Assembly (NCBI GenBank): GCA_026004435.1
Contig: BPJD01000006.1
Coordinates: 1-64,000, forward strand
Reading direction: 5' to 3'
From: Patescibacteria group bacterium
GTDB lineage: Bacteria > Patescibacteriota > Microgenomatia > UBA1406 > GWC2-37-13
DNA length: 64,000 nt
Below the pieces are notes generated by a model. It did not search any database. It was not told the DNA's origin and worked only from the letters and a program-made list of their open reading frames with translations. Shown here in pieces: positions 1 through 64,000 of the stretch (the first letter of the stretch is position 1; every line of letters starts with the position of its first letter). The position numbers and the translations under genes are program-made.

Positions 1-737
1 ATTTGATCTTTTCGATTATTAGACAGTAAATAATTAATTAGAAACATTATTAAATATATATTGTATCCACATAGTTCTATTATATTCCCAAGGATAACTG
101 AATTTTTATCTGATAAAGCTTCAGAATTTAAACCACAGAGCTGGCATATGTATGATTTTGCAGAATCAAGATCTGGAATTATAATTGAAGGCGCTTTTAT
201 AAAGATAAAACAACTCGTATCGTTATTATCATAACTTGCAATAGAACCATCTACACCTGTAAAAATACTGTCATAAACAGCAGGAATCCTGGTAACAGCT
301 ATAATAACTAAGGGGTCTGAATCTTTATTATTTTGTTCAGTTATTTCTCTTTTTTTTTGTTTTAATTTTTCTTTAAGATTATTAATAACTTGATTTGAAT
401 CTATCTGATTTCGTGCAGAGTTTTCAAATGAAGACAATTCGTCTAAATTAACAACAACTAATGATTTGTCTTTTAATTTATGCCCTAATTGAGCCGCAGT
501 TGTAGATGTTCCTGTTCTCGGTGGGCCACAAACAACCAAATAAAATACATTTCTCTCTTCTTTAGATTCTATTATTCTCATTATTTCATCAGCCATCATT
601 GAATATATCTCTGCATAATGGGCTCCAGGATCTGCAAAGTTTAATTCACCTCCAATCGGTTGACCTACATTAAATTTAAGTCGATCTCTTTTAAAAAAAT
701 CTAACAAATCTTCTATTCGATTTTGTTCTGTGTTCAT
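1..737 (-). CDS. Unknown protein with an altered P-loop-like motif, cut by window edge
   Basis: Open frame of 245 codons starting at ATG 735-737 and still open at base 1, so the C-terminus is missing. Residues around 75 read VVCGPPRTGTSTT. This resembles a Walker A loop (GPPGTGKST) but Arg and Thr replace the usual Gly and Lys. A hydrophobic strand followed by an Asp (VVVNLDEL) about 25 residues later resembles a Walker B position. The last visible part has a hydrophobic stretch (IYLIMFLINYLL) that may be a membrane segment. The PRTGT string also recalls the PAPS loop of sulfotransferases, but nothing else supports that. I do not recognise the family. No Shine-Dalgarno sequence precedes the ATG. 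Confidence 0.6.
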   Translation of the reverse strand, partial: MNTEQNRIEDLLDFFKRDRLKFNVGQPIGGELNFADPGAHYAEIYSMMADEIMRIIESKEERNVFYLVVCGPPRTGTSTTAAQLGHKLKDKSLVVVNLDELSSFENSARNQIDSNQVINNLKEKLKQKKREITEQNNKDSDPLVIIAVTRIPAVYDSIFTGVDGSIASYDNNDTSCFIFIKAPSIIIPDLDSAKSYICQLCGLNSEALSDKNSVILGNIIELCGYNIYLIMFLINYLLSNNRKDQ

Positions 738-819
738 AGCTATAGTTTATTGAGATTTAAATTATTAAATAGATTTATAAAAAATTTTTCAAATAAAAAA
801 ATCATTCCTCCAACAACTA

Positions 820-1560
820 TCATTGTATCGAAACATTTTTTCTAATTCCTCTTGCAATTGTTGCTATAATTTCTCTATTTAAAATAATAAAGTATACTGC
901 GATACCTCCCATAATAAAAGAAACAACTCTGCCTACAAACTCTGACAAAACGCTTGGATCATAGTTGGCTCTAAACCGATCAGGATTTAAGTAGATTTCT
1001 TCCTGCATTGCCAATGCGCTAGACAACAATACCCTATATGAATCCGGCCAACTACTATCAGCATTGTAAGACCCCTCAGTCACATCTACCTGCATTATAG
1101 GTATAATAATTTTTTGTGAAGCATCATCATTTAAGTTAACAACCAAGTATAAACAGTTATTAATCATTGCAGGTGTTATAACAATCTCAGGCTCTGATGA
1201 AACCAAAACATCTTCACAATAAGATTGCGCCGCGATTTTGGGATCAAAGTTAAATTGATCATTATTAATATTTAAAGGACCAATAAGCATTAAACTTCTG
1301 ACTCCAAGTTGTTCGGAAAGATCGTTGTCCTCAATTTCTTCAATACTTCCATTTTTACCATTTTTGATAAGTTTAACTACGATTTTTTTTAACTGCGCCA
1401 TAATTTTTTGCTCCAACTCTGGGTCAAACTTAGCTTGATTTAATATCAATCTTAAATTTGAATAATCCAGATCCGAAAAAGGCAAAGCAACAGTTGCAGT
1501 TGGAGGGTTTTGATCCACCTGATCCTGTCCCAAAGCCGCAGAGTCACTGCCAAAGTACAA
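820..1560 (-). CDS. Hypothetical exported protein with C-terminal membrane anchor
   Basis: The 246-codon frame can only start at TTG 1558-1560 with a recognised start codon. The same frame continues upstream to 1641 and encodes a Leu-rich stretch (CLASLLLALSLYFG) that looks like a signal peptide. The protein is acidic and polar for about 200 residues and ends in a membrane segment (VVSFIMGGIAVYFIIL) with a basic tail, suggesting a large extracytoplasmic domain. A consensus -10 box and an in-frame ATG at 1651-1653 suggest that the true gene begins there, but codon 4 is TGA. The given start is therefore probably too short. No family recognised. Confidence 0.6.
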   Translation of the reverse strand: MYFGSDSAALGQDQVDQNPPTATVALPFSDLDYSNLRLILNQAKFDPELEQKIMAQLKKIVVKLIKNGKNGSIEEIEDNDLSEQLGVRSLMLIGPLNINNDQFNFDPKIAAQSYCEDVLVSSEPEIVITPAMINNCLYLVVNLNDDASQKIIIPIMQVDVTEGSYNADSSWPDSYRVLLSSALAMQEEIYLNPDRFRANYDPSVLSEFVGRVVSFIMGGIAVYFIILNREIIATIARGIRKNVSIQ

Positions 1561-1659
1561 CGATAATGCAAGCAGTAACGATGCTAAACAAGTTCTGTAA
1601 TTGTTTAAATCTTCCTCTGTATATGAAAGCGATTTTCTCTCTCAGACTAACATCTAAAT

Positions 1660-1665
1660 ATTATA
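1660..1665 (-). promoter_or_regulatory. -10 box placed for a leaderless mRNA at ATG 1653
   Basis: TATAAT on the minus strand lies exactly 6 nt before ATG 1651-1653. The same spacing is seen before rlmD-like, serS, tsaC-tsaE and the GT2 gene. This points to 1653 as the real start of the hypothetical exported protein despite its in-frame TGA. No convincing -35 was found. Confidence 0.45.
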
Positions 1666-1733
1666 GGATATGAAATCCTGTTTGTAAACCTACATTAGAT
1701 AATGTTAACTTTGATTTTATATAATAAAGTCGT

Positions 1734-2379
1734 ATGTCTAGACTTGATTAAGTTTCTGACTAAAAATAAAAAACTAATTGTTTTTTTATTTTTTCTTGCT
1801 TATTTTCTTAATCTTTTGCTTTTATTGACTGGGCTGGAACTGGTTTGCAACTCAAAAGGGTCCTTTGCTTTATAACTATTGGAGTTGTCTATGGCAGACT
1901 TGCAGTGATTTTTTCATTCTATAACTTTGCTTCCTGGGATTATTCGCAGATTTCAGATAAAAGAGTCTGTGCTTTATCAGACGCAAACAATTTTAATGCT
2001 ATTTCGCAGACAGATAGGAATTTTAGTTTTTTTTACTGTGCTGATTCATTATATGTTCTTAAGAGGATTTAGAGTTTTAAGTTTTGGCTTGCCCAGCATT
2101 TTGCCTACTTTTGAGTTCGTCGGGTTTATTGCTTTTCAGCTGTTGTTTTTAATGTTTATTACCTCAAATGACTGGGCTGTAGGAAGACTTAAAAAGTGGT
2201 GGGTATACCTTCATAGAGCAACTTATCTGATTGTGTTTTTGGTATTTTTACATATACTCTTGGCAGAGTTAAGTTTTAGGCGAGCCAATATTATTTTTCT
2301 GGCAATCTCTTTGGCTATACTAATTTTAGAGTGGGCATCCTTAATTTACAGTTATCTTATTAAAAAAAATAAAATTTAG
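1734..2379 (+). pseudogene. MsrQ/ferric-reductase-like membrane protein, frameshifted
   Basis: The longest open piece (from TTG 1927 to 2379, 150 codons) has several membrane helices, an RRQIG segment, conserved-looking His positions and the string SNDWAVGRLKKWWVYLHRATY. This strongly recalls the heme-binding MsrQ/YedZ ferric-reductase-like domain. The preceding helices continue in pieces: 1744-1870 in the same frame as the C-terminal part (LIVFLFFLAYFLNLLLLLTG), then about 1870-1915 one frame over (ITIGVVYGRLAVIFSF), then back. Two compensating one-base shifts restore a normal domain. The promoter TATAAT at 1720-1725 and ATG 1734 are in yet another frame. Either a decayed gene or assembly indels in T-runs. 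Confidence 0.55.
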
Positions 2380-2381
2380 GA

Positions 2382-2882
2382 TCAGTTATAATTGCAGTTG
2401 TTTTTGTTCCATAAGCCTTTTGAGTTTTCCCTGGCCATTCTTTCTGCCTGTAAGAACAGTGCTTGATACTTAATATCCGGAGGAAAGGTCGCGGCAAAAG
2501 CATAACCTTCTTCAACCAGTTTTTTATTTACCATAGTATTGTCTAAGTAAACATACCTTAACAGCCTGCCGTATTGATCTGTTTCAGACACATCTTTTTC
2601 CATCTTTACCAGTCTGCCTAAAACTAATTTTTCATTATATGCTTTTGCCTCCTGACCAAAACACTCAGGATCTCTGCCAAGCTCAGGCGCGTCTATGCCA
2701 ATATACCTTACTCTGATGCTGTTGTTAACTACTATAGTATCTCCGTCTATTACTCTGGTTACCAAGTAGAGATTTTCTTTTTGCGAAAACTTATTTATGT
2801 TAGCTGTCAAATACAAAATCAGTATTGATAAAACAGCTAAAACAAGTCTGGTTAGTAGAGTTCTTTTTCTAAACACTGGCAA
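2382..2882 (-). CDS. Staphylococcal-nuclease-like (thermonuclease) protein, membrane-anchored or secreted
   Basis: An SNase fold of 166 residues. A hydrophobic N-terminal segment (about residues 11-28) serves as signal or anchor. The SNase core follows: VIDGDT at 44-49, the catalytic trio R59, E67 (in RYIGIDAPE) and R106 (in QYGR), and the late LVEEGYA and Y...A...GLW motifs. Spacing R59-E67 matches the R35-E43 pair of the staphylococcal enzyme. It probably cleaves extracellular nucleic acids for nucleotide scavenging, which is an inference from the family and export signal. The start is TTG (or GTG a few codons in) and overlaps the folC end by 31 bp, so the two are translationally linked. 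Confidence 0.85.
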   Translation of the reverse strand: MPVFRKRTLLTRLVLAVLSILILYLTANINKFSQKENLYLVTRVIDGDTIVVNNSIRVRYIGIDAPELGRDPECFGQEAKAYNEKLVLGRLVKMEKDVSETDQYGRLLRYVYLDNTMVNKKLVEEGYAFAATFPPDIKYQALFLQAERMARENSKGLWNKNNCNYN

Positions 2883-4198
2883 AGATTTTTATTGTTTTTT
2901 AAAACTTCTGATAAACCATACATAGATCCGGTTATAACAAACAAATTATCATCCGATCTGGTAATAATTTTCTCAACCTGATCTGGTTTAATATAAACAG
3001 GAGTTAAGCCAAGCTGTTGAGCTATTTGTTTGATCTGATCAAAACTATGGCTTTTTATGCCGCCTTCCTGCTGATAAGAAAAGTAATAAAACTCAGATGC
3101 AACCGACTTTAATAAGTTTAAAATATCAGCTGTGTCTTTTGAGTCTTTGATTGATAAAAACAGCCTAAACCTTTTATTTGGGAATAATGTCTTAAAAGAG
3201 TCAAAAAAATACTTAAGTTTTTGCGCATTGTGCGCAGAGTCTAAAACTACTGTTTTATTGTTAAACTTTAAGATATTAAACCTTCCGATCATCCTAACAG
3301 ATTCTAGCTGTTGGTTGATACTATCTTTAATATCCTCAAGTTTAATGCCTTTTGAATGCAGATAAAACTCAAACGCCTTAAGAGCAAGCGTAGCATTGAC
3401 TGCCTGATACCCGCCAGACTGGCTTAGTGTAAATTTTAGTTTAGTATTGCTTAGTGTTTTATACTCAAACTCAACTCTGCCAATGCCCTGATGTAGTATT
3501 TTAACTTCTTCAGGCAGTACCTTAATTAAGTTTGCTTTATTTTCTAAAGCCTTTTTTTCAATAACAGCAAAACTGTTTTTGCAGGTTTGTAAGGCTACTA
3601 CCAGATTTTTTGACTTAATTATACCTGCTTTCTCAAAGGCTATTTCTTCAATCGTATTACCTAAAATCTCAGTATGATCAAATCCCAGTTTATTGATAAT
3701 ACAGATTTTATTATCAATTATATTTGTGCCGTCAAGTCTGCCTCCCAGACCAACCTCCAAACAAATAGCAGAACAGTTTAGTTTTTTAAATAAATAAAGA
3801 CCTATCAGCACCTTTGCTTCAAAAAAACTTGGCAAAAACTCCTTGCTTTTTTGCTTTATAACTGTTGTAAGATGCCTAATGGCTTCTGCCAGCTCTACAA
3901 CTGATACAGGCTGATTATTTATCTGAAAACTCTCCTCAATATTTAAAATAAATGGAGATAAAAATATCCCTACTCTCTGTTCTGTGATCTGCAGTAACTT
4001 GGATAAAATCATAGTAGTACTGCCTTTGCCTGATGTGCCTGCAATATGAAAAATAACCTTGTCTCTTGGAGCCAAACCAAGTTTATCTGCCAAAGCTTTT
4101 AGGTGCTTCAGCCTTTCTTCTGCGTTTAAATAACCTGTTTTATCCAAAACCGGAAAGACTGTAATAAGATTGTTCAGATTGTCTTGCGAATTGCTCAT
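2852..4198 (-). CDS. folC: Folylpolyglutamate/dihydrofolate synthase (FolC), Mur-ligase superfamily
   Basis: Mur-ligase-type ATP-dependent amide synthase of 448 residues, normal length for FolC. The P-loop GTSGKGS is at 54-60, followed by family segments such as FLSPFILNIEE, CLEVGLGGRLDGTN and LDSAHN. It adds glutamate to folates in the cytoplasm. Start ATG 4196-4198 follows an AT-rich leader with a TATAAT about 30 nt upstream. It is the first gene of a short minus-strand unit with the nuclease gene. A general FPGS role is more likely than dihydrofolate synthesis because no folate synthesis genes are seen here. Confidence 0.9.
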   Translation of the reverse strand: MSNSQDNLNNLITVFPVLDKTGYLNAEERLKHLKALADKLGLAPRDKVIFHIAGTSGKGSTTMILSKLLQITEQRVGIFLSPFILNIEESFQINNQPVSVVELAEAIRHLTTVIKQKSKEFLPSFFEAKVLIGLYLFKKLNCSAICLEVGLGGRLDGTNIIDNKICIINKLGFDHTEILGNTIEEIAFEKAGIIKSKNLVVALQTCKNSFAVIEKKALENKANLIKVLPEEVKILHQGIGRVEFEYKTLSNTKLKFTLSQSGGYQAVNATLALKAFEFYLHSKGIKLEDIKDSINQQLESVRMIGRFNILKFNNKTVVLDSAHNAQKLKYFFDSFKTLFPNKRFRLFLSIKDSKDTADILNLLKSVASEFYYFSYQQEGGIKSHSFDQIKQIAQQLGLTPVYIKPDQVEKIITRSDDNLFVITGSMYGLSEVLKNNKNLCQCLEKELY

Positions 4199-4270
4199 AA
4201 AAAGACTTGATTTTTATAAATGATTTTTTAAATTATATACTAAAGCTGTTAAAAGTTTAGATATACCAAT

Positions 4271-4480
4271 ATGGCAAGAATTAAAATCTTTACCCAAAAA
4301 CAGCCAAAACCAATTAAAGTTGGACAAAAAGAACTGTGGATTTGCCAGTGCGGACTTTCAGCAAACTTTCCTTTTTGCAATGGAACACACCACAAAATCC
4401 AAGATGAGCCGGACAATGAAGTCTTTGAGTATGATCAGCACTTAAACAGAAAAAAAGTTAAGATCGTGTCTGAAAAATAA
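4271..4480 (+). CDS. CDGSH-type iron-sulfur domain protein
   Basis: A 69-residue protein with the CDGSH iron-sulfur signature: C25, C27, C36 and H40 in CQCGLSANFPFCNGTH, the C-X-C-X2-S-X3-P-X-C-X-G-X-H arrangement that binds a 2Fe-2S cluster with 3 Cys and 1 His. The usual Asp after the third Cys is Asn. N-terminal residues up to about 20 are basic and probably unstructured. Likely a small redox or Fe-S carrier protein in the cytoplasm; the physiological partner is unknown. It stands as a single gene, divergent from folC. Confidence 0.8.
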   Translation: MARIKIFTQKQPKPIKVGQKELWICQCGLSANFPFCNGTHHKIQDEPDNEVFEYDQHLNRKKVKIVSEK

Positions 4481-4553
4481 GAATAAAATATGATTGTTTT
4501 TGTGAGTAATTTGTGATAATCTTTTAGATATTGTTAAAAATTAACTAATATTT

Positions 4554-5327
4554 ATGTCAACAACAAATAAAAATAATACAGAAACTAATAGTTTTTACGG
4601 CTTTCCGCCAAAAATAGTTTTAACCTTTATTGCAATTTTGCTTTTACTGTCTGGAGTCTCACTGGGTATGGCTCTTTCCGGATCCAAATCAATTGATCTG
4701 CCTATTATTAAGAAATCAGACAACTCAAAGTCTGAACCAGCAAACAGCTACAAAATAGGCAAGTATCAGGTAGGAGAGGTCTTAAGCAGGCTTAAGGTCG
4801 ATACCAAAAGATTTGAGCAGTGCTTGGATAAAGGTGAGACAGAAGACCGGGTTGATGAAGACTTTAAAGAAGGCGCTCAGGCAGGCATTCAGGGAACACC
4901 AGGAGGCGTAATTTTTGACAGAGAAACCAAAAACAGCATTGCTTTCCCTGGAGCTGTGTCAGCAAGCAACTTAGAAACTATCCTGCAGGATCTTAAGGAC
5001 GGCAAAACAGACACCGGAGATAATAGTCTTAAAGTAGCAGAGCCTGATCCTGAAAAAGATCACTGGAGAGGATCAAAGGAAGCCAGATATGTACTTATTG
5101 AGTACTCAGATCTAGAATGTCCTTTTTGTCAAAGATTCCACCCAGAAGCAAGCAAATTTGTCTCTGAAAACGAAGATGTTGCTTGGGTTTACAGACACTT
5201 TCCATTAAGAGGAATTCATCCTGATGCCCAAAAACTTGCTGAAGGAGCTGAGTGTGTCTATGATCAAAAAGGCAGTGACGGTTTCTGGCAGTTTATTGAT
5301 TATGTTTTTGAAAACTCAGCCTCCTAA
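4554..5327 (+). CDS. DsbA-like thiol oxidoreductase with swapped (circularly permuted) halves
   Basis: Membrane anchor at about residues 20-41, then an extracytoplasmic part. Residues 72-148 match the second half of a DsbA domain: helical segment ending FEQCLDKGE, the cis-Pro loop GTPGG at 114-118, and a terminal helix. A linker of about 25 residues follows. Residues 172-257 match the first half of a DsbA domain: strand YVLIEYSD, active site CPFC at 189-192, YRHFPL and a helix ending FENSAS. In canonical DsbA proteins CPxC precedes the GTP loop; here the order is reversed. The break lies inside the helical insert, so all fold elements are present once. Expected role is disulfide formation outside the membrane. 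A terminator follows the stop, so the end is not a truncation artefact. Confidence 0.8.
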   Translation: MSTTNKNNTETNSFYGFPPKIVLTFIAILLLLSGVSLGMALSGSKSIDLPIIKKSDNSKSEPANSYKIGKYQVGEVLSRLKVDTKRFEQCLDKGETEDRVDEDFKEGAQAGIQGTPGGVIFDRETKNSIAFPGAVSASNLETILQDLKDGKTDTGDNSLKVAEPDPEKDHWRGSKEARYVLIEYSDLECPFCQRFHPEASKFVSENEDVAWVYRHFPLRGIHPDAQKLAEGAECVYDQKGSDGFWQFIDYVFENSAS

Positions 5328-5354
5328 CAGTTAAACAAATTAAATTATTAACTT

Positions 5355-5391
5355 AAAAGCCCTGCTAAAAACTTAGGCAGGGCTTTTTTTT
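5355..5391. terminator. Bidirectional rho-independent terminator
   Basis: Stem GCCCTGC / GCAGGGC around an 11-nt loop, flanked by AAAA on the left and T8 on the right. It sits between the convergent DsbA-like and DAHP-synthase-like genes and can serve both strands. Confidence 0.85.
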
Positions 5392-5415
5392 GATTAATAA
5401 AATAGCAAAAAAACC

Positions 5416-6330
5416 TTAATCAACTATCAATTCCCTAAACTTTGACAACTCATTAACCAAAACCTTAAGCTCAGTTAAGGAGATATGCTGTTCTGCATCT
5501 GTTTTTGAGGTTCCTGCTTCAATTAAAATGCCGTCATACAAAAACTCGTCTTTAGAGATCAGCATCTTCATAGCCTTAACTGTAGCAGGCAGTATATCTG
5601 ACCTCATCTGAGGACCATAGGAATGACTCGGATCAAAAAACAGCAGACAACCTGTTCGCTGTTTTACTCTTTTGGCAATATTATGAACAGGCGCATTCCG
5701 GTATCTACCCTTCTGCGGCACATCAACACCTCTGTGAATTAAAACTGTTTTTGATTTATAATCAGCATAAGTTGCCAGCCCCTCCCAAGTTTTTTCCATT
5801 GTTGTAATTGCAGTAAACTTATTACTGTCAGCTTTCTTAAGATCCTCACCAACCCATTTAGGATTTTTCAGCCCAATCCACCAGTTATGCTTTCTGGCAA
5901 AGGCAGATGTTATAAATACAGGCCATCCCAGCTGATTTACAGCAGGATTCCAGATCAATGCCCTACTGTTGAAAATAGGTTTTTCCATACAACTTAACTG
6001 CAGAATTGGATCCATAATCTCTGTGGCAATAATAAAATGAGTCTTTTTTAAGATCTCTTCTGCCAGTTTTAATGACTCCGGATAGATTAATCTGCTTAAG
6101 TTTTTTTTATTAATGGCTTGATTTAGGTTTTTGTTAAAAGAATCAAAGTCCATACCCATACCTTCGCCTGTTTTGTCAAGCAAGGTTCTTGATTTAAGAC
6201 CAACAACACGGGTTCCCCAAATCGCAGGTTTGCTTTTTACCTTAATTCTGGAAATCTGATAAACTTCTTTTAAATTGCTTTGGTCTATAGAACAAGGACC
6301 AGCAATAAGCCTAAGAGCTTTGTTTTTCAT
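5416..6330 (-). CDS. DAHP/KDO8P-synthase superfamily aldolase (DAHP synthase-like)
   Basis: A 304-residue TIM-barrel enzyme of the family that condenses phosphoenolpyruvate with a phosphorylated aldose. Seen motifs: IAGPCSID at 9-16, RVVGLKSRT at 41-49, IHRGVD at 198-203 and FFDPSHSYG at 231-239, the last corresponding to the metal-binding DPSHATG of DAHP synthases. No ACT or chorismate-mutase domain. It overlaps the upstream PfkB kinase gene by 20 bp and is therefore in one operon with it, behind a leader with Phe-rich peptide and terminator. That regulation favours a role in aromatic synthesis over KDO or sialic-acid-type chemistry, but the sequence alone does not fix the substrate. Confidence 0.75.
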   Translation of the reverse strand: MKNKALRLIAGPCSIDQSNLKEVYQISRIKVKSKPAIWGTRVVGLKSRTLLDKTGEGMGMDFDSFNKNLNQAINKKNLSRLIYPESLKLAEEILKKTHFIIATEIMDPILQLSCMEKPIFNSRALIWNPAVNQLGWPVFITSAFARKHNWWIGLKNPKWVGEDLKKADSNKFTAITTMEKTWEGLATYADYKSKTVLIHRGVDVPQKGRYRNAPVHNIAKRVKQRTGCLLFFDPSHSYGPQMRSDILPATVKAMKMLISKDEFLYDGILIEAGTSKTDAEQHISLTELKVLVNELSKFRELIVD

Positions 6331-7258
6331 AGTAAGATTGATTTAAACTTATAAAAACCTGATTTAAGTTTAGTTGCTTAAGACTTGCTGTAAATCTGTT
6401 AATCTCAGATTTATCTGGTATTGCAGTGCTGTTGCCTTTTTTGAGGCACTGCAAAGCTGAGACTTTATTGGCAAACTCTATAGCTTGATCTAATCTTTTC
6501 TGCTCAAGCATAGCGTAACCAAAAGCTGATCTAAAAATATCTCCTGCTCCCAAAACATCTACAGGCTTTATATCAAATGCAGGAAACAGCTCAAACTGAG
6601 ACTCTTTAACCAATAAGGCTCCAAACTCTCCTAAAGTAATAATATAGTTCTTTTTTAAGAACTGTCTTAACTTGATGGCTCCAGACTCCAATCTCTGTCT
6701 GCTCCAAGCTAAGACAAACTCCCAAGGCACTATTGGGTGCTGAACCTGCTTTAGTATTAATAGGTTTTTCAATGACACATCAACAGACGGATCAAAGATA
6801 AGCAGACAACCGTTCTTTTTATAGGTAAGCACCTGATCAAAAATACCTGTCTGATGTCTGTCAAGATAAATTAAGTCAGCCTGTTGATAAATATCGGATG
6901 GCAGGTCTACCAACTTGCTTTTGACTGAGTCCTTAACAATAGTTCTGACTCCTGACCTTGACTGAACTAAAACTATATTCTTTTGTGTTTTGGACTGATA
7001 GGTTAGTTTTAGATCAATGTTGTATGTCTTAAGGTTAGACTTGATCCAGTAGCCTTCTTTATCTTTTGCCAAAGCAGTTGCAAAAACACTCCGGCACCCC
7101 ATTTTTGCAAAAAATATACTGGCGCAGGCTGAAGGACCACCGACAGAGTAAAGTACTTCCTGAGAATCGCTTTTTCCGCCAATAATTAAATTATCTTTTA
7201 ATAAGACTGTTTCATCTAAGACAACCTCGCCTATAGCCAAAACTGTTTTTTCTGCCAT
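6311..7258 (-). CDS. PfkB-family (ribokinase-like) sugar kinase
   Basis: 315 residues with the ribokinase fold: N-terminal AIGEVVLDE, the GG pair at 40-41 (VGGPSACAS), and the C-terminal signature DVLGAGD at 234-240 with the catalytic-base Asp and anion-hole Gly-Ala-Gly. It phosphorylates a sugar or sugar-like substrate with ATP; the substrate is not predictable. Its ATG follows 4 nt after the U-run region of an intrinsic terminator, so expression depends on terminator read-through. The stop overlaps the DAHP-synthase-like gene. The pairing suggests that it makes or uses the phosphorylated substrate of that aldolase (inference). Confidence 0.82.
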   Translation of the reverse strand: MAEKTVLAIGEVVLDETVLLKDNLIIGGKSDSQEVLYSVGGPSACASIFFAKMGCRSVFATALAKDKEGYWIKSNLKTYNIDLKLTYQSKTQKNIVLVQSRSGVRTIVKDSVKSKLVDLPSDIYQQADLIYLDRHQTGIFDQVLTYKKNGCLLIFDPSVDVSLKNLLILKQVQHPIVPWEFVLAWSRQRLESGAIKLRQFLKKNYIITLGEFGALLVKESQFELFPAFDIKPVDVLGAGDIFRSAFGYAMLEQKRLDQAIEFANKVSALQCLKKGNSTAIPDKSEINRFTASLKQLNLNQVFISLNQSYYEKQSS

Positions 7259-7263
7259 AAAAT

Positions 7264-7287
7264 AAAAAAACCCCGCCTGTTGCGGGG
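7264..7287 (-). terminator. Intrinsic terminator in the leader of the pfkB-like / DAHP-synthase-like operon
   Basis: On the minus-strand transcript CCCCGC (7282-7287) pairs with GCGGGG (7271-7276) around the loop AACAG, followed by seven U (7264-7270). It lies between the Phe-rich leader ORF stop and the kinase ATG. A second GCGGGG at 7318-7323 can pair with the same CCCCGC, and CUG just before it can also pair with CAG of the loop. This gives a mutually exclusive antiterminator. Confidence 0.85.
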
Positions 7288-7314
7288 TTGTTTAAAACTT
7301 AGTTTACTATAACA

Positions 7315-7383
7315 TTACCCCGCTTCAGCAGGAGTAAAGTAAAAAAAACCAAAAACAAACTCAAACACCTGATTTTTTATCAT
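7315..7383 (-). CDS. Phenylalanine-rich leader peptide of a transcription attenuator
   Basis: A 22-codon ORF from ATG 7381-7383 to TAA 7315-7317. Residues 7-16 read FEFVFGFFYF, so six Phe and one Tyr fall within ten codons. The last two sense codons (GCG GGG) are the antiterminator arm that pairs with the terminator's 5' arm. A ribosome stalled on Phe codons would leave that arm free and prevent termination, while a ribosome reaching the stop would cover it. This is the logic of the pheA and pheST leaders of enterobacteria. TATAAT at 7386-7391 lies only 2 nt from the ATG, so the transcript may instead read through from the M42 peptidase gene 14 bp upstream. Too small for usual gene finders. 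Confidence 0.75.
   Translation of the reverse strand: MIKNQVFEFVFGFFYFTPAEAG
7318..7323 (-). promoter_or_regulatory. Antiterminator arm competing with the leader terminator
   Basis: GCGGGG in the minus-strand RNA, formed by the last two sense codons of the leader ORF. It is perfectly complementary to CCCCGC at 7282-7287, the 5' arm of the terminator. A further CUG two bases upstream matches CAG in the terminator loop, extending the alternative stem across a 2x2 internal loop. Confidence 0.7.
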
Positions 7384-7385
7384 AG

Positions 7386-7391
7386 ATTATA
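7386..7391 (-). promoter_or_regulatory. Possible -10 box for the attenuated leader transcript
   Basis: TATAAT on the minus strand immediately after the M42 peptidase stop. The spacing to the leader ATG is only 2 nt, shorter than the 6 nt seen elsewhere, and no clear -35 is visible. The start site is therefore uncertain. Confidence 0.35.
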
Positions 7392-7397
7392 CTTATT

Positions 7398-8405
7398 TTA
7401 ACCAATTAATTTTTCTAAAACAACCTGAATAAAGTTAAGATAATTGGCAACAGCTGTTTTTTTAACTGTGTAAACATAGTTGTGATAACCTAAGGCAGGC
7501 AGACAAATATTGACTGCTTTTGTAAAGCCATTACCCTCAAAGTTAGACGGCTCAAGCTTGGTTATGGTCTGCTCGCTTAATACTGATTTGGAAAACTTAA
7601 CCTCGTTTTCCAGCTGGTCAAAAAACTGTCTTAATTCAAAATGAAGCAGGTACCTGCCTCCGCGGTATAACACCTGCGGCAGATCATTGGCTAACTTGTC
7701 TGACCAAAGCTCTGAACTGCTTTGCTGTTTTACAATTGGGCAGTAATCCAAGATTAAGGCATACTCTGGTTTAAACCTAACCGAGATAGAATCTGCGCTA
7801 TGATCCTCCATTTCTTCATCTGTAATAAAAGCAAACATTATTTTATTTTTCTCAAGATTCAAGCCTGACTCCAAAAGCTTCAGCATTGCAAACACAGAGA
7901 CTCTGTTATCTACAGCTGTAGCTGTTAAATACTCTGCTGACTCTGAGTAGTATTTTTCAAAGGTTCCAAAATTTCCTGTTGCTAAATCAATATTTTTGTC
8001 TAAAGGATACAAAATAAGATTATCAAAATTATCAGGAGATAATGCCTGTCTGATATTGGCTCCTGAATAAACAACAGCAGAGGTTTTTTCTCCTTTGCTT
8101 GTTTTTACCACAACAGGCATTCCTGCAAAACTGCAGCTTGAAACAGAGCCAACAGGAGCTATAGAGTAACCTTCAGAATCAATCTTTTTTACAACCTGAA
8201 AACCAACCTCATCTATATGGGCTGAAACAACAATCTTGGGATTATTGATCTCTCCTGCCAACAATACACCATAGTTATCTACAGTATAATTACTGTACTT
8301 TTTTATCTCTGATGTAATAAGCTCTCTGACCTCATCTACATCTCCTGCAACGCCAAAAGCAGTCACAAGCCTTTTTAACAAAGAAAAATCAAGATCAAAT
8401 GACAT
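7398..8405 (-). CDS. M42-family metallo-aminopeptidase
   Basis: 335 residues with the dinuclear-metal M42 pattern: AHIDEVGF at 62-69, TAVDNR at 163-168 and DEE at 196-198, the positions that supply His, bridging Asp and catalytic Glu ligands. Family members trim N-terminal residues of peptides in the cytoplasm as self-compartmentalised oligomers. The C-terminal third is divergent (fewer recognisable late ligands), so substrate and full metal set are uncertain. An AT-rich 138-bp gap separates it from the oxidoreductase genes upstream, and it may be co-transcribed with the leader of the next operon, which begins 14 bp after its stop. Confidence 0.78.
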   Translation of the reverse strand: MSFDLDFSLLKRLVTAFGVAGDVDEVRELITSEIKKYSNYTVDNYGVLLAGEINNPKIVVSAHIDEVGFQVVKKIDSEGYSIAPVGSVSSCSFAGMPVVVKTSKGEKTSAVVYSGANIRQALSPDNFDNLILYPLDKNIDLATGNFGTFEKYYSESAEYLTATAVDNRVSVFAMLKLLESGLNLEKNKIMFAFITDEEMEDHSADSISVRFKPEYALILDYCPIVKQQSSSELWSDKLANDLPQVLYRGGRYLLHFELRQFFDQLENEVKFSKSVLSEQTITKLEPSNFEGNGFTKAVNICLPALGYHNYVYTVKKTAVANYLNFIQVVLEKLIG

Positions 8406-8543
8406 AACCTGTTTTTTTAATTATAAATAATACTGATTATTATAACAGCTAAATCATTTAAAAAAAATTGAAAATAACCAGCTGCTGATAAATCTTGAAC
8501 GGCTACAGGCTTAAGACTATACCTTAATCAAACTGAAGCTAAA

Positions 8544-9404
8544 TTATAAAAACTCTTTTAGCAGCTCTTTAGCAACTGTTTTTGTATCTTTTTCTTTATC
8601 AACTAAGGTTGAGTCTTTCAAAACCTGCAGGAAATCTGTATAAACTGGCTTTTCTACCTGATACAACACTCCAAGAGGAAAGCGTTCTTCTTCATAGGCT
8701 TTTTGGACAAAAGATAGAACTGATTTTAAGTCTGTCTTATTATGATTTTCATCAAGGTCAAATGTTCTTTGCAGATAGTACTGATAAGTCTGAAGTTTAT
8801 TGAAGGTTACACATGGTTGTAGAATATTAACAACTGAAAACCCTCTATGATTTATAGCCTGTTTAATCAGTTCAATCATCTGAGGAACTTTGCCTGCAAA
8901 GGCTTGAGCTACAAAACTAGCTCCCTGAGTTAAAGCTATATGCAATGGCCTGACAGGCTGTTCTGGCAAACCATACGGTGTTGATTTAGACTTTGCTCCC
9001 TGATGTGCAGTTGGTGAAACCTGGCCTGTGGTCAAACCATAAACACTGTTGTCATGAATTATAACTGTAATATCATGATTTCCCCTGCAGGCATGCAAAA
9101 AGTGGTTGCCTCCTTCACCATAAGTATCACCATCTCCTGCCACAACAACTACAGGAAGTTTGTGGTTGGCAATCTTTGCTCCAATTGCATTAGCCAGACC
9201 CCTGCCGTGAAGTCCATGTACTGCATAAGCATTTAAAAAATCATTCATATTGCCTGAACAACCAATGCCAAAGACAACAATTAAGTCTGAGGGTGTAAAA
9301 CCCATCTGTGCAAGTGCTGTTTTTATAGCAATTCCAATACTCCAGTCTCCGCAACCCGGACACCATGTAGGCTGATAACCATTAAAAGCTGATAAATTAC
9401 TCAT
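8544..9404 (-). CDS. 2-oxoacid:ferredoxin oxidoreductase, beta subunit
   Basis: 286 residues carrying the thiamine-diphosphate site: AGDGDTYGEGGN at about 89-100 and HDNSVYGLT at 117-125. C15 and C18 (WCPGCG), C49 (GIGCSG) and a Cys in the LQPCVTFN segment are the four conserved Cys that hold a 4Fe-4S cluster. It decarboxylates a 2-oxoacid (pyruvate or 2-oxoglutarate type) and passes electrons to ferredoxin. Its ATG overlaps the alpha-subunit stop by 4 bp. The specific 2-oxoacid cannot be decided; 2-oxoglutarate-type (KorB-like) two-subunit enzymes look closest. Confidence 0.88.
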   Translation of the reverse strand: MSNLSAFNGYQPTWCPGCGDWSIGIAIKTALAQMGFTPSDLIVVFGIGCSGNMNDFLNAYAVHGLHGRGLANAIGAKIANHKLPVVVVAGDGDTYGEGGNHFLHACRGNHDITVIIHDNSVYGLTTGQVSPTAHQGAKSKSTPYGLPEQPVRPLHIALTQGASFVAQAFAGKVPQMIELIKQAINHRGFSVVNILQPCVTFNKLQTYQYYLQRTFDLDENHNKTDLKSVLSFVQKAYEEERFPLGVLYQVEKPVYTDFLQVLKDSTLVDKEKDTKTVAKELLKEFL

Positions 9405-11137
9405 AGGACCTCTGCTAACTTATTAATAATCTCAATTGGGTAAAATGGTCTGCCGTCATACTTAAGAATCTTTTTATCTATTGTAATGCCTGCCTGCTCT
9501 CTAAGCAGTTCTGCCAGCTGGCCTCTTGAACTATTTTCAACTAATACCAAAGGCTTGTTGATTTTATCAAACACTTCAGTTTTTAATCTTTGCTCATCTA
9601 AAGGATAAAGGTGGGTAAAATGAATATAAGCTGTCTGCATATCATTTTCAGCCAAGATTCTGCTGGCTTCTAAAATTGGTCCTTTATTAGCTCCGTAAGA
9701 TACAAAAACCAATTTGCTTTCCTGCAGATTTCCAAAGACCTTTGGCAGTTGAAAATCGGTTTTCAGATAGGTTTGTATTTTTCTGGCTCTTTTATTAACC
9801 TGCTGTACTCTAGGTTCAGAGTCCTCTGTTGTGTGGCTGTCTTCTAGATGTTCGTAGGAGTTGGCTTGGTAAAAAAATCCTTTTTGGCCAGGAATCAGCA
9901 TCTCAGAGATGCCATCAGCTGAATCTTTATACCTAAGATAAGTCTCTGAGTTCGTTTGACGAATGATCTTTCCCCTATCAATATTGCTGTTGTCAATAAG
10001 ACTTAAGATTTTATCTGAGTCTAAACTAAACAATGACTCAGACAAAAACTTATCAGATAAAACTATAACAGGAGTCTGATACTTGTCAGCCAAGTTAAAT
10101 GCTTTGACAGTAATCTCAATCATCTCTGAGATATCTCCGGCCGCAAGCACAATCTTGGGAAACTCGCCATGTCCAGCATGGACAGCAAACATCAACTCTC
10201 CCTGCTCTGTCCATGTAGGCATACCTGTTGCTGGTCCTGGTCTTTGAGACAAAAAAACAACTATAGGGATCTCAGCAACTCCGGCAAACGACAATGACTC
10301 AACCATTAAAGCAAAACCTCCACCTGATGTGCCTACAGCAGACCTGATGCCTGCAAAACTTGCACCTAAAGCATTATTGATGACTGCTATCTCATCTTCA
10401 GAGTGGCGAACTACCATATCTGCTTTAATCTGCCACTTTGCCAATGTTGACAGAACAGAAGATGAAGGAGTCATAGGGTAAGCGCTGTAAAATCTGCAGT
10501 CAGACAACACACAGGCTAAAGAAAATGCATCATTGCCGGTTAAAACAGCCAAAGGTTTCGACGATTTACTGCTTAGCAGATCAATTTTATACTCTGAATA
10601 ATTCTGATTAATATAGTTGTAACCGTAATTAACAAACTTTAGGTTCAGTTCAATTACTTCCTCACCTTTATCTGCAAAAGTTGATCTAACCATATCCTCG
10701 ACAACTGATTTATCAATGCCTAAAATACAAGCGCTGGCAGACAAGCCCAACATATTTTTCATAAACTCTTTGGCTTTTTCTTCTTTAATTATCTGGTTAA
10801 ATGGAAATTCTATCAGCCTTAACTCAGCTGTTTGTTCTATCTCAAACTCAGATTTATCAAAAATTACAACAGCGTTTTTAGCCAACCTATGCTTATGAAG
10901 AGTATAAGTATCTTTATTCAGGCAAACTAAAAAATCTATCCTGTCTTTGCTGGTATTTTTTCTTTTGTCTGAGAGCAAAACCTCAAAGGTATTATGTCCT
11001 CCTCTAATCAAAGAAGGATACTCAGGATAGGCAAAAACATAACAACCACACCTAACAGCCAGTTTACTAAACTGCAGAGCAGTAGTCATTATGCCAAAGC
11101 CAGCCTCACCGCCAATTTTCCATAAAAAATCAGACAT
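9401..11137 (-). CDS. 2-oxoacid:ferredoxin oxidoreductase, fused gamma-alpha subunit
   Basis: 578 residues. The first 190 or so are the gamma domain (IGGEAGFGIMTTA, YPEYPSLIRGGHN), fused to the alpha pyrimidine-binding domain (GNDAFSLACVLSDCRFYSAYPMTP, later SDKFLSESLFSL and a C-terminal transketolase-like part). It forms the catalytic heterodimer with the beta subunit encoded next. No delta ferredoxin-like subunit lies beside it. The gene starts a minus-strand operon; TATATT lies exactly 6 nt before its ATG, predicting a leaderless mRNA. The enzyme probably couples acyl-CoA formation or its reverse to ferredoxin redox balance. Confidence 0.88.
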   Translation of the reverse strand: MSDFLWKIGGEAGFGIMTTALQFSKLAVRCGCYVFAYPEYPSLIRGGHNTFEVLLSDKRKNTSKDRIDFLVCLNKDTYTLHKHRLAKNAVVIFDKSEFEIEQTAELRLIEFPFNQIIKEEKAKEFMKNMLGLSASACILGIDKSVVEDMVRSTFADKGEEVIELNLKFVNYGYNYINQNYSEYKIDLLSSKSSKPLAVLTGNDAFSLACVLSDCRFYSAYPMTPSSSVLSTLAKWQIKADMVVRHSEDEIAVINNALGASFAGIRSAVGTSGGGFALMVESLSFAGVAEIPIVVFLSQRPGPATGMPTWTEQGELMFAVHAGHGEFPKIVLAAGDISEMIEITVKAFNLADKYQTPVIVLSDKFLSESLFSLDSDKILSLIDNSNIDRGKIIRQTNSETYLRYKDSADGISEMLIPGQKGFFYQANSYEHLEDSHTTEDSEPRVQQVNKRARKIQTYLKTDFQLPKVFGNLQESKLVFVSYGANKGPILEASRILAENDMQTAYIHFTHLYPLDEQRLKTEVFDKINKPLVLVENSSRGQLAELLREQAGITIDKKILKYDGRPFYPIEIINKLAEVL

Positions 11138-11143
11138 ATATCT

Positions 11144-11149
11144 AATATA
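11144..11149 (-). promoter_or_regulatory. -10 box for the oxidoreductase operon, leaderless spacing
   Basis: TATATT on the minus strand ends 6 nt before the alpha-subunit ATG at 11137. It shares a 63-bp divergent region with the methyltransferase promoter. Confidence 0.5.
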
Positions 11150-11188
11150 GTAAATTTTTTGCTAGAAATCATTCAGAAAAAAGTTGTT

Positions 11189-11194
11189 TATAAT
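11189..11194 (+). promoter_or_regulatory. -10 box for the rRNA methyltransferase gene, leaderless spacing
   Basis: TATAAT followed by 6 nt and then ATG 11201. A start site 7 nt past the box would be the A of ATG. No good -35 at the usual distance. Confidence 0.55.
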
Positions 11195-11200
11195 TGGTCT

Positions 11201-12496
11201 ATGAATAAAACAGCAACTGTTAAAATAAAAAAACTTGATCTTACAGGCGCTGGTATTACAGATAAAACTATTAACGGAAAACCAATTTATGTTTGGGGAG
11301 CTTTGCCCGATGAGGAGGTTGTCTGCAGAATTGTTAAAAGCAAGAAAAACAGATATGAGGCAGTAGCTGAAAAAATCCTGACTGCCTCTACCAAAAGGCA
11401 AAATCCAAAAGAAGACCATTATTTAGCCTGCAGTGTTTTTCAGATTCTAAACTACACAGATCAGATTAAACTTAAAAAATCTTTGGCTGAATCAGAGCTT
11501 AAAAGACAGCTTGGCTGGCAAAACTCAGTTGATCTGCTAACAGCTGACAACATTTATTATTACAGAAATAAAGTAGAGTATTCTTTTACAACTTTAGACA
11601 ACAGCTTAAGTTTTGCCTATCATAACAGAGGCCAAAAAGAAAAACTGCCTGTTGCCAACTGCATACTGCTTGATCAAAGTCTGCAGAAAAAACTTAATAA
11701 TTTACTTGAGTTTCTAAATCAATTAAATCTGCCCAAGAACATCTATAAAACTGTATTGGCAAGATGTGATCAAAGCAACAATGTTATAGCAGGATTATTC
11801 CTTTACCACTCAAATGATGAGATTAAAAAATCCTTTGAACAAATAAACTTAGCTAAACTGGGACTAAAAGGTTTTGGAGTCTACTTATCTCCTGCTAAAT
11901 CACCTGCTTCTGTAGTTGAAAAGACCATCTTTGAATCAGGCAGTCTTGAGTTGGAAAACAGACTAGAAAACAAACAGTTTCGGTTTAATCTGTTCAGTTT
12001 TTTTCAGAACAATATCTTGGCTTTTACCAGAGTTTTAAAAGATATAAAAAAATTTGTATCAAAAGGACAGGTTGTTTTAGACTTTTACTCAGGAGTCGGC
12101 ACAATTGGCTTAAGCATTGCAGACAAAGCAGAAAAGGTTGTTTTGGTTGAATCAAACGAATCTGCCTATAAGTTCAGCCAGGTAAATATTAAGTTAAATA
12201 AGCTGAAAAATATAAAATCTGTTTTAAGCACAGACAGAAAGGCTAGGTTTTTAATAAAACCAGAGCATACCTTAATTGTTGATCCTGCCAGATCAGGCCT
12301 GAATCCTAAAGTTGCCAAACATATAGCTGAGTCAAAACCAAAAAAAATTATCTATTTATCCTGCAATCTCAAAACACAGATCTCAGATATTAAACAGTTT
12401 ATTTGTCACTACAACATTGGATTTATAAGGCTCTACGATTTGTTTCCCAACACCCCTCATCTGGAAAGTTTGATTGTGCTTAAAAGAAAAAGTTAG
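11201..12496 (+). CDS. RlmD/TrmA-family uracil-C5 RNA methyltransferase
   Basis: 431 residues from ATG 11201, chosen over an upstream in-frame TTG because the -10 box lies 6 nt before it. N-terminal TRAM-like beta domain (TVKIKKLDLTGAGITD). C-terminal SAM-dependent domain with DFYSGVGTIGLSIA (SAM loop), VDPARSGL and the catalytic-Cys segment IYLSCNLKTQ. It should methylate C5 of a uridine in 23S rRNA or tRNA. The usual four-Cys iron-sulfur cluster after the TRAM domain is missing: only one Cys remains in DHYLACSVFQ, as in cluster-less RlmCD-type enzymes. Its end overlaps the convergent exonuclease gene by 4 bp. Confidence 0.85.
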   Translation: MNKTATVKIKKLDLTGAGITDKTINGKPIYVWGALPDEEVVCRIVKSKKNRYEAVAEKILTASTKRQNPKEDHYLACSVFQILNYTDQIKLKKSLAESELKRQLGWQNSVDLLTADNIYYYRNKVEYSFTTLDNSLSFAYHNRGQKEKLPVANCILLDQSLQKKLNNLLEFLNQLNLPKNIYKTVLARCDQSNNVIAGLFLYHSNDEIKKSFEQINLAKLGLKGFGVYLSPAKSPASVVEKTIFESGSLELENRLENKQFRFNLFSFFQNNILAFTRVLKDIKKFVSKGQVVLDFYSGVGTIGLSIADKAEKVVLVESNESAYKFSQVNIKLNKLKNIKSVLSTDRKARFLIKPEHTLIVDPARSGLNPKVAKHIAESKPKKIIYLSCNLKTQISDIKQFICHYNIGFIRLYDLFPNTPHLESLIVLKRKS

Positions 12497-13413
12497 AATA
12501 AAGAGCCTTGTTGTTCTTTTGACTCTATTTTAGCAGTCTGCTGATTAATTATACTCAAAGACTTCAACCTTTTTATCAAAGATTTCATTGAGTATTGTTC
12601 AAAGAAATTTATCAATCCAGCAACATTTATATCTTTGGTGTTGAATTTATTTAAACTAAAATCAAGTTTTAGATCTTTTTTTATAACAGAGAGTTGCTTT
12701 CCTAACAAAATATTATCTTTATTTTGTTCAATAATTTTTCTAATCCTTTCATTCTTAATCTGATCTGTATTTGACAGCAGGTTTTCTACTGTTTTAAACT
12801 GACTTAACAGTTCTACTGCTGTTTTAGGGCCAATCCCTGCAGCTCCTTTGTAATTGTCAGACTGATCTCCTGCTATAGCTTTGTAATCAGCTACCATTTC
12901 TGGCTTAACTCCAAGCAATGATCTGACTTTATCCGGATTAAACTCCTCAGTTTTTGATAGTCCGATCTTTGGCAAAACAACAACTGTATTTTCATTAACC
13001 AGCTGAAGAATATCCTTATCCCCTGTAACCACGATAATTTTGTTATCTTTTGACAGTTTGGCAGTCAAACTGCCTATGATATCGTCAGCCTCATAACCCG
13101 GAAACTCAATATAACCAATATTTGCATGTTTTAAGCCTGATTTAATAGGCTCAAATTGTTGTTTTAGTTCCTGCTTTGGCTCTGGCCGTTGAGTCCTATA
13201 CTCTTTATATATCTTATCTCTAAAGGTAGGTTCAGGAGTATCAAAGGCTATTATCAGATACTCTGGCTTATAGTTATCAAGGGACTTAATCAGCATTGAG
13301 AAAAATCCGTAGATAGCATTAGTGGGAAAACCGTCTTTTGTGGTAAAGCTAGGCATTGCGTAAAACGCTCTATGCACTATGGCATTGCCGTCTATTACAA
13401 GCACCTTACTCAT
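12493..13413 (-). CDS. 5'-3' exonuclease (PolA N-terminal-type, flap endonuclease), no polymerase domain
   Basis: 306 residues from ATG 13411-13413, which overlaps the ftsH stop; a longer frame from 13437 would run further into ftsH. Acidic metal sites of the FEN/PIN fold are visible: VIDGNAIVHRAFYA, FPGYEADDIIGSL, VTGDKDILQLV. The helix-hairpin-helix part follows (ADYKAIAGDQSDNYKGAAGIGPKTA). It removes RNA primers and 5' flaps. The protein stops after this domain, so no DNA polymerase I polymerase or proofreading domain is attached. This stand-alone form is known in reduced genomes. Confidence 0.88.
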   Translation of the reverse strand: MSKVLVIDGNAIVHRAFYAMPSFTTKDGFPTNAIYGFFSMLIKSLDNYKPEYLIIAFDTPEPTFRDKIYKEYRTQRPEPKQELKQQFEPIKSGLKHANIGYIEFPGYEADDIIGSLTAKLSKDNKIIVVTGDKDILQLVNENTVVVLPKIGLSKTEEFNPDKVRSLLGVKPEMVADYKAIAGDQSDNYKGAAGIGPKTAVELLSQFKTVENLLSNTDQIKNERIRKIIEQNKDNILLGKQLSVIKKDLKLDFSLNKFNTKDINVAGLINFFEQYSMKSLIKRLKSLSIINQQTAKIESKEQQGSLF

Positions 13414-15266
13414 CTTTTTTTTGGACTTTTTTTCCAACTAGTTTTTCAAACTCTTCTTCGTCCAGCGACTCGTTTTTCAGCAAAGCAGTGGAGACCTTAT
13501 CTAAAGCATCTCTATGCTCTGTTATGATTTTTTTGGCTTTCTTGTAACAATTATTTATAATTGCCGCAACCTCTTTGTCAATATCAGACAAAGTGGCTTG
13601 AGAAATAAACTCATTTTGAGTATAACCTCCTAAGGCAATATCTATACTGCTGCCGTAATTAATCGGGCCTAGTTTGCTCATACCATACTCAGTCACCATC
13701 ATTCTGGCTATTTTGGTTGCCTGATCAAAGTCATTTGCCGCTCCTGTTGTTACTTCGCCAAATACAATCTCCTCTGCCGCTCTACCTCCTAAAGTTACAA
13801 TAATCCTTTCCAGCAGGCTTGATTTAGTTTCATGCACTTTATCTTTGCTTGGAGGCAGTAAGGTGTAGCCTAAAGCCATACCTCTAGAGACAATTGAGAT
13901 TCTATGAACAGGATCTGTGTTAGGCAGAAATGCGCCGCTATAGCATGTCCTGCTTCATGATAAGCAGTAAGTTTTTTGTCATACTCAGACTGCAGTCTTT
14001 TTTTCTCAGGACCCAGCTTAACCTTCATAGCTGCTTCCTCGATATCATCTGCTGTTATTTTATCTCTGTTGTCTCTTGCCGCTTTTATAGCCGCTTCATT
14101 CAGCATATTCTCCAAATCTGCTCCAGAAAAACCAATTGTTCTTCTGGCTACCTTTTCCCAGTTAACTGAGTCATCAAAAGGCTTACCCTGCGAATGAATC
14201 TGCAGAATTGCTTTTCTACCCTCATAATCTGGATAATCTAGAGTAATTCTTCTGTCAAATCTTCCGGGCCTGAGCAATGCCGGATCAAGCAGATCCCCCC
14301 TGTTTGTTGCCGCTATGACTATAATCTGTTCATAAGGAGCAAAACCATCCATCTCTACCAAGATCTGGTTAAGAGTCTGCTCTCTTTCATCGTGAGCAGG
14401 CATTGGCCCAAAACTTCTAGCCCTGCCAATTGCATCTATCTCATCAATAAAGATTATAGCAGGAGCGTTTTTCTTTGCTGTAGCAAAAAGGTCTCTTACC
14501 CTTGCCGCTCCAACACCTACCAGCATCTCCATAAACTCCGATCCTGCAATTGAAAAAAACGGCACATTGGCCTCTCCTGCTATTGCTCGCGCCAGCAAAG
14601 TGTTTTACCGCATCCAGGAGGTCCGATCAGGATAATGCCTTTTGGCGTTCTGGCTCCAAGTTTTTTATATTTTTCAGGGTTTTTAAGAAAATCAACAACT
14701 TCTTCAAGCTCTTGTTTTGCCTCATCTACGCCTGCAACATCTTTAAAGGTTGTTTTAGGCATATCTTTGGAAAATCGTTTTGCTCTTGATTGGCCAAAAG
14801 AAAAAATACTGTCTTGAGCGCCCCGAGCCTGCCTGAATAAAAAGATAAAAAAACCAATGATCAACAAAGTTGGAATTAAGTTGCTTATCAGTACCCAGAT
14901 ACCTTCCTCTGTAACTGTATCCTTAACCTCAACCTTAACAGTTGTCGGATCAACACCATAATCTTTTAAAAGTTCTGTGAAGCTCTGACCTTCTTCCTTA
15001 TAAGTTATAGTCTCAGTTTTATCTTTGTTTACAGCAATAACTCTGTTTCTTTCAACCTTGACTGAGTCTACCTTGCCTTCTTTTATATTGTCAACAAGCT
15101 CATTTATAGGCAATTCATTGACACTTAAACTAGTTTCATAATTGGAAAACCCCTGAAAGATTGAGAATAAAAAAAACAGGATAAATAAAAAAATAAAGAC
15201 ATTTTTTATATTAATCTCAAACTTAGGATTAATCTGTTTTATTATTTTAGGTTGATTTTTTTTCAT
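13406..15266 (-). pseudogene. ftsH: ATP-dependent zinc metalloprotease FtsH, with two single-base frameshifts
   Basis: Three consecutive pieces together give a full-length FtsH of about 620 residues: a membrane N-terminus with extracytoplasmic domain, AAA+ domain ([30 protein letters not shown]), zinc site HEAGH and C-terminal helices. Frame is lost near 14593-14603, where one extra T would restore [11 protein letters not shown], and near 13905-13912, where one extra C would restore [18 protein letters not shown]. Everything else is intact and conserved. FtsH is normally essential, so two missing bases in homopolymers look more like sequence errors than gene death, but the sequence as given encodes broken protein. 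It degrades membrane and cytosolic proteins. Confidence 0.85.
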
Positions 15267-15292
15267 AGACTAATATTTTAACATAAACACTG

Positions 15293-16588
15293 TTAATGTT
15301 TATAACCTTTAACCAAATACCTGCACTCACTGCAGGAATGATAAAAAGGGCAGGAAACAACTCTACAGCCTACCTTAACGCCTTCAAGCACCAGCAAAGC
15401 TCTTTGTATGTGCCTTAATAATGATGCTTTAATATAAATAAAGTCATTGGGCCTAATGATTTTTTTCAACAGCTCACCTGCCGCAACCGGATCTTCTGCG
15501 TAAAAAGTTGCTATTTTAGGGTTGTTTTTTTCCAACTCCTTTAACACAAATTTTTGCAGTTGGCCTACTCCTATAAAAAAATCTACTGTTTTAAGCTTAG
15601 CCGCAAATCTGCCTACCTTTTTATGTTCTAATTCAGGTTTTTCCAGTTCTCCCATCTCACCCATTAACACAATCTTTCTGCCTTTGTTGTAAGAAATTGA
15701 GTCAAATGTCTCCAGACCTGTCTCAGCTGATTTTGGATTGGCTCTTAAAGAGTCATTCAATACCAAAGTATTATGGGGACCTGTCTCAAGACTCATTCTG
15801 CCCGGCAAAGGCTTAATACTTCCTATAGTCTTAATAAAACTTTCTAGATAAAACTTCGGCAGCCTGACCTTTTTATCTAACTTAGCCAAAGCCATAAGCA
15901 CAGCAAAAGCAGACATAATATTATAAATATGATGAGTGCCGATTAGAGGAGTTTTAAATTTAAGCTCCTGTTTTGATTTTTTTGTGTACTTAAAATAAAA
16001 ACTGCCTTCTGTGCCGTTTACACTGACTTTAGGTTTTTTAAGAAAATAAACTCTGCAGGATCTGGGATTGGAACCGAAAAATAAAACCTTTTTGGTCTTT
16101 AACAGTTTTGCTGTTTTGCGCACATCAAGATCATCGTAGTTTAAAACAGCATAACCGCTTCTATCAACTGCTAGACTAAGTTTCCGTTCTTCGTTTACAA
16201 GGTTTTCATAAGATCCCAAATGTTCAGCATCAGAGTGAACAGCCGAAAGACCTGTAAAAACAGCAACAGTTGGTTTTACCAACTGCAGATGAAAATCCAT
16301 TTCATTTGGTTTGTCAATGCCTACTTCAAACACAAGGTACTTTGTGTTTTTTTTAGCTTTTAAGGCTGTTATTGGTATGTTGTAAACCGTGTCCAAGTTT
16401 GTATCTGTTTTAATTACTGCATCTTTTTCAGGATAAAGATCTTTAAGAACCTGATAAATAATTGTTGTAGTGTTAGTTTTGCCTTGACTGCCGCCTATGG
16501 CAATATGTTTGGCAGGAATATGAGCCAACCATAATTTTGCCAACAATCTACGGCTAAAATGAAATATTTTTTTAAGCACTGAAATCAT
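15293..16588 (-). CDS. Mur ligase family protein (MurF-like) with four-Cys tail
   Basis: 431 residues from ATG 16586-16588; a TTG-start extension to 16624 would overlap the serS stop and adds nothing conserved. P-loop GGSQGKTNTTT, central domain VFEVGIDKPNEMDFHLQL and VLNYDDLDVR, and C-terminal substrate domain NDSLRANPKSAETGLE. It resembles the MurF group that adds a dipeptide or amino acid to a UDP-muramyl peptide. The C-terminus carries GCRVVSCPFYHSCSEC: four Cys spaced C-x4-C-x5-C-x2-C, a likely metal site not part of standard MurF. Located between serS and ftsH on the same strand. Confidence 0.8.
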   Translation of the reverse strand: MISVLKKIFHFSRRLLAKLWLAHIPAKHIAIGGSQGKTNTTTIIYQVLKDLYPEKDAVIKTDTNLDTVYNIPITALKAKKNTKYLVFEVGIDKPNEMDFHLQLVKPTVAVFTGLSAVHSDAEHLGSYENLVNEERKLSLAVDRSGYAVLNYDDLDVRKTAKLLKTKKVLFFGSNPRSCRVYFLKKPKVSVNGTEGSFYFKYTKKSKQELKFKTPLIGTHHIYNIMSAFAVLMALAKLDKKVRLPKFYLESFIKTIGSIKPLPGRMSLETGPHNTLVLNDSLRANPKSAETGLETFDSISYNKGRKIVLMGEMGELEKPELEHKKVGRFAAKLKTVDFFIGVGQLQKFVLKELEKNNPKIATFYAEDPVAAGELLKKIIRPNDFIYIKASLLRHIQRALLVLEGVKVGCRVVSCPFYHSCSECRYLVKGYKH

Positions 16589-16620
16589 TTTGTACAATCC
16601 TAAAGTTTGATATAACTGCC

Positions 16621-17877
16621 TCAAAATTTTCCAGATGGAATAGTATCAAACCCTGTAAATTTTTGCAATACATCAGGAACTTTAATTGTTGAGTCGCTTT
16701 GCTGATAATTTTCAATAATTGCTATTAAAGCTCTTGGCGAGGGCAGAGCTGTATCATTTAGAGTATAAACATACTTGCTTGAGTTGTCTTTTGCCCTGTA
16801 TTTAATATTTAATCTCCTTGATTGAAAATCAGTCATAATTGAATTTGAGGCAACCTCTCCCCAGCCTTTTCTATAAGGCATCCAAACCTCAGTGTCATAC
16901 TTTTTTGCCTGTGGCTCACCCATATCTCCTGTGCACATTAACAAAACTCTATAAGGCAGATTAAGCTCCTGCCAGATCTCTTCTGTATTGTTTTGCAGTT
17001 CCTCATGCAGTTGTCTAGCCTGATCGTCATCTGCTGTTGAGATAATAACCTGTTCTATTTTGTAAAACTCATGTACTCTGTAAACACCTCTCGTATCCTT
17101 GCCGTACGAACCTGCTTCCCTGCGATAACAAGGAGAAAATGCCACAAATTTATACGGCAGATTCTTTTCCTCAAGTATCTCTCCGGCAAAGTATGATGTT
17201 ACCGGCTGTTCGGCTGTACCTGCCAAAAAAGAATCATTGTCATTTAATTCATAGGTCTCTCTTCTGCCCCAAGGAAACTGGCCGCAACCAAACAAAGTAA
17301 ACTCCTTTACTATAGCAGGCGCAATAATCGGAGTATAGCCTTTGGCAATTAATTTAGTAAAGGCAAACCACAATAATGCCAGATGCAGTACAGCCAGTTC
17401 ATTTTTTAAAAAATAACCTCTGTAGCCTGAGACTTTTGAGCCTCTTTCAAAGTCAATCAGATCCCATTTTTCCGCTAACTGTATATGGCTCTTTGGCTTA
17501 AAATCAAACTCACTAACTTTGCCCCATCTGCGAATCTCCTGATTGCCAGACTCATCTTTGCCAACAGGAACTTCTGGATAAACCACATTTGGAATTGTCA
17601 CAAGGATCTTTTCCCTTTCTTCTCTTAACTGTTTTAACTCCTTCTCTAATTGCTGAATTTTATTTTTTAGTTTTTTGGCTTTGCTAATCAGCTCTTTGGT
17701 GACATTTTGCTTTGATATGATATTTCTTTCCTGCCTTAACTTGTCAATCTGTTTTTGCAGTTGTCTGACTCGTTTATCTAACTTTAAAAACTGATCAATA
17801 TCAACCTGAATATTCTTATTTTTGGCATTCTGCTTAACCAACTCCGGATTATTCCTTATATAATCAGGATCTAACAT
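16621..17877 (-). CDS. serS: Seryl-tRNA synthetase
   Basis: 418 residues, normal length. N-terminal antiparallel coiled-coil arm (about 25-105, Lys/Gln/Glu-rich) that grips the long variable arm of tRNA-Ser, then a class II catalytic domain with GTAEQPVTSYF, motif 2 (CYRREAGSYGKDTRGVYRVHEF) and motif 3 (PSPRALIAIIENYQ). The stop is TGA, which argues for the standard code. ATG 17875-17877 is preceded by TATAAT with exactly 6 nt between. The 5' 159 codons are duplicated in decayed form at 18116-18616. Confidence 0.95.
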   Translation of the reverse strand: MLDPDYIRNNPELVKQNAKNKNIQVDIDQFLKLDKRVRQLQKQIDKLRQERNIISKQNVTKELISKAKKLKNKIQQLEKELKQLREEREKILVTIPNVVYPEVPVGKDESGNQEIRRWGKVSEFDFKPKSHIQLAEKWDLIDFERGSKVSGYRGYFLKNELAVLHLALLWFAFTKLIAKGYTPIIAPAIVKEFTLFGCGQFPWGRRETYELNDNDSFLAGTAEQPVTSYFAGEILEEKNLPYKFVAFSPCYRREAGSYGKDTRGVYRVHEFYKIEQVIISTADDDQARQLHEELQNNTEEIWQELNLPYRVLLMCTGDMGEPQAKKYDTEVWMPYRKGWGEVASNSIMTDFQSRRLNIKYRAKDNSSKYVYTLNDTALPSPRALIAIIENYQQSDSTIKVPDVLQKFTGFDTIPSGKF

Positions 17878-17883
17878 AACTGA

Positions 17884-17889
17884 ATTATA
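17884..17889 (-). promoter_or_regulatory. -10 box of serS, leaderless spacing
   Basis: TATAAT on the minus strand, 6 nt before the serS ATG. The stretch from here to 18049 otherwise holds only AT-rich sequence and the upstream copy of the tRNA-Glu promoter (TATAAT 18033-18038, plus strand). Confidence 0.55.
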
Positions 17890-18049
17890 CTACAGATTTA
17901 TGTTTTCAACTAAAGATTATGATATTATACTATAAAACAATTTTCTAATATGAATACAGATTAAGTTTTTTAATCAATTTTTAGGAAAAGATAATTAAAG
18001 ATTTAAAACTACAAAAAGATTAATCTGTTTGATATAATGTTAGGTGTCT

Positions 18050-18115
18050 GCCCCCGTCGTCTAGCGGCCCAAGACATCTGGTTCTCAGCCAGAAGATCAG
18101 GGGTTCGAATCCCCT
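18050..18115 (+). pseudogene. Truncated tRNA-Glu(CTC), lacks the 3' acceptor strand
   Basis: The first 66 nt are identical to the intact tRNA-Glu at 18768-18841, including anticodon loop TTCTCAG and the T-arm, with its own TATAAT at 18033-18038. After CCCCT the sequence switches to a copy of serS positions 17401 onward, so the CGGGGGC acceptor half is missing. It cannot form an acceptor stem. Confidence 0.85.
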
Positions 18116-18616
18116 ATTTTTTAAAAAATAACCTCTGATAGCCTGAGACCTTTGAGCCTCTTTCAAAGTCAATCAGATCCCATTGTTCCGCCAACTGTAT
18201 ATGAGCTCTTTGCCTTAAAATCAAATTCAGGCTACCTTTGCCCCATCTTCTAATTTCTTGATTTCCAGAGTCATCTTTGCCAACAGGAACTTCTGGATAA
18301 ACTATATTTGGAATCTGTACCCAAGGATCTCCTGCCTTTGATCTTTTAGCTGCTTTAAGCTCCTTGCTCTAAGTTCCGCTGATCTGTGTTTTAAGTTTTT
18401 TACCCTTTGCTAATCACCTCTTCGGTTACTGATTTTGCTTTGACATGCATAGTTTCTCTGCCTGCCTTAACTCGTCAACCTGTCTGTTGCAGTTCTCCGC
18501 ACCTCGTTCATCTAACTGCAAAAAACTGATCTATATCTACATCTGATATTTTTATTCTTAGCGTTTTGTTTGACCAACTCCGGGTTCTGTCCTTATGATA
18601 ATCTGGGTCTAAGCAT
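18116..18616 (-). pseudogene. Decayed copy of the serS 5' half (residues 1-159)
   Basis: Aligns along its whole length with 17401-17877. Readable blocks keep the protein but change third codon positions: around 18230-18300 the reverse strand reads IPNIVYPEVPVGKD, with GGC to GGA, CAG to CAA and CGC to AGA changes relative to serS. Scattered single-base insertions break the frame, for example after the first codons (ATG CTT AGA, where serS has ATG TTA GAT). The copy starts exactly at serS base 17401 and ends with a serS-like ATG (18614-18616) and -10 box (18624-18629). Confidence 0.8.
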
Positions 18617-18728
18617 AGCTGATATTATACTACAGTTTTGTTTCAACTAAGTTTATGATTTTACTATCTATTTGGTAATTGTACAGATTAAGTTTTTCAT
18701 TAGGATTTGCTGGCAAAGAGTTTTAAGT

Positions 18729-18756
18729 TTGACTCGATTAATCTGTTTGATATAAT
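18729..18756 (+). promoter_or_regulatory. Sigma70-type promoter of tRNA-Glu
   Basis: TTGACT (18729-18734), 16-nt spacer, TATAAT (18751-18756). The mature tRNA begins 11 nt after the -10 box. This is the best two-box promoter in the region. Copy A of the duplication keeps the -10 but not the TTGACT. Confidence 0.8.
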
Positions 18757-18767
18757 GTTCGGTGTCT

Positions 18768-18841
18768 GCCCCCGTCGTCTAGCGGCCCAAGACATCTGGT
18801 TCTCAGCCAGAAGATCAGGGGTTCGAATCCCCTCGGGGGCA
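18768..18841 (+). tRNA. tRNA-Glu (anticodon CTC)
   Basis: Acceptor stem GCCCCCG / CGGGGGC plus discriminator A; anticodon stem TCTGG / CCAGA with loop TTCTCAG giving anticodon CTC (reads GAG); T-arm AGGGGTTCGAATCCCCT. No CCA encoded. The glycosyltransferase ATG starts 5 nt after the discriminator base, so both are on one transcript. Confidence 0.92.
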
Positions 18842-18846
18842 CTTAA

Positions 18847-20259
18847 ATGAGGATTGTCTTAACTACATTATTTCAACGAGGTTATGGAGGAGGAATTGGC
18901 AGAGTAACTGAAGCACTAGCTGAAAAACTTTTAAAGCAACATAAAGTAATCATTATCAGATCAGCTGAACAGCATTACGAAAACAAACTTAACAGCAAAC
19001 TTACAGAAATTGGCATTGAAGGTTTTGGCAAAGGTGAAAGAGTATTTCCTGTTTTAAGACCTGCTGTAATTGATTATATTTATAATGTTTTAGCTAAGTT
19101 TAAGCCAGACATAATTCACTGCCAAGACGAAGGACCTATATCATTTGTTTGTTTATTTTGGGCAAAGCAAAATAATGTTCCTGTTATCTTTACCAAACAT
19201 ATTCTGCCTAATAACTTCAATAAATTTTATTTTGATAACATAGTCAATAAGTTTAATATATTCGATTCTTTAAAATTAAAAATTTCATCTGCTTTAATGG
19301 AAAGCTACTTTAACTTTTTTATGCAAAAAGTAGATGGTTTTATAGCTTTAAACCAAGTTGTGTATAACTTAGCCGCAAAAAATAATGAAAAAATTGCTAA
19401 AAAAAGTGTTATTATTTCAAACGGAGTTGACTTTTCCACATACGAAAGATTAAAACTTCCTAAGATTACAAACAAGATTATTAGGTTAATTTTTGTTGGC
19501 AACTTGTGTCACAGAAAAAATCAGCTGTACTTGGTTTCTGCGACAAAACATCTTGATCCCAATAAATTTAAGTTAATCTTGGTAGGACCAGTATTAGATA
19601 ACGATTATTTCAATAAGATTAAAGACTACATAAACAAAAACAAAATAAAGAATATTGAGTTTAAAGGCAAAGTAAATACAGATCAAGTTAAAAAACTGCT
19701 TGAAAAATCGCATTTTTTCGTTTCTGCCTCAGTAGCTGAGGTACAAAGTTTATCTGTGCTTGAGGCAATGTCAGCAGGAAAACCAATAATTGCGCTAAAA
19801 AATGAAACGACTCAAGACTTTGTAAATAAAGAAAATGGAGTTCTTTTACCTAAAAACACACCAGTAGAAATCTTTGCACAGGAAATACAAAAACTTTCTA
19901 AATTTAATCAAGATCAGTACCTTAAGCTGTGCTACAACAGCAGAAAAAAGGTAAAACCGCTTGATTGGAAATATGTATTAAGCAAACTCAATGATTTTTA
20001 TAAAAAAGTAATTGACCAGAATAAAAAAACAGATTCTTCTGCTAGTTTATCTGGATTTATCAAACAAAATCTCCACCTTCCTCTTAATACAATGCTTTCA
20101 GAGTCTGCTATTTTGCTTTTGCTATCATTAATTACTGTAACTGTTTATAATATTAATAGAGGTTATGAGTTTATAGATAAACTCAACGCTGTTGATATGA
20201 CAAAAAAAGAATTAAACAAACTTAAAAATCAGTTACTAAATTTAGAAAAACACCTATGA
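18847..20259 (+). CDS. GT4-family glycosyltransferase with C-terminal membrane segment
   Basis: 470 residues, GT-B fold. N-terminal RGYGGGIGRVTEAL (acceptor side) and C-terminal donor site with LIFVGNLCHRKNQL and the EX7E-type region SASVAEVQSLSVLEAMSAGKP. After the transferase (to about residue 395) comes a hydrophobic helix (SAILLLLSLITVTVY) and a charged coiled-coil-like tail ending at the stop, unusual for GT4 and probably a membrane anchor. It likely builds a surface glycan. Starts 5 nt behind mature tRNA-Glu and overlaps the next gene by 4 bp (ATGA). Confidence 0.85.
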   Translation: MRIVLTTLFQRGYGGGIGRVTEALAEKLLKQHKVIIIRSAEQHYENKLNSKLTEIGIEGFGKGERVFPVLRPAVIDYIYNVLAKFKPDIIHCQDEGPISFVCLFWAKQNNVPVIFTKHILPNNFNKFYFDNIVNKFNIFDSLKLKISSALMESYFNFFMQKVDGFIALNQVVYNLAAKNNEKIAKKSVIISNGVDFSTYERLKLPKITNKIIRLIFVGNLCHRKNQLYLVSATKHLDPNKFKLILVGPVLDNDYFNKIKDYINKNKIKNIEFKGKVNTDQVKKLLEKSHFFVSASVAEVQSLSVLEAMSAGKPIIALKNETTQDFVNKENGVLLPKNTPVEIFAQEIQKLSKFNQDQYLKLCYNSRKKVKPLDWKYVLSKLNDFYKKVIDQNKKTDSSASLSGFIKQNLHLPLNTMLSESAILLLLSLITVTVYNINRGYEFIDKLNAVDMTKKELNKLKNQLLNLEKHL

Positions 20260-21011
20260 TCTACGCTGTTATTTTAGCTGGCGGCAAAGGCACCAGAATG
20301 AACTCCAACAACATAAACAAGGTTGCCTTAAAGATTGACGGCAAACCTTTAATTGTTTACGCAGTAGAGAAAGTAACTGAGTTTGCAGATAAAGTAATTG
20401 TTGTAATTGGAGCCTATGCTGACTCAGTCAAACAATGTCTAACCAATTTTCAGGTTGAGTATGCCTATCAAGACCAACAGTTAGGCACTGCAGATGCTGT
20501 TGCAAGAGCCTTAAGCCTAATTAAAAACTCTTCAGACAATCTGGTTCTGATCGGCTACGGAGATCATATGATGCATTATAAAAACAGCACTATTAAACAA
20601 CTTATTGATTATCACAAAACCAGAGACGCTGATCTTACGCTCGTCTCTGTTTTTTTTGATGACCCTAATCTGCTAGCTTGGGGCAGAGTGGTTAAAAACA
20701 AACAAGGAAAAATTATAGCCATTGTTGAACAAAAAGACGCAACTGAAGAAGAACTCAAGATTAAAGAACTTAATGCTGGATTTTATGTAGTCAGGGCAAG
20801 TTTTTTAAAAAAGTTTCTGCCTCAAATTACTCCTTCACCAGCTACAGGCGAGTATTACCTAACTGACCTTGTAAAATTAGCTGTTGAAAATGGATATAAG
20901 GTTGAAAACTACACAGTTGATTTTGCAGAAGTTGGCTATGGAGTAAATACTCCCCAACAGCTTAAACTTGCTGAACAAATGCTGATTAAATCAAAACAAG
21001 ACTCTAATTAA
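20256..21011 (+). CDS. Sugar-phosphate nucleotidyltransferase (GlmU/MobA-like N-terminal domain)
   Basis: 251 residues with the nucleotidyltransferase start VILAGGKGTRM at 5-15, followed by VALKIDGKPLIVYAVEKV, DQQLGTADAVARAL (GlmU-like QxGTAhAv) and GYGDHMM. It activates a sugar-1-phosphate to an NDP-sugar; the GlmU pyrophosphorylase half is the closest look. No left-handed beta-helix acetyltransferase domain, so it is not bifunctional GlmU. Coupled by a 4-bp overlap to the upstream glycosyltransferase and convergent with manC-like. Confidence 0.85.
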   Translation: MIYAVILAGGKGTRMNSNNINKVALKIDGKPLIVYAVEKVTEFADKVIVVIGAYADSVKQCLTNFQVEYAYQDQQLGTADAVARALSLIKNSSDNLVLIGYGDHMMHYKNSTIKQLIDYHKTRDADLTLVSVFFDDPNLLAWGRVVKNKQGKIIAIVEQKDATEEELKIKELNAGFYVVRASFLKKFLPQITPSPATGEYYLTDLVKLAVENGYKVENYTVDFAEVGYGVNTPQQLKLAEQMLIKSKQDSN

Positions 21012-22081
21012 GTCAACTTATCGTACTTTGATTCAGACAGCAACTTAACCACATTCTTTATTTTACTGGCAGATGACTTTTTTGCTACCAACAAAGCATC
21101 ATTAGCATCAACTATAACCACATCTTCAAGATCAACTGCTACTATGAGTTTATTTTTAGCAAAGTTATAAACCAATGTATCTTTGCAGTCTTCCAGCAGT
21201 ACATCGCCAGATGTAATATTATCTTCCGTTGCTTCTTCTAAAGCTGATTTTAATGACTCCCAAGTGCCAACATCAGTCCAGCCTAGATCTTCTACAATAA
21301 CATAAGCTGATCTGGCTGGCAGTTTTTCCATTACAGCATAATCAATGCTTATCTCAGGCATTTTAGAAAAACTTGAACTGAATTTGGCAAAATCTGATCT
21401 GTTGGCAAATGCCTCAACAGCGATGTTGTAGATCTCATTAGAATGCTTTTTTATCAAGTTCATCATAAACTGAGGAGTAGTTACAAAATAACCCAAGTTC
21501 CAAGCATAGTCACCTTCTGCCATATACTTTTCTGCAGTTTCCTGATCAGGTTTTTCTACAAACTGCTCAAACTCTAGTAAGAACGGATTAGTTTTATCTA
21601 AGACTTTGCCTGTTTTAATCCAACCTAAAGTTGTTGCAGGGTATCTTGGCCTCTGCCCTATAAAGACAAGTCTGTTTGGATCCTCTTTTATCACTGCTTC
21701 AGCTTTTTTTAATGCTCTGGCAAAGTTCTTTTGCTTTTTTATCACATGATCTCCCCAGAGTATAACAATTGGATCTGTCCTGTTGATCTGAGACAAAACA
21801 TAAGTCACATATGCTACAGCAGGACCTGTATCTTTTCTTAATGGCTCTATGATAATGTTTTTGTCTGGAATATCAGGCAGTTGGCTCTTAATATTATCCT
21901 GATAAAGATAACTGGTTGAGATAAAAATCTCTTCTGGATTTGACACCTGTTTAACCAAGTTTGCCATAATCTGCAAAGTTGACTGGCCGTCTATAATTTT
22001 TTCAAACTGTTTTGGACTTTTTTTTCGAGACAAAGGCCAAAGTCTTGTACCTGTCCCTCCTGCAAAGATAATAGATTTCAT
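21008..22081 (-). CDS. manC: Mannose-1-phosphate guanylyltransferase (ManC-like)
   Basis: 357 residues. The GDP-mannose pyrophosphorylase signature FAGGTGTRLWPLSRKKSPKQF is at the N-terminus, then EPLRKDTGPAVAY, GDHVI and VEKPDQETAEKY, with DLGWTDVGTWESL in the C-terminal part. It makes GDP-mannose from mannose-1-phosphate and GTP in the cytoplasm. The phosphomannose isomerase domain of long ManC proteins is absent. The start overlaps the stop of the upstream glycosyltransferase gene by 4 bp, suggesting that the product feeds a mannosyltransferase. Confidence 0.92.
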   Translation of the reverse strand: MKSIIFAGGTGTRLWPLSRKKSPKQFEKIIDGQSTLQIMANLVKQVSNPEEIFISTSYLYQDNIKSQLPDIPDKNIIIEPLRKDTGPAVAYVTYVLSQINRTDPIVILWGDHVIKKQKNFARALKKAEAVIKEDPNRLVFIGQRPRYPATTLGWIKTGKVLDKTNPFLLEFEQFVEKPDQETAEKYMAEGDYAWNLGYFVTTPQFMMNLIKKHSNEIYNIAVEAFANRSDFAKFSSSFSKMPEISIDYAVMEKLPARSAYVIVEDLGWTDVGTWESLKSALEEATEDNITSGDVLLEDCKDTLVYNFAKNKLIVAVDLEDVVIVDANDALLVAKKSSASKIKNVVKLLSESKYDKLT

Positions 22082-23211
22082 AGGCTGTTGATTATATTAA
22101 CTAACTTTTTAACAAAATTTTCTTTACTAAACTGATTAAAAAAATCAATCCTGTTATTTTTTATTCTTAATTTAAGATTGTATGACAATGTAATACTTTT
22201 TTCAAGCGCTGATTTTAAACCTGAGCTGGTTTGATCTTGAAAGACAATAGAGAACTCTTTAGCATACTCGCAGACAGCGCTTTTACTATAAATTACTAAA
22301 GGAGTATTAAAAAACAAAGCCTCTAAAGCTGTATAACCAAACTCTTCTATCTGAGGCATTACAAAAGCTACTGCATTTGAGTACAACCAGGCAAGCTCAT
22401 TATCTGAAAGATTTTGAAAAAAATACAAGTTTGACCGTTTAGCCTTCAACAACTTCTTTTGTTGCGAACCTGTGCCAACAACAACAAAGTTGCAGTTTTT
22501 AAAATACTCTGTTTGTTGAATAAAAAGATCAGCTCTTTTGTACGGCTCCAACCTTGAGATAAACAAAAAATATGGTTTTTTTGCAACCTGATTAAACCTT
22601 TGATCAAGGCTGTTTTTTAAGCTCTGGGTTTCTTCTGCAACTTTTTGCCAGTACTTAAAATCAAAGGCCGGGTAAACAACCTCTCCTGTAATGCCATAGG
22701 TTTTTTCTGCTAGTTTTTTTACCAACTCAGACAGAAAGATATATTTATCAGGTCTTCTAGCTGAAAGATAATCAAAACTGCGCAGATACGAAAGCAGGGG
22801 AAGTGTTAAAAATTTTGTTAGTTTTGAAAAATAAAGCTCCTGAAAGTTCCATAAAAATCTTGGAGGAGTAAATAAATAGCAAATATGCTTTGTTTCTGGT
22901 TTGGTTACTACTGCTTTGGCAAAATAAGCTGTAGCTGAAAAAACAAGGTCATACTCTGAAAGATCAAAACTCTCAAAAGCAAAGGGATAAAATAAAGTAA
23001 GCAGTTTTCTTTGGCGTAAAACTTGGGGAAATTTTTTTATAAAACTTTGTTTTACTGTTCTGCCTTTAAGCCACTGGATTTTGTCTTGATCCCAGTAACT
23101 AGTGTAAATATCTGCATTGGGGAACACCTCAAGCAAAATCTTAAACAATCTTTCTGCTCCGCCTTCTTTGTCAAACCAGTCATAGACCAAAGCTATTTTT
23201 TTGTTTTCCAT
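22078..23211 (-). CDS. GT4-family glycosyltransferase, likely mannosyltransferase
   Basis: 377 residues. N-terminus ALVYDWFDKEGGAERLFKILLEVFPNAD fits the WbaZ-like GT4 group. Donor-site elements are FLFISRLEPYKRADLF, VVGTGSQQKKL and PQIEEFGYTALEALFFNTP (E-x7-E). Probably transfers mannose from GDP-mannose made by the adjacent ManC, an inference from gene coupling. The first 19 bp overlap the end of tsaD. Confidence 0.85.
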   Translation of the reverse strand: MENKKIALVYDWFDKEGGAERLFKILLEVFPNADIYTSYWDQDKIQWLKGRTVKQSFIKKFPQVLRQRKLLTLFYPFAFESFDLSEYDLVFSATAYFAKAVVTKPETKHICYLFTPPRFLWNFQELYFSKLTKFLTLPLLSYLRSFDYLSARRPDKYIFLSELVKKLAEKTYGITGEVVYPAFDFKYWQKVAEETQSLKNSLDQRFNQVAKKPYFLFISRLEPYKRADLFIQQTEYFKNCNFVVVGTGSQQKKLLKAKRSNLYFFQNLSDNELAWLYSNAVAFVMPQIEEFGYTALEALFFNTPLVIYSKSAVCEYAKEFSIVFQDQTSSGLKSALEKSITLSYNLKLRIKNNRIDFFNQFSKENFVKKLVNIINSL

Positions 23212-24269
23212 ATGAATTTATCCTCTAAATTAAGCCTAGGCTTTCTATCTAATAAATCAAACTCATCTCCAGCAAGATAGTAACCCTGCCTGTATCTGTA
23301 GTAGCCTGCAACTGCAATCATAGCTGCATTATCGCCATAAAGGTAATCATAACGAGGAAACAACACCTTTGCCTGATGCTTTCTGGCAAGTTGCCTAATC
23401 GTAGTCTTAAGATGCTTATTGGCAGAAACACCTCCACAGACAATCAGGTTTTTTACCCCTGTTTTTTTTATTGCAGACTCCAATTTTATAATAACAGACT
23501 CAAAGACTGCCTGTTGAAAAGAACTGGCAAGTTTATTAATGTTGTCTGTAATAAATCTTTGGCTCTTGTCTTTTACAAAATAGTAAAAGGCAGTTTTTAA
23601 GCCAGAAAAAGAAAAATCAAGTGAGTTATGTTTAATCATTGTGCGGGGAAAGTTATAAAAATCTTTGTTCTCAACTGCCTCGGATAACCGCTCTATCACA
23701 GCTCCGCTGGGATATCCTAATCCTAAAAGCTTGCCTGCCTTATCTAATGCCTCGCCCGCAGCATCATCTAAAGTTTTACCAATTATTTTGTGCTGAAGAT
23801 GATCATAAAATAAACTGAGTTGAGTATGACCTCCTGAAATTATTAAACACAGATAAGGAAAGTCAAACTTAAAATCTGGTCTGCCTTGGCTGTTCTGTAC
23901 AAAAACAGAGTAAATATGCCCCTCAAGATGATTGACTGGAATAATAGGTTTACTGTACTCTTCTGCCAGTAACTTTGTTTGTTTAATGCCTGTCTCCAAT
24001 GCAGGAGCAAGACCAGGACCATAGGTTACTGCAAAAGCTGTGATTTTATTAAGATCAGCCTCTTTTCTTACTCTTTTAAGTTTTTTTAGGGTTAAGTTAA
24101 TTATTGATGGCAGTTTAATCTGATGTTCTTTTTTAGCCAAATGAGGTACCACGCCGCCCCATTGGGAATGAACAGCCTGAGAGTAGACCACATTAGCTAA
24201 AATTTTTCTTCCTGATCCCACTGCGCAAGCTGTTTCATCGCAAGATGTTTCCACTGCAAATATTAGCAT
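23193..24269 (-). CDS. tsaD: tRNA N6-threonylcarbamoyladenosine synthase subunit TsaD
   Basis: 358 residues of the ASKHA fold. AVETSCDETACAV at the N-terminus; metal-binding VNHLEGHIYS; nucleotide loop LIISGGHTQL; FSFSGLKTAFYY; CGGVSANKHL. With the neighbouring TsaC-TsaE fusion it forms most of the t6A37 tRNA modification pathway; it transfers the threonylcarbamoyl group from TC-AMP to A37. No tsaB is seen in this window. The gene begins right after the tsaC-tsaE stop. Confidence 0.95.
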   Translation of the reverse strand: MLIFAVETSCDETACAVGSGRKILANVVYSQAVHSQWGGVVPHLAKKEHQIKLPSIINLTLKKLKRVRKEADLNKITAFAVTYGPGLAPALETGIKQTKLLAEEYSKPIIPVNHLEGHIYSVFVQNSQGRPDFKFDFPYLCLIISGGHTQLSLFYDHLQHKIIGKTLDDAAGEALDKAGKLLGLGYPSGAVIERLSEAVENKDFYNFPRTMIKHNSLDFSFSGLKTAFYYFVKDKSQRFITDNINKLASSFQQAVFESVIIKLESAIKKTGVKNLIVCGGVSANKHLKTTIRQLARKHQAKVLFPRYDYLYGDNAAMIAVAGYYRYRQGYYLAGDEFDLLDRKPRLNLEDKFIWKTKK

Positions 24270-24271
24270 GC

Positions 24272-25345
24272 TTATTGTTTTAATTTAATTAATCGCTTGT
24301 TCTTATCTTGATAAAGAATCTGAAGATAAAAGATTTTGGTTTGTTTCTTAAGCTTATCTATTAAGCCTTTAATCTTTTGTCCCCACTCTATAATCACGAG
24401 ATTATCTCCTTGACAAAAAGTCTCAAGATTAAAATAATTCAACTCAGACTTGTCATTAATATTGTACAGATCAAAGTGGATTAGTTTCTTAAATCTGCAG
24501 TCTGAAATATCATACTCATAGAAACCAACAAAACTCGGAGACACAATATCTGTTACACCAAGCATTTTGCCAATCCCTTTGGTAAACTCTGTTTTGCCTG
24601 CACCCAGATCTCCCTCTAAAAACACAAAAACAGAGTTTTGTTTGCTTGTTAACAAATAGTTTTTAAAAATAAACTGAGCTATTTTTCTAGTCTGCTTAGG
24701 AGAACTTGACTCAAACTCATCCAGATCAGTAAGCAAAATATCGCCTTTTCTTAAGACTTTGATACTATCTTCTGTTAAGTCTATTACTGTTGAAGGTTTG
24801 TTGTAAGGAAGTTTGCCAGCATCAACAATAAGATCTATCTGGCTTAAACGCTTTTTAGATAAAGTTTTTAAAAAACTATCTATTGTGTAATGAGGTCCTT
24901 TGCCGCTTATATTAGCAGATGTAGCAGTTACAGCAGATCCAAAAGCCTGAACCAAACTCTGAACAGGTTTATAATCTGGAATTCTTATGCCTAAACTGCC
25001 TTTTTCAGACTCAAGATAAGAACAGACATTATGTTTTGAGGGCAGGACTATTGTAAAAGGGCCCGGCAATAGCTGTTCAAGCAGACTTTGCTGTTTTTTA
25101 TTGGTATCAACATACTCGTTAATTGATTCAAATCCTGGCAGAAATACTGATATTGGCTTGCCAAAAGGCCTTTTTTTTACATTAATCAATTTTGTTACAG
25201 CAGAAGTGTTTTTTGCATCTGCTAAAAATCCGTATACAGTATCTGAAGGATAAACAACCAAACCACCACTCCTTAAAGTCTTAATAACCTCAGGCTGAAT
25301 CTGAAACAACTTATTACTGTCATTTTCTGTTTTAATAAGCTTCAT
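24272..25345 (-). CDS. Fusion protein TsaC (Sua5/YrdC) + TsaE
   Basis: 357 residues from ATG 25343-25345, preferred over TTG 25351 because TATAAT lies 6 nt before it. Residues 1-205: YrdC/Sua5 L-threonylcarbamoyladenylate synthase (VVYPSDTVYGFLADA, KKRPFGKPISVF, TATSANISGKG, PSTVIDL). Residues about 212-357: TsaE ATPase with Walker A EGDLGAGKT at 244-252, SPSFVGFYEY and HFDLYN. Two t6A factors that are normally separate are joined and sit directly upstream of tsaD. I see no linker-sized gap or frameshift; the fusion is one clean ORF. Confidence 0.9.
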   Translation of the reverse strand: MKLIKTENDSNKLFQIQPEVIKTLRSGGLVVYPSDTVYGFLADAKNTSAVTKLINVKKRPFGKPISVFLPGFESINEYVDTNKKQQSLLEQLLPGPFTIVLPSKHNVCSYLESEKGSLGIRIPDYKPVQSLVQAFGSAVTATSANISGKGPHYTIDSFLKTLSKKRLSQIDLIVDAGKLPYNKPSTVIDLTEDSIKVLRKGDILLTDLDEFESSSPKQTRKIAQFIFKNYLLTSKQNSVFVFLEGDLGAGKTEFTKGIGKMLGVTDIVSPSFVGFYEYDISDCRFKKLIHFDLYNINDKSELNYFNLETFCQGDNLVIIEWGQKIKGLIDKLKKQTKIFYLQILYQDKNKRLIKLKQ

Positions 25346-25351
25346 AAACAA

Positions 25352-25357
25352 ATTATA
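25352..25357 (-). promoter_or_regulatory. -10 box of tsaC-tsaE, leaderless spacing
   Basis: TATAAT on the minus strand, then 6 nt, then ATG 25345. The alternative TTG start at 25351 would abut the box, which supports the ATG. Confidence 0.55.
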
Positions 25358-25411
25358 TAAAATTTGAGGCTATTTTCAGCCAAAATTAACCTCAGACTAA
25401 GATTAAAGTAT

Positions 25412-28165
25412 TTAATTGGGATAATGGCATTTTTTGTATTTTTTGCCCGAGCCGCACCAGCAGGGGTCATTTCTGCCGATCTTCTTTTTGGCTGTTGTGC
25501 TTGGCTTAGAACTCTGCTGTTTAGCTCTTAAATTGCCAACAGATGCTTTTGCCGGATCAGAGTACATAAGATTCTGTTCATCCAGCACAGAGCTTTGAAG
25601 CTGTTCTTGCGTCTGCTGCACCAGTTCTATTCTTACTAAACTGATTCGCTTAATAAACTCTAAGTTTACTGTGTTAAGCAGATTCTCAAACATCCTATAA
25701 GCCTCGTTTTTGTACTCAATTAAAGGATCCATCTGACCATGTCCTCTAAGGCCTATACCCTCTCTTAAAGACTCAATGGCTGTTAAATGATCAATCCAGT
25801 ACCTGTCTACTACATCCAAGTAAATATTTTTTACTACATCCTGCCAAATTTCTTTGTACTCTTTTTGATTTTTTTTATAAAAATCTTTAAAACTGGACAT
25901 TAGATACTCATAAAGTTTCTCCTTATCTGAAGACTCAGCTATTTGCTTAAGTTTATTTTTGTCAACAAAAGGAAAATCAGAGGCCAAAGACTTAATAAAA
26001 TCAGAGACTTCTTTATCAGAGAATGATCTTGCTAATATATAATAATTATTAGTCACAATATTAACCTCTTCCTCAACCAGCTTATTGATATAATCAAAAA
26101 GTTTTCGTTCTGATGTTTCTGCAAGCTGAATGATCTTTGCCCTTATATCATAAACAATCTGTCTTTGTTTATTTAAAACATCATCAAACTCAACCAAATT
26201 TTTTCTTATATCAAAGTTAAAACCCTCTACTTTAATCTGAGCCTGAACAATAATGCGTGTAACCATATTGTTCTCTATTGGCTGATCCTCAGGCATATTA
26301 AGAAAAGTCATTACTTTGGCAATTTGGTCTCCGCCAAAGATTCTCATTAGATCATCTTCAAGAGAAACAAAAAACCTTGACTCTCCAGGATCTCCCTGTC
26401 TGCCGGATCTGCCTCTTAATTGGTTGTCAATTCTTCTTGACTCATGTTTTTCAGTTCCTATAACATACAATCCTCCCAACTGGACAACCTCCTTTCTTCT
26501 GTTTTGCCAGTCAAGCATCTGTTTGTTAAACTCTTCTTGTAGCTTATTGCGTTGTTTCTCTGTCTGAGCTTTTATTAATTTCGTCTTTAGCACATGTGCG
26601 CTGGGAGCCTCTCCTCCCAGAACTATATCAACGCCTCGCCCAGCCATATTAGTTGCTACTGTTACTGCTCCCTTCTGTCCTGCTTTGGCTATAATCTTTG
26701 CTTCTTTTTCGTGGTTTTTGGCATTTAAAACACTGTGTTCTATACCTGCCTTGTTAAGCAGTGAAGACAGATACTCATTTTTTTCAATCGACGCTGTGCC
26801 AACTAAAACCGGCCTGCCAGACTTATAGGCCTCTGCTATCTCTTTGACTATTGCTTCATACTTGGCTTTTTGGGTTTTGTAAATAAAATCATCTCTATCT
26901 TTTCTGATCACAGGCTTATTTGTAGGAATAACAACAACATCTGCATTGTAGATCTTATTAAACTCCTCAGCCTCTGTAGCTGCTGTGCCTGTCATTCCTG
27001 AAAGTTTTTTATACTGTCTGAAATAATTTTGAATTGAGATAACAGCCAAAGTTTTTGACTCCTGCTGGACAGCAACGCCTTCCTTTGCCTCAATAGCCTG
27101 ATGCAGACCTTCTGAAAAGCGTCTGCCCTCAAGCAGTCTGCCTGTAAACTCATCAACTATTATGACTTGGTTGTCTCTGACAATATAATCTTTATCTTTT
27201 TTGAACAAAGTCTCAGCCTTTAAGGCAGCCTCAATAAAAAACAGGGTCTCAAAATCTTTTTCATAAAGGTTTGTTACTCCAAGCAGTTTTTCAACATGCT
27301 TAATACCCTCCTCTGTCAAATGAACAGATTTTCTTTTCTCATCTATAATAAAGTCTTTATCCGAATTTAGCCGTTTGACCAGCTTGGCATAGTCATAATA
27401 CTTTGAGACATCATCAGAAAAAGGAGCTGATATAATCAAAGGAGTTCTGGCCTCATCAATTAACACTGAGTCAACCTCGTCTATTACAACAAAATTAAAA
27501 CCATTCTGAACTTTTTCAGACCTTGATCTGACCATATTGTCCCTTAAGTAATCAAAACCAAACTCGCTGTTTACGCCATAAATAATATCAGCCTGATAAG
27601 CCTCTTTTCTTGAGACTGGCTTAAGGTGCATTAATCTCCAGTCTAGGGAGTCTTCATCCAAGTACTCTGGGTCGTAGACAAAACTTGACCGTGACATAAT
27701 AGCTGATGTAGTCAAGCCCAAAAACTCAAATACAGTGCCCATCCAGCCGCAGTCCCGCCTTGCCAGATAGTCATTAACTGTAACAACATGCACGCCTTTT
27801 CCTGTTAATGCATTAAGATACAAAGCTGTGGTTGAAGACAGGGTCTTTCCCTCTCCTGTTTTTTGTTCTGCAATTTTGCCCTCATGCAGAGCAATACCTG
27901 CCATTAACTGAACATCGTAGTGTCTCTCTCCTAAAACTCTTCTGGCAGCTTCTCTGACTAATGCATAAGCATACGGCAGCAACTCATCTAAGCTTTTCTC
28001 TCCAGACTGAACCTGATCTTTCAGTTTTTTGGTCTCCTGTTTAAAATCAGAGTCTCTTAATCTTCTCACATCAGACTCTTTGCTGTTAATCTCAGCTACG
28101 ATTTTTTGATACCTTGATATCTGTTGATAATTATAATCAAAAAACTTTTTTAAAAAACCTAACAT
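25412..28165 (-). CDS. secA: Preprotein translocase ATPase SecA
   Basis: 917 residues. DEAD motor domains are complete: GEGKTLSSTTALYL (Walker A), VIDEVDSVLIDEARTPL, helicase motifs TNMAGRGVDIVLGG and LRGRSGRQGDPG; then helical scaffold/wing domains. The C-terminus has the zinc-binding SEC-C motif RNDPCWCGSGKKYKKCH (C-X-C-X8-C-H), which in other bacteria binds SecB or ribosome. Drives export through the SecY channel encoded at 40893-42179. Located downstream of two small exported proteins on the same strand. Confidence 0.97.
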   Translation of the reverse strand: MLGFLKKFFDYNYQQISRYQKIVAEINSKESDVRRLRDSDFKQETKKLKDQVQSGEKSLDELLPYAYALVREAARRVLGERHYDVQLMAGIALHEGKIAEQKTGEGKTLSSTTALYLNALTGKGVHVVTVNDYLARRDCGWMGTVFEFLGLTTSAIMSRSSFVYDPEYLDEDSLDWRLMHLKPVSRKEAYQADIIYGVNSEFGFDYLRDNMVRSRSEKVQNGFNFVVIDEVDSVLIDEARTPLIISAPFSDDVSKYYDYAKLVKRLNSDKDFIIDEKRKSVHLTEEGIKHVEKLLGVTNLYEKDFETLFFIEAALKAETLFKKDKDYIVRDNQVIIVDEFTGRLLEGRRFSEGLHQAIEAKEGVAVQQESKTLAVISIQNYFRQYKKLSGMTGTAATEAEEFNKIYNADVVVIPTNKPVIRKDRDDFIYKTQKAKYEAIVKEIAEAYKSGRPVLVGTASIEKNEYLSSLLNKAGIEHSVLNAKNHEKEAKIIAKAGQKGAVTVATNMAGRGVDIVLGGEAPSAHVLKTKLIKAQTEKQRNKLQEEFNKQMLDWQNRRKEVVQLGGLYVIGTEKHESRRIDNQLRGRSGRQGDPGESRFFVSLEDDLMRIFGGDQIAKVMTFLNMPEDQPIENNMVTRIIVQAQIKVEGFNFDIRKNLVEFDDVLNKQRQIVYDIRAKIIQLAETSERKLFDYINKLVEEEVNIVTNNYYILARSFSDKEVSDFIKSLASDFPFVDKNKLKQIAESSDKEKLYEYLMSSFKDFYKKNQKEYKEIWQDVVKNIYLDVVDRYWIDHLTAIESLREGIGLRGHGQMDPLIEYKNEAYRMFENLLNTVNLEFIKRISLVRIELVQQTQEQLQSSVLDEQNLMYSDPAKASVGNLRAKQQSSKPSTTAKKKIGRNDPCWCGSGKKYKKCHYPN

Positions 28166-28186
28166 ATTGAAATACTTAAGATAAAA

Positions 28187-28885
28187 TTAGTTATTAATAT
28201 GCAATTGTTCTAATAATTCCTGAGGCACTATAATAACCTCTTCTGCTGATACAGCATCAATATTGGCTGAATCACTAGCATAGAATCTAAAAACAACTCT
28301 ATCATTTTCCTTAATTTTGGAAAAAACTGCTTTTTGAAATCTAAATTCATTATCGTCTTCAGAGATAATCTGCAGATCTGTTGATCTTAAGACAGAGACT
28401 ACTATCTGATTACCCAACTCATCTATAGTTAAAAACGATGAGTCATCTTTCCTAACCTCCATAACTGTGCCATTGTGAATTCTTTCATTGTTCTGGCGAT
28501 AAAGATTTAAGGCATGAAACTCATTGTCCAGTTTATTGCCAAAAGCTACAAGATAATCTTTTTCATTTAGATCCGAAAAATCAATCTCCTCTGTTTTGGA
28601 TCCTGAGACATTATAGACCTTCAACAGCTCTGCATCATAGTTAATAATAATTTTTGAGTCATTATAATTAAGCTCAAATTTGTTGTCTGCTTCATCTTGT
28701 CGGACAAAAAAACCTGTCTCAACATCAACTGCTGAGTCAAGGCTGGCATTAAGCTGAGAGCTTATTCTCTCCTTTATCTCTTCCACTTTTTTATCATCTG
28801 TAACAGCTGAGTCTGTCTGTCCTAAAACACTAACAGCAAAGATAAACACCATTAAGATTATCAGAATAACTGAAACGACTCTCAT
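28187..28885 (-). CDS. Hypothetical exported protein
   Basis: 232 residues with an N-terminal signal peptide (VVSVILIILMVFIFAVSVLG) ending near residue 22, then a mostly beta, charged region without Cys. The pattern of two short repeating beta modules (TGFFVRQDEADNKF; NGTVMEVRKDDSSFLTIDE) resembles generic CPR periplasmic or surface domains, but I do not recognise the family. Its start overlaps the next upstream gene by 4 bp, so the pair are one unit, just upstream of secA. Confidence 0.65.
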   Translation of the reverse strand: MRVVSVILIILMVFIFAVSVLGQTDSAVTDDKKVEEIKERISSQLNASLDSAVDVETGFFVRQDEADNKFELNYNDSKIIINYDAELLKVYNVSGSKTEEIDFSDLNEKDYLVAFGNKLDNEFHALNLYRQNNERIHNGTVMEVRKDDSSFLTIDELGNQIVVSVLRSTDLQIISEDDNEFRFQKAVFSKIKENDRVVFRFYASDSANIDAVSAEEVIIVPQELLEQLHINN

Positions 28886-29331
28886 AATTTTTCAGGAAAA
28901 TAATAAATTTTAAGATCTTTTTGCAACACAGAAAATGTATTGTTTAATGTATACAACACAACTTTCACAGTGTTTTCTGCAGGTGTTAGATTAATATCTA
29001 TATCAAACTCTCCAGATTTGACAAAAGCAACCTGCCTGTCGTAATTGGAAACAACAACCAATAAACCATCTACAGGCAGAGTTAATTTAAGGTTGTAAGT
29101 CTGTTTCTGACTTATTATTTTATTATTAACATTTTTATTGTTAACAACAATATCAACTGATTCTGCAACTGTCTCAGTTGTTCCTGAAAGTTTTTGGTTG
29201 TTAAAGATCTTTTGTTCAATATCCTTTGTCTCAACTCTTGAAGTTTGCCTGTTGCTTAACATAACAAACAACCCCATACCCAAACCAACAATTGTTCCTA
29301 AGACTAAAGCAAAGATTTTTTCTTTATTCAT
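28882..29331 (-). CDS. Hypothetical membrane-anchored extracytoplasmic protein
   Basis: 149 residues. A membrane helix near the N-terminus (IFALVLGTIVGLGMGLFVMLS, written here in part as FALVLGTIVGLGMGL) is followed by a polar linker and a beta-rich domain of about 80 residues (LTLPVDGLLVVVSNYD, DINLTPAENTVKVVLY) like a small Ig- or carboxypeptidase-regulatory-like fold. Function unknown. It overlaps the downstream exported protein by 4 bp and probably acts with it at the cell surface. Confidence 0.6.
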   Translation of the reverse strand: MNKEKIFALVLGTIVGLGMGLFVMLSNRQTSRVETKDIEQKIFNNQKLSGTTETVAESVDIVVNNKNVNNKIISQKQTYNLKLTLPVDGLLVVVSNYDRQVAFVKSGEFDIDINLTPAENTVKVVLYTLNNTFSVLQKDLKIYYFPEKL

Positions 29332-29377
29332 ATCAGTAGTATGTATTTTACTAATTTTATTAAAAAATTAATAGTAG

Positions 29378-31165
29378 TTATTTAGCATAAACTCTGTAAA
29401 GATCTGAACCAATTCTTTTGAGTTTTAAAATTTTTATAGATCCAATCTCAGAGGTGTTATTAACATGAGGACCTCCGCAAAACTCTTTTGAGTAATCTCC
29501 AATAAAATAAACCTTAACCTTATCCGGGTACTTTTCTTTAAAAAAAGACTTGGCTCCAATTTGATAAGCCTTTTCTTTGGGCATAATCTCATACCTTACA
29601 GGCAAACCTTCTTTAATCTTTTGATTAACAATCTCCTCTAATTTATTTTTGGTGTTAACATCAGGCTGTTTTTCGCTGTAAAAATCAAATCTCAATCTTT
29701 CAGCTGTAATGTTTGAGCCTTCTTGTCTGACTGTTTCTCCCAACAAATCTGTCAACGCCTGATGAATCAAATGAGTTGCAGTGTGATACCTGATTGTTTG
29801 CTTCTGATTATCAGCCAAGCCTCCCTTGAACTTTTTAACCATTGATCTCCTTGAGATCTGCTTATGTTCTTCAAGATAGTTCTCAAACTCCTCTCTTGTT
29901 AATTTTTGCCCCTTTTGTTCAAAGATCTCTTTGATTATCTCAAACGGAAAACCATAGCTTTGATAAAGATCAAAGGCAAGTTTCGGAGTAATTCTTTCAA
30001 TTGTTTTTATTTTTTTAAATCCTTGTTTTATTGTTTGGTTAAATCTTTCAAGTTCCTGCTTAATAACCTCTGAAATCTCAATAGTGTCTTCAGGATTAAA
30101 ATAAACATTCTGATACATCTTGACTAAAACCTGAATCGCCTCTTTAATATACTCAAACTTAACTTGTTCTTTTGTTTGATAAATCTTTACAGCTAATCTT
30201 CTAATTAATCTTCTTAAAAAATAACCCTGTTCTTTATTCGCAGGCATTACTTTATCTTTAATCAAAAAAATAGAGGCCTTAAGATGATCTGCAATTACTC
30301 TGAGGCTTGTTTTATCATCTGAGTTGTAATCAAGACCTAAACTCTGCTGAAGACTATCTATAAGAGGCTTATAAAGATCTGTTAAAAATACATCAGGAGT
30401 ATCATAGCAGGCTGATAAAATTCTTTCCAATCCGCCGCCAAAATCAACATTTTTTTTTGGCAGTTCCACAAATCCAGACTCGGTTTTTTTGTACTGCATA
30501 AAAACTGAGTTGCCAATCTCAATAAACCTGCCACAGTCGCAGTTTGGGTGACAGGTCTTGCCGAATTTAGTATTATGCTCAACCGAGTCAAATAAATAAA
30601 AGACCTCGCTGTCAGGGCCGCCAGGTTCATTTACAGGCATATTTTCTGGAACTCCGGAGCGGGACCACCAGTTTTTTTCTGCTGAGTACTTAAAGATCCT
30701 CTCGCCTAACTCTGCCTTAATGCCATACCTGCTGTAAATATCCTTCCAAATTTCAATACTCTCCTCATCTGCAGGCAGATCCTTCCAGCCTGAAAACACA
30801 GTCACATAAAGTTTATTCGGATTAAGCCCCAGCTCTTCTACTAAAAATTCAAACAACCAGCTTAACTGCTCTTTTTTAAAGTAATCCCCTAATGACCAGT
30901 TGCCCATCATTTCAAAAAAAGTAGTATGCCTGTTGTCTCCAATATCTTCTATATCCTGAGATCTAAAACAGGGCTGTATATTAAATAAGCGTTTACCCAA
31001 AGGATGTTCCTGACCTAAAAGATACGGAACCAACTGCTGCATACCAGAACCAGTAAACAATGTTGTTGGATCATTAATAGGGACCAAAGGAATAGGTGGC
31101 ACCCATTTATGAGCGTTTTTTCCCCAGAACTTTTTAAACTTATCTCTAAGTATTAAATGATTCAT
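29378..31165 (-). CDS. alaS: Alanyl-tRNA synthetase, short form
   Basis: 595 residues, compared with about 875 in E. coli. Class II catalytic domain at the N-terminus (FTGSGMQQLVPYLLG, RHTTFFEMMGNWSLGDYFKK), tRNA-recognition helices, and the editing domain with its zinc ligands HTATH and CGGPH near the C-terminus. The protein stops just after the editing domain, so the C-Ala oligomerisation domain is absent, as in other reduced lineages. Overlaps the downstream glycosyltransferase gene by 4 bp. Confidence 0.95.
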   Translation of the reverse strand: MNHLILRDKFKKFWGKNAHKWVPPIPLVPINDPTTLFTGSGMQQLVPYLLGQEHPLGKRLFNIQPCFRSQDIEDIGDNRHTTFFEMMGNWSLGDYFKKEQLSWLFEFLVEELGLNPNKLYVTVFSGWKDLPADEESIEIWKDIYSRYGIKAELGERIFKYSAEKNWWSRSGVPENMPVNEPGGPDSEVFYLFDSVEHNTKFGKTCHPNCDCGRFIEIGNSVFMQYKKTESGFVELPKKNVDFGGGLERILSACYDTPDVFLTDLYKPLIDSLQQSLGLDYNSDDKTSLRVIADHLKASIFLIKDKVMPANKEQGYFLRRLIRRLAVKIYQTKEQVKFEYIKEAIQVLVKMYQNVYFNPEDTIEISEVIKQELERFNQTIKQGFKKIKTIERITPKLAFDLYQSYGFPFEIIKEIFEQKGQKLTREEFENYLEEHKQISRRSMVKKFKGGLADNQKQTIRYHTATHLIHQALTDLLGETVRQEGSNITAERLRFDFYSEKQPDVNTKNKLEEIVNQKIKEGLPVRYEIMPKEKAYQIGAKSFFKEKYPDKVKVYFIGDYSKEFCGGPHVNNTSEIGSIKILKLKRIGSDLYRVYAK

Positions 31166-32268
31166 ATAACTTTTTTGTAAATGTTAACCACTTTCTTTGC
31201 TAAATTTGCAAAACTGTACTTAGTTAACAACTTTTTAGCCTTAGACAATTTTTTAGTTACCAAACTGTTATCTATTTTATCAAAGGTTCTTAAAATGTTA
31301 GCAAGATCATTTTTGTTCTTAGGATTAAAATAAAAAATACTACTGCCGAACAACTCCTTAAATACTTTAATATCTGAGGCTATAACAGGCACATCTGCAG
31401 AAAATGCTTCAATCACAGGCAGACCAAAACCTTCAGCCAAACTTGGAAAAACAAGAGCTTTGGCTTGCTTATACAATAAAGCAAGCTGTTTAACCGAAAG
31501 ATTATGCTTAAAAACCAATCTGCCTTTTAAGATCTCCTTGGCATAACTGGTTTTAATTTTAGCTGAAAAAAAATCATCCGGGCCAACCAGATAAAGTTTG
31601 TCAGATATCTTGGCTGACAAAAAACTGTCTATAAGAAATCTGACATTTTTATGAGGATAAAAATTCCCTACATATAAAAAATAATTTTTAGACTTAGCCT
31701 CAATATTGTTTAAAACTTCTAAAAGTTCTTTGTCCACTCCTCCATAAACAATAGTAATCTTGCTTCTCTTAACTTTAAATTTTGCAACAATATCATTAGC
31801 TACTGTTCTTGATGGCGTAAAAATATGCTCTGAATTAAAAACTGCCTGCCTAATTAAATACTTGTAGATTCTATGCTTTGCCTCATAAATAAAAAAATTT
31901 TTAGTTGAGGCTTTGCCTGTTTTAAAATCATATGGAATTAAATCATGCAAAGTTATAATGAATTTTTTTTTGTACAACACAGGATATGAAAAATAAGTAA
32001 AGTGCATTAAATCCAGCTTTGTCTGATAAAGCTGAACTAAAAACTTAGTTTGTTCTGAAAAACTATGCCACTGAGCATCTGCTGGAATAAAACTAATATT
32101 ATCAGTTGTATTCATAATGGTCCTAAGTTTTCCAATATCACCGGGCCTGCTGAAAATAAAAACCTGCCAAGCATCAGGCAGCAGGCTCTGCAGATTAATA
32201 AGCAGATTTCTAATATGAACGCCTACTCCAGTTTGAAAAGCTAACCTGGCATCAATTCCCAATCTCAT
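31162..32268 (-). CDS. GT4-family glycosyltransferase
   Basis: 368 residues. N-terminal GIDARLAFQTGVGVHIRNLL and TLHDLIPYDF, C-terminal FLYVGNFYPHKNVRFLID, KHNLSVKQLALLYKQAKALVFPSLAEGFGLPVIEAFSADVP with the E-x7-E donor site (quoted here only for orientation: SLAEGFGLPVIEAF). Transfers a sugar from an NDP-sugar to a lipid or glycan acceptor, specificity unknown. It is flanked by and overlaps alaS and a GT2 gene by 4 bp on each side. Confidence 0.85.
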   Translation of the reverse strand: MRLGIDARLAFQTGVGVHIRNLLINLQSLLPDAWQVFIFSRPGDIGKLRTIMNTTDNISFIPADAQWHSFSEQTKFLVQLYQTKLDLMHFTYFSYPVLYKKKFIITLHDLIPYDFKTGKASTKNFFIYEAKHRIYKYLIRQAVFNSEHIFTPSRTVANDIVAKFKVKRSKITIVYGGVDKELLEVLNNIEAKSKNYFLYVGNFYPHKNVRFLIDSFLSAKISDKLYLVGPDDFFSAKIKTSYAKEILKGRLVFKHNLSVKQLALLYKQAKALVFPSLAEGFGLPVIEAFSADVPVIASDIKVFKELFGSSIFYFNPKNKNDLANILRTFDKIDNSLVTKKLSKAKKLLTKYSFANLAKKVVNIYKKVI

Positions 32269-33149
32269 TTTTTCAATGATCTAAGTTTTAAATCTATAAC
32301 TTTAACAACAAGATCAGAGATTAATTTAGGATACCTATGATAAAAATGTTTTAAAAAATAGATTTTTTTAGCCTCCCAAAAATAATAAGAAGTCTTTCTG
32401 CGAATCTTTACAATAGGAGATCTAATTCCACTTTTATATTTATGATGAACAGCTTTGTATTTAGGATAGTAATAGATATAATAACCCTTTTGTCTTATTC
32501 TTAAACAAAGATCAAGATCCTCACCGTACATAAAATAATCCTCATCAAAACCTGAAACCAGATCAAAAACAGATCTTTTAACTAACAAAAAAGCTCCAGA
32601 GACAGCCTCAACTTTATGAGTTGCCTGCATATCCAAGCCTGCCAGATGATAACCGCCAAAAACTTTATTAAGAACAGGGACTTTGGCAAAAATATCTTCT
32701 AAACCAATAAGATAACTAACTGATCGAAACAGAGTTGGATCGCCTCTGTGACAAGCTTTGTCAAGTTCTCCATTATCTAAAACCAGTTTAATGCTTAAAC
32801 CAGCGTTTTTAGGATTGCTGTCTAAAAATTTAATAATTTTGGCAAAATCAACATCTACTAACTCAACATCAGGGTTCAAAAAAAGTAAATAATCTCCTTT
32901 AGCATACTTAACTCCTTGATTATTGCCTTTGCTAAATCCATAATTGTCTTTATTAACAATAACGGATAAATTAGCATACTGTTTCTGCAGTTTTTTAACA
33001 ACCTCAACAGTCCTATCTGTTGACCTGTTATCTACTACCAATACCTCAAAATCTGCAAAACCGTACCTGCTGCAATTTTTGTAAATCGATTTTAAGCAAG
33101 AAACTATATCTTCTGACGAATTAAATGTTAAAATGACTATTGACAGCAT
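32265..33149 (-). CDS. GT2-family glycosyltransferase (rhamnosyltransferase-like)
   Basis: 294 residues from ATG 33147-33149; a longer frame to 33164 would start inside the -10 box. GT-A fold: LSIVILTFNSSEDIVSCL, VVDNRSTD, NYGFSKGNNQGV, DYLLFLNPDVEL (metal-binding acidic motif), and VSGAFLLVKRSVFDLVSGFDEDYFMYGED (DXD-like and E/D catalytic region). Resembles dTDP-rhamnose or galactofuranose transferases; the rmlB/rmlD genes at 57-59 kb would supply dTDP-rhamnose (inference). Confidence 0.87.
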   Translation of the reverse strand: MLSIVILTFNSSEDIVSCLKSIYKNCSRYGFADFEVLVVDNRSTDRTVEVVKKLQKQYANLSVIVNKDNYGFSKGNNQGVKYAKGDYLLFLNPDVELVDVDFAKIIKFLDSNPKNAGLSIKLVLDNGELDKACHRGDPTLFRSVSYLIGLEDIFAKVPVLNKVFGGYHLAGLDMQATHKVEAVSGAFLLVKRSVFDLVSGFDEDYFMYGEDLDLCLRIRQKGYYIYYYPKYKAVHHKYKSGIRSPIVKIRRKTSYYFWEAKKIYFLKHFYHRYPKLISDLVVKVIDLKLRSLKK

Positions 33150-33155
33150 AGGCAA

Positions 33156-33161
33156 ATTATA
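33156..33161 (-). promoter_or_regulatory. -10 box of the GT2-GT4-alaS unit, leaderless spacing
   Basis: TATAAT, 6 nt, ATG 33149 on the minus strand. The 30-bp divergent gap to the GT39-like gene leaves little room for any other control element. Confidence 0.6.
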
Positions 33162-33179
33162 CAAAATTCAAAACAAATA

Positions 33180-34475
33180 ATGAATCAACAAAACAGCAAT
33201 CCCAGAACTGTATTTGTTATCAGCCTAATACTCACAGGTGTTGTATCTGCCAGTCTTATCTTTTATAACTTTTTAAAACTGCCAAAATATCTTGACTTAG
33301 ACGAGGTCGAGTTTGCCAGACTAGCTTTAGATTTGCAAAACAAGCCATATACTCCTTATCATCAGTATGCTACCGGCCACACTACATTTTATTATTATCT
33401 AATACTTGCCAGTTTCAAATTATTCTCTCCAAGCAACTTTAGCCTAAGGCTGGTCTCTGCTATGTTTGGAGTTTTGTCAGCTTTAGCTTTGGCATATTTA
33501 GCTAAACAAATTAAAACAAAAAACAAAGAATTTATCATTTTTTTTCCGCTTGTAGTAATAACACAAAGATGGTTTTTTAATTTTGCCAGATTTAGCTTTG
33601 AGGCTACATTTTTATTGTTCTGGGAGATTTTAAGCATTATTTTTTTGTTTAATTTTTTAAAAACAAACAAAGCAAAACATCTAATGATCTCTGCCTTATT
33701 TGCTGGACTGGCATACAACTCCTATGCAGCAGGCAGAGTCTTTTTTTTAATTCCTATTATTGTTGTTTTTTTGGCCAAAATAAAAAGAAAAACAGCGAAC
33801 CTAGCGCTGTTTTTACTAATATTTTTGTTAACTACAGCGCCATTAAACCTTTATTTTTTTAACAATACTCTGGACACAAGAGCTCAACAGCAAGTCTTTC
33901 TCTTTAATACTCAGTTGAGTTTGACTGATAAACTGCTTTTTATTAAAGACAATTTAATTAAGTATACCCAGATGTTTTTTACTCAAGGCGATGTGAACGG
34001 TAGGCATAACTACCCGTTAAAACCTGCTGTAAATATCTTAATCAGCCTAACCTTTACTTTAGGCCTCTGCCAAAGCCTAAAAAAAATTATTGTTAAAACA
34101 GACTCTTCAGCAGACAAGGTTTTCCTTGTCTGGTTTGGTGTAACCTTGGCTTTGCCAATACTAACTTATCCTTGGGAGAACCCTAATATGCTGCGCACCT
34201 ACTTTATACTGCCGGCATTAGGTTATTTTAGTTATTCTGGACTTGAATTACTTATAGATAAATTTAAGCTAAACAACAAAAAATTTATTATCTTTAGCGC
34301 TTTTATGCTATTAAGCGCAGTTTATGATCTAAGAACCTACTTTTATTATCAAGCCCAAGTGTTTGATTATGCTTTTAAAGTAACAGAACCTCTCGAGGTT
34401 ATTTATAAAACCGATGGATTAAAACTGCTGTACGGCAGTGACCTTGAAGCATTCAAACAAAAGTATAACTATTAA
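33180..34475 (+). CDS. Polytopic membrane glycosyltransferase (GT39/ArnT-like)
   Basis: 431 residues with about ten hydrophobic helices. After the first helix comes LDLDEVEFARLALDL, which holds the acidic DE pair of GT-C enzymes in the first outer loop, followed by the GHTTFYYYLI loop. Such enzymes move a sugar from a lipid-phosphate donor to a lipid or protein acceptor on the outer face of the membrane. Acceptor unknown. It is divergent from the GT2 gene and convergent with the ribosomal operon; the gap to rpsI (34476-34571) holds no clear terminator. Confidence 0.75.
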   Translation: MNQQNSNPRTVFVISLILTGVVSASLIFYNFLKLPKYLDLDEVEFARLALDLQNKPYTPYHQYATGHTTFYYYLILASFKLFSPSNFSLRLVSAMFGVLSALALAYLAKQIKTKNKEFIIFFPLVVITQRWFFNFARFSFEATFLLFWEILSIIFLFNFLKTNKAKHLMISALFAGLAYNSYAAGRVFFLIPIIVVFLAKIKRKTANLALFLLIFLLTTAPLNLYFFNNTLDTRAQQQVFLFNTQLSLTDKLLFIKDNLIKYTQMFFTQGDVNGRHNYPLKPAVNILISLTFTLGLCQSLKKIIVKTDSSADKVFLVWFGVTLALPILTYPWENPNMLRTYFILPALGYFSYSGLELLIDKFKLNNKKFIIFSAFMLLSAVYDLRTYFYYQAQVFDYAFKVTEPLEVIYKTDGLKLLYGSDLEAFKQKYNY

Positions 34476-34571
34476 CAACAGACAAAGTTTTACTAATTGA
34501 CACATCAGCTTACCTACAGCTTCAAGTGAAAAAGATACTAAATCTATAAGGCAAAATTATAGCAGATGCGA

Positions 34572-35024
34572 TTATCTCTTTGGAGATTGCTTTTTTCTTC
34601 TGGCTTTACCGCCTGTTCCAACCTTTCTTCTTTCCCTTACTCTGGAATCTCTGGTCAATAAACCTTCGGCTTTAAGCACAGGCCTGTACTGATCCCTGTT
34701 AACTTCATTTAAGGCTTTGGCAATTCCATGAACTATAGCATCAAGTTGTCCCTCTTTTCCTCCTCCTTTAACAAGTATTGATATGCCAAATCTGTCAACA
34801 CAGTCTGTTAATCTTAAAGGTTTTAGGTACTTTTCCTCTTCCCATTTATGTTTGTAGATCTCTGTTATATCTTTGCCATTAACTATAATATCTCCTTTTT
34901 TTAGTTCAGTATCATTAACCTTAATTTTGTTTTGTTTATTAAAAATATACAGCCTGACTCTTGCAGTAGCAGACTTTCGTCTTCCAACAGCTTCGTAATA
35001 CTTTAAGTTTTTGTTTTTAGGCAT
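34572..35024 (-). CDS. rpsI: 30S ribosomal protein uS9
   Basis: 150 residues with YYEAVGRRKSATARVRL near the start and a C-terminal RKVGTGGKARRKKQSPKR tail that reaches the tRNA anticodon stem region of the ribosome. The stop lies at the end of the superoperon. Start overlaps rplM stop by one base, so it is coupled to it. Confidence 0.97.
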   Translation of the reverse strand: MPKNKNLKYYEAVGRRKSATARVRLYIFNKQNKIKVNDTELKKGDIIVNGKDITEIYKHKWEEEKYLKPLRLTDCVDRFGISILVKGGGKEGQLDAIVHGIAKALNEVNRDQYRPVLKAEGLLTRDSRVRERRKVGTGGKARRKKQSPKR

Positions 35025-35464
35025 TAGTTGTTTTTATTAAACTTATCACCAAAGTTATGATTTTCATCAGCAAAAATATAAAGTCTTGCCAGCCTTCTTT
35101 TTCTTAATTTATTCTTTGGCAGCATTCCGGAAACAGCCCGCTTAACTACTTCTTCAGGCTTTCTGTTAATTAAACTCTTAAAACTTTCAACTTTTAAGCC
35201 ACCCGGATAACCAGAGTAACTTTGATACTCTTTTTTCTGCGTCTTACTGCCAGTCAGTTTAAGTCTTTTGGCATTAATAACCACAACATAATCTCCCATA
35301 TCAAGATTTGCAACATAATTAACTTTGTTTTTTCCCTGAAGCAATTGAGCGATCCTGCCTGCCTCTCTGCCCAAGACTTTGTTTTTTAGATCAATTAAGT
35401 GCCAATCTCTTTTCACCTCTGACAGCTTTACTGATCTTGTTGTTTCTGTTAATTTATTTGCCAT
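35024..35464 (-). CDS. rplM: 50S ribosomal protein uL13
   Basis: 146 residues; WHLIDLKNKVLGREAGRIAQLL, GDYVVVINAKRLKLTGSK and SGMLPKNKLRKRRLARL are the family landmarks. Pairs with rpsI as in most bacteria, here appended directly to the rpoA-rplQ end of the alpha operon. Confidence 0.97.
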   Translation of the reverse strand: MANKLTETTRSVKLSEVKRDWHLIDLKNKVLGREAGRIAQLLQGKNKVNYVANLDMGDYVVVINAKRLKLTGSKTQKKEYQSYSGYPGGLKVESFKSLINRKPEEVVKRAVSGMLPKNKLRKRRLARLYIFADENHNFGDKFNKNN

Positions 35465-35473
35465 AGACTGCTA

Positions 35474-35944
35474 TTACTTAACTTGTTTTTTTGAACTTTT
35501 ACCTGACAACTGTTTTTCAGGTTTTTCTGCATCTTGTTTTGCAGCTTTTTTATCTTTTTTGGTCTTTGTGTCAGAGACTGACCTGGTTATTGGCTCAACC
35601 CACTGCAGTCTTGCTACCAAACTTGAGTCTCCTTTTCTGTAACCTAAGCGTTTAACAGTTACATAACCTCCAACTCTATCTTTAAACTTAACAGCAACTC
35701 TTTCTACTAAAAACTTAACAGCTTGTTTATCAGCTAATTTGCTTAATAGCAAATTATAACTTGCATTAGTATTTTTTTTAGCTTTAGAGACATAACTGTC
35801 AATAACGCTCTTTAAAACCTTTGCCTTTCTTAAGGTTGTGTCAATCTTGCCGTTTTTTAAAAAATTAAGCACTAACTTTCTTACCACAGCTCTATTGTGG
35901 TCTCTGCCTTTGGCAATTTTTATCTTGTTAACCCGATGCTGCAT
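35474..35944 (-). CDS. rplQ: 50S ribosomal protein bL17
   Basis: 156 residues: core with RDHNRAVVRKLVLNFLKNG and ERVAVKFKDRVGGYVTVKRLGYRKGDSS, then a Lys- and Ser-rich C-terminal extension of about 35 residues (TKTKKDKKAAKQD) not found in short forms. Sits directly downstream of rpoA as usual. Confidence 0.95.
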   Translation of the reverse strand: MQHRVNKIKIAKGRDHNRAVVRKLVLNFLKNGKIDTTLRKAKVLKSVIDSYVSKAKKNTNASYNLLLSKLADKQAVKFLVERVAVKFKDRVGGYVTVKRLGYRKGDSSLVARLQWVEPITRSVSDTKTKKDKKAAKQDAEKPEKQLSGKSSKKQVK

Positions 35945-35950
35945 AAGTTG

Positions 35951-36871
35951 TTAGAAATTAAAGCCTAACTTGTTTAATTCTTCTTCAATTAGCTGAACTG
36001 ATTTCTTGCCTAAACCCTTCATTGACTCAAGCCTTGCTCTGCCATACTCTACCAAATCTGCAACTGTCTCAATCTTTTCTCTAAGCAAAGCATTAATAAT
36101 TCTTGAAGGCAGATTAAGTTCATCAATTATAATGCCCTCCATCTGCTTAAGCTCCTGTTCTCTGGCAATCTCTTCATCTGTTTTTTCCTCTTTCTGCTTT
36201 GGCTGATCCTTTCCAGACAACAAATAAGCAAAATGGTCAGCCAGATAGGATCTGGCAATCTTTACAGCTTCTTCCGGCTCAACACTGCCATCGGTCCAGA
36301 CCTCTAAATTTAGCTTGTCATACGCAATATCTCTACCTTTTCTTGCCTCCTCAACAGTAAAATTAACCTTTCTAACCGGTGAAAAAAATGCATCCACATA
36401 CAACACTCCAAACCTTTTATCTTTTATATCTTCAGCAAATCTGTGGCCTATACCTTTTTTAAGCCTGACTGTCATTTCAAACTCTGTCTTAGGATCTGTG
36501 ATCTGAGCAATTACCAAATCTTTATTGACAATATCTGCTTGACCCTCTAAGTCTTTTGCCAAAACTTTGGCTACGCCTTTTTTGGCAACCTTTAGCTCGA
36601 TCTCATCTTCTTTTGCCTTTATATGCAGATTTTTTAAGTTTAAAATTATATCTAAAACTGATTCCTTAACTCCTTTAATTGTTTCAAACTGATGATTTAC
36701 TCCTTTGATCTCAACCTCAACAACTGCATAGCCTGGAATTGAACTTAATAAGGTTCTTCTTAAAGCCAATCCCATACTGTGACCAAAACTTACAGGCAAA
36801 GGAGAAATGCTAAATTTAGCATAAGTATTATCCTGCTTTTTAATTTTTGTTTCAAAATCTGCATTTAACAT
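35951..36871 (-). CDS. rpoA: RNA polymerase alpha subunit
   Basis: 306 residues. N-terminal dimerisation domain (SFGHSMGLALRRTLLSSIPG) and the C-terminal DNA-binding domain with helix-hairpin-helix motif (PSRIINALLREKIETVADLV, GLGKKSVQLIEEEL). Both domains are complete, joined by an acidic linker (KQKEEKTDEEIA). Confidence 0.97.
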   Translation of the reverse strand: MLNADFETKIKKQDNTYAKFSISPLPVSFGHSMGLALRRTLLSSIPGYAVVEVEIKGVNHQFETIKGVKESVLDIILNLKNLHIKAKEDEIELKVAKKGVAKVLAKDLEGQADIVNKDLVIAQITDPKTEFEMTVRLKKGIGHRFAEDIKDKRFGVLYVDAFFSPVRKVNFTVEEARKGRDIAYDKLNLEVWTDGSVEPEEAVKIARSYLADHFAYLLSGKDQPKQKEEKTDEEIAREQELKQMEGIIIDELNLPSRIINALLREKIETVADLVEYGRARLESMKGLGKKSVQLIEEELNKLGFNF

Positions 36872-36901
36872 ATACTAATTGGAAAATTTTTAACAAAATT
36901 A

Positions 36902-37519
36902 TTATCTTGAATAATAATCTACAACCATTCTCAGGTTGACAATCTGGCTGATATCAGACTCATCTGGCTCTTGGGCTACCTTACCTTTATTACCATCTCT
37001 TTGCAGCCAAGCTGGCAAAGTATAATCTTGATTCTCCAAACTCTGCTTAACATACTCTACATTTTGAATCTTTTCATTGGAAAAACCTATAACATCTCCT
37101 ACCTTTACTTGATATGAAGCAATATTAACTACTGATCCATTTACAGTAATATGCTTGTGGTTAACCAGCTGTCTGGCGGCTGTTCTTGTCGGAACAAAAC
37201 CCAACCTGTAAACCACATTATCTAATCGCTTCTCAAGCATCTGAGCTAAGATCTTTGCAGTATTGCCCTCAACTCTAATAGCCTTTTTAAAATAAGTTGA
37301 TAGCTGTTTCTCATTTAACAAAAACATATATCTTAATTTTTGTTTTTCTAATAACTGCAAGCCGTACTCAGAGTATCTTTTTCTTTTTCTTCCATGCTGA
37401 CCCGGCTTAATGTTGAGCTTATTCATCATTCGCTCAAAACTCTTTGAACCCGGAGTTATAAAGCCAATATCAGCTCCAAGTTTTCTACTTAGTTTAAGTT
37501 TTGATCCTGTATATCGCAT
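36902..37519 (-). CDS. rpsD: 30S ribosomal protein uS4
   Basis: 205 residues with MRYTGSKLKLSRKLG, GQHGRKRKRYSEYG and the S4 RNA-binding domain (RLDNVVYRLGFVPTRTAARQ). The N-terminal zinc-finger Cys set of the C+ form is absent, so this is the C- form. Confidence 0.97.
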   Translation of the reverse strand: MRYTGSKLKLSRKLGADIGFITPGSKSFERMMNKLNIKPGQHGRKRKRYSEYGLQLLEKQKLRYMFLLNEKQLSTYFKKAIRVEGNTAKILAQMLEKRLDNVVYRLGFVPTRTAARQLVNHKHITVNGSVVNIASYQVKVGDVIGFSNEKIQNVEYVKQSLENQDYTLPAWLQRDGNKGKVAQEPDESDISQIVNLRMVVDYYSR

Positions 37520-37523
37520 AATC

Positions 37524-37907
37524 TTAAGTTCTTCTAACTTTTGGCGGCCTTACTCCATTGTGTGGTATTGGAGTAATATCAACCAACTTATTAATGTCTA
37601 AATCTGAAGATCTTAAAACCCTTAAGGCAGCGTCTCTACCCGGACCTATTCCTTTTATGTACACATCTGCACTCTTAAGTTTATACTCATCAACTGCTTT
37701 TTTTAAGGCATTTTCAACAGTTATAGTTGCCGCATAAGGAGTAGCTTTTCTGGTTCCTTTAAAACCATACATACCGCTTGATATAGTAAACAACACCTTG
37801 CCTTCAACATCAGTTACAGTTATCAGCGTATTATTAAATGTAGCAGTCACATAGACTCTGCCTTGCTGTACAACCCTCTCTATTTTTTTATTTTTGTTTT
37901 TCGGCAT
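37524..37907 (-). CDS. rpsK: 30S ribosomal protein uS11
   Basis: 127 residues; TATFNNTLITVTDVEGKVL, GFKGTRKATPYAA, IKGIGPGRDAALR and the terminal TPIPHNGVRPPKVRRT are unmistakable. Spacing to rpsD is 4 bp. Confidence 0.98.
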   Translation of the reverse strand: MPKNKNKKIERVVQQGRVYVTATFNNTLITVTDVEGKVLFTISSGMYGFKGTRKATPYAATITVENALKKAVDEYKLKSADVYIKGIGPGRDAALRVLRSSDLDINKLVDITPIPHNGVRPPKVRRT

Positions 37908-37915
37908 AATAGATG

Positions 37916-38338
37916 CTAAATTAATTTATTTTTCTTTTGTTTTTCAATTTGTTCAATCTTTGCCCACATTTCTTTAGTAAATGTACTTACTGTTCTTCTT
38001 TTTCCTCTCTTTGTTCTGGCATTAGATCTTGTTCTCTGGCCCCTTACAGGCAGTCCCTGCATATGCCTTAAACCCCTGTAAGATCTAATTTGTTTTAATC
38101 TGTCAATATTGTTTTTTATCTCTTCTCTTAGCTCTCCTTCAAGTTTGTAATTTTCTCTTAAGTAATTATTAAGCTGTCTTAACTCTTCTTCACTTAGATC
38201 TTTAAGCCTTTTTTTTTCATCAATTTTAAGATCATTAATAATCTGTCTGGCTCGAGACCAGCCTATGCCATAGATTTTGGTTAAACCATACTCCACGCGA
38301 TAATTATCGTCTATTATAACGCCAAAAACTCTCGCCAT
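37916..38338 (-). CDS. rpsM: 30S ribosomal protein uS13
   Basis: 140 residues: YRVEYGLTKIYGIGWSRA, SYRGLRHMQGLPVRGQRTRSNARTKRG (quoted as GLRHMQGLPVRGQRT). About 20 residues longer than the E. coli protein, through a Lys-rich C-terminal helix (EMWAKIEQIEKQKKNKLI). Confidence 0.97.
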   Translation of the reverse strand: MARVFGVIIDDNYRVEYGLTKIYGIGWSRARQIINDLKIDEKKRLKDLSEEELRQLNNYLRENYKLEGELREEIKNNIDRLKQIRSYRGLRHMQGLPVRGQRTRSNARTKRGKRRTVSTFTKEMWAKIEQIEKQKKNKLI

Positions 38339-38395
38339 ACTAATTTTTAAGTTGAAAAATTATAAACTAACAGATTCAAATTATAACACATAATT

Positions 38396-38509
38396 TCATC
38401 CTTGTCGCTGTTTGTGTTTAGGATTAGAACAGATTATATATAGTCTGCCTTTTCTTTTAACTGTTTTGCAATTTTCACAGATTTGTTTTATGCTTGCTCT
38501 AACTTTCAT
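38396..38509 (-). CDS. rpmJ: 50S ribosomal protein bL36
   Basis: 37 residues, ATG 38507-38509 to TGA 38396-38398. [20 protein letters not shown] followed by [12 protein letters not shown]11, C14, C27 and H32 are the zinc ribbon ligands of bL36. Lies in its usual place between infA and rpsM, 17 bp after infA. Confidence 0.95.
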
Positions 38510-38526
38510 ATTACAAGATAATAAAT

Positions 38527-38793
38527 TTAAATTCTGGAAATTATACGGCCTCTTTTTCTATCATAAGGGGAAAACTCAACTCTGACCTTATCACCCGGCA
38601 TAACTCTTATAAAGTTCTTTCTCATTTTACCAGAAAGATAACATATTACAACCCTACTCTCATCTTCTTTATTGTCTGAATTCTCATCTTCTTTATTGTC
38701 TGGATTCTGAATTTTGACCTTAAATAAGGTATTTGGCATAACTTCAATGACAATGCCTTCCAGAATATATGTTTTCTCTTTCGAGCCATTCAT
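38527..38793 (-). CDS. infA: Translation initiation factor IF-1 with acidic repeat insertion
   Basis: 88 residues against the usual 72. OB-fold landmarks: [50 protein letters not shown]. Between strand 2 and strand 3 a 16-residue acidic loop is inserted, formed by two copies of an eight-residue unit ([16 protein letters not shown]). The DNA there is a 24-bp tandem repeat with one mismatch. The rest of the fold is intact, so the factor should still bind the ribosomal A site. Next to map and rpmJ as usual. Confidence 0.95.
38658..38705. repeat. 24-bp direct tandem repeat inside infA
   Basis: Units 38658-38681 and 38682-38705 are identical except for one base (A79 of unit one versus G703 of unit two, i.e. 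38679 and 38703). Because the unit is a multiple of three it keeps the reading frame and can expand or contract by eight residues. Confidence 0.92.
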
Positions 38794-38802
38794 AACAATT
38801 AA

Positions 38803-39546
38803 TTATACCAAAACTTTAAAATTATTATTAACAAAGGCTAGTGTATGCTCAAAACAAGCGCCTAAACTATTATCAGCAGTTTTAAGCGACCAGCCGTCTG
38901 ACTCATAAACATACTTCTCTGTTGACTCGGCATAAATAATCTCAACAGCAACAACCAGTCCTTGTTTTACTTTTATTTGTTTTAAAGACTCATCTGGAAA
39001 ATTAAAGATATAAGGATCTTCATGAAGTTTTCTACCAACTCCATGTCCTGTTAGGTCTTTAATTACACAATAACCGTTGGCTGTTATTTTGCAATAAACT
39101 GTTTTGGCATATTGATAAAAATCTTTTGTTTGCTGAAGCACCTTAACTCCTTCCTCCAAAGCTGTATAACCAGTGTTTAAAAACTTTTTAATATTTTTGT
39201 TGGGTTTTCCAACTATAAAACTTTCAGCATAATCAACGCATAAACCTTTATACTCAAAACCAAGATCTATTGTTATAAGATCCAAAGGATTTATCTTTCT
39301 GGAGCTTGGCGGAGTATGAACCAACTGTTCATTAACAGGCAGGCAGCTGCTCCAGTTATAACCTGCAACCCGTTTGAACGCAGGATAACCGCCTGCTTGA
39401 ATAATTAATTTTTCAATGTAGTTGTCAATCTCTAAAGTTGTTACTCCTGGTTTGACAAAGGAGCGAACTGAAGGCAAAATTGCTTTAAGTTTTTTTCCTG
39501 CTGTCTGCAAAGTTTTTAATTCCTCAGAAGTTTTATAAATTATCAT
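38803..39546 (-). CDS. map: Methionine aminopeptidase type I
   Basis: 247 residues with the pita-bread fold ligands: TIDLGFEYKGLCVDYAES (two Asp), LTGHGVGRKLHEDP (His), VVAVEIIY (Glu) and CFEHTLAF (Glu). It removes the initiator Met from nascent proteins. The 4-bp overlap with the adk fusion gene shows coupling. The SH3-binding extension of some types is missing. Confidence 0.95.
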   Translation of the reverse strand: MIIYKTSEELKTLQTAGKKLKAILPSVRSFVKPGVTTLEIDNYIEKLIIQAGGYPAFKRVAGYNWSSCLPVNEQLVHTPPSSRKINPLDLITIDLGFEYKGLCVDYAESFIVGKPNKNIKKFLNTGYTALEEGVKVLQQTKDFYQYAKTVYCKITANGYCVIKDLTGHGVGRKLHEDPYIFNFPDESLKQIKVKQGLVVAVEIIYAESTEKYVYESDGWSLKTADNSLGACFEHTLAFVNNNFKVLV

Positions 39547-40670
39547 ACAAAATATATCTCGCGATATAAATCTTCTAAATGTTCCTCAAAGTCCTCTATC
39601 TCAGCGTTGTTTACGATTAATTTATCTGCCAAAGCAATGGTTGGACCCATATTAGTATCTAAAACCTCAGACAGATCTCTCTGTTCACCTGTAAGTTTAT
39701 TGCGATCCTTTCTCTTGGCAACTCTTGCATAGCGTTTTTCTTTATCCGCATAAATGCAAACTAAGTAAATTTTTGCGCTTTTATACTCTTTTTTAAGAAA
39801 AAGATACTCCTCATACGATCTTAACCCATCAATAACAATAATATTGTTTTGTTCAAATGCTTTATCTATATTTTTCTTATTTAGTATTGCCATCGCAGCC
39901 ATTCCATACTTTTGTCTATACTCAACTCTAAGTTTTTTATGGACTGGCTCAGTCTGGGGCTTGCCAAGTTTATCTACCAGATCATTAATAATCTTGCCAA
40001 ACTTTATAACCGGAAATCCTTTTTTGGCAAAATACTCTGAAGCATAGGTCTTGCCGGACCCATTAAGACCAACAAATACAACGATTTTTCGTCCTCTTTG
40101 CCTCCAGTCTTTTATTTTTTTGCCGATTAAGTGTTTGCCCAAACTTTCCAAAATTTGTTCATTCACAGTCTTAGGATCTTTGCTTCCATCTATGACTGCC
40201 AAAAGACCTTTTTCTTGATAATAATTGAGCACTGGCTCTGTAACTTTATGAAAGATCTCAATGCGTTTTTTTACTGCCTCAAGAGTATCATCCTGCCTGG
40301 AATCATCCTCTCTGTAGGCAAGCCTCCATAAGGATTCTTTATCATCTATTTTAAGGTAAACAACTTTATCTATGCTGTCAGTAAATGATTTTGCCTGATT
40401 TAAAGTTCTGGGAAAACCATCTAAAATATAACCGTTATTGTACTCTGGTCTTTGCAAATAATTGTTTAAAATCTCTATGGTTTTTTCATCGGGTATTAAA
40501 AGCCCTGCGTTAATTGTTTCCTTAATATACCTTCCCAGCTTTGTTTTTTCTTTTGACAGTTTCCTAAATATATGTCCTGTTGAGATATATGGTATATGAA
40601 ACTGCTTTGAGAGTAAATTTCCTTGAGTAGATTTTCCTGCTCCTGGTATACCTATTAAGATTAATTTCAT
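39543..40670 (-). CDS. adk: Adenylate kinase fused to a UPF0200/dephospho-CoA-kinase-like P-loop domain
   Basis: 375 residues, nearly twice a normal Adk. Residues 1-185: adenylate kinase with P-loop GIPGAGKST at 7-15, DGFPRT at 84-89 and a short LID (no zinc Cys). Residues about 195-375: a second P-loop kinase, GLNGSGKT at 201-208, IVIDGLRSYEEY, and IALADKLIVNN near 350. That pattern matches archaeal-type UPF0200 (AAA_18) proteins. One continuous ORF without frameshift, in the normal adk position between secY and map. The second activity is unknown; a nucleotide or dephospho-CoA kinase is possible. Confidence 0.88.
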   Translation of the reverse strand: MKLILIGIPGAGKSTQGNLLSKQFHIPYISTGHIFRKLSKEKTKLGRYIKETINAGLLIPDEKTIEILNNYLQRPEYNNGYILDGFPRTLNQAKSFTDSIDKVVYLKIDDKESLWRLAYREDDSRQDDTLEAVKKRIEIFHKVTEPVLNYYQEKGLLAVIDGSKDPKTVNEQILESLGKHLIGKKIKDWRQRGRKIVVFVGLNGSGKTYASEYFAKKGFPVIKFGKIINDLVDKLGKPQTEPVHKKLRVEYRQKYGMAAMAILNKKNIDKAFEQNNIIVIDGLRSYEEYLFLKKEYKSAKIYLVCIYADKEKRYARVAKRKDRNKLTGEQRDLSEVLDTNMGPTIALADKLIVNNAEIEDFEEHLEDLYREIYFV

Positions 40671-40673
40671 AAC

Positions 40674-40850
40674 TTAATGTAATTTTTTCATCTCAGTATG
40701 TTCTGTATGATTATTGCAACTAGGACAGTATTTTCTCAAACTCAACTTTTCTTGTGAGTTGTTTCTGTTTTTTTCACTGGTGTAATTGTGTTTGTTGCAA
40801 ACACTACATTTTAATCCAATCTTTATGCGCAAACCTTTTTTTCCTGCCAT
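40674..40850 (-). CDS. rpmG: 50S ribosomal protein bL33
   Basis: 58 residues from ATG 40848-40850. GLRIKIGLKCSVCNKHNYTS and LRKYCPSCNNHTEH give two CxxC pairs, the zinc ribbon (C+) form. Located between adk and secY, where no ribosomal protein is usually found. Missed by length cut-offs. Confidence 0.9.
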   Translation of the reverse strand: MAGKKGLRIKIGLKCSVCNKHNYTSEKNRNNSQEKLSLRKYCPSCNNHTEHTEMKKLH

Positions 40851-40892
40851 AAGTTATTAATATACCAAATTTTTTAAAAATTTGCAGATAAT

Positions 40893-42179
40893 TTAATTAA
40901 CAAATCTATCGTACTTTTTCATAACCAACTGAGCCTCCAGAGATTTAAATGTTTCCAAAACAACACTAACTACTATTAAAATACCGGTTCCGCCAATCAC
41001 TAATTCTTGAACTCCTGTAATTACAGAAACCAGCGCTGGCAAAATAGCAATTAACCCCAAAAAAACCGCTCCAACCAATGTTATTTTTATTAACACTGAC
41101 TGCAGGTACTCTTTTGTGTGTGTACCCGGTCTGATGCCAGGAATAAAAGCTCCTTGTTTCTGCAGTTCCTCTGAGATCTTGGACGGATTAAAAACCAAAA
41201 AAGTGTAAAAAAAGCTGAAAGCAACAACTAAGATAAAGTAAATAAAGTTATAGGCAAAACCATTGGGATCAAAAACTCTAATTAAAAAATCAGACAGATC
41301 AGCTACCCACTCAATTGGAGAAAACTGAAAAAAGTTGCCTACCAGCTGAGGAAAAAGAACAAAAGACACAGCAAAGATAATTGGAATTACTCCTGCTTGG
41401 TTTAACTTTAACGGCAAAAAATTATTTGCTCCTTGATAAACTCTAGACCCTCTTATTCTTCTAGCATAATAAACAGGTATTTTTCTTACAGATTCATTGA
41501 TAAAAACAATTGCGGCTATAACCAAAACAGTTAAAACTCCAAATATTATTATTGAGAAAAACATTTCATTGGTCAAAGTAAACAAAGTTCTGCCAAAAAC
41601 AACCGGAAGCCTTGCCAAGATGCCTGCAAAAATAATTATAGATACACCATTGCCAACTCCAAACTCAGCTATTAACTCGCCTAACCAGATCAAGATAAAT
41701 GTACCCGCAGTTAGTGTCGCAATAAATGAAATTAATTCAATTAAACTTAGATCACTAATAATTTGCTGATTTTTAAGCAAAACATATATACCTATAGATT
41801 GAAGTATTGTTAAAGGCAGAGTTAATAAACGAGTATACTGATTGATCTTAAACCTGCCAAACTCACCTTCTTTGGTTAATTGCTCAAGCTGAGGAACAAC
41901 GGCTGTTAAAAGTTGTATTATAATTGAAGCATTAATATAAGGATTAATTCCTAATGCCATAATTGAAAAATTAATCAAAGTTCCTCCAGAAAAAATATCA
42001 AGTAATGATAAAAACTGGTTCTGAGCAAAAAGAACTCTTAATTTGTTAATATCAACCACAGGAATAGGAATATAAGCAAAAACTCTAAACACTAAGAGAA
42101 TAAATAGCGTAAAGAGAACTTTTCTTCTAATATCAGGCTCTCGCCATAGTATTTTCAAAAACTCTGTTATTTTATTCAT
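40893..42179 (-). CDS. secY: Protein translocase subunit SecY
   Basis: 428 residues with ten membrane helices. The start of helix 1 ([21 protein letters not shown]), plug region ([24 protein letters not shown], written partly as [15 protein letters not shown]), and [17 protein letters not shown] are typical. Central export channel; partners are SecA (25412-28165) and SecE/SecG elsewhere. Confidence 0.97.
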
Positions 42180-42204
42180 TTTATTTTAATTATAGCTTAA
42201 GACT

Positions 42205-42663
42205 TTAAGAATTTATTTCTGCTTTATTTTCTAGCAAAATACTGCTGGCTTTTTTGGTAAACCTAAAGTTCTTGGCAAACTTTAAGCCTTTTACCTTAAG
42301 CTCTCCTCCGAGAACAATCTTAATTGTGGGTCTCTTTAAGGCTGTTTTTTTTATTATTATATTCTTTTTTACCAGTTTTGAAAGTGTTACTTTTTCATTG
42401 TCAGAAAAAAGATTAAGCATCTCAAGCCTTAAAGAAACAGGTTTTACCAATTTGCCCTTATTTCTACCTTTTCCTCTAAGCAAAGGAAATTTTTTTACAA
42501 TTCTGTTTTGGCCTCCCTCAAAGTGTAAAGGAACATTTTCTCGTGCTGTCTGATGTCTTGTCGTTCCTCTGCCGGACTTTGCTCCTTTTCTGCTTGACAG
42601 ACCTCTGCCTAATCTTTTCTTTCTTTTCGCAACTGTTTTTTTTAAATTACTCAGAGACAACAT
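42205..42663 (-). CDS. rplO: 50S ribosomal protein uL15
   Basis: 152 residues: KKRLGRGLSSRKGAKSGRGT and the later LKGLKFAKNFRFTKKASSI segment. It overlaps rpsE by 17 bp, with no rpmD between them. CPR genomes typically lack uL30. Confidence 0.95.
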   Translation of the reverse strand: MLSLSNLKKTVAKRKKRLGRGLSSRKGAKSGRGTTRHQTARENVPLHFEGGQNRIVKKFPLLRGKGRNKGKLVKPVSLRLEMLNLFSDNEKVTLSKLVKKNIIIKKTALKRPTIKIVLGGELKVKGLKFAKNFRFTKKASSILLENKAEINS

Positions 42664-43108
42664 TTTTCTTTAATTTATTCAAATTTCTAAATGCTTTAAG
42701 CACTGCATAGGCATTGGCCAATTTATTGCGTGAACCTATAATCTTAACAGAGATATCTTTAACACCTGCAAGCTCAAGAATCTTTCTCACAACACTGCCA
42801 GCCCTTAAACCCGAACCTATTGGAGCAGGCTTAAAATAAATTTTAGCTGACTTATACTTTACCAATATATCAGACACTAAAGTTGTGCCTCTTAAAGGAG
42901 CCTCAACCATATTTTTTTTAGCTCTGGCAACAGCTTTTTCAATAGCTGAGGGCACCTCAATTGATTTGGCAATGCCAATGCCTACTTTATTTTTTTTATC
43001 TCCAACAGCTACCAATGCTGAAAAAGTTATATAGTTTCCTCCCGGAGTTTTTTTTGAAACTCTCCTTATGTGCAAAACCTGTTCATCAAATTTTTTTTCT
43101 TCTGCCAT
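42647..43108 (-). CDS. rpsE: 30S ribosomal protein uS5
   Basis: 153 residues: RRVSKKTPGGNYITFSALV (RNA-binding start), GSGLRAGSVVRKILELAG and IGSRNKLANAYAVLKAF. N-terminal extension before the S5 domain is short. Located between rplR and rplO. Confidence 0.97.
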   Translation of the reverse strand: MAEEKKFDEQVLHIRRVSKKTPGGNYITFSALVAVGDKKNKVGIGIAKSIEVPSAIEKAVARAKKNMVEAPLRGTTLVSDILVKYKSAKIYFKPAPIGSGLRAGSVVRKILELAGVKDISVKIIGSRNKLANAYAVLKAFRNLNKLKKNVVSE

Positions 43109-43116
43109 AGATTTAA

Positions 43117-43482
43117 TTAAACTTTTATTTTACCTTGTCTTAAACCTTCTGCAACTGCTTTAACTCTGCCATGAAACTTGTACTGACCTCTGTCAAAAAC
43201 CACTTCTTTAATATTTTTTTTACTCAACATCTCAGCTAATTTTTTGCCTACCTGAAAGCTCTGCTCAACTTTGGTTTGTTTTTTGTCTGACTCTTTTTGT
43301 AATCTTAAACTATCATAACTTGCTACCACCTTGCCTTCTGCATCAATTGCCTGTGCATAAATATACTTATTTGACCTAAAAATAGAAACTCGCACCCTGC
43401 CATTGAGCGTTCTGTTAACTTTGCTTCTGTTTCTAATCTTTCTCCTTATTTTTCTGTCAAAATGTTCTACTATTCTTTTCAT
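43117..43482 (-). CDS. rplR: 50S ribosomal protein uL18
   Basis: 121 residues with RIRNRSKVNRTLNGRVRVSIF-type N-terminus (written as KVNRTLNGRVRVSIF), FRSNKYIYAQAIDAEGKVV and FDRGQYKFHGRVKAVAEGLR. Binds 5S rRNA. Confidence 0.97.
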   Translation of the reverse strand: MKRIVEHFDRKIRRKIRNRSKVNRTLNGRVRVSIFRSNKYIYAQAIDAEGKVVASYDSLRLQKESDKKQTKVEQSFQVGKKLAEMLSKKNIKEVVFDRGQYKFHGRVKAVAEGLRQGKIKV

Positions 43483-43493
43483 AAGCTGTTTAA

Positions 43494-44042
43494 TTATGCA
43501 ACTTTAGCCTTTTTACCCGGCTTTAACTTAACAACTTGGCCTTCATAACGAATACCCTTGCCTTTATAAGCATCTGGTTTTTTAAGATGAGCTATTTTTC
43601 CGGCAACCTCTCCTACTTTTTGTTTGTCAACTCCTCTTATTATTACTGTTTTGTTTTTTTCTACTGTAAAACTAATGCCTTCAACTTTAGGAAAAACAAC
43701 AGGATGCGAAAATCCAAGCTTAAATACCAGATCCTGACCATTAAGGCTCACATTGTAACCTGTGCCAACAACCTCAAGTCTTTTCTCCCACTCTTTTTCT
43801 ACTCCAACAACAGCATTATAAATCAATTTTCTTATAAGCCCATGCAAGGCTTTAACTTTTTTTTGTTCAGAACTTCTTTCAACTCTTATTAAATTGCTTT
43901 CTTTATCGTAAACCACCTTAATCTTATCTGGAATCTGAATGTCAAGGCTTCCTTTTGGACCCTTAACACTAACTTTATCATCACTTATATCTATCTGAAC
44001 ATTAGCTGACACTGAAACTGGTTCTGTTCCTATTTTTGACAT
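43494..44042 (-). CDS. rplF: 50S ribosomal protein uL6
   Basis: 182 residues made of two L6 repeats; LVFKLGFSHPVVFPKVEGIS and LKKPDAYKGKGIRYEGQVV near the C-terminus are diagnostic. Ends in a basic LKPGKKAKVA tail. Confidence 0.97.
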   Translation of the reverse strand: MSKIGTEPVSVSANVQIDISDDKVSVKGPKGSLDIQIPDKIKVVYDKESNLIRVERSSEQKKVKALHGLIRKLIYNAVVGVEKEWEKRLEVVGTGYNVSLNGQDLVFKLGFSHPVVFPKVEGISFTVEKNKTVIIRGVDKQKVGEVAGKIAHLKKPDAYKGKGIRYEGQVVKLKPGKKAKVA

Positions 44043-44045
44043 ATC

Positions 44046-44441
44046 TTAGTAAATCTCAAATAATAACTCACCACCTAAGTTTTTTTCTTTGGCTTCATAG
44101 TTAGTCATAATACCTTTGCTGGTGCTGATAATTAAGTAACCTGTGTTGCCTTTAACAACATTAATTTCTTTAGCTTTTATATACCATCGTCTTCCTGCTT
44201 TAGAGTACAGCTTAATATCAACAACTGCTGGTTTGTTATCTGTATACTTTAGATCTATGATGATCTTTTTAACTCCTTTTCTAATCTCCTCTTCTTTAAC
44301 ATCACTGATATAACCTAACTCTTTTAGTTTCTTTAACACCTCAACTCTCATTTTAGAAAAAGGAGCCTCAATTCTCTCTTTTTCTGCCAAATACGCGTTT
44401 TTTATTCTGATAATTAAATCATTTATTCCTATTGCTGACAT
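44046..44441 (-). CDS. rpsH: 30S ribosomal protein uS8
   Basis: 131 residues; INDLIIRIKNAYLAEKERIE at the N-terminus, YLIISTSKGIMTNYEAKEKN (S8 signature) and GGELLFEIY at the end. Directly follows rpsS here rather than rpsN. Confidence 0.97.
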   Translation of the reverse strand: MSAIGINDLIIRIKNAYLAEKERIEAPFSKMRVEVLKKLKELGYISDVKEEEIRKGVKKIIIDLKYTDNKPAVVDIKLYSKAGRRWYIKAKEINVVKGNTGYLIISTSKGIMTNYEAKEKNLGGELLFEIY

Positions 44442-44448
44442 AAGCTGC

Positions 44449-44733
44449 TTATGTTTTAGTTATAACTCTTTTAGTAACTTTACCATGACCCCTAAAGGTT
44501 CTGGTTGGGGCAAACTCTCCAAGTCTGTGACCAACCATATTCTCAGAGATTAAAATCTCTATAAATCTTTTCCCGTTATGAACCGCAATTCTATGGCCAA
44601 CAAACTCTGGAGCAATCATACTTGCTCTTGCCCAAGTTTTTATCACTGTATTTTTGCCTTCCTCTTTTTGCTTTAAAATCTTTTTTAACAGATTCTGATC
44701 TACATATGGGCCTTTTTTAAGTGATCTTGTCAT
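44449..44733 (-). CDS. rpsS: 30S ribosomal protein uS19, displaced in the operon
   Basis: 94 residues: [40 protein letters not shown] and [18 protein letters not shown] are all conserved. In the usual S10 operon this gene lies between rplB and rplV; here those two overlap by 4 bp and rpsS is found between rpsN and rpsH, 7-8 bp from each. Confidence 0.97.
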
Positions 44734-44739
44734 AAGCCA

Positions 44740-44925
44740 TTACCATGAAACTTTTTTAACTCCCGGAATCTCTCCGTTTAATGCTTTTTTTCTAAAACAG
44801 ATTCTGCATAAACCAAATCTTCTCATATAAGACCTTGTTCTGCCGCATAAAGAACATCTGTTAACCTCTCTGGTTTTGTATTTTTGTTTTTTGTGAAACT
44901 TTACTATATCTGATGTTTTTGCCAT
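44740..44925 (-). CDS. rpsN: 30S ribosomal protein uS14 (zinc form)
   Basis: 61 residues, the short type with zinc ribbon: [23 protein letters not shown] (C-x2-C ... C-x2-C; the quoted core is [15 protein letters not shown]), ending in [12 protein letters not shown]. Located after rplE as usual. Confidence 0.97.
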
Positions 44926-44927
44926 AA

Positions 44928-45467
44928 TTATTCTGCAAATTTAAAACCTAACTTTTTATAAAACTCTATCGCCCAGTCTCTTTTCTCTGAGTCAACTACT
45001 AGTGTAACCTGCAAACCTCTAATTTTATCAATGCTGTCAAAATCAAGTTCTGGAAAAATGAGCTGTTCTGTAAATCCTAAATTTAAATTTCCTGCTGAAT
45101 CAACACTGCTTAGTTTAATACCCCTGAAATCTTTAACTCTAGGAATTACTATTTTAACTAATTTTTCCAAAAAATCATACATTTTTTGATTTCTCAGTGT
45201 AACCTTTACTCCAATAGGAAACCCTTTTCTGATTTTAAAACCTGCTTCTGCTTTCTTAGCTTTAGTAACTATTGGTTTCTGACCTGTTATTTTAGTTAGT
45301 TGTTCAATTACTGCTGTTATTGCGTTTTTATTTGTAACAGCTTCACCCACGCCAACATTTATAACTATTTTTTTCAAAACAGGCACCCTGAAAATATTAT
45401 CAAGTTTTAATTCATTTTTAAGTTGTGGCCTGATCTGATCTGTATAAATTTGTTTTAATCCTGTCAT
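44928..45467 (-). CDS. rplE: 50S ribosomal protein uL5
   Basis: 179 residues from ATG 45465-45467, overlapping the rplX TGA; a longer start at 45491 lies deep inside rpl[41 protein letters not shown] and [10 protein letters not shown] are typical. Binds 5S rRNA and P-site tRNA. Confidence 0.95.
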
Positions 45468-45769
45468 ACTTGTGATCCGCATTTTTTGCAAATTCTAATT
45501 TTTTTGTTGTTTTCAATTTTGTAGCCTAATCTAACTGCTGATTTACACTTTTGACAAAAAAAAGCTACCTTGCTTATATGGATTGGTCTTGGCAATTCAA
45601 CAACTCCGCCCTGCGGATACTCCTGAGTTTTTTTAATGTGGTTTTTGTACATATTAATACCAGGTATTAAAACCCTTAAAGACTTCTTATACACTCTTTC
45701 TATCTTTCCTTCCCTGCCGCGATCCTTGCCGTAAACTACTCTCACTGTATCTCCTTTTTTTAATTTCAT
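45464..45769 (-). CDS. rplX: 50S ribosomal protein uL24
   Basis: 101 residues: KOW motif GDTVRVVYGKDRGREGKIE, then IPGINMYKNHIKKTQEYPQGG. The C-terminus has two Cys pairs (FFCQKCKSAV and ICKKCGSQV) forming a zinc-ribbon-like end. Stop codon TGA. Confidence 0.96.
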   Translation of the reverse strand: MKLKKGDTVRVVYGKDRGREGKIERVYKKSLRVLIPGINMYKNHIKKTQEYPQGGVVELPRPIHISKVAFFCQKCKSAVRLGYKIENNKKIRICKKCGSQV

Positions 45770-45771
45770 AG

Positions 45772-46146
45772 TTAGTACATCTCAGGCGCTAATGCTGCAA
45801 CTTTTAAAAATCCCAGATCTCTAATCTCTTTGGCTACTGGACCAAAAACCTTGGTGCCTTTGGGATCCTTGGCATCTTTAGACTGCAGTATAACACAGGC
45901 ATTATCATCAAATCTGATATAACTGCCATCCTGCCTTCTTTTTTCTTTTCTCGTCCTTACTATAACGGCATATAGTATATTGCCTTTTTTAATATCACTT
46001 TGCGGATCTGCTTCCTTTACAGTTACGGTAATTATATCCCCGATATAGGCATACTTTTTTCTTCCCTTGCCTGGTATTCCGATTAACATAACTTTTTTTG
46101 CTCCAGAGTTATCTGCAACTGAAAGCATTGATCTTAACTGCAACAT
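45772..46146 (-). CDS. rplN: 50S ribosomal protein uL14
   Basis: 124 residues, MLQLRSMLSVADNSGAKKVM, RKEKRRQDGSYIRFDDNACV and GTKVFGPVAKEIRD. Standard position between rpsQ and rplX. Confidence 0.97.
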   Translation of the reverse strand: MLQLRSMLSVADNSGAKKVMLIGIPGKGRKKYAYIGDIITVTVKEADPQSDIKKGNILYAVIVRTRKEKRRQDGSYIRFDDNACVILQSKDAKDPKGTKVFGPVAKEIRDLGFLKVAALAPEMY

Positions 46147-46155
46147 AGGTTGGGC

Positions 46156-46389
46156 TTACTCAACTTTTCTTATAACTTTAAAATGTTTGTCTTTGGAAAT
46201 TGGTCTTGTCTCCTGGATCAAGACATTATCACCTTCATTTAATTCAAGGCCATTAGTATCAGCTTTATATCTTTTGCTCTTAAAGATTACTTTCTTATAC
46301 TTTGGGTGTGAAAATTTTTGTACCACCTTTACCACAACTGTTTTAGTCATTTTAGTTGATACTACTTGTCCTGTTAATACTTTTGCCAT
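46156..46389 (-). CDS. rpsQ: 30S ribosomal protein uS17
   Basis: 77 residues; GQVVSTKMTKTVVVKVVQKF, HPKYKKVIFKSKRYKAD and NVLIQETRPISKDKHFKV, an OB-fold rRNA-binding protein. Confidence 0.96.
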   Translation of the reverse strand: MAKVLTGQVVSTKMTKTVVVKVVQKFSHPKYKKVIFKSKRYKADTNGLELNEGDNVLIQETRPISKDKHFKVIRKVE

Positions 46390-46396
46390 AGTTTAT

Positions 46397-46612
46397 TTAA
46401 TTTTTAACTTGTTCCTGAGCTTTTTGGCGTTTAATTGTTAACAAAACTGCTAAGGCTTTTCTTTTATTGCTTACCTCCATAGTGTTTTTTACCTCAGAGG
46501 CATTGCTTTGCATCATTAACATTAGTTTAGCAATCTCTTGTCTTAATATCTGTTCCTGCTTATCTAACTCTGATAAACTCATTTTTCTGTATTTATCTGC
46601 TAATTTACTCAT
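46397..46612 (-). CDS. rpmC: 50S ribosomal protein uL29
   Basis: 71 residues, two helices: MSLSELDKQEQILRQEIAKL and the C-terminal VLLTIKRQKAQEQ. The first ATG overlaps the rplP stop by 4 bp. Confidence 0.93.
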   Translation of the reverse strand: MSKLADKYRKMSLSELDKQEQILRQEIAKLMLMMQSNASEVKNTMEVSNKRKALAVLLTIKRQKAQEQVKN

Positions 46613-47019
46613 TCTTTTCTTTCTATAAACTTTACTGGAACAGGCAATTTTGTTCCTACAACTTGTAAAACATTTCTTGCTGTTTTCTCATCTAATCCAT
46701 CCAACTCAAACAATACTCTTCCGGGTGAAACTGGTACCACATAATGAGACACATCTCCTTTTCCAGCTCCCATTCCTACCTCAGGCGGCTTTTTGGTATA
46801 AGGCGTGTCAGGAAATATACGCAGCCAAAACTTGCCTTGTTTTCTGGTAGCTCTGGCCAAAACAATCCTGCAAGACTCTATCTGTCTATCAGTTATCCAG
46901 CAGGCTGACATAGCCTTAATACCATATTTGCCAAATGTTAATCTATCACCTTTAATGGCTACTCTTCTAGTTTTTGGTCTAAACCTTCTTCTGTACTTTT
47001 CTTTTTTTGGAGATAACAT
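46609..47019 (-). CDS. rplP: 50S ribosomal protein uL16
   Basis: 136 residues from ATG 47017-47019; a longer start at 47031 would run into rpsC. MLSPKKEKYRRRFRPKTRRV, FGKYGIKAMSACWITDRQIE and GMGAGKGDVSHYVVPVSPGR are landmarks. Confidence 0.96.
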   Translation of the reverse strand: MLSPKKEKYRRRFRPKTRRVAIKGDRLTFGKYGIKAMSACWITDRQIESCRIVLARATRKQGKFWLRIFPDTPYTKKPPEVGMGAGKGDVSHYVVPVSPGRVLFELDGLDEKTARNVLQVVGTKLPVPVKFIERKE

Positions 47020-47020
47020 A

Positions 47021-47677
47021 TTACTCTGCAATCCAAACTTTTATACCTACATAACCTGATCTCGGCAGTAAGGCAGGATACTCTGCATAGTTAATTCTTT
47101 CTCTTATTGTTGATGTTGGAACATTGCCTTCTGAGAACTTTTCTGATCTAGCAATCATTTCTCCATTTATTCTTCCTGCCAATTTAACTCTTACTCCTTT
47201 GGCTCCTGCTTCCATTACTCTATCTATTGCAAAATGAACTGTTGCTCTATGCGGAAAATTCTTAACTAATCTTTCTGCTATTATTTGGGCAACATAGTAC
47301 GCGTTCAAGTAAGGTTTTTTCACCTGCTCAATCTTAATATCAATCTTAGGCATAGTTTTTTTGGTGAACCTCTGTTTAGTTGTTTTTTCAATAATTCTTA
47401 TTACCTTCTGACTCAACTCTTCCAAACCTTTGCCTCCTTTTCCAATTATCATACCCGGTTTAACAGCATGTAAAATTAACTTTATACTGTTTATTCCCCG
47501 CTCAATCTCAACATCAACTAGATTAGCATAATAATAATTGCTCATTAAAAACTCTCTAATCTTAATATCTACTAAAAGGTTTTCTTTATACTCTTTTTTA
47601 TTTAAAAAAAACCATCTGGATCTCCAGTCGTAAATTACTCCTAATCTGTATCCAAATGGATGAACTTTTTGTCCCAT
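47021..47677 (-). CDS. rpsC: 30S ribosomal protein uS3
   Basis: 218 residues: MGQKVHPFGYRLGVIYDWRS, KH domain GMIIGKGGKGLEELSQKVIR and AGRINGEMIARSEKFSEGNV. Normal length and position downstream of rplV. Confidence 0.97.
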   Translation of the reverse strand: MGQKVHPFGYRLGVIYDWRSRWFFLNKKEYKENLLVDIKIREFLMSNYYYANLVDVEIERGINSIKLILHAVKPGMIIGKGGKGLEELSQKVIRIIEKTTKQRFTKKTMPKIDIKIEQVKKPYLNAYYVAQIIAERLVKNFPHRATVHFAIDRVMEAGAKGVRVKLAGRINGEMIARSEKFSEGNVPTSTIRERINYAEYPALLPRSGYVGIKVWIAE

Positions 47678-47678
47678 T

Positions 47679-48029
47679 TTATTTTGTTTTTGGCTCTAAA
47701 ACTTCCAACTCCACCTTTATATGAGAAAATCTTTTGGTATAAGGCTTTGCCCTACCTCTTGATCCTGCTCTAAATCTTTTTAATTTAAAACCTTCTTCTA
47801 TTACGATGGTTTTAAATTTTAGCATATTTTCCTCTACTTTAAACCTGTTTTTTGCGTTATCAACACAAGACTTTATTGCCTTAAATAAAAACTGGGCTGG
47901 CTTTTTATTCATTAAACTCAGTTTATCTAAGGCTTTTTTTACTGTATTATTTTTTATCTCAGGTACTATAAACCTTAACTTTTTTGGAGTTACTCTAACA
48001 TTCTTTATATAAGCTCTTGCTACTTTCAT
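47679..48029 (-). CDS. rplV: 50S ribosomal protein uL22
   Basis: 116 residues; ARAYIKNVRVTPKKLRFIVP at the N-terminus and GFKLKRFRAGSRGRAKPYTK at the loop entering the exit tunnel. Overlaps rplB by 4 bp, the place where rpsS would normally intervene. Confidence 0.97.
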   Translation of the reverse strand: MKVARAYIKNVRVTPKKLRFIVPEIKNNTVKKALDKLSLMNKKPAQFLFKAIKSCVDNAKNRFKVEENMLKFKTIVIEEGFKLKRFRAGSRGRAKPYTKRFSHIKVELEVLEPKTK

Positions 48030-48817
48030 TTCCTTTTTTTAACTATAAACTTATCACTGTATTTATTAGGTTTTCTTGTCTTAACTCCCCTGGCTGGTTT
48101 GCCCCATGGAGTTTTCGGCTTTCTGCCTTCTCCGGTTCTGCCTTCACCTCCGCCATGAGGATGATCATGGGGATTTTGAGCTACACCTCTTACTGTAGGC
48201 CTGATGCCTTTAAGCCTGCTTCTGCCTGCTCTACCGACATTTTCAAATCTGTGACCTGCGTTGCTAACTCTGCCAATAACAGCCATACAATTACCCAAGA
48301 CCCTTCTTACCTCTCTTGAAGGCATTCTTAAATGAACATACTCTCCCTCTTTTGCCAACAACACTGCATAAGATCCTGCTGATCTTATAATCTGAGCTCC
48401 TTGCTTAGGATACAACTCAACACAAGAAACTTCCATTCCTAAAGGAATATTCTTAAGATAGGTGGCATTCCCAATTTTATACTCAATATTCTCTCCTGAA
48501 ACTATCTTATCTCCAATACTTAAACCCTCCAAATGCAGAATATATCTTTTTTCTCCATCTTCATACTCTACCAATGATATCTGAGCGTTCCTGTTAGGAT
48601 CATACTCTATAGTCTTGACTGTACCCACTATATCAAACTTATCTCTCTTCCAATCAATAATTCTGTAAAACCTTTTCTGTCTGCCGCCTTTATGTCTGGT
48701 AGTTATCTTGCCTGTATTATTTCTGCCTGATTTTTTAGGCAGAATCTTGATTAAAGATTTCTCAGGCTCACTTGTTTTTGCATACAACTTTGTGTCTATA
48801 TTATTGGTTTTTGCCAT
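48026..48817 (-). CDS. rplB: 50S ribosomal protein uL2
   Basis: 263 residues. NTGKITTRHKGGRQKRFYRI, SAGSYAVLLAKEGEYVHLRM and the peptidyl-transferase-near GVAQNPHDHPHGGGEGRTGE are conserved, the last including the His that lies close to the catalytic centre. Confidence 0.97.
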   Translation of the reverse strand: MAKTNNIDTKLYAKTSEPEKSLIKILPKKSGRNNTGKITTRHKGGRQKRFYRIIDWKRDKFDIVGTVKTIEYDPNRNAQISLVEYEDGEKRYILHLEGLSIGDKIVSGENIEYKIGNATYLKNIPLGMEVSCVELYPKQGAQIIRSAGSYAVLLAKEGEYVHLRMPSREVRRVLGNCMAVIGRVSNAGHRFENVGRAGRSRLKGIRPTVRGVAQNPHDHPHGGGEGRTGEGRKPKTPWGKPARGVKTRKPNKYSDKFIVKKRK

Positions 48818-48827
48818 ATTCTGTTAA

Positions 48828-49115
48828 TTAAACTTTTGGAAACAAATCAATACTTCCTTTAACAACTTTTATATAAGCAAACTTTTTATCTGGCAACTGC
48901 TTTGGCTGCATTCTTCTGCCAACTTTTTTAATTTTTCCTTTTCTAATAAATGTTTTCACATCTGCAACCTCAACTGAAAAAAGGTTTTGTACAGCTTCTG
49001 TTATTTGATGTTTATTTGCACTTCTGTCAACCTCAAAGACATAAATACCTGTTCTTAACAACTGCGAACTTTTTTCTGTAATAACTGGTTTTTTTAAAAT
49101 ATTATTAATTTTCAT
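48828..49115 (-). CDS. rplW: 50S ribosomal protein uL23
   Basis: 95 residues: NNILKKPVITEKSSQLLRTG and YVFEVDRSANKHQITEAVQN. Located at the tunnel exit, contact for trigger factor and SRP. Overlaps rplD by 11 bp. Confidence 0.96.
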   Translation of the reverse strand: MKINNILKKPVITEKSSQLLRTGIYVFEVDRSANKHQITEAVQNLFSVEVADVKTFIRKGKIKKVGRRMQPKQLPDKKFAYIKVVKGSIDLFPKV

Positions 49116-49776
49116 TTTGGCTATATCTTTGCTCTAAAATTTCTAATCCTCCTTTTGTTATCAATACAACATCTGCCAACATTAAAAGGTAGGGATTTAT
49201 ATTATCAACTGTAGCACAAACAACATTCTTAATATTTCTTATAGGTCTAAAAATGTCTTTTTCAGAGTTGGGTCTTGCTAAAATAAGCACTCGTTTATCC
49301 TGCAGGTCTTTATCATTTAAAAATTTACTAACCTCCTTTGTTTTGTCAAAACCCAATAACAGATTATCATCAATGACAACCACACTCTTATTCTTTTGTT
49401 TTAAACTTAAAGCAGACAATAGAGCTAATCTTTTTTGTTTTTTATTCAGTTTAAGATTAAACTCTCTTGGCTGAGGCCCAAAAACAACGCCTCCTCCTAC
49501 AAAAATAGGAGCTTTGATATCTCCATGCCTTGCTCTTCCGGTTTTTTTCTGACCATAGATCTTTCTTGTTGATCCAACTACCATTCCTCTGGTTTTTGTA
49601 CTAACTGTGCCTTTTCTTTGATTGGTCCTGTAAACATAGACATACCTATTAAGCTCATACTCATTAATTTCTGATCCAAACACAGTTTTGTCCAGCTTAA
49701 TACTTGTTGTTTTATCTTTCTGCCAAAACGGAGCAGAAACTGCATCTTGTTTTTGTTTGGAACTTATTCTTGGCAT
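49105..49776 (-). CDS. rplD: 50S ribosomal protein uL4
   Basis: 223 residues: TKTRGMVVGSTRKIYGQKKT and HGDIKAPIFVGGGVVFGPQP (tunnel loop), then ALSLKQKNKSVVVIDDNLLL. The conserved loop is complete. Confidence 0.96.
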   Translation of the reverse strand: MPRISSKQKQDAVSAPFWQKDKTTSIKLDKTVFGSEINEYELNRYVYVYRTNQRKGTVSTKTRGMVVGSTRKIYGQKKTGRARHGDIKAPIFVGGGVVFGPQPREFNLKLNKKQKRLALLSALSLKQKNKSVVVIDDNLLLGFDKTKEVSKFLNDKDLQDKRVLILARPNSEKDIFRPIRNIKNVVCATVDNINPYLLMLADVVLITKGGLEILEQRYSQNEN

Positions 49777-49778
49777 CT

Positions 49779-50480
49779 TTATTTTCTAGTATAAAATTTT
49801 AATGCTGGCCTAATCTCTAGAACTGCTCCTGAAAATCCCGGAACTAATCCTTTTACCAGCAGTTTGTTTTTCTCCACCGAAACAACAGGCAGATTCTGCA
49901 CTGTTACTCTATCTGTTCCCATTCTACCCGCCATTTTTTGGCCCTTGTAAACTCTGCCAGGAGTAGTTCCTGGTCCAATTGATCCCGGAGCTCTTAATCT
50001 ATCAGACTGTCCATGAGTTTTTGGACCTCCGCCAAAGTTGTGTCTTCTCACAACACCCTGAAAACCCTTACCTTTGCTGACTCCAGAGATATCAACCATA
50101 TCTCCTGCTTTAAACAAAGACTCAACCTCAAGCAGTTGTTTTTCTGCAATGACTGTGTCGGCTAATTTTAAAGTTGTTATTTTATCAACTGTTACTTCTA
50201 GGTTTAGGCTTGATGATAAGAATTTATCAAACCTAAACTCAGAAATAACAGCAATGTTATCTTTAAGTCCAAGTTTTTCCAGCTCTCCTTTTACTGGCTT
50301 TGTGATCTTTTTATCATAAACCATACCCAGCTTAACACTGTAATAACCATCAACTTCTTTTGTTTTAATATCCAAAACATAAACATTTGGCACAAAGATC
50401 TCTGTAACAGGTATTGACTGTCCCTGATCATTAAAAATTCGCTTTTGTCTTTGTTTTATACCTAATAAAAAACCTGCCAT
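49779..50480 (-). CDS. rplC: 50S ribosomal protein uL3
   Basis: 233 residues: FLLGIKQRQKRIFNDQGQSI at the start, then VDISGVSKGKGFQGVVRRHNFGGGPKTHGQ (quoted as KGKGFQGVVRRHNFGG), GTTPGRVYKGQKMAGRMGTD. Lies close to the peptidyl-transferase centre in the ribosome. Confidence 0.96.
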   Translation of the reverse strand: MAGFLLGIKQRQKRIFNDQGQSIPVTEIFVPNVYVLDIKTKEVDGYYSVKLGMVYDKKITKPVKGELEKLGLKDNIAVISEFRFDKFLSSSLNLEVTVDKITTLKLADTVIAEKQLLEVESLFKAGDMVDISGVSKGKGFQGVVRRHNFGGGPKTHGQSDRLRAPGSIGPGTTPGRVYKGQKMAGRMGTDRVTVQNLPVVSVEKNKLLVKGLVPGFSGAVLEIRPALKFYTRK

Positions 50481-50514
50481 CTTAATCTTTTATAAAATTA
50501 ATTAATTTTTAAAC

Positions 50515-50826
50515 CTAATGCATCTTTATCTCAACAGCAACGCCTGCTGGCAACTCCAGATGCATTAACGAGTCAATCGTCTGATTTGTAGGATTGATTA
50601 TATCAATCAATCTTTTGTGTATATGCAAACCAAAATGCTCCCGCGAGTCTTTATCAATAAAAGTAGACTTCATAACTACATAGATCTCTTTTTTCGTTGG
50701 CAATGGCACAGGACCAACAACATTTGCTCCGCTGCCTATTGCTGTCTCAACTATTTTTTTACAGGTCTCATCCAACAACCTGTAATCATAAGATTTGAGT
50801 TTTATTCTAACCTTTCCTCTTGGCAT
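50515..50826 (-). CDS. rpsJ: 30S ribosomal protein uS10
   Basis: 103 residues; GKVRIKLKSYDYRLLDETCK and SKDSREHFGLHIHKRLIDII-type region (actual: DSREHFGLHIHKRLIDI) identify it. First gene of the superoperon, 27 bp downstream of the terminator that follows tuf. TAAAAT in the gap may be its -10. Confidence 0.96.
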   Translation of the reverse strand: MPRGKVRIKLKSYDYRLLDETCKKIVETAIGSGANVVGPVPLPTKKEIYVVMKSTFIDKDSREHFGLHIHKRLIDIINPTNQTIDSLMHLELPAGVAVEIKMH

Positions 50827-50853
50827 AGTTTCTAAAGTGCAATTTTAGATATT

Positions 50854-50885
50854 AAAAAAGGGTGGTTTTTAGACCACCCTTTTTT
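50854..50885 (-). terminator. Terminator between tuf and the rpsJ operon
   Basis: Perfect stem AAAAAAGGGTGGT / ACCACCCTTTTTT with a 6-nt loop; on the minus strand it follows tuf and ends in a T-run. It separates tuf transcription from the ribosomal superoperon downstream. Confidence 0.9.
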
Positions 50886-50899
50886 GTTTTTATAACAAT

Positions 50900-52081
50900 C
50901 TACTTAATAATTTTTGTAACAACTCCGGCTCCAACAGTTCTGCCACCCTCACGGATAGCAAATCTGGAACCTTCTTCTAAAGCAACTTCTTTGATAAGTT
51001 TTACTGTAACCTTGACATTATCACCCGGCATTACCATCTCTATATTAGATGGCAAAGCAACCTCTCCTGTAACATCAGTTGTTCTAATATAAAACTGAGG
51101 CCTGTATCCGCTAAAGAAAGGAGTATGTCTTCCTCCTTCTTCTTTTTTCAAGACATAGATCTCAGCTTCAAACTCTGTATGAGGTGTTATAGATCCTGGC
51201 TTTGATAAAACCTGACCTCTCTCAACATCATCTTTCTCAACTCCTCTTAGGAGAACACCAACATTGTCTCCTGGCAGAGCCTCATCTAGACTCTTTCTAA
51301 ACATCTCAATACCTGTGACAACTGTTTTGTGAGTTGGTCTTAGACCAACAATCTCAATCTCTTCTCCAACCTTTAAAGTACCTCTTTCAACTCTGCCTGT
51401 AACAACAGTTCCCCTACCTTGAATGGTAAAGACATCCTCAACAGGCATTAAGAACGGCTTGTCAGCTTCTCTCTTAGGTTCTGGTATATACTCATCTACA
51501 GCCTTCATTAACTCCTCAATTGATTTTAAACCTTGCTCATCATCTTCCAATGCCTTAAGAGCAGAACCTCTAATTACAGGCACTTCATCTCCCGGATAAC
51601 CATAGTTCTTTAGAAGATCTCTTACTTCCATCTCAACCAAATCTGCAATCTCAGGATCATCTACCATATCAATCTTGTTTAAAAACACAACAATTGCAGG
51701 AACATTAACCTGTTTTGCTAAAAGTATATGCTCTCGAGTCTGAGGCATAGGACCATCTACTGCTGAAACAACCAAAATGGCTCCATCCATCTGAGCTGCT
51801 CCTGTGATCATATTCTTTACATAATCTGCATGACCTGGAGCATCAATATGGGCATAATGCCTTTTATCTGTCTCATACTCAGAGTGATGAATACTAATAG
51901 TGAGACCTCTGGCTCTTTCCTCTGGAGCTTTATCAATGTCTTCGTATTTTTTATCTTCAGCCAAACCTTTTTTAGATAAATAATGATGAATAGCTGCTGT
52001 TAATGTTGTTTTGCCATGGTCTACATGACCAATAGTTCCAACATTAAGATGAGGTTTATTTCTTTGAAATTTATCTGCCAT
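50900..52081 (-). CDS. tuf: Elongation factor Tu
   Basis: 393 residues. G1 GHVDHGKTT at 18-26, G2 with [13 protein letters not shown] (Ile replacing the usual Thr next to switch I Thr), G3 DAPGHADY (DAPG rather than the usual DCPG), G4 NKIDM and G5 SALKALE-type region. Domains II and III are complete ([30 protein letters not shown]). Delivers aminoacyl-tRNA to the ribosome. A separate promoter and 3' terminator make it monocistronic. Confidence 0.97.
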
Positions 52082-52147
52082 AATAATATTTTTTTAAACT
52101 TATAAATTAAATGCAAACTAGCAAAAACTTAATAAGATAGTAAATCT

Positions 52148-52176
52148 ATTATAATATCAAAATATTCTTAAATCAA
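52148..52176 (-). promoter_or_regulatory. Sigma70-type promoter of tuf
   Basis: TTGATT (52171-52176), 17-nt spacer, TATAAT (52148-52153) on the minus strand. The predicted start near 52141 leaves a leader of about 60 nt before the tuf ATG, in contrast to the leaderless genes of this window. Confidence 0.72.
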
Positions 52177-52387
52177 CTCCAACTTAAGCAGTTTTGCAAC
52201 CCTTAACTGAACTTTAACATTATAACTTATAAAACCAATTTGTAAAGAAGTAAAACCAATACCTGCGGCAATAATTATTTACTCTGATACCTGCTAAATC
52301 TTATTAACCTTAACAATTTATGCTTTTATAATAATAAAATTAAAAAAATTGGTAAAATGTATCTAATAATTGCTAAGTATTCTCTTA

Positions 52388-52415
52388 TTGTAAAAACTAA
52401 TCAAAGTATTATAAA
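52388..52415 (+). promoter_or_regulatory. Promoter of the 7TM / ATP-grasp pair
   Basis: TTGTAA (52388-52393), 16-nt spacer, TATAAA (52410-52415); predicted start about 15-20 nt upstream of the ATG at 52448 region (frame from 52439). The boxes fit sigma70 spacing. Confidence 0.45.
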
Positions 52416-52438
52416 ATAAAACAAAGTTATATTAATTA

Positions 52439-53146
52439 TTGCGCTATATGAACTTTTTAATTAATTACGCAATTAATGTAGGTATACCAACAACTTGGCT
52501 GGAGTATCTTTTACTGCTGCCAATATTTAGTTTAATAATAGTCTTTATGCATTATATTATTGGTTTAAGAAGTTTAGGTCTAACAACTCCACTAATCTTA
52601 GTTTATGCCTTTCTTGAATTATTTAAGAACAATATTCAGCTTAATCTGTTAATGAGCTTAGGTTATGTGCTGTCTATTATGATAGCAGCAACTCTGGTAA
52701 CTACCTTTATTTACTTTTACCTTAAAAACTCCTTAATGCATTACAAAACCAAAATAGCCCTGGCAATTTCTTTATCTGCGGTTACCTCTCTGGTGGTTAT
52801 TTATAGCCTGCAATCTGTTTTTACTATAAACACAACTAACCTTAGCGCTTTCACAATTATTGCAATTATTCTAAGTATAGAAAACTACTGTAAATATATA
52901 TTAAGAAAAGGAGCAAACTATGCTCTAAAGCTTTTTACCTTAACAATTATGCTGGTTATTCTTTGCGTAGGGCTGGGCATAAACAAAAACTTTATTATTT
53001 TTTTGTTTAGCTACCCTGTAATATCGCTTTTAGCTGTAATTGCAATTATGCTTATAGGTCTCTGGAAAGGCTTTAGACTAATTGAGTATTACAGATTCTG
53101 GGAATTATTAAATAAAGACACCTCAAATGATAATAAGGATTCTTAA
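52439..53146 (+). CDS. 7TM membrane protein (partner of ATP-grasp amide ligase)
   Basis: 235 residues with about seven hydrophobic helices and short loops. The start VGIPTTWLEYLLLLPIFSLI and FMHYIIGLRSLGLTTPLIL segment resemble the 7TM domain that in proteobacteria is fused to an inactive transglutaminase and encoded next to an ATP-grasp ligase. Here the transglutaminase part is absent. Initiation is at TTG 52439 or ATG 52448 (MNFLINYAIN). It overlaps the ATP-grasp gene by 20 bp. Likely the membrane component of a peptide- or protein-modifying system. Confidence 0.7.
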   Translation: MRYMNFLINYAINVGIPTTWLEYLLLLPIFSLIIVFMHYIIGLRSLGLTTPLILVYAFLELFKNNIQLNLLMSLGYVLSIMIAATLVTTFIYFYLKNSLMHYKTKIALAISLSAVTSLVVIYSLQSVFTINTTNLSAFTIIAIILSIENYCKYILRKGANYALKLFTLTIMLVILCVGLGINKNFIIFLFSYPVISLLAVIAIMLIGLWKGFRLIEYYRFWELLNKDTSNDNKDS

Positions 53147-54596
53147 CAAATTAGCTTTAATCAATAAAAACAGAAAAAGAATTCTGTCTATTAATAAAAG
53201 AAATATTGATTTTGTCAAGAAATACAACTCTGAAATTAGTTTTGAGATCTGCGACAACAAACTGCTAACCAAAAAAGTTCTTAAATCAGCTGAAATACCT
53301 ACTACTGAACTAATCAAGGTTATAAAAAATCACAATCAAATAGAACAACTTGATATTAGCAAACTGCCAGAACAGATTGTTATTAAACCAGCCAATGGAG
53401 TTGCAGGCAGAGGTATTGAGATTTTTTTTAACCGAGACAAAAACAACAATTTTATCAGAGCAGATGGAAGCAGAGTCTCAGTAGACAGCTTCAAGATTTA
53501 TCTTGAGGATATTTTAAACGGAACCTACTCATTAGGAGGCAGAAAAGATTTTGTAATTATTGAAGAAAGAATTAAAAATTACAAAGGTTTTAGAAATTAT
53601 ACCTTTAAAGGAACGCCTGATATTAGAATTAATCTGTTCAAGTATGTGCCTGTAATGGCTTATATCAGATGGCCAACTAAAGAGTCAAAAGGAAAGGCCA
53701 ATATGGCTTTGGGCGCTGTTGCCTCTGGTATTGATATTGCAACAGGAGTTACGACCCACTCAGTTTACGGCAAGGCCAATGGAGGAAGAGGAAAAGCTAT
53801 AGAGTTTGTTCCCGGCACAAAATTAAGATACTCAGGAGTTAAAATACCCTACTGGAATAAAATACTAAAGTATGCTGTTGAAGCATCAAAGGCAACTAAG
53901 CTTAGGTTTGGAGCTGTTGATTTTTTAATTGACAAAGAAAAAGGTCCAGTTGTAGTTGAGCTTAATGCCAGACCAGGACTATCAGGCCAGATTGCCAACA
54001 ATGATGGTATGCTTTGGCGATTAGAAAAGGTCAAAGATCTGCAGATTAAATCAACAGAACACGCCATACAGCTTGGCAAAGCTCTTTTTGGCGGTGAAAT
54101 TGAGGAAGAAATTGAGGCTATAACAGGAAGGCCTGTTATAGGACTTATACACCCTGTAACAATCTACGGCAAATCAGAGAACAAGAGCATAAAGGTAAAA
54201 GCAAAGATTGACACAGGTGCTGACTCCTCTTCTTTAGATATTAAGGCTGTATTTGATTTAGGCTTTAAAAAGGAGATTGAGATCTTAAAAAACTTAGGAC
54301 TGCCTCAAAACTTTACAGACCTTGAACAGGCAAGAAATGTCCAAAAACAATTGGAAGAAACAAAATTGGAAAAAATCAGCCAAGAGATTCCCTACATTCA
54401 TCCAAGACTTTTTTTAATTAAAGCTGCTAATGGATACACACTAAGATTCGGGCTTAAACTTAAAATATCAATCGACGGAGAAAACAAAGAGACAGTAATT
54501 ACTATTACTGACAGGTCAACCCTGAAATACCAGATGATACTTGGCAAAAAAGACCTAAGAAACTTTATTATTGATCCCCAAAAAATAACTATTTAG
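53127..54596 (+). CDS. ATP-grasp amide ligase fused to RimB/retropepsin-like protease domain
   Basis: 489 residues. Residues about 1-320: ATP-grasp ligase of the alpha-L-glutamate-ligase-like type (IKPANGVAGRGIEIF at 86-100, EERIKNYKGFRNY, DIRINLFKYVP, VVELNARPGLSGQIAN at 276-291). Residues about 335-489: an aspartic protease-like (DUF785 / Zn_protease) domain with DTGADSSSLD at 362-371. Ligase and protease are normally separate neighbouring genes. The ligase would add an amino acid through an ATP-activated carboxylate, and the protease domain could trim or remove it. Substrate unknown. Convergent with the WecA-like gene, overlapping by 8 bp. Confidence 0.82.
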   Translation: MIIRILNKLALINKNRKRILSINKRNIDFVKKYNSEISFEICDNKLLTKKVLKSAEIPTTELIKVIKNHNQIEQLDISKLPEQIVIKPANGVAGRGIEIFFNRDKNNNFIRADGSRVSVDSFKIYLEDILNGTYSLGGRKDFVIIEERIKNYKGFRNYTFKGTPDIRINLFKYVPVMAYIRWPTKESKGKANMALGAVASGIDIATGVTTHSVYGKANGGRGKAIEFVPGTKLRYSGVKIPYWNKILKYAVEASKATKLRFGAVDFLIDKEKGPVVVELNARPGLSGQIANNDGMLWRLEKVKDLQIKSTEHAIQLGKALFGGEIEEEIEAITGRPVIGLIHPVTIYGKSENKSIKVKAKIDTGADSSSLDIKAVFDLGFKKEIEILKNLGLPQNFTDLEQARNVQKQLEETKLEKISQEIPYIHPRLFLIKAANGYTLRFGLKLKISIDGENKETVITITDRSTLKYQMILGKKDLRNFIIDPQKITI

Positions 54597-55656
54597 AACT
54601 AAAGATTTGTTTGATTCTATTTAAAATTACAATAAAGAAAAACATTAGTACAAACAAAGCACACACAATGCTAAACTTAGACAGACTATTGTTTAAAAAC
54701 AAACTGGTTAAACCTAAAATAAAGGTTACCAGCCAGTAAAAAACAGCAATCCTCCTTCTACCCCAGCCTGCATCAAGCAAACGATGATGAAAGTGTCCCC
54801 AATCAGCCCTAAATGGAGACCTTCCCTGAGCAAGCCTGCGGGTTATAGTATAAACTGCATCAATAAATGGAATCGCCAAAACAAGCACTAAAGTCCCCAG
54901 CTTGGCAACTGACAAAAGCGATAAAATAGCCAGATAAAACCCAGCCAAAGAACCAGCGCTATAGCCGGGCAGAATTTTTTGTGGATAAAAATTAAACGGC
55001 AAAAAACCTAAAAAAGCTCCAGAAACTATAAAGGCAAGCAGCATTGAGTCAGAGATTGAGATATCATAAACACTAAACCTTTGAGCCATCAACCCTAAAA
55101 AAAACGCTGCTATTGCCACAAAACCCGGCATCTGACCATCAACGCCTTTGCTCCAATTAACAGCATTTATTAAAAAAACAATCCAGATAACAGACAAAAT
55201 ATTAGACAGCCACAAAAAGTTATGCTCTTTAAAAAAATAAAACTTAACAACATAATCTGTTAACACTATTGGCTCTCCAAAAGGATTAGAAATAAAAGGA
55301 ATGCCTAAACCACCCAACACAGCAATAACAGCAGCAATAATATTTAGAACAAACCTTATGTAAGGTGAAACATCGTGTTTGTCGTCCCAAAGACCAGTAA
55401 GCAAAAGTATTAAGCTGGCAAGCAAGACAGCAGTTAAGATCTTATTGATAGTCATAAAAATCAAACTGCTGACTAATACAGCCAAAAAAATTCCAACTCC
55501 ACCAGCTCTGGGCAAAATTCCTTTATGAGTATGAGCTGGGTGATGTCTGGTTTTTTTATCTGTAATCAAGTTATACTTTCTGGCAAACTTAATTACAAAC
55601 GGAGTAGCTAAATAACTGATTGCAAAACTTAAAAAAAAAGCTAAAAAAAAACTCAT
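54589..55656 (-). CDS. WecA/TagO-like undecaprenyl-phosphate sugar-1-phosphate transferase
   Basis: 355 residues with about ten membrane helices. HPAHTHKGILPRAGGVGIFL at the N-terminus, LWDDKHDVSPYIRF (metal-binding DD), NAVNWSKGVDGQMPG, and RADWGHFHHRLLDAGWGRRR (HxHHR loop of WecA/TagO rather than the MraY HHFE loop). Loads a sugar-1-phosphate (often GlcNAc) onto undecaprenyl phosphate to start a wall or surface polymer. Followed by a small membrane protein gene. Confidence 0.88.
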   Translation of the reverse strand: MSFFLAFFLSFAISYLATPFVIKFARKYNLITDKKTRHHPAHTHKGILPRAGGVGIFLAVLVSSLIFMTINKILTAVLLASLILLLTGLWDDKHDVSPYIRFVLNIIAAVIAVLGGLGIPFISNPFGEPIVLTDYVVKFYFFKEHNFLWLSNILSVIWIVFLINAVNWSKGVDGQMPGFVAIAAFFLGLMAQRFSVYDISISDSMLLAFIVSGAFLGFLPFNFYPQKILPGYSAGSLAGFYLAILSLLSVAKLGTLVLVLAIPFIDAVYTITRRLAQGRSPFRADWGHFHHRLLDAGWGRRRIAVFYWLVTFILGLTSLFLNNSLSKFSIVCALFVLMFFFIVILNRIKQIFSSK

Positions 55657-55965
55657 TTAAATAGCCAAAAGCAAAATTCTAATTATAAGATACGCGGCAA
55701 ATATGATTATAAAACCATTAATAAAATTAAAAAACGGTCTGATTTGATCCTGAACATCAGCAAAAAATTTAGTTAAGATATACTCATTTATAAAAAAAAA
55801 GATATTTGCCAACACCAAAGGAACAATTAAAAAATAAGTTCTAACAAGTTTGTCTTCATCGTCTAAATACGAAAACAACAAGGGGGCTTCAGGAGGAAGA
55901 AATCTCCATAAAGCTGCAAAGATAACAATAACTAAAGCATCTACAGCAAAAACTAGTTTTTTCAT
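55657..55965 (-). CDS. Small membrane protein
   Basis: 102 residues, three hydrophobic helices: LVFAVDALVIVIFAALWRFL, TYFLIVPLVLANIFFFINEY and FINGFIIIFAAYLIIRILLL. The loops hold DDEDK and DVQDQIRP. No family recognised. Tightly packed between glyA (3 bp) and the WecA-like gene (no gap), so probably in the same transcript. Confidence 0.65.
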   Translation of the reverse strand: MKKLVFAVDALVIVIFAALWRFLPPEAPLLFSYLDDEDKLVRTYFLIVPLVLANIFFFINEYILTKFFADVQDQIRPFFNFINGFIIIFAAYLIIRILLLAI

Positions 55966-55968
55966 AGA

Positions 55969-57303
55969 TTAATAACTTTTAGGAATAGGAAATTTTCTGC
56001 ATAAATCTAAAACCTTTTGTCTGTATTTTCTCAGACTAGCCTCAGCCTGTTTAATTATTTTACTACGCTGGCCTGTGATTCTTTCCTGAGCGTCGTTAAT
56101 CTTAAGCTCGTTTTTCAACTTTGAGCCTAAAACAATAACATTAAATATAATTTCAGCAATAACGCTCATCTCCGGCTTCTTCATTCCCCGGCTTGTAATA
56201 CCCGGAGTTCCCAACCTTATTCCAGAAGGATAAAAAGGAGGATTGGGATCAAAAGGCACAGCATTTCTATTCACAACAATATTAACCTTCTCTAACAACT
56301 CAGCTGCAGTATTGCCAAGCAGATTAAAGTTTCTAAGATCAACCAACAGCAGATGAGAGTCTGTCCCGCCTGTAACCAAATTAAATCCAAACTCTTTTAA
56401 TTTCACTTCAAGCTGTTTGGCATTAACTATGATCTGTTTGGCATATTGAGCAAAACTTTTTTTGCTGGCTTCTTTTAAAGCTGTGGCAATGCCAGCTATT
56501 GCATTAAGATGAGGACCGCCCTGCAAACCCGGAATAATTGCTTTATCAATTTTTTTGTCTAACTGAGGGTCTTTTAAAAGACCTTTTTTAGTCACCATAA
56601 TAATTGCGCCTCTAGGGCCTCTTAATGTTTTATGAGTAGTTGATGTAATAATATCTGCATACTCAACAGGTGAAGGGTAAACACCACCAACAATTAACCC
56701 AGCTATATGAGAGATATCAGCCATCAAATAAGAACCAGATTTTTCTGCTATTTCAGCAAATCTTTTCCAATCAAGCAGTCTTGGGTAGGCAGTTGTTCCT
56801 GCCACTATAACCTTTGGTCTTTCTTTTAAGGCAAGATCCTCAAGCTGATCATAATCAATATAGCCGGTTTTAGTTACTCCATAACTAACAGATGTAAAAA
56901 ATACGCTAGAAGCATTTAAATTGGCTCCATGAGTTAGGTGTCCTCCGGCAGATAAAGATAACCCCATTATTTTTTCTTTAGGTTTAACAAGAGCAAAATA
57001 AACAGCTAAATTTGCAGGAGAACCTGAGTAGGGCTGAACATTCACATACTCAACCTTAAACAATTTTTTTGCTCTTTCCTGAGCCAAAAGCTCTACTTGA
57101 TCAACAACCTCCTGACCTTGATAATACCTTTTTTTAGGATACCCTTCAGCATATTTATTGCCTAAGCAAGAACCAACAGCTTCCTGAACAGCCAAACTTA
57201 CAATGTTCTCTGAGGGAATCATCATTAAAGTCTGTTCCTGTCTCTTCCTTTCAGCTTGTATTAGTTTGTAAATTTTTGGATCTGTTTTAGCTAAATACTT
57301 CAT
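55969..57303 (-). CDS. glyA: Serine hydroxymethyltransferase
   Basis: 444 residues; PLP-lysine segment TSTTHKTLRGPRGAII, MMIPSENIVSLAVQEAVGSC, GNKYAEGYPKKRYYQGQEVVD (quoted core: KYAEGYPKKRYYQG) and HLTHGANLNASS. Interconverts serine and glycine, passing C1 units to tetrahydrofolate; the FolC enzyme at 2852 would polyglutamylate the cofactor. It is followed closely by the rmlD-like gene upstream. Confidence 0.96.
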   Translation of the reverse strand: MKYLAKTDPKIYKLIQAERKRQEQTLMMIPSENIVSLAVQEAVGSCLGNKYAEGYPKKRYYQGQEVVDQVELLAQERAKKLFKVEYVNVQPYSGSPANLAVYFALVKPKEKIMGLSLSAGGHLTHGANLNASSVFFTSVSYGVTKTGYIDYDQLEDLALKERPKVIVAGTTAYPRLLDWKRFAEIAEKSGSYLMADISHIAGLIVGGVYPSPVEYADIITSTTHKTLRGPRGAIIMVTKKGLLKDPQLDKKIDKAIIPGLQGGPHLNAIAGIATALKEASKKSFAQYAKQIIVNAKQLEVKLKEFGFNLVTGGTDSHLLLVDLRNFNLLGNTAAELLEKVNIVVNRNAVPFDPNPPFYPSGIRLGTPGITSRGMKKPEMSVIAEIIFNVIVLGSKLKNELKINDAQERITGQRSKIIKQAEASLRKYRQKVLDLCRKFPIPKSY

Positions 57304-57310
57304 AGATAAC

Positions 57311-58147
57311 TTAACTTTTAGTTAATGACATTGCCAACACTTCCTCAAAACTTCTAAACCTTGTTTTAAGATTAGACTGTTTTAAGGCGTTATACTGCGG
57401 TCTGGGAGCTTTATTTTGATAAAACTCAAAAAAAGAGATTGGTTCTACTAAAGATAAGTCAAGATCATAATATTTACAGATCAATCTAAACGCATCATAA
57501 GGCGTATAATCTTTACCAACCAAATGATAGATGCCCGGACTAAACTCATTGATCAGCTCCTCAAGCCCTCTGGCAATATCATCAATAAATGTAGGGTTAA
57601 ACTTCATATCCTCTACTGCTTTAAGCTTAACTTTGTTCTCCAGCAACTCTTTTATTGTTCTGAAAATATCTTTTTTGCTGAAATTATCAAACCTATAAGG
57701 ATAATCAAATCTTGCAATTGCTGCTTTACCTTTAACTATCTCTTCTCCAGCCCACTTGGACTTGCCATAAAAACCCAAAGGATCAGGTATTGATTTTTCA
57801 GTATATGGATTTTCAGAAAGTTTGCCCGGAAAAACAAAAGCAGTACTAGCATAAATAAAACCTGCCTTTTTCTTCTGACAGACCTCAAACAAATTCCTAA
57901 CTCCGACTACATTAATGTTGTAGCACAGCTCTCTTTCTTCCTCTGCCTTATCAACATTAGTATAGGCAGCCAGATGCAAAACAAAATCAAACTGAAGTCC
58001 GTCTAAAATTTTATTCAGACTATCTTTTTCAGTTATATCAAATCCATCCTCATATTTGGGAGTTATTAACTGAAACTTATCTTGCCACAAAGTTGCTATT
58101 CTTGAACCAACTAAACCTGTTGAGCCTGTTATTAAAACTTTTTTCAT
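57311..58147 (-). CDS. rfbD: dTDP-4-dehydrorhamnose reductase-like (RmlD) SDR
   Basis: 278 residues. Rossmann start VLITGSTGLVGSRIA, HLAAYTNVDKAEEE, STAFVFPGK and YGKSKWAGEE (catalytic Y-x3-K). Matches RmlD, which reduces dTDP-4-keto-rhamnose to dTDP-rhamnose with NAD(P)H. Adjacent to rmlB-like gene, so a rhamnose donor is likely; rmlA and rmlC are not in this window. A generic SDR-type sugar reductase is the alternative. Confidence 0.85.
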   Translation of the reverse strand: MKKVLITGSTGLVGSRIATLWQDKFQLITPKYEDGFDITEKDSLNKILDGLQFDFVLHLAAYTNVDKAEEERELCYNINVVGVRNLFEVCQKKKAGFIYASTAFVFPGKLSENPYTEKSIPDPLGFYGKSKWAGEEIVKGKAAIARFDYPYRFDNFSKKDIFRTIKELLENKVKLKAVEDMKFNPTFIDDIARGLEELINEFSPGIYHLVGKDYTPYDAFRLICKYYDLDLSLVEPISFFEFYQNKAPRPQYNALKQSNLKTRFRSFEEVLAMSLTKS

Positions 58148-58155
58148 AATTAAAA

Positions 58156-59166
58156 TTAAGTTTGATACTGTTTTTTATAATAATCCTGATACTCGCCAGA
58201 CTTTATTTTCTGCCACCAGTCTCTATTTTTAATATACCAGTCAATTGTTTGCTTTAATCCTTGTTTTAAATCAACCTTAGGTTTCCAGCCAAGCTCCTTA
58301 TTTATCTTGCTCCAGTCAACTGCATACCTAACATCGTGTCCCGGCCTGTCTTTTACAAAGGTAATTAGATCCTCAGATTTTCCCATCAGCTTAATTACCA
58401 GCTTAGCCAGATCAAGGTTTGTAATAGTATCGTTCATACCTCCAATCAAGTAGGTCTCTCCCAACCTGCCTTTTTTCAAAACTAGATCAATGGCTCTGCA
58501 GTGATCCTCAACATACAGCCAGTCTCTGGCATACTGACCATCTCCATAAATTGGTACTGGCTTATCTTCCAGTAAATTAGTTATCATTAATGGTACAAAC
58601 TTTTCAGGAAATTGATACGGTCCATAATTATTACTGCAATTTGTTATGGTTATAGGCAGACCATATGTTCTGGCAAAGGCTCTGACAAAATGATCACTGC
58701 TGGCTTTTGAAGCTGAGTAGGGATTATTGGGTTTATAGCAACTTGTTTCACTAAACTTTTCATCTGTATCTAAAGTTAAACTACCAAAAACCTCATCAGT
58801 TGAGATATGATGAAATCTTTTAACTTTGTGTTTTAACGCAGAGTTAAGCAGAGTCAAAGTACCTATAATATTGGTTTTTACAAAAGCTGATGAATCAGTA
58901 ATTGACCTATCAACATGAGACTCTGCAGCAAAATGCACAATAACATCAACAGACTTGATAATATCATCTACCAACTGCTGATCGCAGATATCTCCTTTTA
59001 CAAAAGTATAATTTGGATAATCTTGGACTTCTTTAAGATTCTCTAAATTGCCTGCGTAGGTTAATTTATCAAGATTAACAACCTCATAATTAGGATACTT
59101 AAACAGCCAGTAACGAATAAAGTTAGACCCTATAAAACCTGCTCCTCCAGTAACTAGAATGCGCAT
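58156..59166 (-). CDS. rfbB: dTDP-glucose 4,6-dehydratase (RmlB)
   Basis: 336 residues, GGAGFIGSNFIRYWL at the start, HFAAESHVDRSI, STDEVFGSL, catalytic YSASKASSDHFVRAF (Y-x3-K), TNCSNNYGPYQFPEK and RPGHDVRYAVD. It dehydrates dTDP-glucose to the 4-keto-6-deoxy sugar, first dedicated step to dTDP-rhamnose. It starts this short unit together with rfbD. Confidence 0.95.
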   Translation of the reverse strand: MRILVTGGAGFIGSNFIRYWLFKYPNYEVVNLDKLTYAGNLENLKEVQDYPNYTFVKGDICDQQLVDDIIKSVDVIVHFAAESHVDRSITDSSAFVKTNIIGTLTLLNSALKHKVKRFHHISTDEVFGSLTLDTDEKFSETSCYKPNNPYSASKASSDHFVRAFARTYGLPITITNCSNNYGPYQFPEKFVPLMITNLLEDKPVPIYGDGQYARDWLYVEDHCRAIDLVLKKGRLGETYLIGGMNDTITNLDLAKLVIKLMGKSEDLITFVKDRPGHDVRYAVDWSKINKELGWKPKVDLKQGLKQTIDWYIKNRDWWQKIKSGEYQDYYKKQYQT

Positions 59167-59213
59167 ATGTTGTAAACATTATAATACTAAAAAAGTCATT
59201 GTCAAAACAAATC

Positions 59214-60446
59214 CTAATTAGCTGTCTGATCACCTCTAAACCTATGATTGATCAGCTTATCAAGAATAAGCCATCTTTTTTTCTTTTCTTCAAATGGGAC
59301 ATCATCCTGCATCACCTTAACAGCCGCTGTAAAAGGCCTCTGAGAATACATTGCTATATAGGCTTTTGAAAAACCTACAGCTTTAGCCACCCTGACTGTG
59401 TTTTCAAACTGCTCATCAGTCTCACCGCAGAAACCTACAATAATATCTGTTGTAAACTCAGCCTCAGGAACTTTTTTTCTTATTTTTTTTATTAAGTTAA
59501 TGTAATCCTCACTCGTATACCAGCGATTCATTTTTTTTAAAACTTCATCATCGCCTGACTGCAAAGGCAGATGTATAGTTCTTGTAATATTTTTATTTCT
59601 GGCTATAACATCTATTAATTCATCTGAAAAATCCCAAGGATTTGATGAAATAAAATCAACCTGCTCAAAACCAATCTTTGCCACCTCCTCAAGCAAAAAG
59701 GGAAATAGAGTCGGAATTCTTAATCTGCCCAGATGCTTTACATATACTGGTTTTATTTTTTTGCCATTGTAAGTAAAGTGTTTAAAATCAGAGTTGTTTT
59801 TGGTCTCAAAATAATTTTTTCCAAAATCTCTCATAACCTGAACATTATTCTCACCCATTATTAGGTCAGCGCCATAAGAGTTAACATTTTGACCTAATAA
59901 TACCACCTGTTTATAGCCCTTATTTTTTAGATCCAGACACTCATCAATAATATCCAAATAAGGTCTGCTGATTTCTCTGCCTCTGGTAAAAGGAACAACG
60001 CAAAAGGTGCAAAAATTATTACACCCGTTTGAGATCGGCACCCACGCTTTTTGATCATCTTGTCTTAAAGGCTCATTGTCAAAACCAACCTCCTCTATTG
60101 GCATAAACTCATCAACAGCAGGCATAATGGTTTTTAATCTTTGCAGATACTTTCCTGTTTTGTCTCTAAAAGCCAAGCCAACCATACAACCTGTAACTAT
60201 TATCTTGAAGAATTCCTTGTTTTTTTGCTTAAGTTTTTTTATCTTTGACAAATTATTCACAAGACCATAGACGCGATTTTCAGCAGACTGCCTAACCATA
60301 CAAGTATTTATAACAACATAATTGGCTGAGTTTATATCAGAGGCAGGTTTAAAGCCTCTACTTTCAAAAGCCTTAGCAATGCGTTCTGAATCAGCTAAAT
60401 TCTGTTGACAACCAAAGGTTTTAATATAATATGTTCTGTTTCTCAT
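59214..60446 (-). CDS. miaB: MiaB-like tRNA methylthiotransferase, no TRAM domain
   Basis: 410 residues from ATG 60444-60446; a longer TTG/ATG frame reaching 60554 is discarded because the -10 box lies inside it. N-terminal UPF0004 domain Cys: KTFGCQQN, NTCMVRQS and TGCMVG (second cluster); radical SAM CNNFCTFCVVPFTRG. It ends at about the point where a TRAM domain normally begins, so TRAM is missing. A roughly 30-residue insert (around FETKNNSDFKHFTYNGKKIK) precedes the LRIPTLFPFLLEEVAKIG helix. Adds methylthio to i6A37 of tRNAs, or possibly to t6A (MtaB-like), the latter fitting the t6A genes at 23-25 kb. Confidence 0.88.
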   Translation of the reverse strand: MRNRTYYIKTFGCQQNLADSERIAKAFESRGFKPASDINSANYVVINTCMVRQSAENRVYGLVNNLSKIKKLKQKNKEFFKIIVTGCMVGLAFRDKTGKYLQRLKTIMPAVDEFMPIEEVGFDNEPLRQDDQKAWVPISNGCNNFCTFCVVPFTRGREISRPYLDIIDECLDLKNKGYKQVVLLGQNVNSYGADLIMGENNVQVMRDFGKNYFETKNNSDFKHFTYNGKKIKPVYVKHLGRLRIPTLFPFLLEEVAKIGFEQVDFISSNPWDFSDELIDVIARNKNITRTIHLPLQSGDDEVLKKMNRWYTSEDYINLIKKIRKKVPEAEFTTDIIVGFCGETDEQFENTVRVAKAVGFSKAYIAMYSQRPFTAAVKVMQDDVPFEEKKKRWLILDKLINHRFRGDQTAN

Positions 60447-60451
60447 AAACA

Positions 60452-60457
60452 AGTATA
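60452..60457 (-). promoter_or_regulatory. -10 box of miaB, near-leaderless spacing
   Basis: TATACT on the minus strand, 5 nt before ATG 60446. Together with the plus-strand box it makes a compact 61-bp divergent promoter region; TTTACTAAATTTTACTAAATTTT at 60459-60481 is a 10-bp direct repeat (unit ACTAAATTTT). Confidence 0.45.
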
Positions 60458-60491
60458 TTTTACTAAATTTTACTAAATTTTGCTTAGGATT

Positions 60492-60497
60492 TATAAT
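60492..60497 (+). promoter_or_regulatory. -10 box of the M24 peptidase gene
   Basis: TATAAT followed by 10 nt and ATG 60508; the start site would lie 3-4 nt before the ATG, so the leader would be extremely short. Confidence 0.45.
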
Positions 60498-60507
60498 ATG
60501 CTGTAAA

Positions 60508-61605
60508 ATGATCAATAGAGTCTTAAAACTACAGAAAAAAATAAAAGACAACAACTACTATTTAATAACCAACCCTGTTAACTTTAGCTATTTGTTGAAT
60601 CTTAATTATAATCTACAGGAAAAAGAAGCTTATCTGCTCATAAGCAAGAATGAAGCATACTTGATAACGCCTTTAATGCTTATCAATTATTATAAAAACC
60701 TCTGCAACAAAAACAAGATAAAACTAAAAACAATAACAAACAAATTCAAGTTGTTTGAGTTTTTAAAAGACAAGAGTAATGAAGGACAAACTAAGATAAT
60801 TATTGACAAACTAAGCATTACTCTAACAGAGTTTCAGATCCTAAAAAAATACCTAACTAATAAACTCAAGATAGGCACTGATCCTACAGAAAACCTAAGA
60901 CAAATCAAAGACGAAACAGAGATTGACAATATTGAAAAAGCTCAAAAACTTACAGCTAAAATTCTGGCAAAATCAATTAGGTTTTTAAAAAACAACTGGC
61001 ATAAAAATATATCTGAAGATGATCTTGCCTGCTATATAGCAGAAACAGCCGCTAAATACAACTGTCCAAAACTAAGTTTTGACCCAGTAGTTGCCTCAGG
61101 TATAAACTCAACTAATCCTCATCATAGACCTGAGCAAAAAATTATCAAATCAGGCGTCTTGCTGATTGATCTAGGAGTCAACTACAATGGTTATTGCTCT
61201 GACCTTACCAGAACATTTTTCATTGGAGAGCCTGACTCAGAATTTAAGACAATTTACGACATTGTTTTAAAAACTCTATCTGCCTGTAGAAACAAAGCAA
61301 AGACAGCAAAAAACTTGTACGATCTTCACACAGAGGCTGTAAAGTTATTTTCAAAGCACAACTTAAGCCAATACTTTATTCACAGCATAGGACACGGAGT
61401 TGGCAGACAGATTCATGAACTCCCCTTTGCAGATAAAAAAGATAAAAACAATCTTACAGAAAACACAGTCTTTACTTTAGAGCCAGCTGTTTATCTTAAA
61501 AATAAATTTGGAATCAGAATAGAAGATATCATAATCAAAACCAAAATTTTAAAAGAGATAAGGTCTTATCCCAAAAACCTAAATGATATTATAATTAAGC
61601 TGTAG
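60508..61605 (+). CDS. M24-family Xaa-Pro aminopeptidase
   Basis: 365 residues. N-terminal creatinase-like domain (about 1-125), then the pita-bread catalytic domain: LLIDLGVNYNGYCSDLTRTF (two Asp ligands), HSIGHGVGRQIHELPF (His), TLEPAVYL and GIRIEDIIIK (two Glu). It removes an N-terminal residue preceding proline. Divergent from miaB; its end overlaps the convergent YqeY-like gene by 11 bp. Confidence 0.9.
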   Translation: MINRVLKLQKKIKDNNYYLITNPVNFSYLLNLNYNLQEKEAYLLISKNEAYLITPLMLINYYKNLCNKNKIKLKTITNKFKLFEFLKDKSNEGQTKIIIDKLSITLTEFQILKKYLTNKLKIGTDPTENLRQIKDETEIDNIEKAQKLTAKILAKSIRFLKNNWHKNISEDDLACYIAETAAKYNCPKLSFDPVVASGINSTNPHHRPEQKIIKSGVLLIDLGVNYNGYCSDLTRTFFIGEPDSEFKTIYDIVLKTLSACRNKAKTAKNLYDLHTEAVKLFSKHNLSQYFIHSIGHGVGRQIHELPFADKKDKNNLTENTVFTLEPAVYLKNKFGIRIEDIIIKTKILKEIRSYPKNLNDIIIKL

Positions 61606-62044
61606 TTATTTGCCTGAATGCCTGAACAACTCTGGCTGGATCAATATAACTGCCTAATTTTTTTACACAGATGCCAATAACAGCATTTGGATTTTTCAAG
61701 TACAGCTCCTGATTCTCTGCAATAATCTTCTCTATCTCCTGCTTTAACTGAGTCTCACTCATCTCCTGGGGCAAATAATTTTCCAACACAGCCAGCTGAT
61801 TTTGGTACTCTTCAATTATCTCTTGCCTATTTGTTTTTTTTGCATAATCTAAAGACTCTGTCAGCTCTTTTTTAATTTTTCTCAACACACCTATAACTTC
61901 AGCATCTGTCAACTCATTGTTCCTTAACTCAATTTGCTTGTTTTTTATTTTTGACAAAATATATCTAATAGTATTAAGCTTTAGTTTATCGCCTTGTTTC
62001 AAGGCTATTAACTGGTCTGACTGCAATTTTTTAATAATTGACAT
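61595..62044 (-). CDS. GatB/YqeY-domain protein
   Basis: 149 residues, almost all helical: SIIKKLQSDQLIALKQGDKL, RYILSKIKNKQIE, ELTDAEVIGVLRKIKKELTE, and LENYLPQEMSETQLKQEIEK. This is the stand-alone YqeY family, homologous to the C-terminal tRNA-binding tail of GatB. Function unclear, often linked with tRNA amidation. It is followed upstream by tRNA-Leu. Confidence 0.85.
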   Translation of the reverse strand: MSIIKKLQSDQLIALKQGDKLKLNTIRYILSKIKNKQIELRNNELTDAEVIGVLRKIKKELTESLDYAKKTNRQEIIEEYQNQLAVLENYLPQEMSETQLKQEIEKIIAENQELYLKNPNAVIGICVKKLGSYIDPARVVQAFRQITTA

Positions 62045-62073
62045 CTGAATAATTTAATTTATAACCTTAAAAG

Positions 62074-62160
62074 TGCCGCGGGTGGGATTCGAACCCACAC
62101 ATCCGTTGAGCGGACACAGGATCCTAAGTCCTGCCTGTCTACCAGTTCCAGCACCGCGGC
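62074..62160 (-). tRNA. tRNA-Leu (anticodon TAG)
   Basis: 87 nt on the minus strand. Acceptor stem GCCGCGG / CCGCGGC with discriminator A, anticodon stem CAGGA / TCCTG and loop CTTAGGA giving anticodon TAG (reads CTA), a long variable arm (TGTCCGCTCAACGGATGT) as expected for type II tRNA, and T-loop GTTCGAATC. No encoded CCA. Confidence 0.92.
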
Positions 62161-62186
62161 AAATTAACTTTTTTCCAATTATGCTT

Positions 62187-62192
62187 ATTATA
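62187..62192 (-). promoter_or_regulatory. -10 box of tRNA-Leu
   Basis: TATAAT on the minus strand 26 nt before the mature tRNA 5' end; no clear -35. Confidence 0.35.
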
Positions 62193-62265
62193 TAAAAACT
62201 TTTATTAATTAAAACAGCCATCTGAAAAAAAAATTAACCAAGATTATGATAAAATAACATCATCT

Positions 62266-63015
62266 ATGTTTTATCAAGCAATAACAGCATCAATTTTTGT
62301 CAGCCTAATTTCTCTTGTAGGCATATTATTTATTGTCTGGAAACTAGATAAACAAAGAAAACTTCAGTTTTACCTTATTAGCTTTTCTGCTGGCAGTTTT
62401 TTGGGAGTTGTCTTCTTTGACCTGCTACCAGAAGCGCTTGAAATAGTAGACCACCCTGAAGAAATTATGACAGCTACTTTATCAGGCATAATTTTATTTT
62501 TCATAATTGAAAAATTTATTCACTGGAGACACTGTCATCTTGTAGACGAAAACAAGCACAAACACCACTTGGCTTATTTAAACATAGTAGGAGACTTATT
62601 TCACAACTTTTTAGATGGTCTTGCCATAGCTGTAGCATTTTTTACAAGTTTTGGAGTCGGCATAACTACAACCTTTTCAATCATAATGCATGAAATTCCT
62701 CAGGAAATAAGCGATTTTAATATTCTGCTTTTTTCAGGGTTATCTAAAAAGAAGGCTCTGCTTTACAACTTTTTTACTGCCTTAACCTCTCTTTTAGGCA
62801 CAGTTGCAGGTTTTTGGTTTTTGAATTTATTTGAACATTACCTGCCAATACTAACAAGCATAACAGCTGGAGGGTTTTTATATATAGCCAACTCTGACCT
62901 TATCCCAGAACTTCACAAAAGCAATAGTTTTAAACAAACTCTTCTGCAAATTCTTTTGCTTGCAACAGGAATATTTGTTATAATGAGTCTATCAAACTAT
63001 GTTCACAACCATTAA
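62266..63015 (+). CDS. ZIP-family metal transporter
   Basis: 249 residues with eight hydrophobic helices. Metal-site helices carry HNFLDGLAIAVAFF (HNxxDG) and HEIPQEISDFNIL (HEIPQE), the binuclear site of ZIP carriers, likely for zinc or iron uptake. A His-rich loop (HWRHCHLVDENKHKHH) lies between helices 3 and 4, typical of metal sensing or capture. TAAAAT 10 nt before ATG 62266 may be the -10. Confidence 0.9.
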   Translation: MFYQAITASIFVSLISLVGILFIVWKLDKQRKLQFYLISFSAGSFLGVVFFDLLPEALEIVDHPEEIMTATLSGIILFFIIEKFIHWRHCHLVDENKHKHHLAYLNIVGDLFHNFLDGLAIAVAFFTSFGVGITTTFSIIMHEIPQEISDFNILLFSGLSKKKALLYNFFTALTSLLGTVAGFWFLNLFEHYLPILTSITAGGFLYIANSDLIPELHKSNSFKQTLLQILLLATGIFVIMSLSNYVHNH

Positions 63016-63033
63016 TTTGTTGATAAATATTTT

Positions 63034-63504
63034 ATGTCAAAAAAGTATAAAGTTACACAGAGCGGTCTTCAAAAAATTCAAAAAGAGTATGAACAGCTTA
63101 AGAATATTGACAGGCCTAAAGCAGTCAAAAGACTTCAGATTGCTAGATCTTTAGGCGACCTCAGAGAAAACAGCGAGTATCATACTGCCAAAGAAGAGCT
63201 ATCAGAGATTGACTCCAGAATACGCTACTTGCAGGAGGTACTGGAAAATGTTGAGTTAATAGATGAAAAAAGCAATAGCAGTATTGTTCAGATCGGAGAC
63301 ACTGTAGAATTATTAGATGAAAATAACACAACAATGACAATTACCTTAGTTGGGGACTTTGAAGCAGATCCAATAAATAATAAATTTTCAGCCAACTCGC
63401 CGTTAGGACAGGCAATTATAAACAGATCATTAAATGATAAAGTCACTGTAAACACTCCTGCAGGCAAAAAAACATATACAATAAAAAATATAACAAGAGA
63501 CTAA
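63034..63504 (+). CDS. greA: Transcript cleavage factor GreA
   Basis: 156 residues. N-terminal coiled coil with the tip acidic pair SLGDLRENSEYHTAKEEL, C-terminal FKBP-like domain GDTVELLDENNTTMTITLVG and SPLGQAIINRSLNDKVTVN-type end. It enters the RNA polymerase secondary channel to rescue backtracked complexes. 18 bp after the ZIP gene. Confidence 0.95.
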   Translation: MSKKYKVTQSGLQKIQKEYEQLKNIDRPKAVKRLQIARSLGDLRENSEYHTAKEELSEIDSRIRYLQEVLENVELIDEKSNSSIVQIGDTVELLDENNTTMTITLVGDFEADPINNKFSANSPLGQAIINRSLNDKVTVNTPAGKKTYTIKNITRD

Positions 63505-63520
63505 ATTAATTAAAAATAAA

Positions 63521-63997
63521 ATGCAAAAAGTTTTAGCATCTTTTGTTGTAGTTCTTACACTATTTTTAATAACAGAATTTTTGTTTTACAACAATAAAAC
63601 CTCAACAAAAAGTCCTACAAACAGATTAGTCTTTGACACTAAGATAATACTTCCAAACAACAAAGTTATAAAAGTTCATCTGGCGGACACGCCTGAAGAA
63701 CAAATTAAAGGCCTATCAAACATACCAGATATGAGTTTTCAAGAAGGAATGTTGTTTAAGTTCAACCGGCCAGGTGTCTATAAGTTTTGGATGAAAGATA
63801 TGATGTTTAGTTTAGATTTCATTTGGATATCTGCTAATTTTACTATAGTAGATATAACTGAGAATATAAGCCCTGAGACATTCCCTGAGGCCTTCTCACC
63901 CAAAGAACCTATAATGTATGTACTTGAAGTTAAGGCTGGATTTGTAAAACAAAACAACCTAAAACCAGGAGATAAACTAAAAATAATTTTCCCTTAA
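63521..63997 (+). CDS. DUF192 exported protein
   Basis: 158 residues. An N-terminal hydrophobic segment (SFVVVLTLFLITEFLF) acts as signal or anchor, followed by the DUF192 beta domain: LADTPEEQIKGLSNIPDMS, GMLFKFNRPGVYKFWMKDMMFSLDF and MYVLEVKAGFVKQNNLKPGD. Family function is unknown; proteins are small and extracytoplasmic. The stop TAA falls 3 bp before the window end, so the gene is complete. Confidence 0.87.
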   Translation: MQKVLASFVVVLTLFLITEFLFYNNKTSTKSPTNRLVFDTKIILPNNKVIKVHLADTPEEQIKGLSNIPDMSFQEGMLFKFNRPGVYKFWMKDMMFSLDFIWISANFTIVDITENISPETFPEAFSPKEPIMYVLEVKAGFVKQNNLKPGDKLKIIFP

Positions 63998-64000
63998 CAA

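Follow-up and report, generated by a model that had tools for sequence, protein, structure and literature searches.

A probable aromatic amino acid attenuator ahead of a kinase-DAHP synthase operon in Patescibacteria

We analysed a stretch of 64,000 nucleotides (the window; contig BPJD01000006.1) from the genome of a Patescibacteria group bacterium, an ultra-small organism. It carries on its minus strand an element that very probably attenuates transcription by way of the ribosome, as in the trp and pheA systems, and that would tie entry into aromatic synthesis to the availability of charged Phe (and Tyr) tRNA. The anatomy of the element, its conservation, covariation and geometry, and its link with aromatic genes are read from sequence analysis, while its operation is described below as the mechanism that these patterns suggest.

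The element opens with a leader peptide reading frame, MIKNQVFEFVFGFFYFTPAEAG (7383-7315, minus), which starts at the ATG at 7383, runs for 22 sense codons and ends with the TAA at 7317-7315. Residues 7-16 of the peptide are FEFVFGFFYF, as an earlier note on this DNA had reported with correct coordinates, and the control codons are those of Phe7, 9, 11, 13, 14 and 16 and Tyr15. The two final sense codons, GCG GGG (7323-7318), together with the first base of the stop codon form arm 2 (GCGGGGU, 7323-7317), the 5' arm of an antiterminator. Upstream of it lies arm 1 (CUCCUGC, 7334-7328), which is complementary to arm 2 and pairs with it in a protector hairpin with a duplex energy of -7.9 kcal/mol; a hairpin at this place is present in most, though not all, relatives. 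Arm 3 (AACCCCGC, 7289-7282) is common to the antiterminator (2:3) and the terminator (3:4), and arm 4 (GCGGGGUU, 7276-7269) closes the latter. The terminator stem, AACCCCGC-AACAG-GCGGGGTT, occupies 7289-7269 at a distance of 25 nt from the leader stop and is followed by a run of seven U (7270-7264), so that the whole terminator spans 7289-7264 on the minus strand. The ATG of the kinase gene, at 7258, lies 5 nt beyond the last U, and not 4 nt as had been noted before. The GC hairpin with its seven U and the competition of the GCG GGG arm for the 5' arm of the terminator both held up, with folds 2:3 and 3:4 excluding each other around one common arm and a U-tract. However, the earlier description recognized these two structures and missed arm 1, and the full layout in the window comprises four arms with the alternation 1:2, 2:3 and 3:4. 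The fold of the window leader RNA has a z-score of -3.2.

Folding of the RNA that a ribosome would leave exposed indicates how these arms may act. With the ribosome at Phe16, the exposed RNA folds into 2:3 before arm 4 exists; with the ribosome at the stop, 3:4 is the only fold left; and the free leader RNA folds into 1:2 plus 3:4. Once the full-length RNA is free from arm 2 onwards, 3:4 and 2:3 have nearly equal stability (-15.2 and -14.7, respectively), and switching must therefore be kinetic, as it is in known attenuators. In the proposed mechanism, leader transcription would begin a few nucleotides before the leader ATG. When Phe- and Tyr-tRNA are plentiful, the ribosome would reach the stop codon and cover arm 2, arms 3 and 4 would pair, and transcription would stop before the kinase ATG. 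When these tRNAs are scarce, the ribosome would stall on the Phe/Tyr run with its leading edge some 9-10 nt further, covering arm 1 and leaving arm 2 exposed; arm 2 would then pair with arm 3, no terminator would form, and the kinase and DAHP synthase genes would be transcribed. In the absence of translation, 1:2 and 3:4 would form, making termination the default state.

The promoter predicted by consensus scoring consists of a -35 element TTGTTT (7423-7418), a 17-bp spacer and a -10 element TAAAAT (7400-7395), spans 7395-7423 on the minus strand, overlaps the end of the upstream M42 peptidase gene and would set the transcription start some 5 nt ahead of the leader ATG. A sister genome (Patescibacteria group bacterium KatS3mg090, locus L004) has an identical TTGTTT-17-TAAAAT promoter-like site, and most relatives carry a promoter-like TTGACA-16/17-TATAAT upstream of the leader. 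The promoter of the window is weaker than those of its relatives, and the start site given for it is no more than a guess. Judged from these consensus matches, the -10 element sits at a median of 8 nt before the leader ATG, which gives a predicted 5' UTR of about 0-6 nt, and the leader mRNAs are thus predicted to be near-leaderless.

Of 72 genomes of the same family, 21 carry an orthologue of the DAHP synthase, as do 7 more genomes from the class and phylum. A reading frame rich in Phe and Tyr (sometimes also Trp) followed by a terminator lies upstream of the gene in 26 of these 28 patescibacterial loci, including members of other families of the class and phylum; it is absent at two loci (L041 and L059). 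The sister genome, in which the kinase is 76% identical, keeps the 22-codon frame (MVNNQLVKVNFGFYFFSPAKAG) with the same arms as the window. Other relatives encode leader peptides such as MSKKPFHRFYFYFYFTASGGVESYV, MSNFGLVTKKFYFYFYPTKRGEIF and MTTQKYYYFYFTCRKAEWVAMA, and distant members encode MIIQKSNFIFYFYFFSRP and MDPVLKSFFSFGFYFFRPCG. Two loci (L052 and L057) carry two leaders each, bringing the total to 28 leaders over 26 loci; the second L052 leader was found later and was left out of the coding, covariation and geometry tests, which rest on 27 leaders. An automatic scan of these loci, 243.7 kb read on both strands, requiring an ATG-initiated frame of 8-40 residues with at least 5 F/Y/W in 9 and then a terminator, returned 27 leaders, each on the coding strand upstream of a DAHP-synthase operon. 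The reverse strand gave none, nor did any of 540 dinucleotide shuffles, and the only known leader that it missed (L061) has a weak terminator. A weak similarity at G000:C2:116197 was rejected, having no leader frame with a terminator.

The aromatic run bears the signature of a coding sequence. Across the aromatic clusters of the 27 leaders, 155 of 171 codons were TTY or TAY (TTT, TTC, TAT or TAC) and none were TTR or TAR, though A is common at position 2, and frame 0 encodes 158 F/Y/W residues, the two alternative frames 56 and 47. Both patterns imply that the run was selected as codons and not as U-rich RNA. Antiterminator arms are diverse among leaders (GGCGGGGGGC, GCGGGGUA, GGAUCGG, CGGGAGG and GGGGCUUUU, for example), and each fits its own terminator arm. 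MAFFT alignments A1 and A3 shifted the terminator by 1-3 nt because of variable spacers, and a partner-swap test consequently replaced column-wise counting of pairs. The mean antiterminator energy with the own partner was -18.8, versus -13.4 (sd 0.58) with permuted partners; none of 20,000 permutations was as good, a count that is not a strict probability given that the sequences are related. The own partner beat its swaps in 26 of the 27 leaders, and the terminator stem behaved in the same way. Several distinct arm sequences, each with a matching partner, argue against shared ancestry alone as the source of this pattern. What the earlier note had proposed as checks, that the aromatic frame is kept together with the operon, that it is under constraint and that the competing stem covaries, is thus borne out by the relatives.

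The footprint of a ribosome should extend about 9 nt downstream of the codon in its A site. In the 27 leaders, arm 2 follows the last F/Y/W codon after a median of 10 nt (interquartile range 8-11), so that it begins just past the edge of a ribosome stalled there, and the stop codon precedes the terminator by a median of 23 nt, although peptide length ranged from 15 to 35 residues. The control codons are therefore placed such that a stalled ribosome would mask arm 1 while leaving arm 2 free, and one that has reached the stop would mask arm 2.

These patterns bear on rival readings of the locus. The hairpin could be the terminator of the M42 peptidase gene, which ends just upstream (at 7398) on the same strand in an AT-rich region, with the small frame a chance U-rich stretch and the kinase promoter located elsewhere. 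However, the kinase ATG lies 5 nt past the U-run, and any promoter upstream of that run must read through the terminator; moreover, the Phe/Tyr frame and competing arm are kept where the upstream gene differs, the aromatic run is codon-selected, and the combination never arises in shuffles. Covariation, coding signature and scan largely refute this reading, which we regard as extremely unlikely. Control could alternatively be translational, with the 3' arm of the hairpin hiding the ribosome-binding site of the kinase gene until stalling in the leader frees it, and a GCGGGG that ends 12 nt before the kinase ATG is suggestive in this regard. Against it stand the T run that follows the hairpin in nearly all leaders and that termination alone needs, and a distance from terminator to next start codon that varies widely among relatives. 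As a replacement for attenuation we hold this very improbable, although transcriptional and translational levels could act together.

A terminator/antiterminator pair ahead of a biosynthetic operon would also suit a metabolite- or tRNA-binding riboswitch (a T-box or an aptamer), with the terminator as expression platform and the small frame incidental. Yet an Rfam search of the window and the loci of eight relatives found no riboswitch or T-box at the gathering score, which was reached by tRNA genes only, and no family covers the leaders in this set. Furthermore, the conserved RNA consists of the codon run and the arms, leaving no space for an aptamer, and the peptide changes its residues with the pathway, being rich in ILV before ilv and in L before leuA. 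The probability of a riboswitch is consequently slight in the extreme, and ribosome-mediated attenuation is the reading that we carry forward. In the same window, a tRNA-like sequence (18059-18115, plus), with an anticodon that reads CTC by eye, precedes the tRNA-Glu(CTC) gene at 18768 by about 650 bp; it scores 38.7 bits in Rfam without its ends, received no ARAGORN call and is possibly a broken copy or the remnant of an attachment site.

The operon that follows begins with a PfkB-family sugar kinase gene (6311-7258, minus; Pfam PF00294, 99.9 bits), the 3' end of which overlaps by 20 nt the start of a gene for a sequence-divergent class I DAHP synthase (5416-6330, minus; Pfam PF00793 at its cut-off, 25.5 bits). 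Run against the PDB, the profile of the DAHP synthase had no match at 1e-5. In relatives, gene content was read from translations, with Pfam confirming representative downstream genes; the operon partners of the synthase orthologues include chorismate mutase, prephenate dehydratase, AroB and AroA, and genes that look like those for chorismate mutase, for prephenate dehydrogenase and dehydratase, and for DHQ synthase and EPSP synthase belong to the controlled operons. Prephenate dehydratase was detected in 19 of 21 family genomes with this DAHP synthase versus 11 of 51 without it (p = 6e-8). The genome of the window encodes a chorismate synthase and, as a single fusion, prephenate dehydrogenase-dehydratase; in the genome of the leaderless family locus L041, neither prephenate dehydratase nor chorismate synthase was detected.

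The position between leader and DAHP synthase is taken by a PfkB kinase in the window and in L004, L035, L046, L048 and, by reading, L063, and a transaldolase-family gene in L044 and L047. Transaldolase matches were found in none of the 6 genomes with the kinase in this slot versus 14 of the 17 others (p = 8e-4, an approximate value among related genomes). By reading, the gene next after the kinase in L063 encodes a class-I fructose-bisphosphate aldolase. With no transaldolase in any of its six genomes, the kinase is a probable supplier of erythrose-4-phosphate, which it might make together with an aldolase via sedoheptulose bisphosphate. One study reports such a route in cellulolytic clostridia, where the phosphofructokinase is a different one (PMC7029132). 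No class-I aldolase matched in the genome of the window, where the route would consequently need a class-II aldolase. The closest solved chains to the kinase, a ribokinase and sulfofructose kinase, are not decisive.

A covariance model built from 18 leaders was run over the 72 family genomes and matched 71 of them, the weaker matches of which will include chance ones. The genome of the window itself, covered through searches and individual stretches, carries a leader MLAKGLVLVIIVLLIIP (with LVLVIIVLLII) before ilvE-ilvB (L094, 1958-2076, plus) and a leader MVLQIDNQSLALLLSAGFRR (with LALLL) before leuA, a leuC-leuD fusion and leuB (L116, 1475-1591, plus). Both have the four-arm layout of the Phe/Tyr leader, with an antiterminator arm that matches the terminator arm. 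Residue type thus tracks the pathway while the layout stays constant, as aminoacyl-tRNA sensing predicts. Other matches in this genome (L117-L119 and L121-L123) are coding or AT-rich stretches without the design and were set aside as chance, and a match on the strand opposite the leader (7302-7379, plus) is an artefact of its palindromic arms. The same genome has a leader MKSKLVLSLIVLFILVLA before a gene of unknown function and an M20 peptidase gene. Leaders rich in ILV or Phe precede an uncharacterised gene and then an M20-type peptidase gene in L095 (1948-5012), L081, L103, L107, L112 and L113, a recurring operon that possibly serves peptide or amino-acid salvage.

Elsewhere, Phe/Tyr leaders, often in tandem, precede a second type of DAHP synthase with AroB- and AroA-like genes, as well as an archaeal-type aldolase with DHQ synthase II, prephenate dehydratase, and a tRNA synthetase of the Trp/Tyr class. 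In one Patescibacteria genome (L097, 1165-2967), two such leaders stand before a DeoC/LacD-type aldolase and a 3-dehydroquinate synthase II, the pair that opens the shikimate pathway in its archaeal-type form. Tandem leaders were seen in L097, L098, L099, L100, L102, L052, L057, L083 and L091; in L083 and L091 the first is FYFYF-rich and the second Tyr-rich (YYYYELLYGGE and YYYQLLYGGV), suggesting that Phe and Tyr may be sensed sequentially. The earlier note had proposed a response to Phe-tRNA, and the leader of the window is indeed mostly Phe. However, leaders of relatives mix Phe and Tyr (FYFYF), sometimes with Trp, and for this reason we infer a signal of aromatic aminoacyl-tRNA rather than Phe-tRNA alone, with a likely response to Phe/Tyr supply.

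The mechanism of attenuation is itself well known from pheA and trp. The element shares with the pheA and pheST leaders of E. coli a Phe-rich leader peptide, the 1:2, 2:3 and 3:4 alternation and a U-tract terminator; the likeness to pheA that had been claimed earlier extends to every defining feature that sequence can address. It differs from them in controlling a kinase and DAHP synthase, in being predicted near-leaderless, in belonging to a different phylum and in having relatives that mix Phe and Tyr. The top-scoring Rfam family over the element, with a full-length match, was Phe_leader (RF01859), but at 25.6 bits versus a gathering score of 55 the element is not a member by the criterion of Rfam. 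The accessible text of a study of Corynebacterium glutamicum describes a leader peptide with Phe-Tyr-Phe before aroF, a DAHP synthase gene, and leaders before ilvBNC, leuA and trp, some without a ribosome-binding site (PMC4046766). That aroF leader belongs to a different phylum and, as described there, has a shorter aromatic run, and the same portion of the study contains no cross-species covariation analysis. Actinobacterial trp, ilv and leuS attenuators were, like ours, defined by comparative genomics as leader peptides with terminator/antiterminator triples, and differ in amino acids and phylum; aroF is unmentioned there (PMC1262725). A literature search of partial coverage, which does not prove priority, found no description of attenuators in Candidate Phyla Radiation bacteria or Patescibacteria. 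The host group, breadth and architecture of these attenuators appear new.

Taken as read from sequence, the element means that full amino-acid-responsive attenuation logic can be present in bacteria of the Candidate Phyla Radiation, most of which are uncultured and known mainly by their genomes, and that it can come in several amino-acid flavours within one 0.9-Mb genome. We lean towards the view that in this streamlined and often auxotrophic lineage much amino-acid gene control is exerted by near-leaderless attenuators (Phe/Tyr, Ile/Leu/Val and Leu, often in tandem), alongside an aromatic operon whose PfkB kinase provides erythrose-4-phosphate in place of transaldolase. A surrogate host would allow tests of the predicted near-leaderless start, the constant 10-nt spacing between control codon and arm 2, and the tandem leaders. 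Since leader peptides tell which tRNA pools the cell monitors, they make physiology and gene function readable in unculturable organisms, for example the function of the leader-bearing operons that pair an unknown gene with an M20 peptidase.
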